64,000 nucleotides of DNA, taken from contig NZ_JACHCC010000008.1 in the NCBI RefSeq assembly GCF_014207135.1, forward strand, positions 186,001 through 250,000, read 5' to 3'. The stretch is from Pedobacter cryoconitis. GTDB taxonomy: Bacteria > Bacteroidota > Bacteroidia > Sphingobacteriales > Sphingobacteriaceae. A program made the position numbers and the translations under genes. The notes beneath the pieces are model-generated. The model ran no database searches. It was not told where the DNA came from and was given only the letters and a program-made list of their open reading frames with translations. This document shows positions 1-64,000 of the stretch, piece after piece (positions within the stretch are counted from its first letter, which is position 1; each line of letters opens with the position of its first letter).

Positions 1-290
1 TCACGACAACCTTTCCTCTTTCGTCTTCTACAACTGTATCCCCGAAGATATTCTTCTTATAGGTTCTTTTTCTTCCTTTATCGTCCTCCTCAACATCATT
101 CCCAAAAACATCCTTCTTGTAGGTTGCGATAATCCTTCCGTTTTCATTTTCTATAACCGTATCTCCGAAAATATTCTTTTTATAGATTCTTTTTCTTCCT
201 TTATCATCCTCTTCAACATCATTCCCAAAAACATCCTTCTTGTAGGTGACAACACTCCGTCCGCTTTCACCTTCCACAAGTGTATCTCCA
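1..290. repeat. 123-bp coding tandem repeat
   Basis: Stretches such as caacatcattcccaaaaaca recur exactly 123 bp apart (91 and 214). At least two full units plus partial units are visible, and the array continues past the window edge. The period is a multiple of three, so copy-number changes would keep the reading frame of the overlapping gene. Confidence 0.8.
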
Positions 291-442
291 AAGAAGTTCT
301 TCTCATAGATTTTCTGATTTCTTCCACTACTGTCCCCCCTGATCATGTTTTCTCTAAATAGGTCCCTTTTGTTTACTGGTTGTTGACTATGCACAAAATA
401 AGGTGCAAACATCAGTGAGGTAATCAGCAATAACCTATTCAT
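1..442 (-). CDS. Secreted tandem-repeat protein, 3' end outside window
   Basis: Partial gene that runs off the left edge with no stop in the window. The chosen ATG at 442 gives a clear signal peptide (MNRLLLITSLMFAPYFVHSQ). An in-frame ATG at 541 would only add a charged leader in front of it. The mature part is built from alternating 20- and 21-residue units starting Y-K-K and containing F-G-[ND], such as YKKDVFGNDVEEDDKGRKR and YKKNIFGDT. Together they form a 41-residue (123 bp) repeat, near identical at the DNA level. I do not recognise the family. The repeats are very polar (Lys/Asp/Glu) and suggest an exported or surface protein with variable copy number. Confidence 0.7.
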   Translation of the reverse strand, partial: MNRLLLITSLMFAPYFVHSQQPVNKRDLFRENMIRGDSSGRNQKIYEKNFFGDTLVEGESGRSVVTYKKDVFGNDVEEDDKGRKRIYKKNIFGDTVIENENGRIIATYKKDVFGNDVEEDDKGRKRTYKKNIFGDTVVEDERGKVVV

Positions 443-650
443 TTTAGAATTTACCCTGATAGATGGATAATAAACTGTTTTGGGCAGCCCAAGCCGCCAG
501 AGATCACAACGAATGTGATTCCCGTTTGAGATAATTTTCATGTACTTATGGTTTAATTATGTGTGTCCATCAATATAGAAAGTTTTTCTCAAAAAAGAAT
601 CGACCATTTTGAGTCAGAATAGCAATAAAATGGGGGTTCCCGCAATAAAG

Positions 651-3092
651 CTATAATCTCTGTGATTCGTTTTGCAATCCCGATTCGCGGCTTTCCTGTG
701 CTTTGATTTTATTATTACCAAACCTATATGTGAAATTGAGACGGATCTGACGGCTTTCACCCCTATATGTCGTATGAAGTAATAAATTGTTGAGTTGAGT
801 ATCGGTATCGATCTTATTTGTCCACAATAGGTCTGTAACAGCCAGCATTAAAGTTGCCTTCTCCTTCATCAAACTTTTTTGCAGACCAAGGTCAATCTGT
901 GAATTGCTCTTTACATAAGTATTTAAACCTTTGATATTATTCGAGTTAATTACACCCGTAACTTCAGCAGTAATATGACCTGGCAGTTTAAAATTCTGCT
1001 GAACATTAATTGTACCGGCAAAACGGCTAAAACTATAATTCCCATATTCCAGAACTCCGACTTTGTTCTCCAGACGATAACCTATACCTGTAAGACTCAT
1101 ATCCCACCAGTTTGTCACCTTCACCTGCTGGGTGACAGTTAAATTAAGGTTACTCTGGGCTCCTATATTCCTGGGTACCATATTAATCTTATTATTATCA
1201 AAAACTTCCGTGATGGTACTTGCCAGATCACTTGTATGTGTATAACCCGCAGCTATGGTCGTAGATTTATAACTATACTGCAACGCTAAGATATTAGCAT
1301 ACTGAGGCTGCAGAAAAGGATTCCCTTTCCAGTAAGAAAGTTCATCAACAGGGTACGAAAACGGATTCAGGTTATTATAGGCCGGACGGTCTATACGCCT
1401 GGAAAAACTTAAATTATACGTTCCGGACTGTTTTGTCTTATAAGTAATTGCAGCAGTTGGAAACAAATTCAGGTAATTTCTGACTACTGAGGTTGGTAGC
1501 TGACTGCTGCCTTCACGTGGTTCCAGATTTCCTTCAGAATGCGTATGCTCAACCCTGACTCCTGCATCCAGGCTCAGTTCATCGTTTAGTGGGGTTTCAT
1601 ACTTCAGGTATCCTGCACTTATTTGTTCCTTATATCTGAAGGTATTGGATAGATTAATATCAATCACGTGAACACTCCCATTTACATCGTACTGATCAAA
1701 TACATTATCAGCATTTACATTTGAAAATTTTCCACCAGCTGACATCTTTCCTTTTGCTACAGGAAAACTGTAATCGGCTTTAACAGCATACAGTTTAATA
1801 TTTCTGCTGTTCGCTACCAGAAAGTTATTAGCCGACTGAAACTGGCCATCGGGAGAATAAAAAGTATTGGTGCTGAGGTTTTGGGTTGAGGCATCAAAGA
1901 TCCCGTAATCCGCATCAATATCAAGGCTTGTCTGGTTATTCCCTTTGTAACGGTAATTTAAGTTGGCATTATACCGGTTAGCTTTTTGTTCAGGATAGCT
2001 ACTCTGGCTTCTCAAAGTCTGTATCAGCTGACCTGATGACTGATCATAAATGTTTGTTGTCGGCGTGATCAGACCTCCCCCAGCTGAAAAATTACTGTTC
2101 AGAACAACCCCAATAGTTTTGGTGGTATCTATAGCATAATCCGCACCTAAAGTAGATCCTATGCTATGGCGTTTATCTATATCATGGTTAGAATTTAAAT
2201 AAATTTTACCGTTTGTTGTCCTGTCATTATCATAGTCCATCACGTAATGCCCAAAATTATGATTGTAATTCGCAAACAGATTAACTTTATCTTTACGGTA
2301 ATTCAGGCTGAGATTAGTATTTTGCTTAATGGTGCTGCCATAGGCAACACCGTTGTTAATACTACCATTGAACCCCTCAGCAATTGATTTTTTAAGCACA
2401 AGATTAATAATTCCACCTGTACCCGAAGCATCATATTCAGAAGATGGATTTCTTATCACCTCAATCGATTTCAGATCGGAAGAAGCCATAGATTTTAGCA
2501 GTTGTGCCAACTCCTCAGACTGTAAATAGGTTTGTCGGCCATTAATCATAACCAGTGCGCCACTAGCTCCGTTTAATGTAATGGTGTTATCCTGATTAAC
2601 AATTACCCCGGGTGTTTTTTTTAACGCTTCCAAAGCATTACTTCCCTGCGCAGTTATACTATTCTGGACATTATAAATCATTTTTCTGCCTTCAATCTTA
2701 ATCATAGGTTTATTAGCGGAACTCTGAATAACTACTTCCTTAAGACTGTTCTCGGTTGTTTTAATTTTTATAATACCTAAATCTGTATTCCCAGATAACC
2801 TGATCAAATCACTCTGGTAAGAAAGGACACTGAGATAACTCACCGAAATCACATAATTCCCGGAGCTTGCAGCAAAAGAAAATGTTCCATTTACACTGCT
2901 CACTATCTGATTTACTATCTGGCCGGTTTTACCGTCTTTTAGAAACAACGTTGCGCTATTTATAACTTCGTTATTTGTATTTTGAATGACTCCTTTCAAA
3001 TGATATTCACCATTCTTTTGTGCAAATCCTTTAAAAAAGAAACAGGATAACAGAATTATTAAAAAAGATTTTTTCAGAATGGTATTGATCAT
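651..3092 (-). CDS. TonB-dependent receptor-like outer membrane beta-barrel protein
   Basis: 813 residues. Signal peptide 1-25 ending FAQ, then a carboxypeptidase-regulatory-like beta-sandwich (about 28-110), a TonB plug-like domain (about 120-235, with VMINGRQTY and the plug-end signature GGIINLVLKK), then an OMP_b-brl_3-type barrel to the C-terminus. This is the architecture of Bacteroidota receptors lacking a SusD partner, and none is adjacent here. The substrate cannot be told. It is a paralogue of the receptor at 37823-40201, sharing the plug wording and the C-terminal FGNNK motif followed by a short polar tail. A -7-like element lies 88 bp upstream. Confidence 0.85.
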   Translation of the reverse strand: MINTILKKSFLIILLSCFFFKGFAQKNGEYHLKGVIQNTNNEVINSATLFLKDGKTGQIVNQIVSSVNGTFSFAASSGNYVISVSYLSVLSYQSDLIRLSGNTDLGIIKIKTTENSLKEVVIQSSANKPMIKIEGRKMIYNVQNSITAQGSNALEALKKTPGVIVNQDNTITLNGASGALVMINGRQTYLQSEELAQLLKSMASSDLKSIEVIRNPSSEYDASGTGGIINLVLKKSIAEGFNGSINNGVAYGSTIKQNTNLSLNYRKDKVNLFANYNHNFGHYVMDYDNDRTTNGKIYLNSNHDIDKRHSIGSTLGADYAIDTTKTIGVVLNSNFSAGGGLITPTTNIYDQSSGQLIQTLRSQSSYPEQKANRYNANLNYRYKGNNQTSLDIDADYGIFDASTQNLSTNTFYSPDGQFQSANNFLVANSRNIKLYAVKADYSFPVAKGKMSAGGKFSNVNADNVFDQYDVNGSVHVIDINLSNTFRYKEQISAGYLKYETPLNDELSLDAGVRVEHTHSEGNLEPREGSSQLPTSVVRNYLNLFPTAAITYKTKQSGTYNLSFSRRIDRPAYNNLNPFSYPVDELSYWKGNPFLQPQYANILALQYSYKSTTIAAGYTHTSDLASTITEVFDNNKINMVPRNIGAQSNLNLTVTQQVKVTNWWDMSLTGIGYRLENKVGVLEYGNYSFSRFAGTINVQQNFKLPGHITAEVTGVINSNNIKGLNTYVKSNSQIDLGLQKSLMKEKATLMLAVTDLLWTNKIDTDTQLNNLLLHTTYRGESRQIRLNFTYRFGNNKIKAQESRESGLQNESQRL

Positions 3093-3179
3093 GCGGTTCG
3101 TTTAAATTCGGTTGTCTTGGTTACACCTGAAAAATTTCTCAGATTAATATTTTAATTAACTTTAAAAACCTAAAAGTAT

Positions 3180-3187
3180 CAAAATTA
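3180..3187 (-). promoter_or_regulatory. Candidate -7 element (TAATTTTG)
   Basis: Minus-strand match to the Bacteroidota -7 consensus TAnnTTTG, in the gap between the protease gene and the TonB receptor gene at 3092, so the receptor may have its own promoter. No convincing -33 TTG is seen. Confidence 0.35.
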
Positions 3188-3193
3188 TATAGG

Positions 3194-4483
3194 TTAGGAA
3201 GATTTTCTTCTTTTTAGTTTTACAAAAAGAAAAGCGCCTACACTCAACATTAAGATACCAATTACTGCAATACCCAATATCCTACCCCATTTTAAGGGTT
3301 CAAATGATGTATTTAATAAATGATTAGGCTTTAAATAAATCTTACCATGTGGATAATCGATTATGGTATTGAACCGCTTTAGAACAGCGTTTCCAATAAT
3401 CCCTGCCTTTCCATAGTAATCAGAATTCTGCACATTCAGCCGGACCGGAACATCCCGAAGGACAAATCCAGTCAATTTAAGCTCTGGCAAAATTGCAATT
3501 TCAGTTTTATTTACAACTGCACCTGTTCCGGACACATTAGCATACCCCATTATAGCCAGACGGCGATGCAGATCATTTTTATTCGCAAAATTTCCACTAA
3601 CTGCAACTGTCAGTCCACCACCAGTATCAAATAAGAACCAACCTTTTGCTGCATTCATATCTTTTTGAACTGTAGCCTCCACAAATGTACCTTCTATACT
3701 ATGCCGGGCGGGAAGTTCTGAATAGTCTTTTTTTAGATCTGGTAAGTTCTGATGTATTATAAGCAATCCTTTGTCATAATCGATTTCCACGACTTTATCC
3801 TCAAAAACATTATAGCCTACAACTCCATCCGCATTAAGCCCCCCTTTGTAGTCATAAAAGAGTATTGGCAGGTCCTTCCAGTACAAGTTAGCCAGTTCCA
3901 AATGATTCCGGCTGCTTGTTCTTTCAGTTGAGAAACCTCCAGCTCCTTGATTTTCGGTAGATCCATCAAGGATTACTTTAGATTTACTAAGCCCTTTTTC
4001 AGTCAGAACAAAAAGACTCGCACCTGTATCAAATATGAGATCCAGTTCTCGGAAGTGGTTTATCTTTCCTTTAATATGAATATATTGGTCAGTCCCTAAT
4101 ATGAATGGTATTGTATCGGCACCAGATGTACCAGAAGCATTATGGATTGAGGATTGAATAACTGTAGATAACTGGACATGGCAAGTATCTTTTCCTCTTA
4201 GCAATACATTGAAATTATACAATTTCCCTGGGAATACGTCAAAAGCTATGCTATCTATATCTGTATAAAAAATTACAGTCCTGATTTGATTAGTTTTATC
4301 TATACTATAGACCAAAGGCCTCACTTTCCCATTCAAATGATCCCAGTATCGGGTTAGAGGATTATTCCCATCCTTTATCGAAATCTTTTCCGAGTTTGCT
4401 CTGATAAGAGGTAAGGATTGCGAGAAGCTCAAGTGTCCGCTAAAAAGAAGGACTAGTGCTATTAAAAGAGATTTAATCATCAT
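3194..4483 (-). CDS. Secreted retropepsin-like aspartyl protease with C-terminal membrane anchor
   Basis: 429 residues. Signal peptide 1-22 (ends SFSQ). Two aspartyl protease half-sites are visible: FDTGAS with DTG near residue 152 and FDTGGG near residue 286, each followed by a hydrophobic psi-loop-like strand. A single membrane helix at about 403-425 followed by KLKRRK suggests a periplasmic enzyme tethered to the inner membrane. Bacterial retropepsin-like proteases of this kind (gag-asp/PDZ families) usually carry such DTG motifs, and both repeats look intact. The substrate is unknown. It is co-oriented with the downstream TonB receptor but about 100 bp away. Confidence 0.8.
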   Translation of the reverse strand: MMIKSLLIALVLLFSGHLSFSQSLPLIRANSEKISIKDGNNPLTRYWDHLNGKVRPLVYSIDKTNQIRTVIFYTDIDSIAFDVFPGKLYNFNVLLRGKDTCHVQLSTVIQSSIHNASGTSGADTIPFILGTDQYIHIKGKINHFRELDLIFDTGASLFVLTEKGLSKSKVILDGSTENQGAGGFSTERTSSRNHLELANLYWKDLPILFYDYKGGLNADGVVGYNVFEDKVVEIDYDKGLLIIHQNLPDLKKDYSELPARHSIEGTFVEATVQKDMNAAKGWFLFDTGGGLTVAVSGNFANKNDLHRRLAIMGYANVSGTGAVVNKTEIAILPELKLTGFVLRDVPVRLNVQNSDYYGKAGIIGNAVLKRFNTIIDYPHGKIYLKPNHLLNTSFEPLKWGRILGIAVIGILMLSVGAFLFVKLKRRKSS

Positions 4484-4581
4484 ATTAATCCTTCCAAATT
4501 TGGTAAACGAATAAATTTATTATTTAAATTCACCATTTTAGACATTATATATTACCAAACATTACAGACAAAGTAGTTTTA

Positions 4582-5007
4582 ATGAGAGTATTTTTAATTA
4601 TTCTTGCAGTTGTATTATCCATAGTATCACTGGCGCTTTTTTTACTTCTTCAAGCGGCTGGAGATTTTGGCAAACCTACATATCGGATTATCCCCATTCT
4701 TTCACAGGATAGGAAATTTACAATTTATATCAAAGCCAAAAACTGGGGAGTTACAGGTGATCATCAATGCACCATAATTTCAACCTCTCCTGAAAAAGAA
4801 TTTGAACCTGATTCCACAAGGGAAATCATTTTTAAAGAACTTGAGCCATTCTTATATAAGTCAAATAAAGATACATTATTCCTATATGTAAGGAAGAAGA
4901 GCATCATTCCTAAAAATATCCGATCCAAATGGATAATTCAGCAAATAGAAACTGACAACTCTAAAATGATGGATTTAAGAAAGAGAGGCCCTCTTAACAA
5001 GATTTAG
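4582..5007 (+). CDS. Small membrane-anchored protein of unknown function
   Basis: 141 residues. N-terminal hydrophobic segment (about 4-25), then a beta-rich soluble domain with charged C-terminus. No domain recognised. It stands alone on the plus strand, divergent from the aspartyl protease with only 98 bp between the starts. The short 5' gap has no clear -7 element. Coding is supported by the signal-anchor-like N-terminus and normal composition. Confidence 0.55.
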   Translation: MRVFLIILAVVLSIVSLALFLLLQAAGDFGKPTYRIIPILSQDRKFTIYIKAKNWGVTGDHQCTIISTSPEKEFEPDSTREIIFKELEPFLYKSNKDTLFLYVRKKSIIPKNIRSKWIIQQIETDNSKMMDLRKRGPLNKI

Positions 5008-5038
5008 TAATATATGATTGGCTAAATTTAAAACTCTA

Positions 5039-5350
5039 TCATATGCCGTTTACCTTTAAACTCAGTACACTTGGATTTAAGACTTTTTCCAGATCCCCCT
5101 TTTTTAGGAGGTCGGATATTGTCTCATAGATACATTCCTTTGTTAACTCTCTAACAAACAAATCGGGTGGGATAACATATAGACCATTTGAGTTACTTTT
5201 TCCCCCGAGATCCAGAGCAATTGAAGTTTCCAAAGCATTAAAAGTCCAAACATTTATTCCATAATGCCTGCCATCAGCCATATGAACATGAATATTAGCA
5301 AAATCATTTTCTCTGTTCCATGAATCTGGTTCAATTTCTTCGAATTCCAA
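5039..5350 (-). CDS. Small unknown protein, immunity-like, with disrupted or TTG start
   Basis: 103 residues read from a TTG. The protein (for example GRHYGINVWTFNAL, IPPDLFVRELTKECI) is a compact acidic alpha/beta chain of the kind common among small immunity-type proteins, but I cannot name a family. Immediately upstream and in frame lies ATG-AAA-TTT-AAA-TTG-TGA (ATG at 5368), so the natural start may have been cut off by a stop at codon 6. The gene then either uses the TTG or is a fresh pseudogene. It is the last of three small minus-strand genes following a gene remnant. Confidence 0.5.
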   Translation of the reverse strand: MEFEEIEPDSWNRENDFANIHVHMADGRHYGINVWTFNALETSIALDLGGKSNSNGLYVIPPDLFVRELTKECIYETISDLLKKGDLEKVLNPSVLSLKVNGI

Positions 5351-5395
5351 TCACAATTTAAATTTCATCACACTTACCATTAAATTTTTGTGAGA

Positions 5396-5902
5396 TCAAT
5401 GCATTTTCAGCCATTCCCTCGCGTTGCTAATTACCAAGGCCTCGATATTGTCTATTGTAGCCTCAGGAACGTAACTTTGGTATGCCAGTCCATAATCAAG
5501 GTCATCCCAAGCCCAGTAAAATAAATAAAAGTCAAAGATAAAATCATTGTCATCAGTCGTTACAGCTATTTTGTAAAGTTTATACAAATTAGTTTTTACC
5601 AGGATAGATCGGGAGATCTGCCCAATAAGGTACTTACAGTATCCAAATATAGCCTCATTTTTTTCAGGAAGGACAATTCCTAACTCCTTAAATGCCCCAA
5701 TAAGGTACCTTTCCGTTTCAGATAAGCTTGTCGGTTTGGAAATACCTGCCAGGATCAGAACTGAAGGCGTCTCATGACCAAGAGTCAACATTTCAACAGC
5801 CCAATCAACTACCTGATCAGCATTGAAGTCCTGAAGTTGTTTGTATGCCAACATTTTACTTGTTAAATCACTGGTTTGATTTGGCATTTGAGGATTTAGC
5901 AT
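5396..5902 (-). CDS. Unknown soluble protein, immunity-like
   Basis: 168 residues, mostly helical and acidic, with an aromatic-rich stretch (FDFYLFYWAWDDLDYG) at about 122-137. No signal peptide or membrane segment and no family recognised. It begins 8 bp after the upstream 241-residue membrane protein gene, so the two are probably cotranscribed. The setting, a run of small orphan genes behind a gene fragment, resembles immunity gene arrays, but that is inference. The start could also be Met6. Confidence 0.5.
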   Translation of the reverse strand: MLNPQMPNQTSDLTSKMLAYKQLQDFNADQVVDWAVEMLTLGHETPSVLILAGISKPTSLSETERYLIGAFKELGIVLPEKNEAIFGYCKYLIGQISRSILVKTNLYKLYKIAVTTDDNDFIFDFYLFYWAWDDLDYGLAYQSYVPEATIDNIEALVISNAREWLKMH

Positions 5903-5910
5903 AGTAGTTT

Positions 5911-6636
5911 CTAATATTCACATAAGCTATTTTTCTTTATAACAGTTGAGCGGGCAGACAAAATTCGTCTGGCAGCTTCAACAGCAGCTTTGTCATATGT
6001 TTTCCTGTTTATAATCTTTTCATTTAGTTCCTGATTACTATGATCTTTAAAAGTCAATTTGTAATGGGAAATTCTATTCTCATAATCATCAATAAAAACA
6101 CGTGATTTAGAAAATTCAATAGATTTCATATATGGAAAGAATCTAAAACATTTATCAGTTATATCAATTGGCGGATTCAATACATCTATCATTAAAGATG
6201 TAACATAAAATCTTGAACCGTCTTTGAACTTTATAAGTAGATAGCCATAAGGTGTCCAAGGAAGTATGTTCCGATTTGAATGATCTATCTTATTTTTATA
6301 ATAAATGCTTAAATGCTGCTCAACTAAAATTAAATCTGAAAAATTGTAAAAATGCTCTTGCCCATCTTCACTCATAACGAATATATTTTGACTTTCATCA
6401 ATTATTAATTTAAATCCGAAATTCTTCAAATAATAACTAATATGAAGAAAAACAACTGGTGCAAGAACAGGTATCAGCATAAGGCTTCCTACCGTTATAA
6501 AGGCTTCGATATCAATATTGTCTTTCTCAATAGATTCACCATAACAGTAACCAAAAAACAACACGAATATGCCTATAAGAGTACCCCTCAAAGACCATAT
6601 ATGTTTAATAACTGTAGTCTTATAGACAGTTCTCAT
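5911..6636 (-). CDS. Unknown membrane protein with two N-terminal TM helices
   Basis: 241 residues. Two membrane segments (about 13-32 and 45-70) are followed by a soluble domain with beta strands and a basic helical tail. The layout recalls small membrane immunity or PH-like proteins, but no family can be named. Its ATG lies two bases after the stop of the open-frame remnant at 6639-6788, which suggests that an upstream gene was once translationally coupled to it. Confidence 0.55.
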   Translation of the reverse strand: MRTVYKTTVIKHIWSLRGTLIGIFVLFFGYCYGESIEKDNIDIEAFITVGSLMLIPVLAPVVFLHISYYLKNFGFKLIIDESQNIFVMSEDGQEHFYNFSDLILVEQHLSIYYKNKIDHSNRNILPWTPYGYLLIKFKDGSRFYVTSLMIDVLNPPIDITDKCFRFFPYMKSIEFSKSRVFIDDYENRISHYKLTFKDHSNQELNEKIINRKTYDKAAVEAARRILSARSTVIKKNSLCEY

Positions 6637-6638
6637 AA

Positions 6639-6788
6639 TCAGTTTTTATTAGCTACGCATGCCTTATAAATATCAAAAGTGCTATTATTTTGTGATAATG
6701 CATTGAATTCTACACCTAAAGAGGGTAAAAAACCATCAATATGCTGAATCAGACAGTCATTACAAATAGCTTTACTTAAATATATCTG
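6639..6788 (-). pseudogene. 3' remnant of an unidentified gene
   Basis: Open minus-strand frame of 49 codons ending in TGA two bases before the next ATG. It has no Met codon, reads as sensible protein (for example QHIDGFLPSLGVEFNALSQ, FDIYKACVANK), and begins inside the last codons of xylA in another frame. The frame upstream is closed by a TAA. This looks like the C-terminal tail of a larger gene whose body was deleted when the xyl operon came to lie here. The parent family is not recognisable. Confidence 0.4.
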
Positions 6789-8107
6789 TTAATCAGATTT
6801 TCCAGATACTCTTGTTTTCCACTGCGCATTTCAGGTTCTCCGTGTTGAACAGCGTAATTCCTCAAATCTTCTAAATTCAATTTACCCTGCTCAAATTCGG
6901 CACCTTTACCAGTATCAAAAGAAGCATAACGATCAGTTCTTATTTTCTGATAATTAGATTTCTGAAGAATAGCATCAGCAGTAATTAAAGCGCGCGCAAA
7001 AATATCAATCCCACCAATATGTGCGTAAAATAAATCAGCTGGATCAGTTGAATTTCTACGAATTTTGGCATCAAAGTTTACGCCTCCTCCTTTTAATCCG
7101 CCGCTTTCTAGAATAATCAGCATTGCTTCAGTCAATTCATTGATATCATTGGGAAACTGATCTGTATCCCAACCATTCTGGTAATCACCCCGGTTTGCAT
7201 CAATTGATCCCAGTAAACCGCTATCAGCTGCCACTTGCAATTCATGCTGAAAAGTATGACCGGCCAGGGTAGCATGGTTCACCTCAATATTGAGTTTAAA
7301 ATCATCAAGCAAGCCATATTGCTGCAAAAAGCTTTTCACTGTTGCTGCATCGTAATCATATTGATGCTTAGAGGGCTCACAGGGTTTTGGTTCGATAAAG
7401 AAAGTCCCTTTAAAGCCTTGTTTTCTTGCATAATCTTTAGCCGTGTGCAGAAATCTGGCCAAATGCTCCTGCTCACGTTTCATATTGGTATTCAATAAAC
7501 TCATATATCCCTCTCTCCCTCCCCAGAAAACATAATTCTCCCCACCAAGGGCAATAGTTGCGTCTAAAGCAGCTTTTACCTGAGCAGCACCATGTGTTAG
7601 TACATGAAAATCGGGATTCGTTGAGGCACCATTCATATAACGTTTGTGGCTGAATAGATTAGCTGTTCCCCAAAGCAATTTAATCCCGCTGCGCTGTTGT
7701 TTCTCTTTTGCATACTCTACAATAGCCTGCAACCGGTGTTCATTTTCGATTATATCATCTCCATAATCAACTAAATCTACATCATGGAAACAATAATACG
7801 GCAGCTGCATTTTGGTCATGAATTCAAAAGCGGCATCCATCTTATCTTTCGCCCTTTCAATTACCCCTTTCTTTTCATCCCAGGGAAACAGATGTGTAGC
7901 TCCGCCAAAAGGATCACCGCCCGTTCCGTTAAAAGAATGCCAATAGGCACAGGCAAACTTAAGATGTTCTTTCATCGTTTTACCAGACACTACTTTATTT
8001 GCATCATACCACCTGAAAGCTAGCGGATTATCACTATCTATTCCTTCAAACTGCACCTGTTCAATTCCTTTAAAAAATTCCTTTGCTCCAGTTATTACTT
8101 TAGTCAT
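6776..8107 (-). CDS. xylA: Xylose isomerase
   Basis: 443 residues, normal length for the class II enzyme. Converts D-xylose to D-xylulose in the cytoplasm. The catalytic FHDVD segment (His108, Asp111) is present, as are the metal-binding stretches [15 protein letters not shown] and [12 protein letters not shown] and the [17 protein letters not shown] signature. It lies 16 bp downstream of xylulokinase, and the order GMC oxidoreductase, subunit 3, xylB, xylA suggests one transcript. Its stop marks the boundary with the small-gene island to the left. Confidence 0.97.
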
Positions 8108-8123
8108 CTTGTTGTGTTTTAAA

Positions 8124-9593
8124 TTATATAGTGCTGTTCAGCACATTTTTCCAATCAATATATAATGCTTCGTATGCTTCTTTATTTTTAGGCTCCAGGT
8201 ACCTGATCCGTTCATGTCCCGTAAACGCCTCCTCAGCATCGGCAAAGATACCTGCTCCAATACCAGCCCCCAGTGCTGCTCCCACGCTGCCGTCATTTTC
8301 ATAAAGCTCGAGGGGAATCCCGGTTACATCGACAAAAATCTGCGCAAACAACTCGCTCAGAAACAAATTTGCCATTCCTGCCCGGATGACTTTGGGCTGC
8401 ATTCCGTTTTCGCGCATAATATCCAGTCCATAACGAAAAGCGAACGCTATTCCTTCTTGCACTGCCCTGAAGATTTCTGCCTGACCATGCAGGTTAAGAT
8501 CTATTCCGAGTAATTGTGCACCGGTATATTTATTGTCCAGCATCCGTTCTGCTCCATTACCAAAAGGTATTATTTTTAATCCTCTACTACCAATTTCTGC
8601 GGTTGAAACCAGGTCGTTAAGTGCAGCGTAAGAAAGGTTTGGTGCAAAATTATGTCTGGCCCACCTGTACATGCTTCCTGTGCCATTAATACATAACAAT
8701 ACACCTGTGTGTTTCTGACTATTCGTATAGGTAACATGTGCAAACGTGTTGATTCTTGACTGTGGATCGTAAATCAACTCATCACTAATCCCATAAATCA
8801 CACCCGAAGTTCCTGCAGTGGCAGCAACTTCACCTGGTTTCATTACGTTTAAGGACAATGCATTGTTAGGCTGGTCGCCCGATTTATACGTCACAGGGAT
8901 ATCTTGAGGCAAACCTAGTAATAATGCCATATCTGGATTAAGCAGGCCATGTACAGAGAAGAGTGGTTTAATCTCAGGGATCAGTTTCTGATCAAAACCG
9001 AAATGTTCCATGAGCTCTTTTGATATTTCATTCTCACGAAAATCCCAGAATATGCCTTCTGAGAGTGCTGAAATACTGGTCGTGATTTTTCCGGTAAGCT
9101 TCATCGCAATAAAATCTCCGGGAAGCATTATTTTATAGATCTTCTGATAAAGTTCAGGTTCATTTAATTTCACCCAGGCCAGCTTTGAAGCTGTGAAATT
9201 TCCAGGAGAATTCAGTAGATGATGTAAACAAAATTCTTCGCCTAGAGCTTCAAAAGCGTCTCTACCAAGCTCTACTGCCCTGCTGTCACACCAGATAATG
9301 CTGTCTCGTAATACCTGTTGGTCTTTATCTACCAGAACCAATCCATGCATCTGGTAAGCAATCCCAATAGCTGTTACTGCTGCGAAATCAAAATTTCCAT
9401 TTAACCGAAGGATAGCCTGAACTGCATTTTCCCACCAGTCATCCGGCGACTGTTCGGCCCATCCTGATTGAAGAGAAGTGATTTCTGCTTCTTCATCAGG
9501 ATACTGTGCTGTAGCAACACGTTTACGTGTCTTTGTATCAACAACCGATACTTTGATGGAAGATGTGCCTATATCAAGGCCTAATAAATACAT
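8124..9593 (-). CDS. xylB: Xylulokinase
   Basis: 489 residues, FGGY carbohydrate kinase family. Starts with the phosphate-binding [17 protein letters not shown] and has the second ATPase-fold motif [12 protein letters not shown] near residue 260. Phosphorylates D-xylulose to xylulose 5-phosphate for the pentose phosphate pathway. It follows the subunit 3-like gene by 19 bp and precedes xylA by 16 bp. Neighbourhood with xylA makes xylulose the expected substrate. Confidence 0.95.
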
Positions 9594-9612
9594 ATCGGAT
9601 AAAATTTAAATA

Positions 9613-10194
9613 TTAAGCCCACGATTTATCTCCCTTTTGATAAGGTACATCTCCCTCATAACGCCCCGGTACCGCTATATAGCGCTGTGCCTTAGTGCAG
9701 CCTATTTCGGAAGTAAAATATCCCAGAAGGGTTAATTGCTTCATCATGGTAAAATAGTGGCCTGGCAAATCAGCTTCTTTCTGGTTGTTTCTTTTCAACT
9801 GATATGCCTTTGCTTCCTTGTCAAGTGCCTCTAATAGAGCTAATTTTTGCTGCGGATTAGCATCCATAAATCCCAGATTATACATTTTTTTACACGCGTC
9901 ATTGAGCTTACCGATACCCTTATAAAAAATCTGCTGATCTGTTGCTGAATAACAGTCCCGGACCATTACAGTCATCCATGTGCCAACGTTAGCCGCCTTG
10001 GCTCCAGGGCTTTGGGTAGCAGGTAATATAGTATCGGCAACCTCGTTCAGAAATTCACGGTCTTTCTGACTAAAAGCTATAGCACTGCCCTGTTTTCCTT
10101 TGTCAGAACTACAACCAATAAGTAAAGCATTTCCCCCGATGATAGCCCCACCGGTAAGCAAGGCAATCATCTTCAAAAGTTCTCTTCTTTCCAT
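9613..10194 (-). CDS. Gluconate 2-dehydrogenase subunit 3 family protein
   Basis: 193 residues. The N-terminus MERRELLKMIALLTGGAIIGG has a twin-arginine-like motif and hydrophobic stretch and is followed by a lipobox-like cysteine (LIGCSS), so a Tat-exported, possibly lipidated small subunit is likely. In this family it escorts the FAD-containing large subunit. The GMC gene ends 4 bp upstream, the usual pairing. Electron acceptor and exact sugar are unknown. Confidence 0.88.
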   Translation of the reverse strand: MERRELLKMIALLTGGAIIGGNALLIGCSSDKGKQGSAIAFSQKDREFLNEVADTILPATQSPGAKAANVGTWMTVMVRDCYSATDQQIFYKGIGKLNDACKKMYNLGFMDANPQQKLALLEALDKEAKAYQLKRNNQKEADLPGHYFTMMKQLTLLGYFTSEIGCTKAQRYIAVPGRYEGDVPYQKGDKSWA

Positions 10195-10198
10195 CTGT

Positions 10199-11878
10199 TT
10201 AAATGTTATTCTTCTTTAATTCATCGACGGCATGATCTACAGCCCTGGCTGTTAAGGCCATATAAGTTAGGGATGGATTCTGACAAGCAGATGAAGTCAT
10301 ACAGGCTCCATCTGTGACAAATACATTCATACAATCCCATACCTGGTTCCATTTGTTCAGAACAGATGTTTTAGGATCCCTGCCCATTCTCGCCGTCCCC
10401 ATTTCATGAATGCCATGCCCTAAAGCGTGTCCGTTATCCCAGGTATTGACATTCTTCACTCCTGAGGCCTCAAACATAGCTTTCATTTCTTCCTTCATAT
10501 CCTTACGCATTTTGAATTCGTTCTCTTTCAATTCTGCATCCATAGCCAATACAGGCAGCCCCCATTTGTCCTTTTTGTGCGGATCTAGTGAAATCTTGTT
10601 TTCATGATAGGGCAATATCTCTCCGAAACCGGTTGCCCCGATGGTCCAACGACCAGGTTCCGTCAGCGCATCCTTAAAATTCCCGCCAATATTTAATTCG
10701 GCGATTTCCCTGCCCCAGCCTTCTCTACTTGCGCCCCCCTGATAACCAAAGCCACGCAGGTAATCTCTTTTATCTCCGGCCAGGTTAACAAATCTTGGAA
10801 TATAGAATCCATTAGCTCTCCTGCCGAATACATATTTATCTTCATAACCTTCAACAGTTCCTGAAGCACCGACATTGTAATGATGATCCATTACATTATG
10901 TCCCAGTTCACCACTACTGCTTCCCAAACCACCTGGCCAGACAGCAGTTGCAGAGTTAAACAGGATCCAGGCAGTATTTAAAGTGGATGCACATAAGAAA
11001 ACAATCTTGCTTTTAAACTCATAAGTGTGATTGGTTTCTGTATCCAGTACTTCGACTCCCTTTGCCTTTTTTGTATCTACATCGTATAAAACCTGCTTTA
11101 CTAAAGAATAAGGCCGTACGGTAAGGTTCCCGGTCTTCATCGCTGCTGGTAAAGTAGAAGATTGTGTACTGAAATAGCCCCCAAAAGGACATCCTTCCCA
11201 GCACCTGTTCCGGAACTGACATTTTGTTCTTCCAGGAATTTCTGCAGTGAGATTTGCGACCCTGCCTATAATTAAATGTCTCTTCTCACCGTATTGCTTT
11301 TTTATTCTTTCCGCCATATCCTTTTCAACACAGTTCAATTCCATAGGAGGCAAAAAGTGTCCGTCCGGTAATTGCGCGAGATTTTCCAGAGAGCCACTGA
11401 TTCCCGCAAATTTCTCTACATGATCATACCAGGGAGCGAGATCTGCATAACCAATTGGCCAGGGTACAGCAATTCCGTCTTTTTCATTACCCTCAAAATC
11501 CATCTGGCTCCAGCGATAAGATTGCCTTCCCCATAATATTGACCGCCCGCCCATACGGTAACTCCGCCACCAGGTAAAAGGTTTGGTTTCGGTGTAAGGA
11601 CAATCCTCTTCATTGGCCCAGGCATCCATGACGGCTTCGGACGCTGCCCAGCCACGGTGAATCACAGGATATTTCTTTTTCTGTTCAGTAGTCGTCCCCC
11701 CTCTGTGCTCAAACTCCCATGGATTTTTCTGCGCCGTTTTATAATCTTTAATGTGATCGTAAGGGCCGCCCCGCTCCAATAGCAAAACTTTTAATCCCTT
11801 TTCACAGAGTTCTTTTGCGGCCCATCCACCGCTTATTCCAGAACCAACTACAATTGCGTCGTATGTACTATTTTCCAT
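10199..11878 (-). CDS. GMC family FAD-dependent sugar dehydrogenase, large subunit
   Basis: 559 residues. FAD dinucleotide fold at the N-terminus (AIVVGSGISGGWAAKELCEKG), a cysteine cluster CQFRNRCWEGC near residue 220 typical of gluconate-dehydrogenase-like large subunits, and the C-terminal GMC region with GTARMGRDP and NPSLTYMALTARAVDHAV. It oxidises a sugar or sugar acid, and members paired with a subunit 3 protein in Bacteroidota include 3-keto-sugar-forming enzymes. First gene of the xyl operon and divergent from an AraC regulator 241 bp away. It has no signal peptide itself, so export would depend on the Tat partner. Confidence 0.9.
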   Translation of the reverse strand: MENSTYDAIVVGSGISGGWAAKELCEKGLKVLLLERGGPYDHIKDYKTAQKNPWEFEHRGGTTTEQKKKYPVIHRGWAASEAVMDAWANEEDCPYTETKPFTWWRSYRMGGRSILWGRQSYRWSQMDFEGNEKDGIAVPWPIGYADLAPWYDHVEKFAGISGSLENLAQLPDGHFLPPMELNCVEKDMAERIKKQYGEKRHLIIGRVANLTAEIPGRTKCQFRNRCWEGCPFGGYFSTQSSTLPAAMKTGNLTVRPYSLVKQVLYDVDTKKAKGVEVLDTETNHTYEFKSKIVFLCASTLNTAWILFNSATAVWPGGLGSSSGELGHNVMDHHYNVGASGTVEGYEDKYVFGRRANGFYIPRFVNLAGDKRDYLRGFGYQGGASREGWGREIAELNIGGNFKDALTEPGRWTIGATGFGEILPYHENKISLDPHKKDKWGLPVLAMDAELKENEFKMRKDMKEEMKAMFEASGVKNVNTWDNGHALGHGIHEMGTARMGRDPKTSVLNKWNQVWDCMNVFVTDGACMTSSACQNPSLTYMALTARAVDHAVDELKKNNI

Positions 11879-12119
11879 AAGCAGCTTTAATTGAAATTTC
11901 AGACATAAGAATATATTTGGTTTATTATTCGATCGGTTGTTCGGCTAATTTTATAGTTCAACTTAAAATTATTCCAGCACAGCCGATTCCTTAATTTTAA
12001 ATCTACCGAATTATATAAGTGCCGCTCAACCGTTATTTATTGAAAAAAATATGCTATCTGATCAATTATAAGATTGAATTGTATTATTTTAGGTTAATAT
12101 AGCAGTCGAACCAAACTTC

Positions 12120-12968
12120 ATGAAAACACTAATTCAGAAAATACATCTGGAAGAACATCACTCTTTTGCCTGCCGGACCTACAGAACACCTGATTTTGAA
12201 ACTGCCTGGCACAAGCATCTGGAATGTGAGCTAATTCTGATTACAGAGGGAAATGGAACAGCATTGATAGGTGATTATATTGGAGAATATAAAGAGGGTG
12301 ACATATTTTTTCTGGGCCCTAATGTACCACACTGGTTCAGAAAATCTTCACAAAAAATTGTTGGTAGTGCCATTGTAATTCATTTTCTAAGAGATTTCTG
12401 CGGCGAGACATTTTTGGCGTTGCCTGAGATAAAGCCTGTAGCCAGATTATTAGAAAATAAAAATACGGGTATTCAGTTACAAGAGAACTTATCAATAGAT
12501 ATAGCTGTGTTAATCCGGCAACTGGAGCATATGGAAGGTATTGAACGTATTCAACTTTTGTTAAACTGTTTACAGAAAATCAGCATATCACCAGAGCAAA
12601 AGGTTATTACAATGACCTTTGACACGATTACCAGTGGCGAAGAAAATTCCGTTATAGAAATCATTATAGATTATTCTTTTAAACATTTTCTCAATCCGAT
12701 ATCTTTAAAAGAAGTTGCAGGTATTACCAGGATGTCCATCCCGGCATTCTGTCGTTTCTTTAAACGGAATATTAAAAAAAGCTATTTTGATTTTATTAAA
12801 GAGATCAGAATCGGGCACGCCTGTAAACTTTTGAGAGAAACAAACCGGCCCGTTTTAGATATTTGCTACGACAGCGGCTATAACAGCTGGGCACATTTTA
12901 GTAAACAATTTAAAACCGTAACTAAGATACCTCCATCACAATATAGAAAGCAGCATATCAAGAATTAA
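12120..12968 (+). CDS. AraC family regulator with cupin sensor domain
   Basis: 282 residues. An N-terminal cupin (WHKHLECELILITEGNG, then GDIFFLGPNVPHWF) is expected to bind a sugar. The C-terminal double HTH (about 185-280) has the second-helix signature CYDSGYNSWAHFSKQFKT. It diverges from the GMC/subunit 3/xylB/xylA operon, which it probably activates. Its stop overlaps the convergent downstream gene by 4 bp (ttaa). Confidence 0.92.
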   Translation: MKTLIQKIHLEEHHSFACRTYRTPDFETAWHKHLECELILITEGNGTALIGDYIGEYKEGDIFFLGPNVPHWFRKSSQKIVGSAIVIHFLRDFCGETFLALPEIKPVARLLENKNTGIQLQENLSIDIAVLIRQLEHMEGIERIQLLLNCLQKISISPEQKVITMTFDTITSGEENSVIEIIIDYSFKHFLNPISLKEVAGITRMSIPAFCRFFKRNIKKSYFDFIKEIRIGHACKLLRETNRPVLDICYDSGYNSWAHFSKQFKTVTKIPPSQYRKQHIKN

Positions 12969-13321
12969 CTTTCTATCTCCTCAATAGTTAATTCTTGATT
13001 GGTAAGTGCAAAATAAAGATTCTGGATCTGGTGAACGTATTGCAGTTTATAATCCAGCATGGCGATTTCACCATCCATAGGCTGTAAACTTTCACTTAAT
13101 ACGAACTGATGGCCATTCTTCTTTTCCAATACGTAAGTGATTTCATTTCCTTCGTCATATTCAAACTCAAACCGTTCAAAACCAAATTTAACCACCCACT
13201 CTTCTGTTAAAGGAATTGGCTCCATCATCCCGGCAGAATCAATATCAGATCCATAAGGTATTTGCTCAGGATGACCATGATCTAAGGTGTAATTTCCAAT
13301 TCTTAACTCGCTTGCTTCCAT
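12965..13321 (-). CDS. Small unknown protein
   Basis: 118 residues, acidic, beta-rich, without signal peptide. It starts MEASELRIGNYTLDHG and has a hydrophobic strand pattern (VVKFGFERFEFEYDEG). 'ELRIGN' openings followed by a short beta domain are frequent in phage- and Bacteroidota-type small proteins, but no function is known to me. Converges on the AraC gene with a 4-bp overlap. Confidence 0.65.
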   Translation of the reverse strand: MEASELRIGNYTLDHGHPEQIPYGSDIDSAGMMEPIPLTEEWVVKFGFERFEFEYDEGNEITYVLEKKNGHQFVLSESLQPMDGEIAMLDYKLQYVHQIQNLYFALTNQELTIEEIES

Positions 13322-13422
13322 AATTTATTATTCGTGCGCAAAATTAGAATAAAAAAGCAATCAAATTCTTTTTTAATACTTCGGTTCAACTATCTTTAAA
13401 AATTACGCTCTAAATCAACACA

Positions 13423-14298
13423 ATGAAAATAAAATTAATATTAATTACACTATCTGTTATTACATTATACTCCTGCAAAAAAGGCAAACCAGAAATCACC
13501 CCGGAACCTGTCAGGTATTCAAAGATAGAATCATTTCTTACTCCTTATGAAAATGAACAGTTAGTACCTTCCAAAAGGTTTTTGTTGAGTAGTAAATCCT
13601 TCGATAATAGTGGTCATTTAACATTGTATTTGTATCGCGTATTTGGTACTGATTTAGTCGACACTGTTGACAACACTCTTCAAAAATCAACCTATAAATA
13701 TGAAAACAACAGGATAGTCGAAGAAGATGTGCTAAGTATCGCCAAGGCTATTCATCAGGTTGATGTTAAGGTCAAATTGACATATACCAGTAAAGGGGAC
13801 ACTTCCGAAGTTACAATATATGATAATCAAACAAGCAAATTATCTGGCAGATATGTTTATTTTTATGGAAGCAACGGCATGAAATCAAAAATCACCTGTT
13901 ACAGTGTAACGGATGAAGTGGGTAGCCCAGCTGGTACAGAGTTTTATAGTCACTTCTTTAAATATGATGATAACAAGAACATTACTGAGCTTTCGGAGAT
14001 ATTACCCGATGCAAAAAATACTGTTAACTATACTATAAAATACGTTTATAATTCAAAAAACAATCTTATTAAGGCTACTAATATTACCTATCATTTTGGA
14101 CCATATTATGAAGGACAATATCAATATGATGAAAAAGGGCGGATAGTAGAATATACAAAAACCCATAACCCAGGTGTTCCGGAAAGCTGGTCCACAAGAT
14201 TCGTAAATAGCTACAATAATGACGGCCAATTATCGAAACAAATCCTATATAGTGGCACCTTTCAAATTGGAATTATAGAATATTTCTATATCAAATAA
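13423..14298 (+). CDS. Lipoprotein with YD-like beta-hairpin repeats
   Basis: 291 residues. Lipoprotein signal with cysteine at residue 18 (LYSCKKG). The mature part has about six units of the type Y-x-Y-[DN]-x-x-x-[GNR]-x-[IL], for example TYKYENNRIVEE, FFKYDDNKNITE, KYVYNSKNNLIK and QYQYDEKGRIVE. These resemble the YD repeats of RHS-like proteins and DUF4595-type lipoproteins. Probably a surface or periplasmic outer-membrane-anchored protein of unknown binding role. Followed 76 bp later by a secreted esterase-like gene on the same strand. Confidence 0.75.
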   Translation: MKIKLILITLSVITLYSCKKGKPEITPEPVRYSKIESFLTPYENEQLVPSKRFLLSSKSFDNSGHLTLYLYRVFGTDLVDTVDNTLQKSTYKYENNRIVEEDVLSIAKAIHQVDVKVKLTYTSKGDTSEVTIYDNQTSKLSGRYVYFYGSNGMKSKITCYSVTDEVGSPAGTEFYSHFFKYDDNKNITELSEILPDAKNTVNYTIKYVYNSKNNLIKATNITYHFGPYYEGQYQYDEKGRIVEYTKTHNPGVPESWSTRFVNSYNNDGQLSKQILYSGTFQIGIIEYFYIK

Positions 14299-14374
14299 TA
14301 GATGTAAAATTCAAATTATGGAATCAGGAAAACAATTGCATCTGTAAAAGAAACCATTTATAAACCTTTCTTTT

Positions 14375-15337
14375 ATGAAAAAAAATTACATCCTCATTTT
14401 GATCCTGATCCTTTCTTCTGTCGGCAGAAGCTATTCACAAGACAAAAACATAAATTGGATTAATAAAAACGTCCATCCTTTATCATCAGACTCAGCCATG
14501 AATGAGTTATCATTCTTATCGGATGAGCTGAAAGGAAACTCAATAATCGGTCTTGGAGAAGCATCTCATGGCACGAAAGAATTCTTTGATCAAAAAAGCC
14601 GTATCATCAAATACCTGGTTACCCAGCTTAATTATAAGAGCCTCGGGTTTGAAATGCACACTTCTACAGTCGATTCTATCAATCAATATGTACTAAATGG
14701 CAAAGGCAATTTAAAAGAATTCGTGTCGAAAATGGGCCTCTATAATACCAAAGAATTTTTTCAGCTTTTTCAATTTATAAGAGCATATAATGCAAAACAA
14801 CCCGCTGTTCAAAAAGTAAATGTATTTGGCTTTGATAAACCAGACTACGCAGGCATTCCTTTGGAACGCGACAAACTGATGGCTGATGAAGTTATTCAGG
14901 CCCAACAAAAATCAGGTAACAAAACTATTATCTGGAGCCACAACGTACATCTGGCAAAAGATACAACCATGGCAAACTACCAGGGAATGGGTTATTATCT
15001 GAAACAGAAATTCGCTAAAAACTACTATGGCCTAGGTTTTGACACCTATAAAGGTTCAGTTAGTGTACTGGGTGAGGATGGTTTTATAAAACATGATTTT
15101 GTCGCTAAAGAAGGTTCTTTTACTGCTCTTTTCGCCAAAGCAAAATATCCCGTTTTTTTCATCCCTTTTAATGTAAAGTCCAGCCCGTTTTCAGGATCGA
15201 AAAACACAATTACCAATATTTATTCATCCTGGAAAGAACAGACCGATAAATCCCTTCCTATTCGTCCTGGTTTGGATTTCGACGGGCTTATTTTTATCCG
15301 GGAGACAACTGCATCTGTTAAATTAGATTTACAGTAA
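14375..15337 (+). CDS. Secreted erythromycin esterase-like protein
   Basis: 320 residues with signal peptide 1-22 (ends SYSQ). The family signature LGEASHGTKEFFDQKSRI at about 55-72, GFEMHTS, and a second histidine in IWSHNVHLAKD match the EreA/EreB-type fold. At 320 residues it is shorter than typical Ere proteins (about 400), so whether it opens macrolides is uncertain. Many Bacteroidota homologues have no known substrate. Its end overlaps the convergent fructokinase gene by 20 bp. Confidence 0.8.
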   Translation: MKKNYILILILILSSVGRSYSQDKNINWINKNVHPLSSDSAMNELSFLSDELKGNSIIGLGEASHGTKEFFDQKSRIIKYLVTQLNYKSLGFEMHTSTVDSINQYVLNGKGNLKEFVSKMGLYNTKEFFQLFQFIRAYNAKQPAVQKVNVFGFDKPDYAGIPLERDKLMADEVIQAQQKSGNKTIIWSHNVHLAKDTTMANYQGMGYYLKQKFAKNYYGLGFDTYKGSVSVLGEDGFIKHDFVAKEGSFTALFAKAKYPVFFIPFNVKSSPFSGSKNTITNIYSSWKEQTDKSLPIRPGLDFDGLIFIRETTASVKLDLQ

Positions 15338-16241
15338 AGGGATGGCTCTCTCTGAAGGCAATAAACTCCTCCAATGTATATTCAGGACAAGCCCCCTCAC
15401 GTGCGGTAACAAAAGCACCCAACGAAACTGCCTGATGCATAATCTGATCTGCGGAAGTTCCTCTTTCTAATCTTTTCGACAAAAAACCAGCTAAAAAGGA
15501 GTCGCCACTGCCAACCGTATCTTTTACCTCAATGGGTACCGTGGGGTACAAATAAAAGTCATCGCCATGCGCATAAAGCGCTCCTTTACTTCCTTTAGAA
15601 ATAATGATCTCATGCATACCAAATGTATCCTGCAAATAGTTTATACTGTCTTTTTCACTATCATAGGTCTTACCTAAAAAATCCAGCATCATACGCAGCT
15701 CTGCTTTATTGAATTTGGCGAGTTGCGTTTTATATAACAGATCTTTGATAATCTGTACATCATAATATGGTGGTCTTAAATTAATATCAAAGACATTGTA
15801 GGCACTTGCCTCAATTAATTCAAATAAGGTATTTTTAGATTTTTCGTTACGCGTAGCCAAACTGCCAAACACCAGCGCGTCCGTCGTATGAAGCAATTGT
15901 TGATCTGCTCGTCTGACTTCAATAAAATCCCAGGCTACATCCTGAACAATATCATACTGTGCATCATTATTTTCGTCCATTGTAGCTACTACCGTACTGG
16001 TAGGATGTACATCGCTGACCTGGATACCAGCGGTTGAAATATGCCAGTTTTTAATCTGATCTAATAACTGGTGTCCAAGTTCATCATTACCAACACTACT
16101 AATCATATTTGCATCAATTCCCATTTTGAAAAGGTGGTAGGCAACATTAAATGGTGCACCTCCTGCCCTCCTCTGACCTCCTGGAAATATATCCCATAAA
16201 ACTTCTCCAAAACAGGCTACTTTAATTCTATTTCCTTCCAT
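15318..16241 (-). CDS. PfkB family carbohydrate kinase, probable fructokinase
   Basis: 307 residues. PfkB signature 1 (RRAGGAPFNVAYHLFKMG, about 20-38) and signature 2 with the catalytic base (KDTVGSGDSFLAGFLSKR, near 240). In context with mannitol dehydrogenase and a sugar transporter it most likely phosphorylates fructose to fructose 6-phosphate. It is the last gene of the three-gene operon, 24 bp after the transporter. Confidence 0.92.
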   Translation of the reverse strand: MEGNRIKVACFGEVLWDIFPGGQRRAGGAPFNVAYHLFKMGIDANMISSVGNDELGHQLLDQIKNWHISTAGIQVSDVHPTSTVVATMDENNDAQYDIVQDVAWDFIEVRRADQQLLHTTDALVFGSLATRNEKSKNTLFELIEASAYNVFDINLRPPYYDVQIIKDLLYKTQLAKFNKAELRMMLDFLGKTYDSEKDSINYLQDTFGMHEIIISKGSKGALYAHGDDFYLYPTVPIEVKDTVGSGDSFLAGFLSKRLERGTSADQIMHQAVSLGAFVTAREGACPEYTLEEFIAFRESHPFTVNLI

Positions 16242-16265
16242 TGTAATTTTTTAATTATTCAATTG

Positions 16266-17591
16266 TTATTTTCCCCCCATCAGATCCTTCTCCCTGATAC
16301 GGGATCCTAATAAGGCATAGGATAACATGAGCAGTTCACATACTACAGTCATCCACCAGGTCCATCTCCAGGACCCTAAAATATCTGCCAACCCTCCCTG
16401 AACAAGCGTAAACACGGCACCACCAAATACCGCAGAGATAAATACTCCTGAAGCTTTAGAGGTATATTTGTTCAAACCTTTTATCGAAAGTGAAAAAATA
16501 CAACTCCACATCGTAGAATGTAAAAGTCCGATAGCAACCAGGAACCAAAGGTTTTGTGTAACCATGGCTATAATAGCTAGAATTGCGGCCAGTATAGTTG
16601 TAGTAGCCAATTGTGTCTTTGCAGAAATCTTACTAAAAAAACTGGAGATAGCTCTTCCTACCAGAAACCCTCCCCAGTACAGGGTAGATAGAAGAGCATG
16701 TATCCCCAGATCCACTCCCCCGATAATGATATCTGTCTTACCAAAGAAGGTCATCGGATGGCCTGAATCCATCAGTTCAAAAGCATGGAGATTGATATTG
16801 GCACCGATGGACACTTCCGTACCTACATAAAAGAAAATGGCCAGCACCCCTAGTGCAAAATGCCGGAAAGACCAAATGCTTTTTTCTAGTTTTTCTCCGG
16901 CAGTAGCCCTGGTATTCGCGATGTCCGGCAGATGAAGTTTACTGGTAATCAAAGTAACCAGAACAACGCAGCCAATCAGGGCAATAAGTGGCAATAGCAA
17001 TTGTTTAATTTCGATATTCGCTATGGAGATACCGCTAAACATGACAACGGTTACGAAAAATGGTGCGGAGGTTGTGCCTATCGAATTGATTGCTGTAGTA
17101 ATATTTAAACGTTGTACTGGCTGTGTACCAGGCAATTCATAAGAAGCCACATAGGGGTTTACCACTACCTGAATAACTGCGGCAGAAGTACCCATCAGAT
17201 AAGACCCTATGATAAAGATAATAAAACCGTAAGGCAACGCTACATTACCAAAATGAAGGGAAAAGTGTGAATATTGATCACCAAACCACGAAGAGCATAA
17301 ATACATCAGTAACCCTGAAATCATAAATATAAGGCCACGGATGATGGTATTTTTGTAGCCAAAGAGGTTTACCCATTTACTGGCCCGGGTTCCATTCAAC
17401 AGATACCCTAAAAAGAAAAAGAAAGAAATAAAAGTGGTGAATGTATTTTTTAGATTTCCGGCTTCAGCTAAAAAAGCGAATTTTAAAGGGGCTTGCAGCT
17501 GCTCATTTACCGTAGTTAAAAACCCTACTACAAAGTAAATAAAAGTAACTATTGCAAATGGCAGTATGCCATTGCGAACTTTTGTTTCCAT
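16266..17591 (-). CDS. Sugar MFS transporter (FucP/GluP type)
   Basis: 441 residues, about 12 membrane helices, including FAIVTFIYFVVGFLTTVNEQL at the N-terminus and NPYVASYELPG after helix 4, wording typical of the FucP-type sugar:H+ symporters. The operon suggests fructose or a hexitol such as mannitol as cargo. Lies between mannitol dehydrogenase (37 bp upstream) and fructokinase. Confidence 0.9.
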   Translation of the reverse strand: METKVRNGILPFAIVTFIYFVVGFLTTVNEQLQAPLKFAFLAEAGNLKNTFTTFISFFFFLGYLLNGTRASKWVNLFGYKNTIIRGLIFMISGLLMYLCSSWFGDQYSHFSLHFGNVALPYGFIIFIIGSYLMGTSAAVIQVVVNPYVASYELPGTQPVQRLNITTAINSIGTTSAPFFVTVVMFSGISIANIEIKQLLLPLIALIGCVVLVTLITSKLHLPDIANTRATAGEKLEKSIWSFRHFALGVLAIFFYVGTEVSIGANINLHAFELMDSGHPMTFFGKTDIIIGGVDLGIHALLSTLYWGGFLVGRAISSFFSKISAKTQLATTTILAAILAIIAMVTQNLWFLVAIGLLHSTMWSCIFSLSIKGLNKYTSKASGVFISAVFGGAVFTLVQGGLADILGSWRWTWWMTVVCELLMLSYALLGSRIREKDLMGGK

Positions 17592-17628
17592 AATTTTACA
17601 GATTGAGATTCAAATTAGCCTGATGGTA

Positions 17629-19065
17629 CTAAGCCACTATAGCCTGAAGTACTGATTTAATGCCTTCCTCTTTAAGCTTACTTACAAACAGGCTGTACAA
17701 TCCAACAAAATCGGTCGCCGTCTTTAAGTCTGTGCTTTTAAAAGCAGATAGGTTCAGGAAATCAATCGGTTCATTGCTGGCGATATATTTTTCATCAGCC
17801 GGAGTTAACCAGGGTTCGGCTATCGTATAAGAGAGCCCGTGATCATCTTTTTGATACTTAAGATAATGTCTGTAAGCCGCAATCAGAAACGCTAATCTTT
17901 TGAGATTCTGCCCATTTTTGAGCATCTTCATTAAATTTGGCATCACATATACCGGAAACTTTGAAATCCCGTCAAAACATAACCTGCTAAGCTGGTCACT
18001 TACTGAACGGTTGGCAAATCTTTCCAGAAGAATCCGTTTGTATTCTTCTAAATCTGTACCCTGAGGAGCTGGTACCAGAGGCGTGATATCGATATCCATA
18101 AAATCACGTACGTATTGAATGATATCTTCATCTTGCATGGCCTGGTCTACCTTACGATAGCCTTTAAGAAAAGACGGATAAGACAACAAGGTATGTGCTG
18201 CATTCAGCAGGCTCAGTTTCATGTTTTCAAAAGCTGTTACATCAGCTGCAAACTCTACTCCTACACGTTCCCAGGCCGGTCTTCCGGCAATAAAATTGTC
18301 TTCTATTACCCACTGAATAAAATCTTCACAATAGACAGGAGTCAGATCGGTCAATCCGCTTTTTTTGTTCAACCTTTCTACATCTTCAGGCATTGTAGCT
18401 GGAGTAATCCGGTCAACCATGCTATTGGGGAAGCTAACATTTACTTTAACCCATTCGGCCAGATCTTTATCCTGAGCCGTTATAAATGCCATAAAAGCAC
18501 TTTTAGCAGTATTTCCATTATGCTGCAGGTTATCACAGGAAAGAATAGTAATACCACCACTTCCTTTAGTTCTGCGCAGACGAAGTCCCTCAGCAATAAA
18601 ACCAAAAACAGTGACAGGGTGACCTGGATTTGCGAGGTCATGCTTTATCTTTTCATCTTCGAGAATAAACTTGTTTGTCGCTTTATCAAGGTTATACCCC
18701 CCTTCAGTAATTGTCAGAGTAATGATTTTAACTGCATTTTCTGCAATTTTATCCAGAACCGCCTGCGGGTCCTCAACTGCCCATAGTAATTCTTTTAATG
18801 AACCTACCTGATAGATTTTATCCTGGCCATCTCTTCCACATACTGTTAAGGTATAATCCAGATTTTGAGATCTCAAATTTTTAACGATCTTTTCGTCCGA
18901 TGGTAATAAACAGACCCCACAAATGCCCCATTTACTTTGGTCTTCATCTTTCAATAACTGATCTGTGTAAAATGCCTGATGGGCGCGGTGAAAATTACCT
19001 ACACCAATATGTAAAATACCTGCCTGGATATTTTTACGCTCGTAACTGTAGTGCTCTACATTCAT
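17629..19065 (-). CDS. Mannitol dehydrogenase family protein
   Basis: 478 residues, the long-chain polyol dehydrogenase family. N-terminal Rossmann strand GILHIGVGNFHRAHQAFY, the family signature FPNSMVDRITPAT near residue 209, and the substrate-binding helix MKLSLLNAAHTLLSYPSFLKG near 280. It likely oxidises mannitol (or an epimer) to fructose with NAD, supplying the kinase encoded downstream. First gene of the operon, with a candidate -7 element about 24 bp upstream and an operator palindrome beyond it. The hexonate oxidoreductases of the same family are an alternative. Confidence 0.92.
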   Translation of the reverse strand: MNVEHYSYERKNIQAGILHIGVGNFHRAHQAFYTDQLLKDEDQSKWGICGVCLLPSDEKIVKNLRSQNLDYTLTVCGRDGQDKIYQVGSLKELLWAVEDPQAVLDKIAENAVKIITLTITEGGYNLDKATNKFILEDEKIKHDLANPGHPVTVFGFIAEGLRLRRTKGSGGITILSCDNLQHNGNTAKSAFMAFITAQDKDLAEWVKVNVSFPNSMVDRITPATMPEDVERLNKKSGLTDLTPVYCEDFIQWVIEDNFIAGRPAWERVGVEFAADVTAFENMKLSLLNAAHTLLSYPSFLKGYRKVDQAMQDEDIIQYVRDFMDIDITPLVPAPQGTDLEEYKRILLERFANRSVSDQLSRLCFDGISKFPVYVMPNLMKMLKNGQNLKRLAFLIAAYRHYLKYQKDDHGLSYTIAEPWLTPADEKYIASNEPIDFLNLSAFKSTDLKTATDFVGLYSLFVSKLKEEGIKSVLQAIVA

Positions 19066-19088
19066 ACTAAATCCTCTATTTGGTTAAT

Positions 19089-19096
19089 CAAACTTA
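19089..19096 (-). promoter_or_regulatory. Candidate -7 element of the mannitol operon (TAAGTTTG)
   Basis: Matches TAnnTTTG on the minus strand 24 bp before the mannitol dehydrogenase start. The 36-bp palindrome lies about 46 bp upstream of it. Confidence 0.4.
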
Positions 19097-19141
19097 GAGC
19101 AACAGACCTGTGATTACAGCATGTAAACTCAGAAAATACGC

Positions 19142-19177
19142 ATGGGAACGTTACCAAAATTTTGGTAACGTTCCCAT
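19142..19177. promoter_or_regulatory. Perfect 36-bp palindromic operator, probable LacI-family double site
   Basis: The two 18-bp arms are exact reverse complements (left atgggaacgttaccaaaa). Each arm contains a LacI-type site with central CG, TGGGAACGTTACCA (19143-19156) and TGGTAACGTTCCCA (19163-19176). Their centres are 20 bp apart, about two helical turns. It sits between the divergent mannitol operon and lacI-type gene, directly upstream of the regulator's -7 element. Likely bound by that regulator as a pair of dimers. Confidence 0.8.
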
Positions 19178-19193
19178 ATAGGTTTGTTTTTGC

Positions 19194-19201
19194 TAGTTTT
19201 G
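19194..19201 (+). promoter_or_regulatory. Candidate -7 element of the LacI regulator gene (TAGTTTTG)
   Basis: Matches TAnnTTTG 24 bp before the ATG at 19226. The palindrome ends 16 bp upstream, so bound repressor would overlap the promoter. Confidence 0.4.
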
Positions 19202-19225
19202 ACAAAAACCAAATCAGCTGAACCT

Positions 19226-20236
19226 ATGAAGCGTATCACGATTAAAGATCTGGCTAAGCATTTATTATTATCTACCTCAACCATATCCAGGGCTTTGGTG
19301 AATGATAAAAACATCCATCCGGACACGAAGAAAAAGGTATTGGATGCAGTCGAAAAACTCGGATACAGACCTAATCCTACAGCATTAAATCTGAAGTACG
19401 GCCAATCTAAAAATATAGGTTTTGTAGTCCCGGAAATGATCACTCCTTTTACTTCAAAGGTGTTGCGGGGTATTCAGAACATCTTATATCCATTAGGCTA
19501 CCGGGTAATCATTACAGAATCGGATGAAAACCCTTTGATAGAAAGAAAAAATTTGCTGCTCCTGGAAGAGTTTAATGTGGATGGTATCATTATCAATTTG
19601 TGTCACAAGAGCTATAATCAGGATTTGTATCAGCAAATCATGGACCGCGGGATTCCTCTTGTCTTTTTTGACAGGATCCCGGGTAAGTCATTAGATGCTT
19701 CAAAAGTAATGGTAAACGATAACATCAAAGCCTCTCTGATGATAGAACATTTGATTGATACCGGACGAAAAAGAATCGCCCATATTATGGGGCCTTCTAC
19801 GATCCGTAATTCGACCGAAAGAGCAATGGGCTATAAACGGATATTAACCAAACATGGCATTTTTGATCCGGATCTGATGGTAAAAACCGAAGGTGCCACC
19901 TTTGAACATGGAAGAAGTGCCGCTCAACAATTAGTAGACAAAAAAATTGAATTTGACAGTATTTTTGCCTTCACCGATACCCTGGCCATTGGTGCAATGA
20001 ACTATCTCCTTGAGCAGCACATCAAAATACCTGAAGAAGTAGCTATTGCAAGTTTTTCAGGAACGGAATTAGCAACCATTGTACATCCACAGCTAACCAG
20101 TGTGGAGCAACCGCTGGTTGAAATGGGTGAAATTGCTGCCGGTTTAGTTTTAGAGAAGATCAAGGATATTGAAAGTCCAAGCAAAACAATTGTAATGGAT
20201 GCAAAATTGATCTACAGGGCCTCTACCCTGGGTTAA
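19226..20236 (+). CDS. LacI family transcriptional regulator
   Basis: 336 residues from the ATG at 19226, chosen because the HTH begins there (MKRITIKDLAKHLLLSTSTI). An earlier in-frame ATG at 19184 would add 14 residues and overlap the promoter. After the HTH and hinge (about 1-60) comes a periplasmic-binding-like sensor domain with GIQNILYPLGYRVIITESDE and FTDTLAIGAMNYLLEQ. It presumably senses a hexitol, fructose or a phosphate thereof and controls the divergent mannitol/fructose operon and itself through the palindrome. Overlaps the convergent DUF2784 gene by 4 bp. Confidence 0.93.
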   Translation: MKRITIKDLAKHLLLSTSTISRALVNDKNIHPDTKKKVLDAVEKLGYRPNPTALNLKYGQSKNIGFVVPEMITPFTSKVLRGIQNILYPLGYRVIITESDENPLIERKNLLLLEEFNVDGIIINLCHKSYNQDLYQQIMDRGIPLVFFDRIPGKSLDASKVMVNDNIKASLMIEHLIDTGRKRIAHIMGPSTIRNSTERAMGYKRILTKHGIFDPDLMVKTEGATFEHGRSAAQQLVDKKIEFDSIFAFTDTLAIGAMNYLLEQHIKIPEEVAIASFSGTELATIVHPQLTSVEQPLVEMGEIAAGLVLEKIKDIESPSKTIVMDAKLIYRASTLG

Positions 20237-20610
20237 AAAATATATTTCTTTCTACGGATAAAATTGACATAAATTGTTATAATTATCGCCAATGCGAAAC
20301 TAACTCCAGTCATGGTATCAATAAATAAAGAAGGAATGTCTCTCCCAGAGATTTTATCAGCGTAATATTTAATAAAGGAGTTCGGAAGGTTATGTTCACC
20401 TAATTTCTCCTTAATCTGCCACTGCCAGTCAGTAATCGGACAATACCCCAGGCCATACCAGATTCCCAGAATTAACCAGCAACCCAAAGTAAGCCCGATA
20501 ACGACACAGTGGAGTTTCCTTGTTGCGGGCCATATCCAGCCTAGTAGATTAAATCCAATAATAATGATATGAAGTAATGTGAAAAAATAATCCAGGAATT
20601 GATAAAACAT
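20233..20610 (-). CDS. DUF2784 family small membrane protein
   Basis: 125 residues with about four membrane helices (about 5-22, 32-52, 98-118 and a weaker one). The loop CPITDWQWQIKEKLGE after the second helix is the conserved wording of DUF2784, whose function is unknown. It follows the glycerophosphodiesterase gene by 55 bp with a hairpin between, so it may or may not belong to that operon. Confidence 0.8.
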   Translation of the reverse strand: MFYQFLDYFFTLLHIIIIGFNLLGWIWPATRKLHCVVIGLTLGCWLILGIWYGLGYCPITDWQWQIKEKLGEHNLPNSFIKYYADKISGRDIPSLFIDTMTGVSFALAIIITIYVNFIRRKKYIF

Positions 20611-20620
20611 AATTCAATAT

Positions 20621-20650
20621 AGGAAGCCTTATATAAATATAAGACTTCCT
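20621..20650. terminator. Hairpin between the phosphodiesterase and DUF2784 genes
   Basis: Arms aggaagccttata and tataagacttcct pair with one mismatch around a short loop. No strong T-run follows on the minus strand, so termination is possible but not certain. Confidence 0.35.
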
Positions 20651-20665
20651 GTGTTTATTTAAATT

Positions 20666-21508
20666 TTATTGTTTAGCAGGCGTCACTATAACTTCATGAC
20701 GTAATTTATGGTCCTTCAGATACTGGATTAAAGCAGCCGGATGATCGGTTTGTAAACCCTGCACTCCTTTATTCAATGCGGCATCCCACCGGGCAGGATC
20801 TTCAATTCCATTCTGGACATCGAGAAATACGCTGATTCCATTTTCTTTTAAAGCAGGCATCAACATCGGATCTGCTAATCTATCCGAAGCTTGTATGTTT
20901 GTCTTTTGCAAAAAAACCTTTAGATCTTCTTTTGTCCTGATGTTTACCGGTATACCAGCCATCAATGGAATCTTTGGAGCTATTCTTTTCCAGTCTTCCC
21001 CCTGTCCAGCCTTATTTAAGTAAACCAATATTTGTTTTTCCATCCCCGCAGCTTTGATTTCCCGGTATGCCTGTTCAACATCAGCGTCTTTAAAATCGAG
21101 ATAAATATTAATCTTATTTTTGCAGGTTTTCAGAACTTCACTGAAAACTGGTACCCTGTAAATCATTCCATCTTTGCTGTTTACCGTCAGTTTTTGAATT
21201 TCTTCCAGTTTTAAGTCCCTGACCTTCCCCTTCCCATTGGTCTGCTGATCTACGCTTTCATTATGACTCAGTACAAGGTAACCATCTCTGGTCGTCCGTA
21301 AATCAATCTCAACATAATCAGCACCTAGCTGAATAGCTTCTTCGATCGCTGCGATAGTGTTTTCTGGCTTCACTAAATGACTACCACGGTGTGCAATCAC
21401 TACCAGATCATGTTTAGATTCAGGAAGAGTTGCAGTTATCTGCTGTCCAGATACAAACAGACTCAGGCAGCTGAACATTGTCGCGAATATTGTTCTTTTT
21501 AAATCCAT
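20666..21508 (-). CDS. Secreted glycerophosphodiester phosphodiesterase
   Basis: 280 residues with signal peptide 1-21. GDPD catalytic set visible: VIAHRGSHLVKPENT, then GADYVEIDLRTTRDGYLVLSHN (HRG, Glu, EID, His). It hydrolyses glycerophosphodiesters to glycerol 3-phosphate and an alcohol in the periplasm. Last enzyme of the SusC/SusD/phosphatase run, 11 bp after the phosphatase, so it fits a phosphoester-scavenging locus. Confidence 0.92.
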   Translation of the reverse strand: MDLKRTIFATMFSCLSLFVSGQQITATLPESKHDLVVIAHRGSHLVKPENTIAAIEEAIQLGADYVEIDLRTTRDGYLVLSHNESVDQQTNGKGKVRDLKLEEIQKLTVNSKDGMIYRVPVFSEVLKTCKNKINIYLDFKDADVEQAYREIKAAGMEKQILVYLNKAGQGEDWKRIAPKIPLMAGIPVNIRTKEDLKVFLQKTNIQASDRLADPMLMPALKENGISVFLDVQNGIEDPARWDAALNKGVQGLQTDHPAALIQYLKDHKLRHEVIVTPAKQ

Positions 21509-21519
21509 ATTTTCTTTAA

Positions 21520-22803
21520 TTATTTACTGGAATGATTGAGCTCGATGAATTCTGCCGCCTGATTTCTATTCTCCTTTTTTAGCGAGAACGCATCAAAAAG
21601 CTCTCCTGAAGTTTTATAAGCTTCGAATTTCAGCTCTTCCCCATTGACATGAACCAGCTGAAAAAGTTGAGTATTTTCGAGGGAGACATTCATCCATTTA
21701 GATCCGTCAACTTTATACATTTTAGGTCCTGCAACAGAAACGAGGTAAACAGGGCCACCAGCTTCTCTTCCTGAAAGTCCACGCGGCAGGTTTTGACCGC
21801 GGCTATAAGTATGGTCATGTCCCTGAAGCACAAGATCAACATGATAACGGTCAAACAAAGGCTTAAATCTTTCTCTGAATTCTTTGTTATCCCTGCTTTT
21901 AGCCGTAGAGAAGATGGGATGATGAAAGGTAATCACAGTCCAGAGATTAGTATTCTCCTTCAGAACTTTTTCCAGCCACTGGAATTGCAGTTTAGCAGCA
22001 GCCTCATCCAGAATGATCAACTGAGAATCGAGTGAAATTACCCTTACGTTCTGGTAGTCTACATAATAAACAGAGCTTTCTAATCCTTTGGGGCCATTTG
22101 CAGGTAAAGTATATTGTGCAGCCCAATGCGGATCTAAGACTAATTCTCTTTTCGTATTTCTGACATATTCATGGTTCCCAGGTGAAGGGATACTTGGAAT
22201 CATGCCATTAATAAATCCGCCGCCATAATGCCACTCTCCCCACTCCTTATCATCATTGGAACGGTTAATCAGGTCACCGGTATGGATAATAAATCTAGCA
22301 TCGGGCTGATGTGAAAATGCCTTGCGGATTACCCTCGACCATTTAGACCGGATATCATTCTGTGCATCACCAAGGTAAATAAACGAGAAAGGTTTATTGG
22401 ACTCGGCTGCTGTCGTAAACTGAAACCATTCACTCCAGTATTCACCTGCCCCTACGCGGTAAGCATATACGGTACCAGGTTTCAGATTTTTAAAAGTAAC
22501 ATGATGATAATTAGTTGTTGTATAAGCATTACCTCCGGCTAACAAACGTGAATCTGCATCATAACTCGTAATCGCTTCTTCCATTGACGGGCTTGCATCT
22601 TCTGCTTTGATCTGAGCTTTAGCAGCCAGAATGGTTGTATCTGTGCGCCAGGTCACAGTTTGGCTCACAGCAGGGTTCTCTGTCCAGGTAAGGATCACCC
22701 GGTCAGGATATTTTTTCGGCATAAAGTCCTGTGCCTTAACACGATCAAACAAAGCAGCAATGAAAAAGACGAACAGATATATTAATTTTTTAAAAAAATT
22801 CAT
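21520..22803 (-). CDS. Secreted purple acid phosphatase-like metallophosphoesterase
   Basis: 427 residues, signal peptide 1-24. An N-terminal fibronectin-like PAP domain (PDRVILTWTENPAVSQTVTW) is followed by a metallophosphoesterase domain with the metal ligands in YLGDAQ, HTGDLINRSND, GNHEY, TFHHPIF and QGHDHTYSRG. Probably a periplasmic phosphomonoesterase. Cotranscribed with SusC, SusD and GDPD. Confidence 0.9.
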   Translation of the reverse strand: MNFFKKLIYLFVFFIAALFDRVKAQDFMPKKYPDRVILTWTENPAVSQTVTWRTDTTILAAKAQIKAEDASPSMEEAITSYDADSRLLAGGNAYTTTNYHHVTFKNLKPGTVYAYRVGAGEYWSEWFQFTTAAESNKPFSFIYLGDAQNDIRSKWSRVIRKAFSHQPDARFIIHTGDLINRSNDDKEWGEWHYGGGFINGMIPSIPSPGNHEYVRNTKRELVLDPHWAAQYTLPANGPKGLESSVYYVDYQNVRVISLDSQLIILDEAAAKLQFQWLEKVLKENTNLWTVITFHHPIFSTAKSRDNKEFRERFKPLFDRYHVDLVLQGHDHTYSRGQNLPRGLSGREAGGPVYLVSVAGPKMYKVDGSKWMNVSLENTQLFQLVHVNGEELKFEAYKTSGELFDAFSLKKENRNQAAEFIELNHSSK

Positions 22804-22836
22804 GATTAGTTATAATTAGAAGTTATTTCAGACAGT

Positions 22837-24318
22837 TTATTTTAAATACCACATCAGGGTCGATTCGACATCTGTTCCGAATACACTGATTGCTTTTTTG
22901 TAATTATCATTATTCAGTGCACTTTCAGCATCCGGATAAACGTAACGTTTAGGAATACCGGAACCACCGGCAAGCGGGCCGGGCACAAATGCGGGAAAAC
23001 CTGTACGGCGCTGATCAAACCATCCTTCTGCTCCCTTAAACAACATAGCAAGCCATTTTTGGGTTATCAATTGTTCTAAAGTACCATTGTATTTGACCAG
23101 TGACTGATCATAATAATTTCCTGTAGCAGCAACCGTTCCCACGCCATAAGCACTCATTGACTCCCTGATGCCCTTATAATACATAGATTCTGCCGTTTCA
23201 CCTGGAACAGTAATTTTTCCGAGCTGCATAGCTTCTGCCAGAATAAAGCACATTTCTGTATAAGTGATAAAACTTGCTTTAAGTGCCGGATTGGTACTTC
23301 CTCCGTTTTTTCTAAAGAAAGAACTGGAAAAGGTGGATACATGATCCTCTCCTCCATTGTAATTAGAAGGTGCATCTATAGCATTGGGAACCCCGACATA
23401 TTTATTGAAATCTACAGTTGAACCAACTGTACTTTTAACAGGTTCCACCCACACGCCCAGTCTTGGATCATTCCGCTGTATTAATCTATCCACCAATTCC
23501 TTACTCACTTTCGTTTTCAGGTAATCGAAGTCGATCATAGCTAAAGGACCTCCCGGCCAGCTATAACCCGCAGTAGTGCCCAGGTAAACCATTTCTGCAT
23601 TATCATTACTATTTTCAAAAACAGGGTAGTTTACGGGATTACTGATAATTTCCTGCATCTCAGTAAATGCCTGCGGATAAACTTTCGATATACGGAGTAA
23701 CATTCTCAGACGAAGTGTATTGGCAAATTTACGCCACTGCAAAGTCTTTCCTTTATACAGAACATCCCCTTTTACATTGATTTCAGCTGTAGAATTTTTC
23801 AAAAGGTCATTTGCATCGCGGAGTTCCTTCAGCAAATCAGGATAGATATTTTCCTGTTTATCATATTCCGGATGGATGATATTGCTTTCTTTAGATTTTA
23901 AAGCCTGAGCATAAGGAACATCTCCGTACAGATCTGTCAGATAACCAAAATTAAAGGCTTTCATAATTTTGCCAATAGCAATGTATTGATTTTCACCTCT
24001 TCCGGCAGCAGTTTCCATCAGGGTTTTATTTACTGCCAGACGGGAATAAATATCCCCCCAGTCAACCGGCCCCCATACGAACAGGTCGTATCCGGTATTC
24101 CGTACCAGTGTGAGATATCTTGCGGCGGAAGCTGGTCTGCGGTCTACAGCATTTTCCTGATAAGCATAAGCCGAAGAGACAATAACATCGGACATTAAAA
24201 ACTCTGTATTGGTCGTTACCGGCGAATTTGGGTTAGTATTAATCTTGTCAAAGTCTTTTTTACAACTGGCAAACACGGCTAAAAACAATATTAAAATGGT
24301 TTTATCTTTGAATTTCAT
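22837..24318 (-). CDS. SusD/RagB family outer membrane lipoprotein
   Basis: 493 residues. Lipobox cysteine at residue 19 (FASCKKDFDKINTNPNSP), then the TPR-rich SusD-like fold; TLRLRMLLRISKVYP and FILAEAMQLG are characteristic. It binds ligand at the cell surface as lid of the SusC channel. Directly downstream of susC (13 bp) and upstream of the two phosphoester enzymes, so a phosphorylated ligand is more likely than a glycan here. Confidence 0.93.
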   Translation of the reverse strand: MKFKDKTILILFLAVFASCKKDFDKINTNPNSPVTTNTEFLMSDVIVSSAYAYQENAVDRRPASAARYLTLVRNTGYDLFVWGPVDWGDIYSRLAVNKTLMETAAGRGENQYIAIGKIMKAFNFGYLTDLYGDVPYAQALKSKESNIIHPEYDKQENIYPDLLKELRDANDLLKNSTAEINVKGDVLYKGKTLQWRKFANTLRLRMLLRISKVYPQAFTEMQEIISNPVNYPVFENSNDNAEMVYLGTTAGYSWPGGPLAMIDFDYLKTKVSKELVDRLIQRNDPRLGVWVEPVKSTVGSTVDFNKYVGVPNAIDAPSNYNGGEDHVSTFSSSFFRKNGGSTNPALKASFITYTEMCFILAEAMQLGKITVPGETAESMYYKGIRESMSAYGVGTVAATGNYYDQSLVKYNGTLEQLITQKWLAMLFKGAEGWFDQRRTGFPAFVPGPLAGGSGIPKRYVYPDAESALNNDNYKKAISVFGTDVESTLMWYLK

Positions 24319-24331
24319 TTTCTGCTATACT

Positions 24332-27300
24332 TTAAAAATTACAACTTAATTTCACTCCATAAGAGCGTGTTCCCGGCAAAGTCCAGTGTCCTACACCTTG
24401 TTTAAATCCATCGCTGATACTCATTGTAGTTTCGGGATCATAACCTAAACCGTTTGCTGTCCAGGTATAAAGGTTTCTGCCGATCAGGGAAACAGATAAA
24501 TTGGTGACAGGGAGTTTATGTGAAAAATTCTTACCAAAAACATAAGTTAAAGAGGCCTCACGAATTTTAAGGAAGGAAGCGGAATAAGTCAGACGCTCAT
24601 AAAATTTATTGTAGGTATTGTCGTAAAAATCTGATGCAGCTATGATTACATTATTCTCTTTATAGGTACCGTCACCATTGGCTACATATCCTTTGATAAT
24701 CATTCCATCATTCCTTTTCAGACCCTGTGAATCTGTCCATGGCAAACCTCCGGTCTGTGCGTCTCTACCTGTAAGGGTATTATCGGTAAAGCCGGCTGTC
24801 AATAAATTTTTCACGACATAAGAATAAAACTCGCCACCTTTACGCCAGTCCAGCAGGAAATTAAGGGTGAAATTCTTATAGCTGAAAGTATTACTAAATC
24901 CCACTGTAAAATCAGGATTGTAGTTTCCAACTTTTATATACTCGGCCGTATTCCTTATATAATGTCCATTTTTATCCAGTAAGGCCTGACCAGCATAAGG
25001 ACCAGCAGGAACTTTAGTATAACTTGGGGTATAGAAATCACCTATTTTAGTACCTTCTTTAATCAGATACCTGATATTGTCTCCGTCGGCACTCCCCATG
25101 GAATATTCAGATAAACCTGGTGTCAGGGAGATCACTTTATTATTATTTTTAGTGAAATTCGCATTCAGTTCCCATTTGAAAGCTCCCTGAACCGGCACTG
25201 CATTCAAACCAATTTCCCATCCGCTATTCTGAATATTACCTGCATTGATCAGCCGATTGGAGGAACCTGAAGCAATAGTAGTAGGAATATTAATAATCTG
25301 GTTTCTTTTATTGGTTTTATACCAGGTTACATCAAGACCTATTCTACCCTTCAGAAAACGGAGGTCTGTACCAAACTCATAAGAGGTCGCTATTTCTGGT
25401 TTCAGGAAATTATTCTTGAGATTAAACTCTGTAGTTGCTCTTTTTACATCTCCCCAGTCCTGGTTAAAAGGAATACTGTTATACAGCTGGTAAGGGTCTG
25501 TATCACTTCCTACTTGTGCCCAGTTGGCTCTGATTTTCGCAAAAGACAGGACAGAGGATTTTATCTTTAACAAATCTGTTAAAATTGTACTCAAAGAAAC
25601 GGAAGGATAAAAATAGGAATTGCTCTGAGCCGGTAAAGTACTGGACCAGTCATTTCTACCTGTGACATCGAGAAACACCATATCTTTAAAGGATGCCTGC
25701 CCTAATCCGTAAAAACTGTTGATGTGTTTACGCGAATTGTATTGTGCATTAACTATTGTTCCTGCCTGTGCATTGCCAATATTATAAACACCAGGGATAC
25801 TCAGACTTTCTGTTCCCTGAGCGGTACTCCGGTTGGTCTGACTCATTTGATTACCACCAAAAGATACCCCAAAAGACCAGCTCTGGTTAAGGGTCTTTCT
25901 GTAACTCAGCAGGAAATCTGTGTTGCTTTCACTAAAGTAATTATTATCAACACTATACCCACCTTGTTTAAACCTTTTAGAGCTGAAAGGACGTTTAGTT
26001 TCATGTTCCTCATTATACATATCCAGTCCTGTGCGTACCATTAAACTCAGATCTTTAAACAGATCTATAGTAGCCTGTACATTTCCTGTTATACGATTCC
26101 TGTCATAGGCATTAATATGCTCATAGGCAACGAAATATGGATTATCTGAATCATCAGGAGAGAACTGCTGAATACCTTCTCTTCCTGGTTGCCAGTAATT
26201 TTTAAGGTCATTGATATTCATATTGGAAGGCATGGAATAAACCATCTGTGTAACACTTTCCCGATAAGCCGAAGGACGATTATTACTCGCGTTTTTAACG
26301 TAACCAAAATTGGTACTGATCTTCACTCTTGGATTTAGAATATAAGTTGCTGCAAGATTAAGTGTATTTCTTGTCAGGTCGGTATTAGGGACTATCCCTT
26401 TATTTACAAGATTGGTGTAAGACAGCCTGTAATTTCCATCTGCATTTTTACCACTCACAGCGATATTATTGGTATAGGTAGAACCTGTCCTGAAAAAATC
26501 CTTTGCATTGTCCGGATGAGAAACCCAATCTGTTGGTATCGGCTTTCCATTGACATCCAGAGGGCTATTCCATTGCAGATGCTGTCTACCCATATCCAGG
26601 CGCGGCCCCCATGCACCGGAAGTGGAAGCAGCAGGGTCATCCGTATAGTTACCTGCACCAAACTGGCTCTGAAAATGAGGAAAGAGCCAGGCCTGGTCAA
26701 ACATGGCATTGGAATTAAAACTCACTCCAAGACCTTTTTTATCCCTGGAGCCACTTTTTGTAGTAATGAGGACTACCCCACTACCCGCTCTGCTGCCATA
26801 TAAAGCCGCTGCACTTGCCCCTTTAAGAACTGTTATACTTTCAATATCATCAGGGCTGATATCTGCAACCGGACTACCATAGTCGACAGATGAACGGCCT
26901 ACAGAAGCAGGAGCCCTCAGAGAATGTGCAACCGGAACCCCATCTACAACAAACAATGGCTGATTATCAGTTGCAATAGATGATTGACCACGGATCGTAA
27001 TCAGGGCTGTAGAACCTGGATCAGAACCTGTACTTACAATGTTTACACCTGGTATCTTAGCAGCCAGTGAATTAACTACGTTCACTTCTTTTACTGTATT
27101 CAGTTCCTCTCCCTTTAGGGTAGCAATGGAATAACCCAGGGCCTTTTCTGCACGCCTGATTCCTAATGCTGTGACAACAACCTCGGACAATGCGGTCTGA
27201 TCGGTTGTTAAACTTACATTAAGGGTTACTGCTCCGTTGAGTGCCACTTCTTTAGATTGAAAACCAATCATCCGAAAAATGATTGTAGCGGATGACTGCT

Positions 27301-27805
27301 GAACATTCAGACTGTAATCACCTTTAAAATCTGTAGTCGTACCATGTGTACTCCCTTTTTCAAATACACTGGCTCCTGGTATGGGCAAACCCTTCTCATC
27401 GGTCACTTTTCCTTTAAGTCGAACTGCTTTTTTAATAATTATCTGATCGTGCTGCACGATATACGTCAGCTGTACAGGTGTCAAAACCCGGTTAAGCAAA
27501 ACACTAACCGGCTCATTATCTGCTTTTACAGCATTAATCTGTTGATTTAAGGCAACGTCTTTATTCGTGTAAATAAATGTGAAACTGGTCTTCTTTTCTA
27601 TGCTTTTCAGCAGCTCTTTTAACGTACCGCGTTTAAAATCAAGGCTCACTCTGCTGTTTAACTCCTGTGCCTCTAAAGGCGATGCCTGGCCGGCAACGAG
27701 CGCAAAACAAATCAGGATATAAATGAGAGTAAGAAAGCGCATTACTTTAAAAATTAATTGATTAGTCACAACGGACTTTTTCATAACTTTGGGTGTTTTA
27801 ATCAT
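24332..27805 (-). CDS. SusC/RagA TonB-dependent transporter with STN domain
   Basis: About 1157 residues from the ATG at 27805. An alternative start is ATG 27784 directly before KKSVVTNQLIF. A longer frame to 27889 would translate a repeat/hairpin and is unlikely. Order: signal peptide, STN domain (FKRGTLKELLKSIEKKTSF), carboxypeptidase-regulatory repeat (VTDEKGLPIPGASVFEKG), plug (RGQSSIATDNQPLFVVDGVP), barrel to the final LSCNF. The STN domain contacts the FecR anti-sigma factor encoded just upstream, so uptake is coupled to induction. Partner of the downstream SusD. Confidence 0.93.
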   Translation of the reverse strand: MIKTPKVMKKSVVTNQLIFKVMRFLTLIYILICFALVAGQASPLEAQELNSRVSLDFKRGTLKELLKSIEKKTSFTFIYTNKDVALNQQINAVKADNEPVSVLLNRVLTPVQLTYIVQHDQIIIKKAVRLKGKVTDEKGLPIPGASVFEKGSTHGTTTDFKGDYSLNVQQSSATIIFRMIGFQSKEVALNGAVTLNVSLTTDQTALSEVVVTALGIRRAEKALGYSIATLKGEELNTVKEVNVVNSLAAKIPGVNIVSTGSDPGSTALITIRGQSSIATDNQPLFVVDGVPVAHSLRAPASVGRSSVDYGSPVADISPDDIESITVLKGASAAALYGSRAGSGVVLITTKSGSRDKKGLGVSFNSNAMFDQAWLFPHFQSQFGAGNYTDDPAASTSGAWGPRLDMGRQHLQWNSPLDVNGKPIPTDWVSHPDNAKDFFRTGSTYTNNIAVSGKNADGNYRLSYTNLVNKGIVPNTDLTRNTLNLAATYILNPRVKISTNFGYVKNASNNRPSAYRESVTQMVYSMPSNMNINDLKNYWQPGREGIQQFSPDDSDNPYFVAYEHINAYDRNRITGNVQATIDLFKDLSLMVRTGLDMYNEEHETKRPFSSKRFKQGGYSVDNNYFSESNTDFLLSYRKTLNQSWSFGVSFGGNQMSQTNRSTAQGTESLSIPGVYNIGNAQAGTIVNAQYNSRKHINSFYGLGQASFKDMVFLDVTGRNDWSSTLPAQSNSYFYPSVSLSTILTDLLKIKSSVLSFAKIRANWAQVGSDTDPYQLYNSIPFNQDWGDVKRATTEFNLKNNFLKPEIATSYEFGTDLRFLKGRIGLDVTWYKTNKRNQIINIPTTIASGSSNRLINAGNIQNSGWEIGLNAVPVQGAFKWELNANFTKNNNKVISLTPGLSEYSMGSADGDNIRYLIKEGTKIGDFYTPSYTKVPAGPYAGQALLDKNGHYIRNTAEYIKVGNYNPDFTVGFSNTFSYKNFTLNFLLDWRKGGEFYSYVVKNLLTAGFTDNTLTGRDAQTGGLPWTDSQGLKRNDGMIIKGYVANGDGTYKENNVIIAASDFYDNTYNKFYERLTYSASFLKIREASLTYVFGKNFSHKLPVTNLSVSLIGRNLYTWTANGLGYDPETTMSISDGFKQGVGHWTLPGTRSYGVKLSCNF

Positions 27806-27838
27806 TGATGGGTTAAAATAAATTGATAATGCTCCGGG

Positions 27839-27898
27839 ATGCGTCAACATCTCTTTGCAAAGATTCTTAGCCATAGCATGCGTCAACATGCTGTGGCT
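27839..27898. promoter_or_regulatory. Repeated 12-mer and hairpin in the fecR-susC junction
   Basis: The 12-mer atgcgtcaacat occurs at 27839-27850 and 27878-27889. The second copy forms the loop side of a hairpin whose arms (27869-27880 and 27887-27898) pair with one G-T. On the minus strand, the transcribed one, the hairpin is preceded by A's and not followed by T's, so it is not a terminator in that direction. It may be a leader structure or binding site controlling susC. Confidence 0.4.
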
Positions 27899-27916
27899 AT
27901 TTTTTTGAATAGCTGT

Positions 27917-28921
27917 TTAGTTACATGTACCTCCTTTTATATAAATAATATTATTGTTGATTGTATAATGAATACCTAAAGTCAGCTTCAGGGTTTTCAA
28001 TACTTCTGTCAGGCTTACATTCTTGAAATGTGCGGTCAGCCTGCAGTTCCGATAATTCCCGGTTGTGATCAGCTGAACTGCATATTTCCTTTCTATAGTT
28101 TCAAACACTTCTTTCAATGGCAGCTGATCAAACTCCATTTTGCCTGTTGTCCAGCTGGTAGCCAATGTGGCTTCGTCAATATTTTCAAGAGAGAGCGTAG
28201 CAGAATTTGGCTGGTACACTGCCTTTTGATTGGGTAACAGATGAATGGCGGCAGACTGCCTACCGGCCGAATCCTGAGATACAGCCACCTTACCCGTAAG
28301 CACAGTTACTTCAGCATCATGACCTTGCCATGCACGGATGTTAAAACTTGTACCCAGGACACGGGTTTGAAGGTTGAGGGATTTAACCACGAAAGGATGA
28401 GCAGGATCTCTTTTTACTTTAAAAAAGGCTTCCCCTGTTAATTTTACTGTTCTCAGTGCTGCATGTTTCAGATTTTCAGGATAACTAATGCTACTACCTG
28501 AATTAAGCCAGATTTCGCTGCTGTCAGGCAAGTGTATATTCAGTACTTTTCCTGGTTTTGCAGTTTTGCTTATCCATGTTATTAAAGCTGGTTGAGCTGG
28601 AATTGCATTTTTATATAAAAAGATAAACAGGCCACCTATAATCGCGGCTGCAACTGCAGAAGCAATAGCCACCATAGGCCAGATTTTAACTGTTTTTTTA
28701 CGGCCCTGGTTTTGAACAGTTTTCTGAATAACCTGAAAACTATCTTTCCATTCGTCATTTGCAGGAATAGTCGCCGTTTGTTTCCATAACCATGTGGCCT
28801 GCTCAAGCTGTTGCTGATGCAGCGGGTCTGTGGCCAGCCATTCGTTAAGCAGCTTTCTCTTTTCTTCGTTTTCCTGATCTGATAAGTATGCCAGTATAAT
28901 TTTCCAGTTCTCTTGGTTCAT
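27917..28921 (-). CDS. FecR family anti-sigma factor
   Basis: 334 residues. Cytoplasmic N-terminal helical sigma-binding region (to about 80), a single membrane helix (about 84-107), the FecR domain (WLNSGSSISYPENL, GEAFFKVKRDPAHPFVV, VLGTSFNIRAW) and a C-terminal DUF4974-type domain (FDQLPLKEVFETIERKYAV). Holds the ECF sigma factor until the STN domain of SusC signals substrate. Lies between the sigma and susC genes. Confidence 0.95.
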   Translation of the reverse strand: MNQENWKIILAYLSDQENEEKRKLLNEWLATDPLHQQQLEQATWLWKQTATIPANDEWKDSFQVIQKTVQNQGRKKTVKIWPMVAIASAVAAAIIGGLFIFLYKNAIPAQPALITWISKTAKPGKVLNIHLPDSSEIWLNSGSSISYPENLKHAALRTVKLTGEAFFKVKRDPAHPFVVKSLNLQTRVLGTSFNIRAWQGHDAEVTVLTGKVAVSQDSAGRQSAAIHLLPNQKAVYQPNSATLSLENIDEATLATSWTTGKMEFDQLPLKEVFETIERKYAVQLITTGNYRNCRLTAHFKNVSLTEVLKTLKLTLGIHYTINNNIIYIKGGTCN

Positions 28922-29014
28922 TACTACGATTTATATAGTAACAAGACAATAAAGAACCGATAGTCTACGGGCCTGCCAGCGTTAAGCTTCCATTAAGAAA
29001 TAATTAAGGATTTA

Positions 29015-29569
29015 CTATCTGAATTCTTCCGAACGTCTGATCACTCTTTCCTGTAAGAACAAAAAACCTTTAGCCAGATGGTCTTCTACCGTCCTTACTG
29101 AGATATCCAGTAGGGCTGCAATTTCTTTATAGCTGAACCCATCTATCCTGTACAGATAGAATACCAGGCGGCGCCTCTCTGGCAGCTGATCAATTAAAGT
29201 ATAGAGTAATCTGTTTTGGTCTTTATTCTGATAGTTTAAAGCCGGATCGACGTTTTTATCAGGAATTTCAAGGTCCTGTTCTTCATCGAACCGGAGAAAA
29301 TTTCTTTTGGAGAGTTTATGATAATTTATGGCTGCATTTTTTACTGCTCTGAACAGATATGCTTTTTCATTAACCAGCTGAACCTTATTCTTCCATACGG
29401 TGATAAACACATCATTTAGGATCAGTTGTGCTTCTTCAGGATTTTTTACAAGATAAACTGCATATTTTTTCAGCGTAGGATATACACGCCGGTAAAGATC
29501 CTCAAATGCTTTTTCATCGAGATGATGGTCAGCGTCACTGGTGAGTCCGGCAGTTATTTTGTCGCCCAT
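29015..29569 (-). CDS. ECF RNA polymerase sigma factor (FecI type)
   Basis: 184 residues from ATG 29569. A start nine codons earlier at 29596 is possible but would include half of an inverted repeat. Region 2 (FEDLYRRVYPTLKKYAVYLV) and region 4 (RLVFYLYRIDGFSYKEIAALLDISVRTVEDHL) are clear. Drives the downstream fecR-susC-susD-phosphoesterase genes under FecR control. It precedes fecR by 93 bp. Confidence 0.93.
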   Translation of the reverse strand: MGDKITAGLTSDADHHLDEKAFEDLYRRVYPTLKKYAVYLVKNPEEAQLILNDVFITVWKNKVQLVNEKAYLFRAVKNAAINYHKLSKRNFLRFDEEQDLEIPDKNVDPALNYQNKDQNRLLYTLIDQLPERRRLVFYLYRIDGFSYKEIAALLDISVRTVEDHLAKGFLFLQERVIRRSEEFR

Positions 29570-29652
29570 ATATATTTGCAAAACTATATGGGCCAAATGA
29601 CTGACAGATTAACAAGATATTAAATTAGTATATTACGCCATACTATTAACTG

Positions 29653-30258
29653 ATGAAGAAGTATTTTTTAATTTTACTATGCGTGATGAGTTTAAAGTCC
29701 TTTGGACAAGGTTACAAAGCTCAGATAGATTTATTTCGTAAGAACTACATGAACGAATTTCTGGAGGACAAAAATTCTCCACTTAAAAAAGACGATCTGC
29801 AATTTTTGCGTTTTTTTGATGCAGACAGCACTTATAAAGTTACGGCCAATGCAACAATTTTATCGGATGCGAGCCCATTTGTAATACCAGTTTTTACCGG
29901 GAAAGGTACAGACTACTTAAGATATGCCGTACTTAAATTTACACTGAAAGGTAAAGAGCTAGAACTTACCGTTTACAAGAATGTAGCCCTATCAAAAATG
30001 CCTCAATATAAAGATTATTTGTTTTTGCCATTTACAGATGAAACAAACGGGGTGACTACCTACGGAGGGGGAAGATACATTGATCTGCGTGAGGGAGATT
30101 TTAATAATGGGACCCTAATAATCGATTTCAATAAAGCTTATAACCCATACTGCGCTTTTGCAGGTGGTTACGCCTGCCCTAAACCGCCTGACGAAAATCA
30201 TCTTTTGTTAGCTGTTGAAGCAGGTGAAAAAATGTTTGCCAATGAAAAGAAACATTAA
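29653..30258 (+). CDS. DUF1684 domain-containing secreted protein
   Basis: 201 residues with signal peptide 1-19 (ends SFGQ). The mature part matches the DUF1684 pattern: DLQFLRFFDADSTYKV, YGGGRYIDL, then the cysteine-containing YNPYCAFAGGYACPKPPDEN near the C-terminus. The biochemical role of the family is not established. Divergent from the ECF sigma gene and overlapping the convergent AraC gene by 4 bp. Confidence 0.85.
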   Translation: MKKYFLILLCVMSLKSFGQGYKAQIDLFRKNYMNEFLEDKNSPLKKDDLQFLRFFDADSTYKVTANATILSDASPFVIPVFTGKGTDYLRYAVLKFTLKGKELELTVYKNVALSKMPQYKDYLFLPFTDETNGVTTYGGGRYIDLREGDFNNGTLIIDFNKAYNPYCAFAGGYACPKPPDENHLLLAVEAGEKMFANEKKH

Positions 30259-31130
30259 ATCACACGTGTCGTCTGGATGTATTTAGATCTAAATATCTCA
30301 GGTGGATACCCGGTATGTTTTTTAAAGAATCTGATAAAATAAGAAACGTCTCCATATCCCAGATAAGCGGCAATCTGGCTTACCTGGCTGGTTGTTGCGA
30401 GAAGGTACCTTTTAGACTCTAGAATAATGTATTCATTAATCAATACTGAACATCGCTTCCCTAATGTCGCCTTAGTAATCGCATTCAGCTGATAGATGGA
30501 AAGGTTTAACAGTTCAGCGTATTGGGATACTTGTTTATAGTTAATAACATGCGTTTCCAAAAGCTCCAAAAATTCCTCAAACCGTCCCTGGGTATATAGG
30601 TTGATATCATCAGGGTGTTTTTTGATATCCTGTCTGACTAGTTCGATAAAAAAAATATCCAGGTTTGCTTTAATAACTTCCTGATAGTTCTCTTGTCTGG
30701 TGGTAAACTCCTGAAAGATATAAGTCAATACAGATAGTAGTTTCCTGAACCGGTTTTCATCAGAATGACTATGGTTCATCTTGCTTGCCTTTCTGAATAT
30801 TTGACTTGACAATTGATCAGTACAATAATAGAAATCAGGTTTAAATTCCATGAGGTATCCTTTGCTCCCTGCTTTCAGGACGAGTTGGTGTACCTGACCG
30901 GGACGCATGAAGAAAACAGAATTGTCACAAATCTGATAAGATTTAAAATCTATTTCGTGGTTACCCTCCCCTTTTTCTAAGGCCAGGATATAGAAGAAAT
31001 CATGTCTATGGAGCTCCTGCACCATGTCTTCCCCATGAAGCAAGTCCTGAATATTCCGTATGCTAAAAGTTTCGAAAGAACCGAGTTCTTTTGAGCCAGT
31101 GTAAATATATCTAACAGGAATGTTCTCCAT
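30255..31130 (-). CDS. AraC family regulator
   Basis: 291 residues. Cupin-like N-terminus (HRHDFFYILALEKGEGNHEIDF, SVFFMRPGQVHQLVL) and C-terminal HTH with IAAYLGYGDVSYFIRFFKKHTG. It starts 12 bp after the adenosine deaminase gene on the same strand, so both are probably cotranscribed and the regulator may respond to a nucleoside-linked or stress signal. The effector is unknown. Confidence 0.9.
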   Translation of the reverse strand: MENIPVRYIYTGSKELGSFETFSIRNIQDLLHGEDMVQELHRHDFFYILALEKGEGNHEIDFKSYQICDNSVFFMRPGQVHQLVLKAGSKGYLMEFKPDFYYCTDQLSSQIFRKASKMNHSHSDENRFRKLLSVLTYIFQEFTTRQENYQEVIKANLDIFFIELVRQDIKKHPDDINLYTQGRFEEFLELLETHVINYKQVSQYAELLNLSIYQLNAITKATLGKRCSVLINEYIILESKRYLLATTSQVSQIAAYLGYGDVSYFIRFFKKHTGYPPEIFRSKYIQTTRVI

Positions 31131-31142
31131 TTGACAGCGTGT

Positions 31143-32555
31143 TTAAAACATCTTTTCAAACCGGGCAAAGTCTTTGTCCAGTCCGGCAATCAACTTCTCC
31201 TTTACTAAAGGCTCTTTGATAAAGGAATAATTAATACTGTTATATACAATCTTTTTGATATCCTCATAAGTAAACTCGGGATATCTGCTGGCCAGAAGTA
31301 CATACTGCTCAGTTAAATTGGTTCGTAACACTCCTGCATCGTCTGAACCAATTACGATAGGTACATTAAACTCTTTGTAAAGTGTCACTGGATGCCTGTT
31401 CCCTTTTACCTTTAAAATAAACTCATTACTGGACAGATTAATTTCTACAGCTATTCCTTTCTCTTTCATGTAATTCATCAGACTATAGCTATCTGTTTCA
31501 TAAGGCATATCAACACCATGTCCGATACGTGATGCACCTGCATCACGTACAGCCGCATTAATATGCCAGGTCAGGTCTTCTGGTTTGACAAGCCCTAAGG
31601 TGAGTTCACCGGCATGCATAGCATACTTAACCTGAGGATATTTTTCATGGCAATACTTAAACATCTGCATATGTAACCAATAATCCCTCATTGCTATTTC
31701 ATTATTTTCGGGCGACAGAATATTTACACCAACTATTAATGGATTTTTACTGGCAGCATCAAAAGCAATCAGTAACCTTTTAAAAACATCGCTGGCCTCC
31801 AGAATTCTGACGGTGTAGGTTTGATAACGCATCACAAACGATTCATCATCAATATGTAATGCCTGATGAAGCTTATTAACCGTATTAACACTGTAGTTAT
31901 CAGCACAAGAGATAATGTCTTTCTTAATTAACTCCTTGTAAAGTGTATCCAGTAAGAGCTGGCATCTCTGTGCATTATTCTGTTTCTGCAATAGCTGGAG
32001 CCTGGGATTGAACCGTAAACTCAACTCATCTGTCCTGGCACAACTTGCAGAGGAAAGCATGGTTTCTATATAACTTACATGTTCTTTAACTGCACGTTTT
32101 TTAATCTCCAGTAACCCTGAATCAATATTATCTTTACTGGCTATATCAAATTTCGAAAAGGTATCAAAGAATTGTTTGTCGGAAGGATTGCTGACATAAT
32201 TGTAGTCCTTAACCGACCACTTTTGTAATAACCTGGATCTGTATTCCTCTAATTGCCCATCTCTTTTCAGAGCGCTAAACCTTGTCCAATCTTTATCATT
32301 TGATGGCCTTTTATCTACAACTTCCAGTGTTTCTCTCTGGATGAAGTAATCCTTTTCAATAACATATTGAATGAAACTCTCGGCATAAACAGAACCGCTG
32401 TAATGATGATGAAGGTCGCCCCCTTTTGGCATAAGCGAAAAAAAAGCAGTAAGCTTAGCCGGGTTATTCCTTATTTTCTCTAAATAGTTGTTTACAGATT
32501 GAGCATGGGTATAAAAGAAAAGAAACGTAAAAAATATAGTCAGACACTTTTTCAT
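31143..32555 (-). CDS. Secreted adenosine deaminase family protein
   Basis: 470 residues with signal peptide 1-18 (ends HAQS). Zinc ligands and catalytic groups of the adenosine/AMP deaminase family are present: GGDLHHHYSGS near residue 46, MHAGELTLG, RIGHGVDM and IGSDDAGV. It should deaminate adenosine (or a similar purine) in the periplasm. It is longer than cytosolic bacterial adenosine deaminases (about 340) and has a long N-terminal region, as in the ADGF-like group. Followed by an AraC regulator. Confidence 0.9.
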   Translation of the reverse strand: MKKCLTIFFTFLFFYTHAQSVNNYLEKIRNNPAKLTAFFSLMPKGGDLHHHYSGSVYAESFIQYVIEKDYFIQRETLEVVDKRPSNDKDWTRFSALKRDGQLEEYRSRLLQKWSVKDYNYVSNPSDKQFFDTFSKFDIASKDNIDSGLLEIKKRAVKEHVSYIETMLSSASCARTDELSLRFNPRLQLLQKQNNAQRCQLLLDTLYKELIKKDIISCADNYSVNTVNKLHQALHIDDESFVMRYQTYTVRILEASDVFKRLLIAFDAASKNPLIVGVNILSPENNEIAMRDYWLHMQMFKYCHEKYPQVKYAMHAGELTLGLVKPEDLTWHINAAVRDAGASRIGHGVDMPYETDSYSLMNYMKEKGIAVEINLSSNEFILKVKGNRHPVTLYKEFNVPIVIGSDDAGVLRTNLTEQYVLLASRYPEFTYEDIKKIVYNSINYSFIKEPLVKEKLIAGLDKDFARFEKMF

Positions 32556-32607
32556 TAGTATATATTATTGATTTGTATTGATATTTTTATCAATGAGCTC
32601 CGATAAT

Positions 32608-32615
32608 CAAAAATA
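32608..32615 (-). promoter_or_regulatory. Candidate -7 element (TATTTTTG) of the adenosine deaminase gene
   Basis: Minus-strand match to TAnnTTTG about 53 bp before the start codon, in an AT-rich gap. No -33 element is evident at the expected distance. Confidence 0.35.
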
Positions 32616-32721
32616 CCATACATATTTCAATATATTTATTACTATTCTGTAAAAGGCTCACAGGATTGCATTTATATTTATTTTTCCTCAAGCATCGTCA
32701 TACGCAATCGGATTTATACTA

Positions 32722-32767
32722 AAGTAAAAAAGGCCATCTGAATCGATTCAGATGGCCTTTTTTACTT
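32722..32767. terminator. Perfect 46-bp palindromic terminator
   Basis: Exact palindrome centred on aatcgatt, with GC-rich arms (ggccatctgaatc) flanked by A-runs and T-runs, so it can terminate on both strands. It follows the cystatin-like gene on the minus strand. Confidence 0.8.
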
Positions 32768-32777
32768 ATAGATCGTA

Positions 32778-33065
32778 TTAAATTCTTATAATACCTGTAA
32801 TATAAGGTAATCCCTGTAGGGGAGCATATATTTCAACAATAGCTTCCCAAATTACATCAGCTGGTGGTATTGAAGCTGTACATTTGAAACGATAATTTTT
32901 TCCCGCTACAACCTGAGTTGAAACAGACTGAGGGGTGTACTTAACACCTAAATGACCTTTTAAAGCCTCCTCGAATACTTTTTTGTCATTTGGTGTAAGA
33001 CTGTGATAAGGACTCCATCCTCCTAGCGATGTTGCTACTGGACTTTCAGCAGTTTGATTTGACAT
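32778..33065 (-). CDS. Cystatin-like cysteine protease inhibitor
   Basis: 95 residues, no signal peptide. Three cystatin contact elements are in order: an N-terminal GG (GGWSPYHSL), a single helix (PNDKKVFEEALKGHLG), then the first-hairpin motif QxVxG as TQVVAGKNYRFKC, and a second hairpin with QGLPYITG. The QVVAG-x-NY wording is the same as in animal stefins (established knowledge of that family). Expected role: tight inhibition of papain-like proteases. No such protease is in the window. Monocistronic, with its own palindromic terminator. Confidence 0.72.
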   Translation of the reverse strand: MSNQTAESPVATSLGGWSPYHSLTPNDKKVFEEALKGHLGVKYTPQSVSTQVVAGKNYRFKCTASIPPADVIWEAIVEIYAPLQGLPYITGIIRI

Positions 33066-33354
33066 GATTTCTAATGTTTGAATTTCTTTTCCTACTCGTA
33101 AGGCTTTTCGGAAAACGCCACGTTTATTAAAGTGGTTTCTGTCTCCACTTTCATGTCTGTTAACAAGAAAAATATATAATATAAAAACTTGTATATCAAT
33201 GCATTTACATCATCTAAGCTAAGACAAATAGCTCGCTCTGATTCAAGTAGAAATACGGCTTATACAAATCAGGTAGAATCCCCTGGTAACACAATTATTT
33301 TGTAACCTTTGACCCATTCAGGCAAAAATAAATCTGGGTAAATTCATAAGAATT

Positions 33355-34605
33355 ATGGAAAAAACAGATATTTTTTTAGCAGAAATAATATCAGATATTG
33401 AAAGTTCTGATATTAGCAGGATAGAGAAAAAAACAAAGCATGAGCCTTTTGAATTGTGGTCTGATCCGGCTTTATTATCAGATTTAGCAGGAAATACCGG
33501 GGCATTCTTTGTCAGGGCAATCCTGAGTAAATTAAATATCAATGAGCACCGGGTATTAAGATGGAGACTAGAGAATAAATACAGACAATATGAGGTCTTA
33601 AATCATTATATCCCAGGCTGCATGGCCAGATCTATTAGTTTTTCACAATTACTAAATGAACCTAACGGGGCTCAAAGGATTAGAGAACTATGTGAAGATG
33701 GCTATTTTGTTAAGTCAACTCTTGGTCACAGTACGGGCAGGCTAAATAGTTTTGACAGAACAGCTGAATTAGAAAATATCATAAGCTCTTATCAGCATGA
33801 AGATGATAATCTGCAAAAATGGATGTTGCAGGAAAAATTAGATCTTAAAGAAGAATTCAGGATCCACACCTTTAACAGAGATCTTATATATGGTGTAACC
33901 TTTATCATGGCGGGTGAAGATTCATCAATAAGTATAGCTGCAGAAGCATATGTCACTGAAATTCTTAAAAAATTACCGGATACAATCCTGAACGGAACTT
34001 TAATCGGCTGGGACATCGGGATAACAACTAATCAGAAATTCTATATAATAGAGACAAACATAACCGGTTTCCATCCGGAATTTCATCGCGGATTTCAAAC
34101 AAGCGGATATTTTGGCGACCCTGATTACGGATCAATTATGTGTGCATGGCTGAACAACTATTTTAAGAACAATTATAATGTCTCGGTTGGGTCTGTTGAA
34201 ACTACTTTATTTCAAAGCAGTAGATTCTATGAGAAATTCATGTTTTACACATCCCTATTCAGGAATGAACACATGGAACTCCTGAAAAATAAAGCGAAAG
34301 GAACCAGGGTGTCAGCAATTATATATTTAGGTGAAGATATAAACCTCCTGTTAATTACATTATTAAGATATTTTCAGGAAGAAGACTTTGCCAAAAGATA
34401 TTATCTCATTACAGATAAAAAATATGCTACAGAGTTGAGTGGTTTACTCGCTAAGAATGATTTACTCCGTGTAGTCTCTGAGGACAGCTTATTCACAGTA
34501 GCTCAATATATGCTAATCAAGGAGCTGAAATATGAAAGACGAAAACGGATTAGCTTTTATCATACCATGCGCCTGATTAAAGAGGATTCTTGTTTTATGA
34601 TCTGA
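33355..34605 (+). CDS. ATP-grasp-like protein of unknown role
   Basis: 416 residues. An ATP-grasp-like core is suggested by DGYFVKSTLGHSTGR (lysine and Gly-rich loop, about 115-130), LQEKLDLKEEFRIHTFNRD, and GWDIGITTNQKFYIIETN near 225, where the acidic and Asn residues would bind metal. Residues 1-100 are a helical pre-grasp region, and about 320-416 form an extra alpha/beta domain (VSAIIYLGEDINLLLITLL) that I cannot assign. It may ligate or phosphorylate a small molecule or peptide. Divergent from the cystatin-like gene with 289 bp between. No precursor peptide is evident. Confidence 0.6.
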   Translation: MEKTDIFLAEIISDIESSDISRIEKKTKHEPFELWSDPALLSDLAGNTGAFFVRAILSKLNINEHRVLRWRLENKYRQYEVLNHYIPGCMARSISFSQLLNEPNGAQRIRELCEDGYFVKSTLGHSTGRLNSFDRTAELENIISSYQHEDDNLQKWMLQEKLDLKEEFRIHTFNRDLIYGVTFIMAGEDSSISIAAEAYVTEILKKLPDTILNGTLIGWDIGITTNQKFYIIETNITGFHPEFHRGFQTSGYFGDPDYGSIMCAWLNNYFKNNYNVSVGSVETTLFQSSRFYEKFMFYTSLFRNEHMELLKNKAKGTRVSAIIYLGEDINLLLITLLRYFQEEDFAKRYYLITDKKYATELSGLLAKNDLLRVVSEDSLFTVAQYMLIKELKYERRKRISFYHTMRLIKEDSCFMI

Positions 34606-34667
34606 TAATGGCTTTAAAATAATGATATTATACAATAATAGCGCAAAACTGGTATATTTGCTCTATT

Positions 34668-34988
34668 ATGGGTTACGCAAAAGAAAGAGGAAAGCTTGAG
34701 AAGCTATCAGTAAAAAATGTTGGTTTAGATATCTATAGTGAGAAGAATTTCGCAATTCTCCTTGATATTCATGAGAAGTATTCTCACACCGTAAGAATAC
34801 TAAAGAATAAAGAACCTGAAACATTTAGTGACCTGTACAAAAACGAATTACAGGAAGCAAAAGAAGGTAAAAGAGCAGTTAAAGAGAGTGATACTGACGA
34901 AACACGTCAGGAGAACTATATCAAATATAAAAACTCTCTTGCGGAGGCCTTAGAAAAGACCATTCAAGCAACAAAAGAATCTTTATAA
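34668..34988 (+). CDS. Small charged protein of unknown function
   Basis: 106 residues, rich in Lys and Glu with a long C-terminal helix (KYKNSLAEALEKTIQATKES). No signal peptide, cysteine or known domain. 62 bp downstream of the ATP-grasp-like gene on the same strand and ended by a strong bidirectional terminator, so it may be its operon partner. Confidence 0.6.
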   Translation: MGYAKERGKLEKLSVKNVGLDIYSEKNFAILLDIHEKYSHTVRILKNKEPETFSDLYKNELQEAKEGKRAVKESDTDETRQENYIKYKNSLAEALEKTIQATKESL

Positions 34989-34992
34989 TCAA

Positions 34993-35044
34993 GTATAGAA
35001 TCTAAAAAGCCTCAGATCTCTCTGAGGCTTTTTAGATTCTATAC
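34993..35044. terminator. Bidirectional terminator with 24-bp perfect arms
   Basis: Arms 34993-35016 and 35021-35044 are exact reverse complements around a tctc loop. The core aaaaagcctcaga / tctgaggcttttt supplies a GC stem with flanking A/T tracts. Serves the plus-strand small gene and the converging SRPBCC-VOC gene. Confidence 0.85.
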
Positions 35045-35053
35045 AGGTTTCAT

Positions 35054-36019
35054 TTAGTTTGAGGCCTGATAATTCAGCATCCAGTTAATTCCGTATTTAT
35101 CGGTGAATGAGCCAAAATAAGCACCCCAGAACATATCTTCCAAAGGCATCGTTATTACACCACCAGCGGATAACTTATCAAATATACTTTTGGTTTCTTC
35201 CCTTGATGCTGGTTCAAGATTGATATGCATATTATTTCCAAATTCAATTTTGAAGCCCATGCTTTCGGGTGCATCTGTAGCCATGATTACATGACCAGCC
35301 ATAATTGTCAGTTCTCCATGGATGATTAGCTTTTTGTCTGTATCGCTCAATGGCGGCATTGCAGCTGGCAGTTCTATATCTCCGAATCTTCTTAACCCAA
35401 CACCGGTAAATTCTCCCTTAAACACTTCCTTATAAAAATTAAGTGCTTCCTCTGTCTTTCCGTTAAAGTTTAAATAAGTCGTTACTCTGGCAGTATTATC
35501 TACCTTAAGTTCTTTCCTGATTTTAAATTGTGTACTTAAATAATGATCAAGATTACTTAATCCAGAAGCAAAACCTTCCTGGAAGCGCATTTCAACAATT
35601 TTTTCTAAATCTGCTTCTTTAGCAAAGGTTATTTCAACAGCCACTGTCGTTTCAGAACCTGTTTGGCTAAATTCATTTTTCCAGCTCATAACCGGAAAAT
35701 CAGAATTGATATTCCCGCTTTCATCACTAAATGAATTGACATTAGTAATCAGCTGATGTGGCACGATTGTTTTATAATCTACCCGGCACCATGTCCTGTC
35801 ACCCTGTGGCCCCACCATACAGTACAACCACATACCACCTTCTTTAAAATTCATTGTTTTTGTTTCTGCACTATAGGGTTTTGGTGCCCACCACTTGTCG
35901 AGCATCTCCCCTTCTGTCCAGGCTCTCCATACTTGTTCCACAGGGGCGTCAAATGTCCTTAAGACAGTTAGCTTTCTGTTTTTCATGTCTTTTGAAAAGA
36001 CGGCTTCTCTTTTTGTCAT
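35054..36019 (-). CDS. SRPBCC (AHSA1-type) and VOC domain fusion protein
   Basis: 321 residues. Residues about 18-165 are an AHSA1-like START domain ([28 protein letters not shown]). Residues about 178-320 are a PhnB/glyoxalase-type domain ([39 protein letters not shown]). Both are common single-domain proteins with unknown substrates, and here they are one chain. The start overlaps the end of the ArsR gene as ATGA, implying coupled translation, the usual ArsR-SRPBCC pairing. Confidence 0.88.
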
Positions 36020-36342
36020 GATTCTTTATTTTTAAGGTTTTGTTTTTTCAACAGCTCATCCAACTGATCAAAGCGGCTTTCCCACATAGTTCTGAATTGT
36101 TCAACCCAGGTATCTACCTCTTTTATTTTTCTTGGATTAAAATGATAATATATCTCGCGCCCCGTTTGCTCCTGCCTCAAAAGCTGGCATTCGGTAAGTA
36201 TTTTAATATGCTTGGATATGGCTTGCCTGCTACTGTCAAAGTGTTCGGCAATAGCATTTGGTGTCATAGCCTGCAAGGCGATTAAAGTCAGGATAGCTCT
36301 GCGCGTTGGGTCGGCAATTGCCTGAAATACATCTCTTCTCAT
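36016..36342 (-). CDS. ArsR family transcriptional regulator
   Basis: 108 residues. Winged helix with [14 protein letters not shown] and [18 protein letters not shown]. No metal-binding cysteine motif, as in the SRPBCC-linked ArsR group. It likely represses itself and the fusion gene through the inverted repeat just upstream. Confidence 0.92.
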
Positions 36343-36358
36343 ATAAACTTATATTTGC

Positions 36359-36396
36359 AACCGATTAGTTGCAAATATACATGCAACCAATCGGTT
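36359..36396. promoter_or_regulatory. ArsR operator-like inverted repeat over a -7 element
   Basis: Arms aaccgattagttgca (36359-36373) and tgcaaccaatcggtt (36382-36396) pair with one mismatch. The minus-strand sequence TATATTTG (36372-36379), a match to TAnnTTTG, lies across the inner edge, 30 bp before the ArsR start. Binding would block the promoter, as expected for autorepression. Confidence 0.65.
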
Positions 36397-36531
36397 TCTC
36401 AAATTTATTTTAATAAAAAATGCAAGATTTAACATAACTGTCCCTTTTCATGAAAATCTTATAAAGAGAAGTCTGAACAGTGTAAGAAAAACTATATATT
36501 TAATTTAACAGGCAAGAGCCAACAAGAATTA

Positions 36532-37683
36532 ATGAATAGTAATAATTTGATAGGCATCATAAGTCTGATAGCTGTTTTTGTCTCGCTTCTTTTAGCGCTT
36601 TTTCTTTTAACCGTTAAAACGAAAAACAAACTAGGCAATGTACTTCTTGCAAGTTTCATCATTCTGAATGGAATTGATCTGAGTGGTTGGTTTATATTTA
36701 TCGTTACTCAGCATTTCCCGAACCTGGAAATGTTCAGAAGATCAACTGCAACCTTAATAAACCCAGTATTCTACCTATACGCATTGGCTATCTGTTTTAC
36801 AGATTTTAAGTTAAAACCGATACACCTGCTACATGCCATCCCTTTCGTTGTTTATAACCTTTTGCTGATGCCTGGTTTTTATCTGGCTGATTATAATACT
36901 AAAATACTTTTCTTTGAAAATTACAGGGAAAGTACAGCGCTTGTCGCTATTATGGCTTTTGCGCATCTGCAATTCACCTTTTATATAATTGCAATCTTCA
37001 TCGTATTAAAAAGGTATAAGAAGATATATCTCGAAAATTATACAGATACAACTACAATTACTTATAAATGGCTGTTTCAATTAACAGTTATCATTACCAT
37101 AGTGCATTCCATTGTAGCCCTTAAAGACCTTTTAGTTTTTACTGAAGATTCAACTATTTTTAATCGGGCGCAGATTATAGTAGGTATAAATGCCGTATTT
37201 ATTTTGTGTTGGTTTGTATTAAAAGCACTCTATAATCCAGATCTTTTCAGAGGTATAGATTCAAAACTAAAACCTGTAGAAACACTTATTGCTAAAAATG
37301 CGTCGACCAGTCTGCCATTAAAAGAAGTTCATATCGTTAAAAATAATGAGCAAATTCAAAAACTCAGGGATTATATGTTTAATTATAAACCTTATCTGGA
37401 GCCTGCGTTAACTGTACAGGATCTCGCAAATCAAATGGAAATGCCTGTCCGTGATTTATCAATTATGATTAACCATGATCTGGGTCAGCATTTTTTTGAT
37501 TTTGTAAATGAGTACCGTATTGAGAAAGCAATGGAGATCTTAAGAGACCCGTCTCAAAAAGAGTTTACTATTCTTGAAATTTTATACAAAACAGGATTTA
37601 ATTCCAAGTCATCATTTAATACATCATTCAAGAAGCACACCAACCTGACACCTACCGAATACCGAAAAACCAACTCGCGATAA
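36532..37683 (+). CDS. Membrane-bound AraC-type regulator
   Basis: 383 residues. About seven membrane helices occupy residues 1-240, followed by a cytoplasmic AraC HTH pair (about 285-380: LTVQDLANQMEMPVRDLSIM, LYKTGFNSKSSFNTSFKKHT). This 7TM-HTH layout is frequent in Bacteroidota. The signal is unknown. It probably controls the TonB receptor that begins 139 bp downstream, through the repeats in between. Confidence 0.9.
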   Translation: MNSNNLIGIISLIAVFVSLLLALFLLTVKTKNKLGNVLLASFIILNGIDLSGWFIFIVTQHFPNLEMFRRSTATLINPVFYLYALAICFTDFKLKPIHLLHAIPFVVYNLLLMPGFYLADYNTKILFFENYRESTALVAIMAFAHLQFTFYIIAIFIVLKRYKKIYLENYTDTTTITYKWLFQLTVIITIVHSIVALKDLLVFTEDSTIFNRAQIIVGINAVFILCWFVLKALYNPDLFRGIDSKLKPVETLIAKNASTSLPLKEVHIVKNNEQIQKLRDYMFNYKPYLEPALTVQDLANQMEMPVRDLSIMINHDLGQHFFDFVNEYRIEKAMEILRDPSQKEFTILEILYKTGFNSKSSFNTSFKKHTNLTPTEYRKTNSR

Positions 37684-37692
37684 GCACTTTAC

Positions 37693-37767
37693 AAAAAGTC
37701 AAACTTGTACTAAAAAAGTCGAACCATTTTTTTTCTGATTAATCAGTTCGACTTTTTTAAGTCGGAC
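37693..37767. promoter_or_regulatory. Repeated AAGTC(A/G)AAC sites upstream of the TonB receptor
   Basis: aaaaagtcaaac (37693-37704) and aaaaagtcgaac (37713-37724) are direct repeats 20 bp apart. A third copy is inverted at 37746-37757 and a partial direct copy follows at 37759-37767. The second and third copies also make a 14-bp-arm hairpin (37711-37724 / 37746-37759) that may terminate the upstream gene. A 20-bp direct-repeat spacing is typical of AraC family binding. Confidence 0.55.
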
Positions 37768-37822
37768 GTATTCATTCATTTTCCAGCGCACATTTGTTCA
37801 AATCAATTTTAAAAGCTGGATT

Positions 37823-40201
37823 ATGAACAGGATTCTCATACTGATATTTTTAGCGCTGCCATTCTGGGCTAAATCACAAGTGAAACTAACAGGCCATGTA
37901 ATGAATGGGTCAGAACCCATATTATGGGCAAATGTTATTATTTCTGATCATTCGGAAAAAGTAATCACAGGAAGTATTACTAAAGACGATGGATCTTTTG
38001 CTATAATTATAAAAAAAGGAAGTTATAAGTTGAAGGTTAGCTTCCTGGGATTTACAAGCCTGGAAAACTCTATATTACTGGAAAAGGATACTGATTTGGG
38101 GAAAATTTCACTGACCAGTGATTCTAAAAATCTTAAAGAAATCGTAGTAACAGCTAGAAAACCTCTCATTGAACAAAAAACTGACCGTATTATCTTTCAT
38201 ACTGAGAACAATATTTCTGCAAGTGGAGGAAATGCTATCAATGTTTTAAGATTGGCGCCCGGACTAACTATACAGAATAACACCATCAGCATACTTGGAA
38301 AAGGGTCATCACATGTTATGATTAATGGACGCCTGATTGAATTATCCGCAGAAGACCTGATCACCTATTTAAATTCCATTTCTGCCGACGATATTAAAAG
38401 CGTAGAAGTCATTACTACTCCCCCAGCCCAATATGAAGCTGGTGGGAACGGTGGACTGATTAACATCATTCTCAAAAAAGGTATTAATGATTCATGGAAG
38501 AATTCAGCAACGTTAGCTTATAATCAAAACAAATATGGATTTCTGACACTGAGAGACAATTTTCTATATAACAAAAACAAAGTTAAACTGTCTATTAGTA
38601 CAGGTGGTAATAAAGGGTATAGCAGAAAAAAACAAGATCTTAATACTTATTATCCAGGTGGTCTGTGGGAATTAAATTATGACGGTAAACAAAAGGAAGA
38701 TAACTTATCGGGCCGCATTGCATTGGATTATGATCTTTCTAAAAAAACAACTATTGGTGGACAGTATTTACAGAATTATAATAATCCATCGAGTAAGGAT
38801 TATACAAGTATAAATATTAGAAATACCAGCAATACTATAGATTCTGTACTCATCAATAATGGGTTTCGCAAATTAGATTCAAAGAGTAACACTTACAATA
38901 TCCATCTAATCTCGAACTTAGATACACTGAACAGGAAAGTATCATTTGATGTAGACTACTTTACTTATGATTCTAAGAGTAACAATAATTTTAAAGCTGA
39001 TATGTTTTCTCCACCAAAGATATTCTCAGGAACTAACCTGTCTGCACAGAATGTCTCCAATCAAAAAATAAACAACCTTAGTGCAAAGATGGATATAGAA
39101 CATCCGTTAAAGCTCATCAACTTATCATATGGAGCAAAAATCAGTTTTACCAACAGTCAAAGTGACGTAGAATACTATAATACTATGACCGGAAATCATA
39201 TTCCTGATCCAAATCAATCGAATGAGTTTAAATACATAGAGAATAATCAGGCTGTTTATATTAACGGCGTTAAAAAGTTCAATGATAAACTAAATTTTCA
39301 AGTAGGATTAAGACTCGAAAACACACAAACCAGCGGACTCTCCAGAACCCTGAATCAAACGAATCATAATAATTATCTGAAGTTATTCCCGACAGTATAT
39401 ATCGCTTACAAACAAAATGAAGATCATAGCTTCCTGTTTAATTACGGAAAGAGAATAGAAAGACCAGGGTTTGCTGTTTTAAACCCATTTCGATCCTATA
39501 TAAACAGTACTAGCTATTCCGAAGGAAATCCTTTTCTGCAACCGTCTTACAGTAATAACTTTGATTTTACTTATAGCTATAAGGGTAGCTTAAGAACTAA
39601 TGCTTTTCTAAATGTTACTTCTAATGGATTTGGAGTTATCTTCACGTCAGACCCCGTAAGTAAAACTCAAATCATAACCAGACAAAACTATTATAAGGAA
39701 TATTATTATGGTATCGGAGAAAACTATTCCAGTAATATCTTACCCTGGTGGCAGAATCAGACTTCAGTTTATCTTTTAGCCTCAAAAACTCAATTTACAA
39801 CACAAATTGGTGCTATTCCTCAAAATGGATCTCAAATATATTTTGCTTTTAATAACACCTTTTCATTAAGTCAATCATTCAAAATACAGGCCGATTATAC
39901 CTATACCTCCTCTTTCAATAAGGGGCTGTACAAATTAGGCTATACATCCGGACTAAATATCGGCCTAAAGCAAACTTTACTGAAAAAGAACATATCAATT
40001 TCCTTATTTGCGAACGATGTTTTTAATACGGCATATCTAAAAAATTATACTTCTATAGTAAACGGCATCAAACAGGTTTACAATGAGAATAACAGCAGCA
40101 GATTTTTCAGACTTTCTCTGACTTACAATTTCGGGAACAATAAACTAAATGCAAAACAAAGGAATTTTGGCAATGATGAAGAAAGAAAAAGAGCTGATTA
40201 G
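37823..40201 (+). CDS. TonB-dependent receptor-like outer membrane beta-barrel protein
   Basis: 792 residues. Signal peptide 1-19 (ends AKSQ), carboxypeptidase-regulatory-like domain (about 20-100), plug-like domain with VMINGRLIELS and GGLINIILKKG (about 125-215), then an OMP_b-brl_3-type barrel. It has no SusD partner. A paralogue of the receptor at 651-3092. Likely regulated by the membrane AraC protein immediately upstream. Substrate unknown. Confidence 0.87.
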   Translation: MNRILILIFLALPFWAKSQVKLTGHVMNGSEPILWANVIISDHSEKVITGSITKDDGSFAIIIKKGSYKLKVSFLGFTSLENSILLEKDTDLGKISLTSDSKNLKEIVVTARKPLIEQKTDRIIFHTENNISASGGNAINVLRLAPGLTIQNNTISILGKGSSHVMINGRLIELSAEDLITYLNSISADDIKSVEVITTPPAQYEAGGNGGLINIILKKGINDSWKNSATLAYNQNKYGFLTLRDNFLYNKNKVKLSISTGGNKGYSRKKQDLNTYYPGGLWELNYDGKQKEDNLSGRIALDYDLSKKTTIGGQYLQNYNNPSSKDYTSINIRNTSNTIDSVLINNGFRKLDSKSNTYNIHLISNLDTLNRKVSFDVDYFTYDSKSNNNFKADMFSPPKIFSGTNLSAQNVSNQKINNLSAKMDIEHPLKLINLSYGAKISFTNSQSDVEYYNTMTGNHIPDPNQSNEFKYIENNQAVYINGVKKFNDKLNFQVGLRLENTQTSGLSRTLNQTNHNNYLKLFPTVYIAYKQNEDHSFLFNYGKRIERPGFAVLNPFRSYINSTSYSEGNPFLQPSYSNNFDFTYSYKGSLRTNAFLNVTSNGFGVIFTSDPVSKTQIITRQNYYKEYYYGIGENYSSNILPWWQNQTSVYLLASKTQFTTQIGAIPQNGSQIYFAFNNTFSLSQSFKIQADYTYTSSFNKGLYKLGYTSGLNIGLKQTLLKKNISISLFANDVFNTAYLKNYTSIVNGIKQVYNENNSSRFFRLSLTYNFGNNKLNAKQRNFGNDEERKRAD

Positions 40202-40361
40202 TTCTTAGAAAACCATTACTTACTGATTCTATCAGCCAATCAGGGGTAATCGGGCAAAAAATAAATAAATTTATTAACACTATAATTCAGCACTTTAGCC
40301 TTTAAAGCATAAATAATCTCACTTTTTATTACTTTTAATGCCTAAAACCAAATAAAAATTA

Positions 40362-40369
40362 TACTTTTG
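40362..40369 (+). promoter_or_regulatory. Candidate -7 element of tRNA-Lys (TACTTTTG)
   Basis: Perfect match to TAnnTTTG 21 bp before the mature tRNA 5' end. No clear -33 TTG. Confidence 0.5.
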
Positions 40370-40390
40370 CAGTCCTTCAAAAAAGGAAAT

Positions 40391-40463
40391 GATTCCGTAG
40401 CTCAGCTGGTAGAGCATTACACTTTTAATGTAGTGGTCCTGGGTTCGAATCCCAGCGGGATCA
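40391..40463 (+). tRNA. tRNA-Lys (anticodon TTT)
   Basis: 73 nt that fold into a full cloverleaf. The acceptor arms gattccg and cgggatc pair with one G-T, and the D arm gctcagctggtagagc and T arm ctgggttcgaatcccag are canonical. The anticodon loop is cttttaa with TTT at 40424-40426. CCA is not encoded. A strong terminator follows directly. Confidence 0.97.
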
Positions 40464-40465
40464 CT

Positions 40466-40498
40466 AAAGCGGCAAATATCTAAGATATTTGCCGCTTT
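40466..40498 (+). terminator. Rho-independent terminator of tRNA-Lys
   Basis: 16-bp perfect arms (aaagcggcaaatatct and its complement) around a one-base gap, followed by a T-run. Confidence 0.85.
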
Positions 40499-40575
40499 TT
40501 TTATATAAAATTCAGACTGTTTAAGGGCTCAATATTTTTCATTTACCTTTGTTACAGACCGAAATTTTATTAATC

Positions 40576-41364
40576 ATGAAGTTAGAATTATATCAAATAG
40601 ATGCCTTTACAGAAGAGATCTTCCATGGAAACCCTGCGTGTATTGTCCCATTAAAAAACTGGTTACCAGACAAGATCCTCTTAAAGATAGCCAGTGAAAA
40701 TGCCGTAGCAGAAACTGCTTTCTTTATTGATAATGGCAATACGATTCATCTGAGATGGTTTACACCTGAAATAGAGATGGACTTATGTGGACATGCTACC
40801 CTTGCCACAGCTCATTGCTTAGTTTCGATCTTAGACTATCAGAATAACAGAATCGTTTTTGAAACCAAAAGCGGTGAATTAACAGTAGATGTAAAAGATG
40901 ACTTTTATTATATGGATTTCCCGTCAAGAATGCCTGAAATATCTATGCTTCCAGATATTGTATCCAAATCGCTCAATATACAGCCTAAGGAGGTCTTCAA
41001 GTCAAGAGATTACATTCTGGTATATGATTCTGAGGAAGACATAAAAAACATCAAAATTGAAAGGTCTGTTTTTGACCTTATCAATCTGGATCCAGGGGGT
41101 GTTGTTGTGACAGCAGCAGGTACTGACAGTGATTTTGTTTCAAGATATTTTACGCCACAGTCATCAATCCTTGAAGATCCTGTTACCGGCTCTGCGCACT
41201 GCTCACTCATTCCATTCTGGTCATCAAGATTAGGGAAAGATAAGCTTTTTGCCCTTCAGCTATCCGAAAGAGGTGGCCAGCTCTATTGTGAAAACAAAAA
41301 TGAAAGAGTGATTGTGGCAGGTAAAGCCAGAACCTATGCTATGGGACATCTATGGATAGAATAA
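40576..41364 (+). CDS. PhzF family isomerase/epimerase-like protein
   Basis: 262 residues from ATG 40576, chosen because the family starts MKLELYQIDAFT. An in-frame ATG at 40549 adds nine atypical residues. Two-fold diaminopimelate-epimerase-like repeats: HGNPACIVPL, the catalytic glutamate in NAVAETAFF, FTPEIEMDLCGHATLATAH, and DPVTGSAHCSLIPFW in the second half. Substrate unknown. Not in a phenazine cluster. Confidence 0.92.
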   Translation: MKLELYQIDAFTEEIFHGNPACIVPLKNWLPDKILLKIASENAVAETAFFIDNGNTIHLRWFTPEIEMDLCGHATLATAHCLVSILDYQNNRIVFETKSGELTVDVKDDFYYMDFPSRMPEISMLPDIVSKSLNIQPKEVFKSRDYILVYDSEEDIKNIKIERSVFDLINLDPGGVVVTAAGTDSDFVSRYFTPQSSILEDPVTGSAHCSLIPFWSSRLGKDKLFALQLSERGGQLYCENKNERVIVAGKARTYAMGHLWIE

Positions 41365-41392
41365 CGTTATTTTGATCAAGTTGTATAGCCTG

Positions 41393-41455
41393 AAAAATCA
41401 AATCCATTATATTCAGGATATATTTATCATCCTGAATATAATGGATTTGATTTTT
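41393..41455. terminator. Terminator with 27-bp perfect arms
   Basis: Arms 41393-41419 and 41429-41455 are exact reverse complements (inner part caggat / atcctg) around a 9-nt loop, with A- and T-runs at the outer ends. Follows phzF. Confidence 0.8.
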
Positions 41456-41495
41456 CTTCATAAATTTTTCTCCTTATGAAATAAAAAAAACATAT

Positions 41496-42413
41496 ATGAC
41501 TATAACCTCAATGACAGAAAAAAAAGAATATATACCATTTTATAGTGATATTAACTGTTTTTTATCCTCAATTCCTGTAATACACAGGTCTGCAAACCCA
41601 TTACTTTATTGCATGAGATTGTCAGAACACAGCGGAGATATTTATAAAGCTCCATTCAGAAGAGGCTTCTTTTTTCTGGCACTTCTTACTTCTACAGGCA
41701 ATACACGGGTAGCTTATAATGATGCCAATGAAGCCATAAAAGATTCTTTTCTTGTTTTTCAGTCGCCAAACACTGTTTATAGCTTTTTTAGGGATAAAAA
41801 CACCGATGGATATTTAATATATTTTAAAGATGAATGTTTTGATTTTTTTAAGCCAGATTTTGTCAATGAATTCCCGTTTTTTGATCCTTTAAACACAAAT
41901 TTGTTCCAGTTAACAAAAGAACAATACAAAGAACTTGCTCCCCATTTTGAGGAAGTTTTCACAGCCTACGAAGCTTCTGAGCTGGTTTATAATGTGGCAA
42001 TTCACAAATTTATGGCATTGCTTTATCAATTGAAAGGATCTAAAGTTATACAGCATAGGGCAGTCAATCTGCAGCTGAACGCACACCATGTGCTCACAAA
42101 GAAGTTTGTAGTTCTCGTAAATATGCATTACCTAGAAAAACGAACTGTTGAAGAATTTGCGGAACTTCTAACGGTAAGTAATGGCTATCTATCGAAATCT
42201 GTTAGAATTGCCACCGGTAAGAATGCACTATCATTGATCAATGATAGGATTATCAAGGAAGCTAAACTTATGATAAAGTTTACAGATCTTAGTATTTCCG
42301 AGATAGCTTTTCGACTTAACTTTTCAGATCCGTCGAATTTTGGAAAGTTTTTCAGGAAATACGCCCATTGCAGCCCACTCATTTTCAGGAGTTCTGAAAA
42401 GGTTAAGAATTGA
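41496..42413 (+). CDS. AraC family regulator
   Basis: 305 residues. N-terminal sensor domain with FRRGFFFLALLTSTGNT and a C-terminal HTH (about 205-300, SNGYLSKSVRIATGKNALSL; RLNFSDPSNFGKFFRKYA). Resembles the 'AraC' group encoded beside small oxidoreductases in Bacteroidota. Followed by a SRPBCC gene after 98 bp with its own -7-like element. Start at 41496 or Met6. Confidence 0.9.
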   Translation: MTITSMTEKKEYIPFYSDINCFLSSIPVIHRSANPLLYCMRLSEHSGDIYKAPFRRGFFFLALLTSTGNTRVAYNDANEAIKDSFLVFQSPNTVYSFFRDKNTDGYLIYFKDECFDFFKPDFVNEFPFFDPLNTNLFQLTKEQYKELAPHFEEVFTAYEASELVYNVAIHKFMALLYQLKGSKVIQHRAVNLQLNAHHVLTKKFVVLVNMHYLEKRTVEEFAELLTVSNGYLSKSVRIATGKNALSLINDRIIKEAKLMIKFTDLSISEIAFRLNFSDPSNFGKFFRKYAHCSPLIFRSSEKVKN

Positions 42414-42458
42414 CCATTGATATCCATTTTTGAACCATTTAGTTTTTGAAACATCCTC

Positions 42459-42466
42459 TACCTTTG
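42459..42466 (+). promoter_or_regulatory. Candidate -7 element (TACCTTTG)
   Basis: Match to TAnnTTTG 46 bp before the SRPBCC gene at 42512, the likely promoter of the three-gene run to 44754. Confidence 0.4.
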
Positions 42467-42511
42467 TCTTCTAAGCTACAATGACTTTTAATCATCACCA
42501 ATTTTTAAAAA

Positions 42512-43051
42512 ATGAAAATGATATTATTGAAAATTTTTGTCATACTGATTGCTTTTGTGTGTTTGACTGCAGCCTTTACTCGTAAAAAATATACGATTAA
42601 AAGGGAAATTACTATTAATACACCTGTAGAGAAGGTATATGATTACGTCCGCTTTCATAAAAACCAGAAAGAGTTCAACCAATGGCTCAGCTATGATCCT
42701 AATGCCAAAATCGAAATAAAAGGGAATGTAGACGGGCAGGCCGGATCAATACTTTATTTTGAAAGCAACAATAAAAAATCAGGCACTGGAGAATGGGAAA
42801 ATACCCACTTTATAGAAAATAAACAGATAGACTTTAAAATAAGATTTATAGCCCCATATCCTTTTACTGCAGACGGTTCGTTATTTTTCAAATCCCTTAG
42901 TCAAAGCCAGAGCTCCATTTTGTGGGAATATCATAGTGGCATGAACTGGCCTTTGAACATTACATTACTATTTATGGATATGGATAAAATAATCGGCGCT
43001 GATATACAAAGCACTCTGGATAAAATTAAATTGAATACAGAAAAAATATAA
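42512..43051 (+). CDS. SRPBCC family protein with N-terminal membrane anchor
   Basis: 179 residues. Membrane helix about 3-20 followed by a polyketide-cyclase-like START domain (IKREITINTPVEKVYDYVRF, SSILWEYHSGMNWPLNI). Family members bind hydrophobic ligands, and many are annotated as polyketide cyclase with no shown activity. Two bp upstream of the DUF4287 gene. Confidence 0.85.
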   Translation: MKMILLKIFVILIAFVCLTAAFTRKKYTIKREITINTPVEKVYDYVRFHKNQKEFNQWLSYDPNAKIEIKGNVDGQAGSILYFESNNKKSGTGEWENTHFIENKQIDFKIRFIAPYPFTADGSLFFKSLSQSQSSILWEYHSGMNWPLNITLLFMDMDKIIGADIQSTLDKIKLNTEKI

Positions 43052-43053
43052 TT

Positions 43054-43272
43054 ATGTCATTTGCAACTTACATGAAAAATATTGAGGAAAAAACCGGAAA
43101 AACACCGGAAGATTTTCAGCATCTAGCACAAGAGAAAGGCTACACCAAAAAAGGAACCATTGACGCAAAGGTTAAGGCCACTGAAATTATCAACTGGCTA
43201 AAAGAGGATTTTAATTTAGGTCATGGTCATGCAACTGCGGTATATGCCTATCTTAAAGGTAAACGTGAATAA
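43054..43272 (+). CDS. DUF4287 domain-containing protein
   Basis: 72 residues. SFATYMKNIEEKTGKTPEDF and NLGHGHATAVYAYLKG are the hallmark of DUF4287, a small helical family often located beside SRPBCC proteins. Function unknown. Tightly packed after the SRPBCC gene and 33 bp before the nucleotidyltransferase fusion. Confidence 0.88.
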   Translation: MSFATYMKNIEEKTGKTPEDFQHLAQEKGYTKKGTIDAKVKATEIINWLKEDFNLGHGHATAVYAYLKGKRE

Positions 43273-43305
43273 TACTTGGGCGAAGGAAAATTGTAAAATC
43301 TAAAG

Positions 43306-44754
43306 ATGATTTTAAAAGACATATCAAGTTTAACAGATGCAAAAAAGCAGCTTATTATGCGTCTGACGGAAGATCTAAACAAAATCGAGAACATACAAGC
43401 TATTGCATTGGGTGGTTCACATGCAACTGGTAGGGCCAATAAAAACTCGGATATTGACTTAGGGATATATTATTACGAAAAAGAACCTTTTTCGATCGAA
43501 ATGATAAAAGAAATTGCCCTAAAATATGCTATAAATGATGATTCCGTAGTAGTCGGTTTTCACGAATGGGGACCATGGGTAAACGGTGGAGCCTGGATAT
43601 ATACCGAAATAGGAAAAGTAGATATTATATATCGCAATATAAATCAGGTAGAAATCACGATTGCTGATGCTCAATCTGGAAAATGGGAAAACCACTATGA
43701 ACAACAGCCACCCTACGGATTTACTACGATGATCTATCTGGCAGAATGTGTATCCTGCGTTCCGTTAATTGATCCAAAGCAAATTTTACATCGCTTAAAA
43801 CAAGCCTCAGCAACATATCCTCAAGCGTTAAAAGCAAGTGTTGTAAATTCGGCTCTTTGGTCTGCTGAGTTTACATTGGCTCATGCACATGGTTTTGTCA
43901 TGCAAAAGGATATGTACAATCTGTTAGGGTGCTTTACACGTACGCTAAAAAGCCTTATAGAGGCTTTATTCGCCTTGAATTTAATCTACCCTATCAGTGA
44001 TAAATATGCCGTTCAATTGCTTTCAAATGCGGCAATGGTTCCAGTGAATCTGGAAGAAAAAGTAAACGCTATTTTGGAGGTTGAGCCGACTTTAGCAGAG
44101 AAAAATGTAGTGTCTATCAAAAACTTATTTGCGGAAGTTGTGGCGCTCACAAATGGTTTGTATCACCCAAAATTTAACTTTAAGGGAAAAACAGAATCCT
44201 CATACCAGATGTACCAACCGAACTTTTTAAGTTTCCCGGTTTTAGAAACCGACAGCTTAGTTCTTCGCAGGCTTTCATTGAATGATGCAGAAGAAATCTA
44301 TCAGCTGCGTTCGAATGTTGAAGTTGCTGCGCTGACAGGAAGGACACCATGTGTAAATATCGACGAGGCCATTGCATATATTGGTAAGATTGATAGTATG
44401 ATCCATAAAAATGAGTGTATATTTTGGGCAGTGTCTCATCAGGAGAACCCGGCTTTGATCGGAGTAGCGTGCCTCTGGAACTTTGATATAACAAAAGGAA
44501 CTGTAGAAATCGGATATGAATTGCTCGAAAAATTTCAAGGTAAAGGGATTATGGGAGAGGTTATTGTGCGGATACTCAAATACGCATTCGATGTAATGGG
44601 TGTTGAAATAATAATCGCATTCCCTTCCGGCGAAAACCCATCTTCCGTGAGACTGCTTAAAAAACTGGGATTTGAACAAGCTCAGGGTCATTTTAAAAAT
44701 ACACACCTCAATGTTCCAGGTATGCTCACCTATATCTTATCCCGTCCAACATAG
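43306..44754 (+). CDS. Nucleotidyltransferase and GNAT acetyltransferase fusion
   Basis: 482 residues in one uninterrupted frame. Residues 1-290: a nucleotidyltransferase domain with the Pol-beta signature GGSHATGRANKNSDIDLGIY and a third aspartate in GKVDIIY, then a helical region as in DUF4037-like or aminoglycoside-nucleotidyltransferase-like proteins. Residues about 305-482: a RimJ/RimL-type GNAT domain with the acetyl-CoA loop FQGKGIMGE. Both active sites look intact. Substrates unknown; a small-molecule modifying enzyme, perhaps acting on aminoglycoside-like compounds, is one possibility (inference). Confidence 0.85.
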   Translation: MILKDISSLTDAKKQLIMRLTEDLNKIENIQAIALGGSHATGRANKNSDIDLGIYYYEKEPFSIEMIKEIALKYAINDDSVVVGFHEWGPWVNGGAWIYTEIGKVDIIYRNINQVEITIADAQSGKWENHYEQQPPYGFTTMIYLAECVSCVPLIDPKQILHRLKQASATYPQALKASVVNSALWSAEFTLAHAHGFVMQKDMYNLLGCFTRTLKSLIEALFALNLIYPISDKYAVQLLSNAAMVPVNLEEKVNAILEVEPTLAEKNVVSIKNLFAEVVALTNGLYHPKFNFKGKTESSYQMYQPNFLSFPVLETDSLVLRRLSLNDAEEIYQLRSNVEVAALTGRTPCVNIDEAIAYIGKIDSMIHKNECIFWAVSHQENPALIGVACLWNFDITKGTVEIGYELLEKFQGKGIMGEVIVRILKYAFDVMGVEIIIAFPSGENPSSVRLLKKLGFEQAQGHFKNTHLNVPGMLTYILSRPT

Positions 44755-44903
44755 ATGTTACCCCAGCCAGTAGGGCAAATGGAATTCAAATAATCTCTAA
44801 TTATTAATATAATTCCTTTCCCTCTTGCAATCACTTGGGTTAACTTGATATTCCAAAATTGAAGAAGAACCATTTTAATTGGTATAACCGGATAATAAAC
44901 TGA

Positions 44904-47162
44904 CTACAAAACCAACAGCCCGAAATCTCTTAAATTATTAATAGGTTTTGAATACCAGAACAATTCAAAATATTCCATTGTAGCTTCAAAATCAGCTTTA
45001 ATTTCTTGAAAGGTATAAACTTTCGTATTTGAAACCGCTACTTTCTGTAACATTGAAACCAGCCATTCTCCTTCATTTTTATTGGCCTGGATGTCAAAGG
45101 TTTCTTTTTTATTATGAAAAGTCAAGATCATCATTTCCATAGAATTACCCTTTTTATGCTTTGCAAAACATTTTGTAGCTGGCTTCCCTCCTAACCAAAC
45201 CACTTTAGCTGTTGGTTTAGTATCGAACTTACTTTCTTCCTTCAAAGCTTTTTCAATAAAATCCGAAGGCACCGTTACTTTCGGAATCTTAAAATCAAAC
45301 CAGTCCTGCAATTTGTAATCAAAACAAATACCATGCATAAAATTAAAAAGTGATTTCTTTAAGCCAAAACTAAATTTATCGTGGTCTATTCCTGTTTTAT
45401 CGATGTAATTGATATCATTATTGGCAAAGGTCCCAATAGTTTCAGTCTCTTTGACTACACCAAATTTTTCTGGATACATACCAACAGGGCTGTGTGCGGT
45501 CATCGCAAACTGATGCCAGAAACCAGATTGTAAAACACCTGCTTCAAACAATTGTCTCACCATTTCCAAACTGTCTACCGTCTCTTGAATCGTCTGCGTA
45601 GGATACCCGTACATCAGATAAGCATGAACCAATATACCTGCTTCCGTTAAATTTCGGGTAACCTGAGCTACCTGTTCAACAGATACTCCTTTGTCAATTA
45701 ACTTTAATAAGCGATCAGATGCTACTTCTAAACCACCAGAAACGGCAATACAGCCCGATGCTTTAAGCAAAATGCATAAATCTCTCGTAAAGCTTTTCTC
45801 AAACCGAATATTTGTCCACCAGCTTACAGAAATTTTCCTTCTTAAAATCTCCAGTGCCACTTCCCGCATCAAGGCTGGTGGTGCAGCCTCGTCAACAAAG
45901 TGAAAGCCATTCTGACCCGTTTGCTTACTTAATTCTTCAATCCGATCTACAATCAATTGAGCAGCAACAGGTTCGTAGACCTTAATATAATCCAAAGAAA
46001 TATCACAGAATGTACATTTTCCCCAATAACATCCATGCGCCATTGTCAATTTGTTCCAGCGACCATCACTCCACATCCTGTGCATTGGATTTACAATTTC
46101 TATAACTGAAATGTATTCATCCAATTGTAAATCACTATAATCTGGCGTCCCCACATCGACCTGCTTATAATCTCTTCTTAAAGTATCATTTTTATAAGTG
46201 ACTACCCCGTTCTCTAATAAAAAAGTTCTTTTATACAGGTTAAAATCCCCATCATTTATGATCGAATTATAGATCAGTTCAATAGGTAATTCCCCATCAT
46301 CTAACGAGATATAATCGAAAAATTCAAAGACCCTTTTATCAGAAACGGAACGTAATTCTGTATTAGGAAAACCACCACCCATTGATATTTTAATCTCAGG
46401 ATAAGTTCGTTTCACATATTGTGCACATCGGAAAGCAGCATACAAATTCCCCGGAAAGGGAACTGAGATCAGGAATAGCTTAGGTTGGATAATAGAAATT
46501 TTCTTCTCTAAAATTTCCATTAGGATTTTATCCATGTAGGTATATTTTTGATTTAAAGCTTCATAAAGCTCATCAAATGAATTTGCACTCCTGCCTAATC
46601 TTTCTGCATAACGACTAAAACCAAAATTCTGGTCAATACATTCAATAATAAAATCGGAAATATCCTCAAGATATAGTGTTGCTAAATGCTTACCCTTATC
46701 TTGCGTTCCCATTGAGCCAAATGCCCAATGCAGCTCATCCAATTGCGTAAATCTTGATGCTTCCGGTAAAAAATCCTCCTGACAAATCTGTAAGGCTAAG
46801 GTTGGATTTTTGCCTTGCAAAAAAGCAATAACAGCATCAATAGTTTTGATATACTCATCTTTTAAAGCAAGAATCCGCTTTGCATTTGAACTCTTTGGCT
46901 GATCAACCTGCTCCTGCGCATGAAAAAAAAGATCTTCCAGGCCTTTCCTTGAAAACAAAGCCAGAATCACTTCAATACCTAAATCGGCCTGAGTTGACGA
47001 GATATTTTTAGTGTTCAAAAAACCTTTGATATAGGCCGTTGCAGGATACGGGGTATTCAGTTGGGTAAAGGGAGGCGTAACAAGGAAAAGATCTGTTTTC
47101 AAAATGGGATTGTATTTCGCGGTAAAAATATCAATAATTATTTTAGTATTGGGCCTTATCAT
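44904..47162 (-). CDS. Radical SAM protein with B12-binding-like N-terminal domain
   Basis: 752 residues. Residues 20-370 include a Rossmann cobalamin-binding-like region (TDLFLVTPPFTQLNTPYPA; PEIKISMGGGFPNTELR) but no DxHxxG, so cobalamin may bind base-off or not at all. The radical SAM core starts near 377 with HGCYWGKCTFCD, that is CX4CX2C instead of the usual CX3CX2C. Later elements SGGLEVASDRLLKLIDKG and LMYGYPTQT are normal for the BchE/methylthiotransferase-like class. It overlaps the upstream secreted enzyme gene by 20 bp, so translation may be coupled. A TTG at 47102 is an alternative start. Confidence 0.82.
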   Translation of the reverse strand: MIRPNTKIIIDIFTAKYNPILKTDLFLVTPPFTQLNTPYPATAYIKGFLNTKNISSTQADLGIEVILALFSRKGLEDLFFHAQEQVDQPKSSNAKRILALKDEYIKTIDAVIAFLQGKNPTLALQICQEDFLPEASRFTQLDELHWAFGSMGTQDKGKHLATLYLEDISDFIIECIDQNFGFSRYAERLGRSANSFDELYEALNQKYTYMDKILMEILEKKISIIQPKLFLISVPFPGNLYAAFRCAQYVKRTYPEIKISMGGGFPNTELRSVSDKRVFEFFDYISLDDGELPIELIYNSIINDGDFNLYKRTFLLENGVVTYKNDTLRRDYKQVDVGTPDYSDLQLDEYISVIEIVNPMHRMWSDGRWNKLTMAHGCYWGKCTFCDISLDYIKVYEPVAAQLIVDRIEELSKQTGQNGFHFVDEAAPPALMREVALEILRRKISVSWWTNIRFEKSFTRDLCILLKASGCIAVSGGLEVASDRLLKLIDKGVSVEQVAQVTRNLTEAGILVHAYLMYGYPTQTIQETVDSLEMVRQLFEAGVLQSGFWHQFAMTAHSPVGMYPEKFGVVKETETIGTFANNDINYIDKTGIDHDKFSFGLKKSLFNFMHGICFDYKLQDWFDFKIPKVTVPSDFIEKALKEESKFDTKPTAKVVWLGGKPATKCFAKHKKGNSMEMMILTFHNKKETFDIQANKNEGEWLVSMLQKVAVSNTKVYTFQEIKADFEATMEYFELFWYSKPINNLRDFGLLVL

Positions 47163-49449
47163 TGTATTTAGGGCCTATATCTCTTTTTAAAATTACCGGA
47201 TTGGTTTTTACCCCATTGACCTTCTGATATAATTTCCAGGTATTGTTATCTATCGTTTCCAAAACCCAGTCTTTCTTCGGGTCTGTCAGTTGCTTTTTGA
47301 TCAAACGGGGAAATGCATTCGCAGCACGGGCATCTTCCCAGGTTCTGATCACTTTAAAAACAGCCTCCTTCTGAGGGCAGCTTTCAACATCTTTCTGATT
47401 TAGTTTCAAGCTGTAAGTGGTTCCAACCCCCACTGAAATGGCCTGGATATGCTCGTATTGTTCCACAGTTGAATTGGCTTTAATGGCAAAATTACTTCCC
47501 ATTCCAACCGGAAAAAAGTTGGCATAAGTTACATCCCTAAGGTCTTTACCCTGACTGGTACTGCTGCCCCACTCCCTGGTGTCAACATCATATAAGTTTT
47601 TTCCCCCACCAACATTCCAGATACTCTGGTAATGCCATGATCCTTCCGACAAAGTAGAACCTGTAAAACGGATATCCGGAATACCATGCTTCGAAGCTCT
47701 TTCAAACATTTTACGAAAAAAGCGTTTTGCCGAATAGTAACCATGCCCATTATTGAATAAAAATTCCTGCCCATCGAAATCGTAATAACCTAAACCATTG
47801 ATATAACACACGTCAGCATAGTATTCGGCGATTTTATCCTGTAGATCCATATTTGGAATAAGTCCTTCATATCCAAATCCTATGGTTACCTGAAGTTTGT
47901 AAACCGTATCCCGGGCATTATGTCTTGCCGGTGTAGTATTCCAGTATCCACGCTCTACATTCAAAAGTCTGTGTGGTTTCTGATCAGAAACACCCAGGTA
48001 ATGAATAAGCTCCTTCCCTATTTTTATCATATTCAGACTCTTGGTATGCCCTTCCCAACTGCCAATTTCCTCCATATGTGTCGGATCGTCTACAATAATA
48101 ATGGTATCGGCCGAAGTGATCCCATTTGCCAGTAAACGCTTTTGCTGATAACACAAACTGTCACTGGGGGTTGGACTGGCGTCTTTGGTTCCGGCGGCCA
48201 AAGAATTAGATACCGAAGTTCTTCCGATTATAATTCCATGTTTTGCAGCCAGTTTAGCAAATTTCTTGTGCGATTTATTTCCGGAGGTTAGCTTCAAAGG
48301 TCTTTTCTTAAACCACTTTCCATCAATATGACCTTTATTACCACGATCTGGCCTTAAGAAACCCTGGTCATATAAACTGATTGCTTTAAAACCTAACCTC
48401 ACAGTATAAGGTACTATACTATCATATAATTTTCCGCTGGTCAGTACATCGGGCACAAATGCCACAGGATCCTTTACCCATTTGCCATTAATCGTTGGGT
48501 GAGGCAGGCCCTCAGACAACACAATATTATGGACAACATCCATCAGTGCCGTACTGTCCGGACTTCCCCAAAGCGCAATGGAAGAGCCTATATAATCTAC
48601 ACCTGGCAATGGCTGCACCTCAATATGATTAGGGGTATTAACAGCCATATGTGGTATTAACGAGTAATATACCTCTCTTTTAAAGGTCCTGTCTCTGGAA
48701 TGATAGTAAATTGATATTCTTCCTTTGCGATCAATCATAGCGGTATTCCCATACAATATTCTGTAGTATGGTTCTTTATGAGCATAAAAAGCTACATCAT
48801 TGATTCCATCCCCCCCAAGAGAAAAAACCTGGCCTTCATGTAAATTGCCAGGTAAAGGGAAACGTCTGGCGTCTGGCGAATGTATAATATACTGGAAAGG
48901 GGCAGCATCAGCTATTGTTTCTGAAGTGCCGCCAAGGGTATTATCATTAAGGGCAAGCGTGCCAATGGCATAATTTACAGCTTCGCTGGTATCGCGGGCC
49001 ACCCCAATAATCTCACCAAACAGGTTGGTGATGTTGGTATGAAAAGCACCCCATTGAATATCATCAACCCCATTGCGCGGGCTGAGAGATTGCAATGTCA
49101 GCCTAAAATATTTTTTTTGAACGATCAGCGAAATTTCGGCAAGCGAACCATTGGGATAAGTTAGTGTAATAGATTTACTCACTTCGTTATAGGATGCTTT
49201 ATACGGTTCGTAATAAACCTTTTTCTTGCTATCATAAAGACACATCAGCGGCGAAGGCTTCTCAACAGGGCTAAATTCTTTATTGGGTGTAACCGTAATA
49301 TTCTTCATACTGGTAATAAATCCCTTATTGCTGATATGAATTTTAAAATAATTTGTACTAAAGTCCCATTGTGCCCTGGCGGAGAAATTAAAGGCTAATA
49401 ATAATAGAATTAGAATCACTTTAACATTTCTGTATTTTTTTGAATTCAT
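47143..49449 (-). CDS. Large secreted protein, putative glycoside hydrolase-like enzyme
   Basis: 768 residues from ATG 49449 (49458 and 49491 also in frame), chosen for the signal peptide NVKVILILLLLAFNFSARAQ. An N-terminal beta-sandwich-like part (to about 300) is followed by a TIM-barrel-like middle, with GYEGLIPNMDLQDKIAEYYA, LGYYDFDGQEFLFNNGHGYY and IPDIRFTGSTLSEGS; the DFDGQE segment could carry a catalytic acid. I cannot assign a GH family. Probably periplasmic or surface. First gene of a two-gene unit with the radical SAM protein. Confidence 0.6.
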   Translation of the reverse strand: MNSKKYRNVKVILILLLLAFNFSARAQWDFSTNYFKIHISNKGFITSMKNITVTPNKEFSPVEKPSPLMCLYDSKKKVYYEPYKASYNEVSKSITLTYPNGSLAEISLIVQKKYFRLTLQSLSPRNGVDDIQWGAFHTNITNLFGEIIGVARDTSEAVNYAIGTLALNDNTLGGTSETIADAAPFQYIIHSPDARRFPLPGNLHEGQVFSLGGDGINDVAFYAHKEPYYRILYGNTAMIDRKGRISIYYHSRDRTFKREVYYSLIPHMAVNTPNHIEVQPLPGVDYIGSSIALWGSPDSTALMDVVHNIVLSEGLPHPTINGKWVKDPVAFVPDVLTSGKLYDSIVPYTVRLGFKAISLYDQGFLRPDRGNKGHIDGKWFKKRPLKLTSGNKSHKKFAKLAAKHGIIIGRTSVSNSLAAGTKDASPTPSDSLCYQQKRLLANGITSADTIIIVDDPTHMEEIGSWEGHTKSLNMIKIGKELIHYLGVSDQKPHRLLNVERGYWNTTPARHNARDTVYKLQVTIGFGYEGLIPNMDLQDKIAEYYADVCYINGLGYYDFDGQEFLFNNGHGYYSAKRFFRKMFERASKHGIPDIRFTGSTLSEGSWHYQSIWNVGGGKNLYDVDTREWGSSTSQGKDLRDVTYANFFPVGMGSNFAIKANSTVEQYEHIQAISVGVGTTYSLKLNQKDVESCPQKEAVFKVIRTWEDARAANAFPRLIKKQLTDPKKDWVLETIDNNTWKLYQKVNGVKTNPVILKRDIGPKYNDKAQY

Positions 49450-49559
49450 CTGTTCCATTAACTTTATTTCATTATCACAAATCTTCCCCATATGATGACA
49501 AAGAAAGCTAACATTATCCGCATAATATGAATCATTTATTTTTCATAAATTTATAAAAT

Positions 49560-49967
49560 ATGAATAAGTCTAACAGAAGAAAATTTATTGGAACTGCGGC
49601 TGTTCTTTCAGTAGGAACAATTGCTACTGCAATGCCATTAACAACTATGAATAAAAACTACCCAATAGTGCATCACGTATTTTTCTGGTTAAAAAATCCT
49701 GGTTCGAAAGAAGATCGTGATCAATTGATTACAGGTGTAAAAACACTTTCAACAATACCAACGGTACGCGAAATACATGTTGGCGTTGTTGCCAGTACTG
49801 AAAAACGCGATGTTGTGGATAACAGCTGGGGTGTATCAGAGTTGATATTCTTTAGTGATCTCGAGGGGCAGGAAACTTATCAAACACACCCAATTCATCT
49901 GGAGTTTATTAAGAACTATAGTCATTTGTGGGACAAGGTCATCGTTTATGATATTGCTCAAGCTTAA
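49560..49967 (+). CDS. Dabb (stress-responsive A/B barrel) protein with Tat-like signal
   Basis: 135 residues. N-terminus NRRKFIGTAAVLSVG is a twin-arginine-type signal. The mature part is a ferredoxin-like dimeric alpha/beta barrel (IVHHVFFWLKNPGSKEDRDQ, HPIHLEFIKNYSHLWDKVIVYD). The family includes stress-responsive and polyketide-cyclising proteins; no specific role is evident here. Divergent from the secreted enzyme gene. Confidence 0.85.
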   Translation: MNKSNRRKFIGTAAVLSVGTIATAMPLTTMNKNYPIVHHVFFWLKNPGSKEDRDQLITGVKTLSTIPTVREIHVGVVASTEKRDVVDNSWGVSELIFFSDLEGQETYQTHPIHLEFIKNYSHLWDKVIVYDIAQA

Positions 49968-50019
49968 AACAGAATCATCTTAAATATATTATCCGAACTA
50001 GAACCTGCTATTTCAGATG

Positions 50020-50027
50020 TACCTTTG
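50020..50027 (+). promoter_or_regulatory. Candidate -7 element of the decayed gene (TACCTTTG)
   Basis: Match to TAnnTTTG 20 bp before ATG 50048, with an AAGGAAATCAC stretch in between. Confidence 0.35.
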
Positions 50028-50047
50028 TAGATACAAAAGGAAATCAC

Positions 50048-50267
50048 ATGTTAGTTATTGAAGATGCCGTGAAGTTATTCGGCTTATTGCCGAAAGATAA
50101 ATCTGTTGATGCTTAGCTGACCATTTTCGGCATAGAAGAGCGCCCGCGATTCGACCGATGCCACCGGTGATATAATTTTTAGCGGAATTCGCTTGCATGG
50201 GCCACAAAACACCAACGGTTTTCAACCTTATTTGGGTAATGTGCAATATAAATACATTACCCAGTAG
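50048..50267 (+). pseudogene. Remnant of an unidentified gene
   Basis: ATG 50048 opens MLVIEDAVKLFGLLPKDKSVDA, then TAG at 50114-50116. From 50136 a different frame reads sensibly for 43 codons (for example DATGDIIFSGIRLHGPQNTN, FQPYLGNVQYKYITQ) to TAG at 50267. A promoter-like element and a ribosome-site-like stretch precede it. The two pieces suggest a short gene broken by frameshift and internal loss. The parent is not recognised. Confidence 0.35.
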
Positions 50268-50391
50268 TTCTGGAAAGAGCAGGATCATTTTTGCTTTAAA
50301 CTACAGCGAATAGTACTATCATTACATCGAAGGAACTATTTCTTCAACCCTGCATATCCGGTTTCTTTGCATTGTTTAAAAAATACGACAT

Positions 50392-51951
50392 ATGGAAACC
50401 GGTTTCAGAAAATGGATTATCGTTGCCACGATCATCACTTCAACCATAATTGAATTAATTGATACTACCATCGTTAACGTATCCATCAATACGATGAGTG
50501 GTAATTTAGGGGCCGCACTAGAAGATACTGCCTGGGTGATTACATCCTACGCTATTGCCAATGTCATCATTATCCCCATGACCAGCTTTTTAGCTGAGAA
50601 AATTGGCAGGAAGCAATATTATATTGGTTCGATAATATTATTTACACTTGCATCGGCCCTATGCGGATTCTCAGATAATCTGTGGGAACTCGTCGCATTT
50701 CGCTTCCTTCAGGGGATTGGCGGCGGTGCATTACTCTCTACATCGCAATCTATTTTGTTTGAAACCTTTCCGGCAAAAGAGCGTGCAACCGCAAGTGGTA
50801 TATTCAGTCTGGGTATCATTATTGGCCCTTCTATTGGTCCGGTGATGGGCGGTTATATCGTAGATAACCTGTCCTGGCAATGGATCTTTTATGTAAATAT
50901 TCCTATCGGACTTTTGGCCGCGCTACTTTCTTATATCTATCTTAAACCTACCAAAAAATCAGAAGACGGACGAAGCATCGACTGGTTTGGTATTTTTCTT
51001 TTGGCTGTGGGTATTGGTGCATTGCAAATCGTGCTGGAACGCGGAGAAACAGACGACTGGTTCTCGGCCACTTATATCATTGTACTCACTGTCATATCAG
51101 TTCTTTCACTAGCTGTACTGGTCTGGTGGGAACTTAAAATACCTTTCCCGGTGATCAACCTGCGTGTATTGAAAAGCACTACCTTATCCATTTCAGCTAT
51201 TATGACGTTTGTTTTAGGCTTCGGACTGTTCAGCGCAGTATTTGTTTTTCCGCTGTATGCACAGCGTATCATCGGCTATTCCGCATTCCAAACAGGGACT
51301 ATGCTCCTTCCGGGCACTTTGATGGCGGCTTTGATATCGCCATTTTTGGGCAAAATGCTGCAAAGTGGTGTACGTCCGCAATATATGATTATCCTGGGTT
51401 TCGGTATGTCGGCGGTATTTGGCTATATGATGTCGGGCTCAAATCTGGAAACTGGCAGTGCTTACTTTTTTATACCTTTAGTTTGCAGGGGGCTTGGCGC
51501 TGCATTGTTGATTGTCCCATTAACCGCACTTGCAGTATCAGAACTCAAACCCGCTGAAATTCCACAGGGGGCTGCCCTCAATAATATGATGCGTCAGATG
51601 GGCGGTTCATTCGGCATTGCTTTAATTAATACCTACATCGCACATCGCGAGGCCAATAACCGCACCGCATTAATTACACATGTTACGACTTCAGACCCAC
51701 AAACTATTACGCGACAGGAAGTTTTGATCCGAAATTTCATGGCACATGGCTCCACTTATCTCCGTGCGGTACAGCAATCCCTTGGTGCACTGGAAAACAT
51801 AGTGGTCAGGCAAAGTTTTTTACTCAGCTATATGGATGCATTTCTACTATTAGCGCTATTAAATGCCTGCTGTATCCCACTGGTCATGATGACGATTAAA
51901 AAACGAAGTAAACAAAAAGCCGGAAAATTAACTGTACCCGATGCGCACTAG
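50392..51951 (+). CDS. DHA2 family multidrug exporter (EmrB/QacA type)
   Basis: 519 residues, about 14 membrane helices. Motif D-type start (IELIDTTIVNVSINTMSGNLG), motif A-like LAEKIGRKQYYIGSI, and motif C-type GPSIGPVMGGYIVDNLSW mark the 14-TMS drug:H+ antiporters. No adjacent EmrA or TolC partner, so it may act alone or with distant partners. It stands beside a decayed gene and a small HTH regulator. Confidence 0.92.
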   Translation: METGFRKWIIVATIITSTIIELIDTTIVNVSINTMSGNLGAALEDTAWVITSYAIANVIIIPMTSFLAEKIGRKQYYIGSIILFTLASALCGFSDNLWELVAFRFLQGIGGGALLSTSQSILFETFPAKERATASGIFSLGIIIGPSIGPVMGGYIVDNLSWQWIFYVNIPIGLLAALLSYIYLKPTKKSEDGRSIDWFGIFLLAVGIGALQIVLERGETDDWFSATYIIVLTVISVLSLAVLVWWELKIPFPVINLRVLKSTTLSISAIMTFVLGFGLFSAVFVFPLYAQRIIGYSAFQTGTMLLPGTLMAALISPFLGKMLQSGVRPQYMIILGFGMSAVFGYMMSGSNLETGSAYFFIPLVCRGLGAALLIVPLTALAVSELKPAEIPQGAALNNMMRQMGGSFGIALINTYIAHREANNRTALITHVTTSDPQTITRQEVLIRNFMAHGSTYLRAVQQSLGALENIVVRQSFLLSYMDAFLLLALLNACCIPLVMMTIKKRSKQKAGKLTVPDAH

Positions 51952-52087
51952 ATAAACCAGAATTCTAGTTTTTAAAAACTTCATTTTATGTAAAAAAAAA
52001 TCTGTTTTATGTAAAGATATTCGATAGGTATTTATTCACTTTGCCAGAATAGATAAAACATTTTATTACTACAGATATCCGTTATTA

Positions 52088-52417
52088 ATGTCTAAAACAG
52101 TTTGCAAAAATATTGTGAGACTCCGCCAAACAAAGGGAATAAGCCAAACACAACTAGCAGCCAGGTTAAACTTGTCTGCTCCAGCCCTATCCAAGATAGA
52201 AACCGGTGTTACAGTTTTAAGCCTGGATCGACTTTTGGAAATTGCAAAAGAATTAGGGACTACTGCAAGTGAGTTGATAGCTGAAACAGAGAAATTCCTA
52301 CCCAACACTTATGTAGAAGAAATCAATGCGCTAAAAAAAATGATCGAGGAAAAGGATACTGAAATTCTGTTATTATACAAAAAGTTACTTGATCTATACG
52401 AGGCTAAGATTAAATAA
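52088..52417 (+). CDS. XRE-type helix-turn-helix regulator with coiled-coil tail
   Basis: 109 residues. HTH_3 domain 5-65 (IVRLRQTKGISQTQLAARLN, LSAPALSKIETGV) followed by a helix with heptad character (LKKMIEEKDTEILLLYKKLLDLYEAK) probably for oligomerisation. Common Bacteroidota type; target unknown. Follows the exporter gene by 136 bp. Confidence 0.9.
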   Translation: MSKTVCKNIVRLRQTKGISQTQLAARLNLSAPALSKIETGVTVLSLDRLLEIAKELGTTASELIAETEKFLPNTYVEEINALKKMIEEKDTEILLLYKKLLDLYEAKIK

Positions 52418-52435
52418 ATCAGACTTAGTTAGGAT

Positions 52436-52780
52436 TTAAACAAATAACTTCATTTGTCTTAAAATCTCATACCAATGGCAGTCCTGCCAATCGGTATACA
52501 TATGAAAGAGTAATCCAACTGCAATTATTCTGGTTTTAGGGAAGATCAGTAATATAAAATAACAAGCAATTGCGTAATAAGAATGCAATGGATGGTAACC
52601 AATACTACACCTTCCCGGATCGAAAATTGGTGTCGCCAATAAATGATCAGCGTCTACAATCATAGTACTGATCATAATGAGCCATGCCCGCTTCCATTGC
52701 TTTCTGAAAAATAAAAATGCAATAGCTCCCGGTACTAAAAAATGGAAACTGTAGTGAACAATAGATCGCAATATTTCCAT
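52436..52780 (-). CDS. DUF6122 family membrane protein
   Basis: 114 residues from ATG 52780 (MEILRSIVHYSFHFLVPGAI), chosen because relatives begin just before LRSIVHY. A start at 52804 would overlap the upstream gene by 20 bp. About four membrane helices with conserved polar residues inside: DADHLLATPIFDP, CSIGYHPLHSYYAIA, LLFHMYTDWQDC. The His/Asp pattern recalls membrane metal hydrolases of the YdjM/LexA-like type, but function is unproven. Probably cotranscribed with the CoiA-like gene. Confidence 0.8.
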   Translation of the reverse strand: MEILRSIVHYSFHFLVPGAIAFLFFRKQWKRAWLIMISTMIVDADHLLATPIFDPGRCSIGYHPLHSYYAIACYFILLIFPKTRIIAVGLLFHMYTDWQDCHWYEILRQMKLFV

Positions 52781-52784
52781 AGAA

Positions 52785-53453
52785 TCAGCAGACATATTGC
52801 TCAATAAAAGATTTTCTAGTCATAATATGCAGATAGGGATAATCTTCGGATAGCTGTCTGCGCTGCTTCAACTGATAAATAAAATGGCCTCCAAGATCAA
52901 CAATGATTGGATTTTTAGCCTGATACCATACCCGGTGCGGATGTTTCCAACAAAACGAATAATAGTAAGAGGTAAGTGGAAGCTTCCTAAGCTCCGGATG
53001 CTGAAAATTTAGAACACGGGGTCTCCCCTGAAGAAAATCAGACTTTCTGATCATCGACAAATGGTCGGTATTGCAGAAATCATAATTGGCAATTCTGGGA
53101 TCATCCACATCCGGTAGATTTTTCAAAACGCGGAAGCCTTTAAATTTTTTTCCATTTAGAATCCAGATAAGCTTGGGATAAAAGGCCTCCCTGCTTTTTA
53201 ACTCCTCCAGACAGATAGGAGAATTCTGAAATTCAAGCGTAGTACCACATGGAGTATGTACATCTGCGCGATGAAGCTCTCCCAATGTTACATCGGAAAA
53301 ACTCACCTCCCGAAACCCTGGTGGGAAGGCTGCTTTCCAGTTGCGGTGCCACTCAGTTTCTCCATGATAATTTCTCAAAGTCCGCCCCACTTCAATAGGA
53401 GATTCCTTCAGGATCTGCTTGTTATCAATGAGTATAGAAGAATTAGGCTCCAT
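52785..53453 (-). CDS. CoiA-like nuclease-fold protein
   Basis: 222 residues. Central wording EWHRNWKAAFPPGF, GELHRADVHTPCGTTLEFQNS, CLEELKSREAFYPKLIWILN matches the competence CoiA family, with a restriction-endonuclease-like core (Asp of HRADV, Glu and Gln of LEFQ). Often handles foreign DNA during natural transformation, but many solitary homologues are uncharacterised. Single-gene promoter-like TAGATTTG lies 31 bp upstream. Confidence 0.8.
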   Translation of the reverse strand: MEPNSSILIDNKQILKESPIEVGRTLRNYHGETEWHRNWKAAFPPGFREVSFSDVTLGELHRADVHTPCGTTLEFQNSPICLEELKSREAFYPKLIWILNGKKFKGFRVLKNLPDVDDPRIANYDFCNTDHLSMIRKSDFLQGRPRVLNFQHPELRKLPLTSYYYSFCWKHPHRVWYQAKNPIIVDLGGHFIYQLKQRRQLSEDYPYLHIMTRKSFIEQYVC

Positions 53454-53483
53454 ATAATAAAGCTACAGAAATTTAGCAGCACA

Positions 53484-53491
53484 CAAATCTA
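53484..53491 (-). promoter_or_regulatory. Candidate -7 element (TAGATTTG) of the CoiA-like gene
   Basis: Minus-strand match to TAnnTTTG, 31 bp before the ATG at 53453. Confidence 0.4.
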
Positions 53492-53530
53492 TGCTAATAT
53501 TTTTAGTGAATCAAGATATTGAAAAAATTA

Positions 53531-54094
53531 TCAGTTGATTGCTTTGTTTTCAAATACATTATCTGCGACAAACACTCTTAATTCTTCATTTTTTATTCTT
53601 TTCCTCATATCCCCATTAATTGCTCTACTTTTCATTTGATTAACCATCTGCGCAAAGTAGAAACCATGTCCAATAATAATACAGTCCTCTCCCTTGCCTA
53701 AAATATGATCTAAAAACTTGTTTATTCGCTCTATCGAGTTTTTTCTTGTTTCCAGTTGGTTTGAATTATTAAAATACCATTGTAACCTACCCAAAACCAT
53801 CCATATTATTGTTGGAAGTGGCATTTTTGTATTGATAAAGGCTTTTAAAGGAATTTCATTCAGGAGATCTGTTTTTATGATTTCGATGTCCTCCTGAAGG
53901 AGATTTTTAGCAGTTGCCCCGGTTCTTATCAAGTTACTGATGTAAACAGATTGCCTTCCAATGCCCATTTTTTCTCCTTCCTGAACCGGAGAAAGATCAT
54001 ACGCCTGACAAGCCAGATCAAATGAATCTGCATTATAAGTTTTCCCCCAGTTAAATAAGACTTTTGAATGCCTTATAAATGTTATTTTCATCAT
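53531..54094 (-). CDS. Histidine phosphatase family protein, divergent
   Basis: 187 residues. N-terminal ITFIRHSKV supplies the catalytic RH motif but with Ser in place of the usual Gly; VYISNLIRTGATAKNLL corresponds to the second arginine region and IIIGHGFYF to the second catalytic histidine. A small-molecule or protein phosphatase of unknown substrate. Monocistronic. Confidence 0.8.
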   Translation of the reverse strand: MMKITFIRHSKVLFNWGKTYNADSFDLACQAYDLSPVQEGEKMGIGRQSVYISNLIRTGATAKNLLQEDIEIIKTDLLNEIPLKAFINTKMPLPTIIWMVLGRLQWYFNNSNQLETRKNSIERINKFLDHILGKGEDCIIIGHGFYFAQMVNQMKSRAINGDMRKRIKNEELRVFVADNVFENKAIN

Positions 54095-54172
54095 CTAACC
54101 ATTTTTTGAAAGCACTAAGGTACTGCAATTCATTTATTGATTAAAAGGTCGTATTGTACAAGAAAAGACATT

Positions 54173-55102
54173 TTAATTGAAAGAATACCGAAACTCCTTT
54201 GGCGAAAGACTGGTCTTAGTCTTAAAAAGTTTACTGAACGATTGCAGGTGTTCAAACCCTAATTCATAGGCGATCTCACTGATCGAGAGACTCGTGGTTG
54301 ACAACTTTTCTTTAGCCAGTTCAATCAGCTTATTATGCAGATGCTGCTGGGTATTCTGACCTGTCAAAGATTTCAAAAGCCCACTGAGATAACCTGGTGA
54401 GATATTCAAGATTTCGGCAATATGAGTCACACTGGGCATACCCTGCCTGGCTAATGCGCCGCTGCTGAAGTAGCCAGAGAGATAATCTTCCAGGCGCGTC
54501 AGCAACTCATGGCTGGCGATCTTCCGGGTGATGAACTGGCGTTGATAGAATCTTTCAGAATAGATCAATAGTAGTTCCAACTGTGCGATAATCACGTTTT
54601 GGCTGAAACGGTCAATGTTAGCATGGTATTCTTGTTCTATGCTATTTGCGATACCTTCGAGCATGGTTTCTTCCTTATCAGAAAGATACAGCGCTTCAAA
54701 GACAGAGTAGTTGAAGAAGTCGTATTGTTTGATGATTTTCGCCAGCGGTGTATTCCATAAAAAATCAGGATGAACCAGGATCATCCAGCCTTCGGGCCTG
54801 TTGTGCTTAACACCCTTTTCCATTTCAACGCCAAATACCTGGCCTGGTGCCATAAAAAACAAAACACCTTCATCAAAATCGCAGGTCTGCTGGCCGTATT
54901 TAAATTTCGCATTCTGTACCTTTTTCAAGGAAATAGCATAAAAGTCATAGATCAGGCTGAATGATCCTTCGGCCAGCGGCAAAGTAATATCATCCATACG
55001 CACCAGACTAATCAGCGGGTGTGCCGGTTTGGGCAGGCCCGCGGCACGGTGATATTCAGTGATCGTGCTGAAACGAAAAAGAGGATGGCTATTCATCGAC
55101 AT
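54173..55102 (-). CDS. AraC family regulator
   Basis: 309 residues from ATG 55102 (MSMNSHPLFRFSTITEYHRA). A start at 55147 would run into the upstream gene. N-terminal sensor region (FDEGVLFFMAPGQVFGVEMEK) and C-terminal HTH pair with ISPGYLSGLLKSLTGQN and AYELGFEHLQSFSKLFKTKT. Close paralogue of the regulator at 58142-59062. Last gene of a three-gene unit with two NAD(P)-binding reductases and probably binds the direct repeat at 57070-57102. Confidence 0.92.
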   Translation of the reverse strand: MSMNSHPLFRFSTITEYHRAAGLPKPAHPLISLVRMDDITLPLAEGSFSLIYDFYAISLKKVQNAKFKYGQQTCDFDEGVLFFMAPGQVFGVEMEKGVKHNRPEGWMILVHPDFLWNTPLAKIIKQYDFFNYSVFEALYLSDKEETMLEGIANSIEQEYHANIDRFSQNVIIAQLELLLIYSERFYQRQFITRKIASHELLTRLEDYLSGYFSSGALARQGMPSVTHIAEILNISPGYLSGLLKSLTGQNTQQHLHNKLIELAKEKLSTTSLSISEIAYELGFEHLQSFSKLFKTKTSLSPKEFRYSFN

Positions 55103-55106
55103 AAAT

Positions 55107-56036
55107 TTAATTACTTTTATAATAGGCTTCAGCAAATTCTTTCGCAAAATCGGCCAGTTTGACTTTACCCATTTTAGGCTGGCTCCTATGAAAGCTTTCC
55201 AGGGTCTTACCGCTATGCATTACTGCTTGCATTTCCACTAAGGTTCCTGCAAGTTTTTCCGGTACTTTGGCCATCTTCAGGCCCTGCAACATTTCCTTGT
55301 CCGAAAGCAGTACCCATTTTAACCAGGGTTTGCCTACAGCAGTTCCAATGACCTTAGCCGCTTCGTTACAGGTCATTTCTTCGCTGCCTATATAACGGAT
55401 GGTTGTTTTCTCAGGACGTAATAACAACTCCTCTGCCACAGCACTGGCAATATCTTTCGGCGAAACAAAAACGATACGATCATCTCCGCCATAATTCCCC
55501 ATGAGCAGACCGGTCTTTCCAGTCAGCAGAGCCCATAAACCGGAATGGCGGAGCGTCAGGAATTTACCAATGAACCCTTTGCCTTTAATTAAGTCCATCG
55601 ACTGGTAGAAATTGGTGTAAAATGAGGCTGGACGCATAATCGTTATGGAGGCATCCAGACCTTCAAAAACATCTTCAACATTTTCGCCGCGCACCAGATC
55701 TGCCGCCCAACCGCTCATGAGCACTATTCGTTTAGTACCAGCTTCTATTAGAGCATCTGCGTAATTTTGAGCCATCCTTCGTAAATAATCACCCAATTCA
55801 GGCTCTGTAAAACTCAGAGGAATCATCGCATAGACGGCATCCGCACTTCTAAAAGTGTTCGTTAGGAAAGCGACGTCTGAAATGGAGCCAATGGCAGGGG
55901 TCGCACCTAATTTTTTGATAGCTGCCTGTTTCTTGGAGTTACTGCTGATCACAGTCACTGAGTGTCCCTGTGTAACTAATAGTTCTGTCAGTGGTTTGCT
56001 GATGTTCCCTAAGGAACCGGTTACGATAATTTTCAT
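55107..56036 (-). CDS. NmrA-like NAD(P)-binding protein
   Basis: 309 residues. Atypical SDR fold with the N-terminal GSLGNISKPLTELLVTQGH (a G-x-x-G-x-x-x type dinucleotide loop) and no YxxxK catalytic pair obvious. Such proteins are redox sensors or NAD(P)H:quinone/isoflavone-type reductases. It follows the epimerase-like gene by 5 bp and is followed by the AraC gene after 4 bp. Confidence 0.88.
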   Translation of the reverse strand: MKIIVTGSLGNISKPLTELLVTQGHSVTVISSNSKKQAAIKKLGATPAIGSISDVAFLTNTFRSADAVYAMIPLSFTEPELGDYLRRMAQNYADALIEAGTKRIVLMSGWAADLVRGENVEDVFEGLDASITIMRPASFYTNFYQSMDLIKGKGFIGKFLTLRHSGLWALLTGKTGLLMGNYGGDDRIVFVSPKDIASAVAEELLLRPEKTTIRYIGSEEMTCNEAAKVIGTAVGKPWLKWVLLSDKEMLQGLKMAKVPEKLAGTLVEMQAVMHSGKTLESFHRSQPKMGKVKLADFAKEFAEAYYKSN

Positions 56037-56041
56037 AGCTT

Positions 56042-56932
56042 TTATTTAGTATAAATGCCGTTCCCGATATCGGCAAGCAATTTTGGATGTTTTGGGTGCC
56101 AGTTCAACCGTTCCTGAGTTAGTTTACTCGATGCAGGGCAATCAATTGCAGCCATCTGTGCAAACCAGCCAAAATGTTCTGGTGCTGCTTCGGGCGATAT
56201 GGACACTACGGGGATATTCAGTTGTTTGCCTATAGCTTCAGCTATCGTTTTGACTGTAATTGCTTCTTCAGCAGAAGCATGAAAACGAGTACCCAATGCC
56301 ACATTCTCTAAAGCTAACCGGAACAAATGGGCGGCATCCATTCTATGTACAGCGTTCCATTGATTGAGCCCCTCTCCTATGTAAGCAGAAACACCCTTTT
56401 CACGGGCGACATTGACGAGTATAGGTATAAACCCATGCTTATCTTCATCGCCATGCACCGAGGGCGACAACCGGATAGCTGCTGTACGTACACCTAACGC
56501 CGCAACTGCATCCGCAGTTTGTTCAGATGCCCTGGGCCAGGCTGGGTTAAAAGTTGGGATAATGTCTTCTGTAGCTAATTTTCCAGGGCTGACCAGTGCA
56601 GTACCAGAGGTAACAATCAAGGGACGGTCGGAACCGGCAAGTACTTTACCGATAGTTTCGATAGCAAGCTTATCTACCTCGCATACTTCCTTGAACCGGG
56701 TAAAATCATGGATAAACCCAGCATGAATCACTCCGTCTGATTGAGCCGCGCCACTCCGCAGGCTTTCAAGATCTTCGAGATCACCACGGTGAACTTCAGC
56801 ACCCGCTTCGATCAGTTTTTGGGCTGATGCATCCGAACGGGCAAGCCCTAATACCTGGTGTCCGGCACTAATTAACTCCTGCACGATGGCAGTTCCGATG
56901 AAGCCCGTGGCTCCTGTTACAAATACACGCAT
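56042..56932 (-). CDS. SDR family NAD-dependent epimerase/reductase
   Basis: 296 residues from ATG 56932 (MRVFVTGATGFIGTAIVQEL), which places the GxxGxxG loop at the N-terminus. An in-frame ATG at 56965 is less likely. Extended SDR; segments GEGLNQWNAVHRMDAAHLF and FHASAEEAITVKTIAEAIG are typical of the class. First gene of the reductase-AraC operon, divergent from another SDR. Confidence 0.92.
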   Translation of the reverse strand: MRVFVTGATGFIGTAIVQELISAGHQVLGLARSDASAQKLIEAGAEVHRGDLEDLESLRSGAAQSDGVIHAGFIHDFTRFKEVCEVDKLAIETIGKVLAGSDRPLIVTSGTALVSPGKLATEDIIPTFNPAWPRASEQTADAVAALGVRTAAIRLSPSVHGDEDKHGFIPILVNVAREKGVSAYIGEGLNQWNAVHRMDAAHLFRLALENVALGTRFHASAEEAITVKTIAEAIGKQLNIPVVSISPEAAPEHFGWFAQMAAIDCPASSKLTQERLNWHPKHPKLLADIGNGIYTK

Positions 56933-57069
56933 AATTGATTTTCTTTTATTAATACAAAGAAACACCGTAGTGCTTCAAGAAATTTATCCAAATCTGCGTT
57001 TGATTTAGCCGAAACCGGAAAGCTGTAGTATTTAACTGTAATCATTTCATTTCCAGGGACAAGATCCGC

Positions 57070-57102
57070 AATCAGGCTACAAAAATCCTCAATTAGACTA
57101 CA
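57070..57102. promoter_or_regulatory. AraC-type direct repeat, 21-bp spacing
   Basis: aatcaggctaca (57070-57081) and aattagactaca (57091-57102) match at 10 of 12 positions and start exactly 21 bp apart, two helical turns, in the divergent gap between two SDR genes. A near -7 element GATCTTTG lies at 57123-57130, so the repeats would end near -35, the class II activator position. Confidence 0.6.
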
Positions 57103-57152
57103 TACAGCAAGCCAGACCTCCTGATCTTTGTTTCATCAATAATTGAAAGAAC

Positions 57153-57995
57153 ATGGAAAATAAAATGAATAGTAAAGTTTGGTTCATTACCGGTGCTTCG
57201 CGTGGTTTTGGACGTGTTTGGGCAGAGGCCGCCCTTGAACGCGGCGATAGAGTCGCAGCAACAGCACGTAACGTTGATAGCTTAGCCGGATTAAAAGAAA
57301 AATATGGCAAAAATGTATTGACGCTTGAATTAGATGTGACCAGACCTGGTCAGGCAAAAACAGCCATATCCGAAGCGTATGCCCATTTTGGAAGGTTAGA
57401 CATTGTGCTGAACAACGCCGGTTATTCGCTGGTAGGCACTATTGAGGAAGCGAGTGCGGAAGATGTTAAGGCAATGTATGAAACCAACATTTTTGGGGCA
57501 CTTGCTGTGATCCAGGCTGCCTTACCTCTGCTTCGGGAACAAGGTAGCGGACATATCCTGGGTACCTCCAGCAACCTTGGCCATGTGACACTACCGGTAA
57601 TTGGCTACTATAGCTCATCAAAATGGGCATTTGAAGCTATTCACGAGAGTCTAGCCATGGAAGTTAAAGACTTTGGTATTAAAGTGACCATTATCGAACC
57701 GGGTGCTTACGCTACGGAATTCGGTAGCCAGGACTCTTTAAAGTTCGCTGCAGGTATGGATATATATTCAGATTTTAAAACACAGTTTTTCGGGAGTTTA
57801 AAAGATCTGGAAAGAGGTGATCCGAATGCCACTCCACAGGCGCTGTTTCAGATTGTAGACACGGAAAACCCGCCTTTACGCTTCCATTTGGGTAGTCAAA
57901 ATCTGCCATGGGTGCGTGCTGCCTATGAAGAACGCCTGGCACTTTGGGAAAAATGGGACACGATCTCCAGTTCAGCCCAAAGTCTGACTAAATAA
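57153..57995 (+). CDS. Classical SDR family oxidoreductase
   Basis: 280 residues. TGASRGFGRVWAEAALERGD is the cofactor loop, NNAGYS the central motif, and YYSSSKWAFEAIHE the catalytic YxxxK. Substrate unknown. Divergent from the SDR/NmrA/AraC operon across the direct-repeat operator, and upstream of the second AraC regulator. Confidence 0.94.
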   Translation: MENKMNSKVWFITGASRGFGRVWAEAALERGDRVAATARNVDSLAGLKEKYGKNVLTLELDVTRPGQAKTAISEAYAHFGRLDIVLNNAGYSLVGTIEEASAEDVKAMYETNIFGALAVIQAALPLLREQGSGHILGTSSNLGHVTLPVIGYYSSSKWAFEAIHESLAMEVKDFGIKVTIIEPGAYATEFGSQDSLKFAAGMDIYSDFKTQFFGSLKDLERGDPNATPQALFQIVDTENPPLRFHLGSQNLPWVRAAYEERLALWEKWDTISSSAQSLTK

Positions 57996-58052
57996 GAACC
58001 CTCCATAACCGGTAATCGAAATGATTGTCGGTTATGATTATATTTGTTATAA

Positions 58053-58115
58053 GATGAACCCATCATAAGCATACCGCTTACAAACAGCAATGAATATGCT
58101 TATGATAGCTTCATC
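58053..58115. promoter_or_regulatory. Long interrupted inverted repeat upstream of an AraC gene
   Basis: atcataagcata (58062-58073) pairs perfectly with tatgcttatgat (58095-58106). An outer pair gatgaa (58053-58058) and ttcatc (58110-58115) extends it after a three-base mismatch on each side. The 21-bp spacer and position 27 bp before the ATG at 58142 suggest an operator or mRNA leader hairpin. Confidence 0.5.
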
Positions 58116-58141
58116 ACCGTTAAAAAACAATATATACTCTG

Positions 58142-59062
58142 ATGAAAAAAGACGAGAAAAGCCTGCATAAATTTGAGACACTTTCCGATGCTCACCGGGC
58201 CTTTGGTTTGCCTCATCCAAAGCACCCATTGATCAGTATGATCAACGCGGCGCCTTCCTGGTCGGAGATACACCTGCCGACTCAGCATCATGTACTTGGG
58301 TTTTATAAAATTTCTTACAAGCCAAAACTTGGCGGTAAATTAAAATATGGTCAGGGCTATTATGATTTCGACGAAGGCGGCCTGCTGTTCGCTGCCCCGG
58401 GCCAAGTCATGGGTGGCGCAGAAAGTGAGGGAACTGTCTGTTCTGAATATACCTTACTGATTCATCCGGATTTCTTTTTAGGTTACCCGATAGCTAAAAA
58501 AATCGGTCATTATGGTTTCTTTTCTTATGAAGCTAATGAAACACTTCATCTTTCCGAAAATGAGAAAGCTATCATCATTTCTATTTTCAGGATCATGGAA
58601 GAGGAACTGAACAGCCGGATAGATGACTTTAGTCAGGATGTGATCATATCCCAGATTGAGCTATTGCTAAATTATGCGAACCGCTTTTATAAGCGTCAGT
58701 TCATTACCCGAAAAGTCGTTAGTCACGATCTTCTGCAAAGACTGGAAGACCTGCTGAGTGATTACTTCAGTAACGAACATTCGTTAAGTAAGGGAATCCC
58801 AACTGTTCAATATCTTGCCGAAAACCTACACTTATCCCCCAGTTATTTAAGTGATATGCTGCGCGCACTCACAGGTCAGAATGCACAGCAGCACATCCAT
58901 GATAAACTGATTGAAAACGCAAAGGAAAAACTCTCTACCACTATGTTATCTGTGAGTGAAGTAGCCTACGCACTGGGTTTCGAGCATCCTCAATCCTTCA
59001 GTAAACTCTTTAAAACCAAGACTAAACTTTCTCCACTTGAATTCAGGCGGTCTTTTACCTGA
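58142..59062 (+). CDS. AraC family regulator
   Basis: 306 residues, paralogue of the regulator at 54173-55102, with shared FITRK-V-SH-LL-RLED and EKLSTTMLSVSEVAYALGFE wording. N-terminal sensor (DFDEGGLLFAAPGQVMGGAE) and C-terminal HTH pair. It overlaps the convergent chromate transporter gene by 8 bp. Likely regulates the adjacent SDR genes. Confidence 0.92.
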   Translation: MKKDEKSLHKFETLSDAHRAFGLPHPKHPLISMINAAPSWSEIHLPTQHHVLGFYKISYKPKLGGKLKYGQGYYDFDEGGLLFAAPGQVMGGAESEGTVCSEYTLLIHPDFFLGYPIAKKIGHYGFFSYEANETLHLSENEKAIIISIFRIMEEELNSRIDDFSQDVIISQIELLLNYANRFYKRQFITRKVVSHDLLQRLEDLLSDYFSNEHSLSKGIPTVQYLAENLHLSPSYLSDMLRALTGQNAQQHIHDKLIENAKEKLSTTMLSVSEVAYALGFEHPQSFSKLFKTKTKLSPLEFRRSFT

Positions 59063-60383
59063 TATAACCACGGGCAAGGCCAAAAAGCAAGCTCATCGCG
59101 ATGATATACAGCACGTTAATTTTAAATTTCTTCATTAGTACTAAGGTTAAAACAATCCAACCCAATGAATAGAAATCAATATGTTTTAAGGAAAGTCCTT
59201 CCGGAAAAATGACATCCTTACCCAGGAACAAGGTCAGATTTAAGATAACACCCACGACAGCAGCTGTTACAAAACTCAGGACCTTGCCAATTGTATTATT
59301 GCCATGCGTTTTTTCGATAATAGGCCCTCCTACAAAAATGAATAGAAACGAAGGTAAAAAGGTGTTGAATGTGGTAATCAAAAGACCAATAGTCCCCATC
59401 AATATGGAACCGGAAAAATGATTGAACGCAGCTATAAAACCAACGTAACTCACGACAATGATCAAAGGTCCTGGTGTTGTTTCAGCAAGAGCAAAACCAT
59501 CAATCATCTGCATCTTACTTAACCAGTTTAATTTGGATACAGCGAATTGGGCGACATATGGCAATACCGTATAAGAACCACCAATTGTAAATAATGCGGT
59601 TTGAGTGAAAAATAAAGTAAGGCTCTTCCAGAATGTAAAATCCTTACTAAAAAAATATAATGCCAGTAAAGGTAGCATCCAGATCATTAAAAAGACACCT
59701 ACCTGAAGTAAGGATCGCCTCGTCGTCGTTAAAGCCCCACGTGCCTCAGATCCTTTATTGAAGTAATAAGCATTCTCCCCCATCAAAGTAGATTCATCTC
59801 CGACAGGCTGGATATTGGATACAGACGAGAATCGCTGGATTACAATCCCAAACAAAATGGCTCCTATAATAATGGCAAACATCGAAATATTAAAAAGGAA
59901 AATACAAACGAAGGCTAAAGCAGCTATTAAAATATGTAGCCTGGTATGGAGTGCCTTTTTGCCTATGCCTAACAAAGCGACTATGATAATGGAGATCACT
60001 GCGGGCTTGAAACCATTGAACATAGCAAACATCCATGGCTGATTACCAAAATAGACATACAAAATGCTCAATAAAAGTAAAATGCACATGGAAGGTAAGA
60101 CAAATAGAATTCCTGCAACCAATCCCCCCTTTTTTCCATGTAATTGCCATCCTATATAAACGGCCATTTGTTGTGCCTCCGGACCTGGTAAAAGCATACA
60201 CAGACTTAATGCGTGAAAGAACCTGCTGTTACTGATCCATTTTTTTTGTTCTACTAATTCATCGTGCATAATGTTGATATGACCTGCCGTCCCACCAAAA
60301 CTTATCCAACCTAATTTAAACCAAAATTGTAACGCATCCTTAAATGAAGGCTTACCTTCAAAGTGATTATTGTTCCTCATCAT
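59055..60383 (-). CDS. chrA: Chromate transporter (ChrA, two CHR domains)
   Basis: 442 residues, the long two-domain form. Both halves carry the CHR hallmark: LQFWFKLGWISFGGTAGHI with LLPGPEAQQMAVYIGW in the first, and FFTQTALFTIGGSYTVLPYV with ETTPGPLIIVVSYVGF in the second. About ten to twelve membrane helices. Exports chromate in characterised members. Confidence 0.92.
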   Translation of the reverse strand: MMRNNNHFEGKPSFKDALQFWFKLGWISFGGTAGHINIMHDELVEQKKWISNSRFFHALSLCMLLPGPEAQQMAVYIGWQLHGKKGGLVAGILFVLPSMCILLLLSILYVYFGNQPWMFAMFNGFKPAVISIIIVALLGIGKKALHTRLHILIAALAFVCIFLFNISMFAIIIGAILFGIVIQRFSSVSNIQPVGDESTLMGENAYYFNKGSEARGALTTTRRSLLQVGVFLMIWMLPLLALYFFSKDFTFWKSLTLFFTQTALFTIGGSYTVLPYVAQFAVSKLNWLSKMQMIDGFALAETTPGPLIIVVSYVGFIAAFNHFSGSILMGTIGLLITTFNTFLPSFLFIFVGGPIIEKTHGNNTIGKVLSFVTAAVVGVILNLTLFLGKDVIFPEGLSLKHIDFYSLGWIVLTLVLMKKFKINVLYIIAMSLLFGLARGYIR

Positions 60384-60588
60384 ATTTCAGCTAACCCATA
60401 TGGTTTTCAGGCATAACATAAGCAGGCCATTGTTCAATCTGGCATTCTTATGTTTTCTGAATAGAAGGGGATTTTTGTTTCCTTATTGCCTATACGAAAA
60501 TACGCAAAACAGGCTCAAAAAACAAGTTAATTGACCTGATCATATCCTTTTTTTTCATAAATTGACTTAGAAAAATACAATACCTATA

Positions 60589-62175
60589 ATGCATATCATT
60601 TTACCTTTTCTACTTGCCATGGTGGCCATCATCGTGCTACTAAATATGTGGGCTGCCAAACTCAAAATTGCTTACCCAATTCTATTGGTTATCGGTGGGC
60701 TGCTGATCAGCTTTATACCTGGCTTGCCCAAGGTGAAAATTGATCCGGATCTGATCTTCTTTATCTTTCTCCCGCCCTTGCTGGCTGATGCTGCCTGGTC
60801 TATCTCTTTTAAGGAGATGCGAAAATGGTGGCGTATAATTGGTAGTTTCGCTTTTTTAGTGGTTTTTTTTACGGCATTATCTGTGGCCATCGTCACTAAT
60901 TATCTCATTCCCGGATTTACGATTGCCCTGGGATTTCTGCTGGGTGGTATTGTATCTCCACCCGATGCAGTAAGCACTGGGGCTATTACTAAATTTGTAA
61001 AAATCCCAAAGTCTACTTCGGCTATCTTAGAAGGTGAAAGCTTATTGAACGATGCATCCTCACTGATCATCTTCCGGTTTGCATTAGTGGCAGTTGGCAC
61101 AGGTCAGTTTATCTGGCAGCAGGCAACGCTCAGCTTTTTATGGATGGTAATAGGCGGCGTAGGTATCGGCTTATTTTTAGGCTGGCTATTTGTCCAGGCA
61201 CATAGACGCCTCCCAACAGATGCCCCCTCGGATATAACGCTTACCATTATTGAGCCTTATTTTATGTATTGGATAGCCGAACAACTGCATAGTTCTGGTG
61301 TACTGGCAGTGGTAAGTGGCGGATTATTCATGTCAGCCAGAAGGCTGATCTTTTTAAGCAGTACCAGCCGTCTCCAGGCATTTAGCGTATGGCAAAGTCT
61401 TATATTCGTTCTGAACGGTATCGTTTTCCTGATCATTGGCCTGGAACTTCCGGAAATCACAGATGGGTTACGCTCAAAAGGTATTCCTCTAAGTACCGCA
61501 ATTGGTTATGGTCTATTGGTTACCGGGGTTCTGATTGCTGCACGTATCATCAGTTCCTATGTTGCGATGATAGCCACGCTTATCTTCCGGCCGAGTGTAG
61601 CACCAGCAGCAGGAGCTTCGACGAGAATGCGAATGACAATGCCATTACTACTAGGCTGGACAGGGATGCGTGGTGTCGTATCACTGGCTGCCGCATTAGC
61701 CATACCAATAACACTTGATAACGGAACTGCCTTCCCGAACAGAGATCTGATATTGTTCATCACCTTTGTTGTCATCTTACTGACGCTCCTGGTTCAAGGT
61801 CTTACCCTTCCCTATTTTATAAAACGTACCAGGGGCTTTGGTGAAATATTCACCCTCGAAGCCGAGGAATCAGTCAGACAAAGAATGAAGCAGGGCCTTA
61901 AGCAACACGTCTATCACTTTCTTAAAAACAAGTATGACAACGAATTGAATGGACACGCAGGCATGGAAAAGTTGCTAAAACATATGGAGGAAAAATCCAA
62001 GGCTACTGATGATAGCTGGATGAATGAAAAAACGAAAATAATTTTTGTCGAAATGCTCGAAAGCCAGCGCCAATATCTTTCAGAACTCAACAAAGACCCT
62101 TCCATTAACGAAGAAGTCATTCGTCAGCAATTGTACCAAATTGATCTTGAAGAAGAAAGACTGAAGATGATTTAA
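60589..62175 (+). CDS. CPA1 family Na+/H+ antiporter
   Basis: 528 residues, about 12 membrane helices then a cytoplasmic tail. Family marks: PPDAVSTGAITKFVKIPK, LEGESLLNDASSLIIFRFAL (conserved Asp in LND) and GWTGMRGVVSLAAALAIP. Bacterial NhaP/Nhe-type exchanger with a roughly 110-residue helical C-terminus that may sense pH or ligands. The stop overlaps the convergent lipoprotein gene by 4 bp. Confidence 0.94.
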   Translation: MHIILPFLLAMVAIIVLLNMWAAKLKIAYPILLVIGGLLISFIPGLPKVKIDPDLIFFIFLPPLLADAAWSISFKEMRKWWRIIGSFAFLVVFFTALSVAIVTNYLIPGFTIALGFLLGGIVSPPDAVSTGAITKFVKIPKSTSAILEGESLLNDASSLIIFRFALVAVGTGQFIWQQATLSFLWMVIGGVGIGLFLGWLFVQAHRRLPTDAPSDITLTIIEPYFMYWIAEQLHSSGVLAVVSGGLFMSARRLIFLSSTSRLQAFSVWQSLIFVLNGIVFLIIGLELPEITDGLRSKGIPLSTAIGYGLLVTGVLIAARIISSYVAMIATLIFRPSVAPAAGASTRMRMTMPLLLGWTGMRGVVSLAAALAIPITLDNGTAFPNRDLILFITFVVILLTLLVQGLTLPYFIKRTRGFGEIFTLEAEESVRQRMKQGLKQHVYHFLKNKYDNELNGHAGMEKLLKHMEEKSKATDDSWMNEKTKIIFVEMLESQRQYLSELNKDPSINEEVIRQQLYQIDLEEERLKMI

Positions 62176-62792
62176 TCCTTATTTTTCTTATCTGAAGCAG
62201 CCAGGAGAACAGAGAGATCTGTTTTTCTGTAGATATAATTTACTGAAGTACTGTCCACTTCTGAAGAGTGAATTCCCGGCACTTCCATACCATGTATTAT
62301 ACCGTCTTTTATGTTTATAAAATCAACTTGTGTTTCCCCAAGATCACCTCCTCTGGAAAAGGAATACTGATATTCAAGCTTACCACCTTTGTTTATAAAT
62401 ACAGCATAATGAGCATCCCAATTATTTCCCCCGCCACGTCCTTCAATAGAAAAAGGCATAAGAGCATCCTCAAGATGATCACCATTTAAATCACCAATAA
62501 GAATTGGCCGTTCTGAGTCAAAAACTGAAGCATCAGGTCCACCGTTACCTTTTACACCTAGTTCTTTAATAAATCGTTCAGTTTTTGCAGTTCTTTTAAA
62601 GACTGCAAGTACTGCATTAGTATCAATAACGGAGATTATCGGTTTATCTGTAGATTTCACATGATCTTTAATAACTGTTGTGTCCCGGACTGACCTACGT
62701 TTAGTATCCTGAACCGTCTTCTTATCAGATTTACAACTTAACGAGAAGACAATAATTGAAGTTAATAGAATGTGCATTTTTTTGAGGTACAT
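62172..62792 (-). CDS. Lipoprotein with FG-GAP-like segment
   Basis: 206 residues. Lipobox cysteine at residue 20 (FSLSCKSDKKT). The centre reads ILIGDLNGDHLEDALMPFSIEGRGGG, a calcium-binding-like DxNxDxxxD pattern as in integrin-type repeats, followed by beta strands. Probably periplasmic or surface; function unknown. Start at 62792 or Met6. Confidence 0.75.
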   Translation of the reverse strand: MYLKKMHILLTSIIVFSLSCKSDKKTVQDTKRRSVRDTTVIKDHVKSTDKPIISVIDTNAVLAVFKRTAKTERFIKELGVKGNGGPDASVFDSERPILIGDLNGDHLEDALMPFSIEGRGGGNNWDAHYAVFINKGGKLEYQYSFSRGGDLGETQVDFINIKDGIIHGMEVPGIHSSEVDSTSVNYIYRKTDLSVLLAASDKKNKD

Positions 62793-62951
62793 AGGTCATA
62801 TTTTTTTGCAAGTTCCTCATTTATTCTTTCACTAAAAAGAACTATTGACTGAACTATTCAAATTTGGAATAGTATACTTTGAGTAAGATTAACATTGTGT
62901 TCAACGGTGTAGAAATTAAGTACTACCGAGAGTATCTTATACTCAAATAGT

Positions 62952-63419
62952 TTACACCTCCTGACTATAGGCATATTTCAGATATTCAGCTTTGGCTTCA
63001 CTATATTTTGCATTATTTTGGAGAGCTTTAGCGTAATTCAAATGATCCGATATAGCTGCATCCGGCATAATTACCGCTATCGCGTACCAACTCTCCGCTT
63101 GTTTATAATCTTCAATTCGCGTGTTGCATTCTGCCAGCCGCTCTACAGCGTGTAATGAAGCCTTCTTTTTATAAGCCTGTTCGTACAGGTCTATCGCCTT
63201 TCTGTAATCCAGCAATTCGTATCTGGCATCTGCCTCTTTGATTACATACTGCGCCAAACCTGGCCGGCACAAAATAAATAATAGCATTATCGTCTGCGAC
63301 AAAGGCAACAGCCCCCCCGCAGTTAAATAATAATGTGGCTTTGGCTGAGGAATCAGGTTATCATCAGACAAACCAGCATAAAAACGATTATCTGAATAAT
63401 ATACCCCGATACGGGCATC
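62952..63419 (-). pseudogene. PorP/SprF-OmpA fusion remnant with TPR segment
   Basis: One open frame joins two incomplete proteins. The upstream part (63419 to about 63290) reads IGVYYSDNRFYAGLSDDN and HYYLTAGGLLPLSQ, the C-terminal barrel wording of PorP/SprF proteins. The downstream part begins at ATG 63287 (MLLFILCRPGLAQYVIKEAD) and is the signal peptide plus TPR region of an OmpA-family (PorE-like) protein (YRKAIDLYEQAYKKKASLHA), stopping after about 111 residues with no OmpA or PD40 domain. A porP-ompA pair seems to have collapsed by deletion. Confidence 0.65.
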
Positions 63420-63473
63420 ACAGTAAATTATTTGCGGACTGAGAGAAATCCAGCAGATTAACAGTGGTGAAAA

Positions 63474-64000
63474 TTAAAGGTGGGTCATCCAGATATTGAT
63501 ATCCTGATCAGTAGGAATATTCAGTTTTTTACGTATCCTATATTTTTTTCCTTCTACTGCACGGACAGAAACATTGGTATATCGCGCAATCTCTTTGGTT
63601 TCAAAATTTAAGCGGAGTAACGCACAAAATTCAATTTCAACAGCAATTAGACTTGGGTTTATATCTAATAGTTTGGGAGTAAATTCTAAATCAAATTCAT
63701 TAAACTTCATTAAAAAAGCAGGATTGTTATTAATAGCCAATTGTACAATTCCCTTCAACTCTTCGATCCTTGCAGGAGAACGTTTATTTTCATTCAACTC
63801 TATTTTCCTAATCAGTTCGTTCATCTTTTCCGCACTGAGTTTTATTTCTCGTTTAAATTTATAACGGTAAAAAAAAACTGCACCTGTTACAACTGATAAT
63901 AAAAGAAATGCGATGAATATAATCTGACGATAGTTACTTCTATTCGTTATTAATTGTTGGTCCTTTCCTCTGACAATATAATCAAGCGGGGTTTTGATAG
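63474..64000 (-). CDS. LuxR-type regulator, 5' end outside window
   Basis: Partial; the frame stays open to the window edge (175 codons seen). It has a membrane helix (IIFIAFLLLSVVTGAVFFYR) followed by a coiled linker and a LuxR-like HTH near the C-terminus (ALLRLNFETKEIARYTNVSV, then RAVEGKKYRIRKKLNIP). This is the C-terminal half of the Bacteroidota TPR-TM-HTH regulators; the periplasmic TPR part lies outside. It is next to the PorP-OmpA remnant. Confidence 0.85.
   Translation of the reverse strand, partial: IKTPLDYIVRGKDQQLITNRSNYRQIIFIAFLLLSVVTGAVFFYRYKFKREIKLSAEKMNELIRKIELNENKRSPARIEELKGIVQLAINNNPAFLMKFNEFDLEFTPKLLDINPSLIAVEIEFCALLRLNFETKEIARYTNVSVRAVEGKKYRIRKKLNIPTDQDINIWMTHL

Follow-up and report, generated by a model that had tools for sequence, protein, structure and literature searches.

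The stefin (type-1 cystatin-like) gene of Pedobacter cryoconitis is best explained as encoding a cytosolic single-domain stefin which forms a one-gene unit headed by a DUF805 RNA leader, whereby leader and gene moved together between phyla and the main target of the inhibitor is foreign, a reading which, taken as a whole, is regarded as probable. The features of the locus within the window, i.e., the whole 64,000 nt stretch of DNA that was analysed, are summarized in Table 1. An earlier sequence-only reading of this DNA had pointed to the rarity of the protein but had overlooked the conserved RNA leader, although the latter tells more than the protein does.

Table 1. Features of the stefin locus (window coordinates).
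Feature	Position	Strand	Basis
Stefin (type-1 cystatin-like) gene	32778..33065	-	ORF, ATG start, 95 aa; relatives, AF2 model, PDB matches
Codons for the QVVAG first hairpin loop (residues 51-55)	32902..32916	-	Alignment; coordinates counted from the ORF
Hairpin with T-run 3' of the stefin stop, probable terminator	32722..32768	-	-30.4 kcal/mol, z -10.5
DUF805 RNA (Rfam RF03081, cis-regulatory), stefin 5' leader	33085..33153	-	70 bits vs 51.1 gathering score
Possible promoter TTGATA-17-TATATT, 5' of the DUF805 RNA	33171..33199	-	Weak; 10/12 matches

The ORF of 95 residues that the sequence-only reading had proposed was found to be real and was placed on the minus strand, which had not been given before. 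It is more than a chance ORF, as 34 relative loci were identified in the genome contig collection and profile matches to cystatins were obtained. Within its translation, LGGWS, TQVVAGKNY and the second hairpin (APLQGLPYITGI) follow each other in the order described earlier, and no signal peptide is visible by eye, which agrees with the cytosolic location claimed for the protein. Likewise, the gene stands alone as had been stated, since on its 3' side a hairpin with a stem of 21 bp and a subsequent T-run probably terminates transcription (a feature absent from the list of a separate pattern scan) and since its 5' neighbour, starting at position 33355, is divergent. This adjoining gene (33355-34605, plus strand) encodes 416 aa and looks ATP-grasp-like by eye, and parts of it match a second place on the same contig (C8:313571-314442). 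The RNA match covers the full RF03081 model (1-68) and ends 19 nt before the stefin ATG on the same strand, being the only DUF805 RNA copy found in the genome. Promoter-like sites of the quality of the one listed upstream occur four times in the stretch as compared to 4.5 times in shuffles.

The AlphaFold2 model of the stefin (pLDDT 89.7, pTM 0.78) is a high-confidence model of one helix (residues 25-35) on a four-stranded sheet (42-53, 55-66, 71-81 and 88-94), with cystatins as its best structural matches, just as the cystatin assignment of the sequence-only reading implied. These matches comprise Dictyostelium cystatin A2 (8gqq; Z 10.6, rmsd 4.2), CsStefin-1 from Clonorchis (5zc1; Z 10.3, rmsd 2.6) and, as solved in complex with papain, human stefin B (Z 10.1, rmsd 2.6, 79 aligned residues), whereby Foldseek gave one match at E <= 0.001 and the VIA list reorders the Foldseek result and hence is no independent search. 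On the sequence level, the best single-sequence match in the PDB is the Fasciola type-1 cystatin 6i1m (E 7.6e-5), and when a profile of 61 bacterial domains was compared with the PDB, all 16 sequences matched at E <= 0.01 were cystatins, with human stefin A ranking best (E 1.3e-5). Pfam alone nearly missed the family: the Cystatin model PF00031 scores 12.6 bits for the window protein and hence stays below its curated cut-off of 22.2 bits, which is an annotation threshold and no structural definition, and matches 15 of the 61 family members at E <= 1 (best E 0.0009). Stefins are by definition about 100 aa long and possess neither a signal peptide nor disulfides; the window protein comprises 95 aa with a single Cys and lacks a signal-like N-terminus by eye. 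Its QxVxG motif is found as QVVAG at residues 51-55 and its N-terminal glycines at residues 15-16. Residues Q51, G55 and N57 are invariant in the 61 aligned bacterial domains, V53 and G15 are each kept in 90% or more of them, and the sequence QGLPY forms part of the loop that precedes the last strand, where residues vary across the family. Cys62, which locates to the third strand, is likewise present in 90% or more of the 61 domains from several phyla and is replaced by Ser or Ala in three proteobacterial copies. Chagasin-type inhibitors (I42), which possess an all-beta immunoglobulin-like fold, do not fit, as the model consists of a helix and a four-stranded sheet and no chagasin family was among the Pfam results. 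Sequence profile and predicted fold thus support the earlier reading that the protein is a bacterial stefin.

Fold alone is no proof of protease inhibition, as it is also found in monellin and in SQAPI, an inhibitor of aspartic proteases, both of which match with Z scores of 8-8.8, below those of the cystatins. As a consequence, the protein might represent a cystatin fold that serves other purposes, e.g., as a monellin-like binding or storage protein, an idea to which the existence of further binders with the same fold that do not act on cysteine proteases lends some plausibility, as does a second stefin copy at one locus (L004) that reads QAIDG where QVVAG is expected. This idea is considered rather improbable, given the conservation of Q51, G55, V53 and G15 described above and given that the gene is, as judged by dN/dS, under purifying selection. 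Ratios of 0.07-0.66 were obtained among close-group gene pairs with dS < 2.5, and values > 0.45 were restricted to pairs that include L261 or L265, the two most divergent copies. The QAIDG copy is a tandem second stefin (L004:5472-5753) which lacks the DUF805 RNA and perhaps possesses a changed specificity.

The rarity claimed for the protein stands, as it was identified in one of 145 genomes of its own genus, one of 399 of its own family and, within the phylum sample, 26 of 395 genomes, belonging to 8 of 170 genera, but bacterial stefins have been described before (PMC2784779). The relatives include two Flavobacterium beibuense genomes, Pseudomonas brassicae, Planctomycetes and many rumen Clostridia, and the stefin of genome G766 (L043) shares 91% identity with the F. 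beibuense one. Three relatives are encoded on plasmids, namely a conjugative, transposase-rich Bradyrhizobium plasmid and plasmids of Aureibacter and Persicobacter, the same three being recovered with a second query; no stefin relative was found among the viral contigs and phage records searched. Within the stefin tree, which is based on 85 columns and whose bootstrap had not settled, the window protein resides in a clade of 13 rows (support 99/96) of single-domain, signal-less stefins from Bacteroidota, Pseudomonas and the Bradyrhizobium plasmid. This clade does not stand alone in lacking a signal, as L048 and one copy at L054/L239, which lie outside it, look signal-less too. In many metagenome-assembled genomes of rumen Clostridia (L008-L035), two to four stefin domains are combined in one protein that bears a signal or resembles a lipoprotein, and such proteins are possibly shields against ciliate cysteine proteases.

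Within this clade, the DUF805 RNA was identified upstream of 10 of the 13 stefins. In seven of these it scores over the Rfam cut-off and in three below, with L044, L055 and the second L004 copy lacking it. Besides the window, the loci at which the RNA directly precedes the stefin are L004, L005, L039, L049, L050, L052 and L053 over the cut-off and L003 (43.8 bits), L045 (47.1 bits) and L043 (42 bits) below it. At the gathering score, none of the 44 stefin-type loci outside the clade (7 + 17 + 20 loci) possesses the RNA. At G716:C2:198283-198637 (L238, L254) a decayed stefin was identified that still has a degenerate DUF805 RNA upstream. Among Pseudomonas, the RNA occurs in 6 of 318 genomes (P. 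brassicae included), and all six copies precede a stefin; as this survey started from the RNA, stefins without it lie outside its reach. P. brassicae has a single DUF805 RNA in its genome, as has the Bradyrhizobium plasmid, in each case before the stefin, and the two most divergent Pseudomonas stefins (L261, L265) have kept GGW and QxVxG although they share only 34-39% identity with the window protein. The seven proteobacterial RNA copies share 88% mean identity (21 pairs), as compared to 60% and 58% in the 100 nt flanking them upstream and downstream, respectively, whereby the latter value is lowered by the contig end at L257 and raised by the shared locus of L261 and L265. All seven possess, between RNA and ATG, the sequence GGAG, which we take to be a Shine-Dalgarno site and which is absent from the window and L258 copies. 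The apparent joint transfer of RNA and stefin into Pseudomonas and a conjugative Bradyrhizobium plasmid, with the RNA conserved next to diverged flanks and followed by this GGAG, speaks for an RNA which is active outside Bacteroidota and which is more than a ribosome-binding site of that phylum. In the plasmid collection only the Bradyrhizobium plasmid matches the RNA, and a blastn search of the phage collection returned no match to it. A clean empty site was sought among the relatives fetched, with ORFs examined in L242, L243 and L246; in G015 the deaminase and ATP-grasp neighbours are found without a stefin, with other genes between them. Taken together, the presence of the RNA before 10 of 13 clade stefins, in six of six Pseudomonas cases and at none of the 44 loci outside the clade makes RNA and stefin look, as far as sequences tell, like one horizontally moving module.

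A patchy, horizontally moving distribution and a cytosolic place would also fit an orphan immunity gene, i.e., a stefin which protects against papain-fold toxins injected by competing bacteria. Since no toxin gene was found in the ORFs around the window copy, L003, L004, L005 and L246, a role as immunity protein is thought to be unlikely.

In Bacteroidota, where the RNA mostly heads other genes, stefins account for 5 of its 158 distinct copies over the cut-off. The element, which takes its name from DUF805 genes, is known from Bacteroidetes and was reportedly first described in a 2017 survey of 224 candidate structured RNAs. It was detected in 59 of 145 genomes of the own genus (51 over the cut-off) and in 68 of 365 genomes of the phylum sample (54 over the cut-off). 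Of the 158 distinct copies, 156 were catalogued, the stefin loci L049 and L050 being left out, and 155 of these precede an ORF of 30 aa or more, the ORFs falling into 59 clusters. With starts from -6 to +120 allowed, 134 of the 152 ATG starts in the catalogue locate 9-19 nt past the RNA. When one member from each of 40 clusters was named with Pfam, AHSA1, PEGA, SCO4226-like, aquaporin, DUF1842, PixA, DUF805, beta-propeller and TM2 families were found, next to lysine oxidase LodA, phosphatidylserine decarboxylase, a bacteriorhodopsin-like protein, an M43 peptidase and a scramblase. In other Bacteroidota, the RNA heads a calpain-family (C2) peptidase gene in L125 (G644) and a papain-family (C1) peptidase gene in L129 (G539), so that the same leader is found on such peptidases and on stefins, in different genomes. 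Several RNA-led proteins, among them L107 (a six-member cluster), L109, L146 and L150-L152, have no Pfam family and may represent new families of the same regulon. In the 158 sequences, both helices of the RNA covary: 61 both-side-changed cells were counted for the first helix, as compared to a maximum of 34 in shuffles, and nine as compared to a maximum of three for the second, with relatedness being ignored in this control. A candidate pseudoknot helix was dropped, as it yielded four cells versus seven in shuffles. Likewise rejected was a fixed Bacteroidetes promoter before the RNA, as TAnnTTTG occurs within 80 nt in 17 of 155 cases as compared to 150 of 3120 control windows and has no fixed position. 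A DUF805b RNA with 33.1 bits (cut-off 35.6) was identified at L041:7248-7282, about 700 nt before the Persicobacter stefin, and is followed by another ORF.

The absence of a papain-like protease near the gene, noted by the sequence-only reading, was corroborated by a genome search for C1 peptidases, which gave two Peptidase_C1 matches, both on other contigs. These comprise 338 aa with a lipobox-like start and 398 aa with a signal-like start (by eye), and both hence look exported. Among Bacteroidota, a C1 match was found in all 12 carriers tested (10 of the 26 carrier genomes of the phylum sample plus two F. beibuense genomes, with 15 f18 genomes and the decayed G716 left out) versus 7 of 13 non-carriers, a difference with a one-sided value of about 0.01, calculated by hand and uncorrected for kinship. 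Among Pseudomonas, it was found in two of six carriers and in 2 of 15 genomes without the RNA, grouping here being by RNA and not by stefin. The stefin may be understood as an endogenous safety inhibitor that blocks, within the cytosol, own C1 peptidases which are mis-sorted or leak before export. Own C1 peptidases that look exported are what would be expected if a cytosolic guard were needed, and the excess of C1 matches among Bacteroidota carriers leans towards an own target, although the comparison is confounded by kinship. Yet four of the six Pseudomonas carriers have no C1 match, hence an own C1 target is not required, and the other 144 genomes of the genus, whatever their C1 content may be, do without a stefin. 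A safety inhibitor is therefore held to be conceivable but not likely. The apparent export of the own C1 peptidases, together with the Pseudomonas carriers that lack a C1 match, favours a foreign target, against which counts that a stefin without export signal would not obviously meet a foreign protease.

According to the preferred reading of a leader-controlled stefin with a foreign main target, the DUF805 RNA would control translation or stability of the stefin mRNA, a role suggested by the fixed short distance at which the RNA ends before start codons. The stefin formed would act as animal stefins do and occlude the active site of papain-like cysteine proteases, inserting into the cleft its N-terminal glycines and both hairpins, of which the first carries QVVAG. 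Its main target would be foreign rather than an own C1 peptidase, e.g., a digestive cathepsin of a protist or host or a papain-fold toxin of a competitor. In a bolder version, which we consider very unlikely, the RNA would be a portable switch that senses a signal common to all bacteria, such as ribosome state or a metabolite, and would constitute, together with the stefin, a self-contained cassette crossing phyla with its own control. The switch would induce stockpiled defence proteins, i.e., the stefin and, in some Bacteroidota, PixA inclusion proteins, lysine oxidase and lectin-like proteins, during predation or lysis, and freed stefin would then disable the cathepsins of the attacker.

Taken alone, the protein adds one member to the bacterial stefins, which have been in print since 2009. 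As compared to animal and protist stefins (human A and B, 8gqq, 6i1m and 5zc1), it shares the fold, the N-terminal glycines, QxVxG, a size of about 95-100 aa and the absence of a visible signal peptide, and possibly also an LP-type second hairpin. It differs from them by an identity of 10-30% in the fold alignments and by Cys62, which most bacterial members possess. With the tandem stefin lipoproteins of rumen Clostridia and Planctomycetes (L006-L035) it has the domain family in common, but these are signal-bearing, mostly comprise at least two domains and possess no DUF805 RNA at the gathering score. Kordis and Turk (2009, PMC2784779) found bacterial stefins to be rare and patchy, with Bacteroidetes among the carriers, and suggested that the genes had been acquired by horizontal transfer and that the proteins inhibit cathepsins of the host. 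The stefins reported here are likewise rare, patchy and presumably transferred, but in the sections considered no RNA leader appears, nor are Pseudomonas, Flavobacterium and Bradyrhizobium among the genera named with stefins, while the transfer unit described here includes a regulatory RNA. No paper that joins the DUF805 RNA with stefins or cystatins was found in the open-access literature searched. The RNA is the same as elsewhere and takes the same place just before start codons, but here it also heads stefins, which beyond Bacteroidota are the only genes it was found to precede (318 Pseudomonas genomes and the plasmid collection). Thus an ordinary family is found in an unusual setting, since the moving unit appears to consist of a regulatory RNA and a stefin. 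Both halves had been orphans, as the stefins had a proposed role and the DUF805 RNA had no known signal; their link gives the stefin a regulon from which its role may be read and allows inhibitor and RNA to be studied side by side, whereby an RNA that works outside Bacteroidota would be amenable to tests in convenient laboratory strains.
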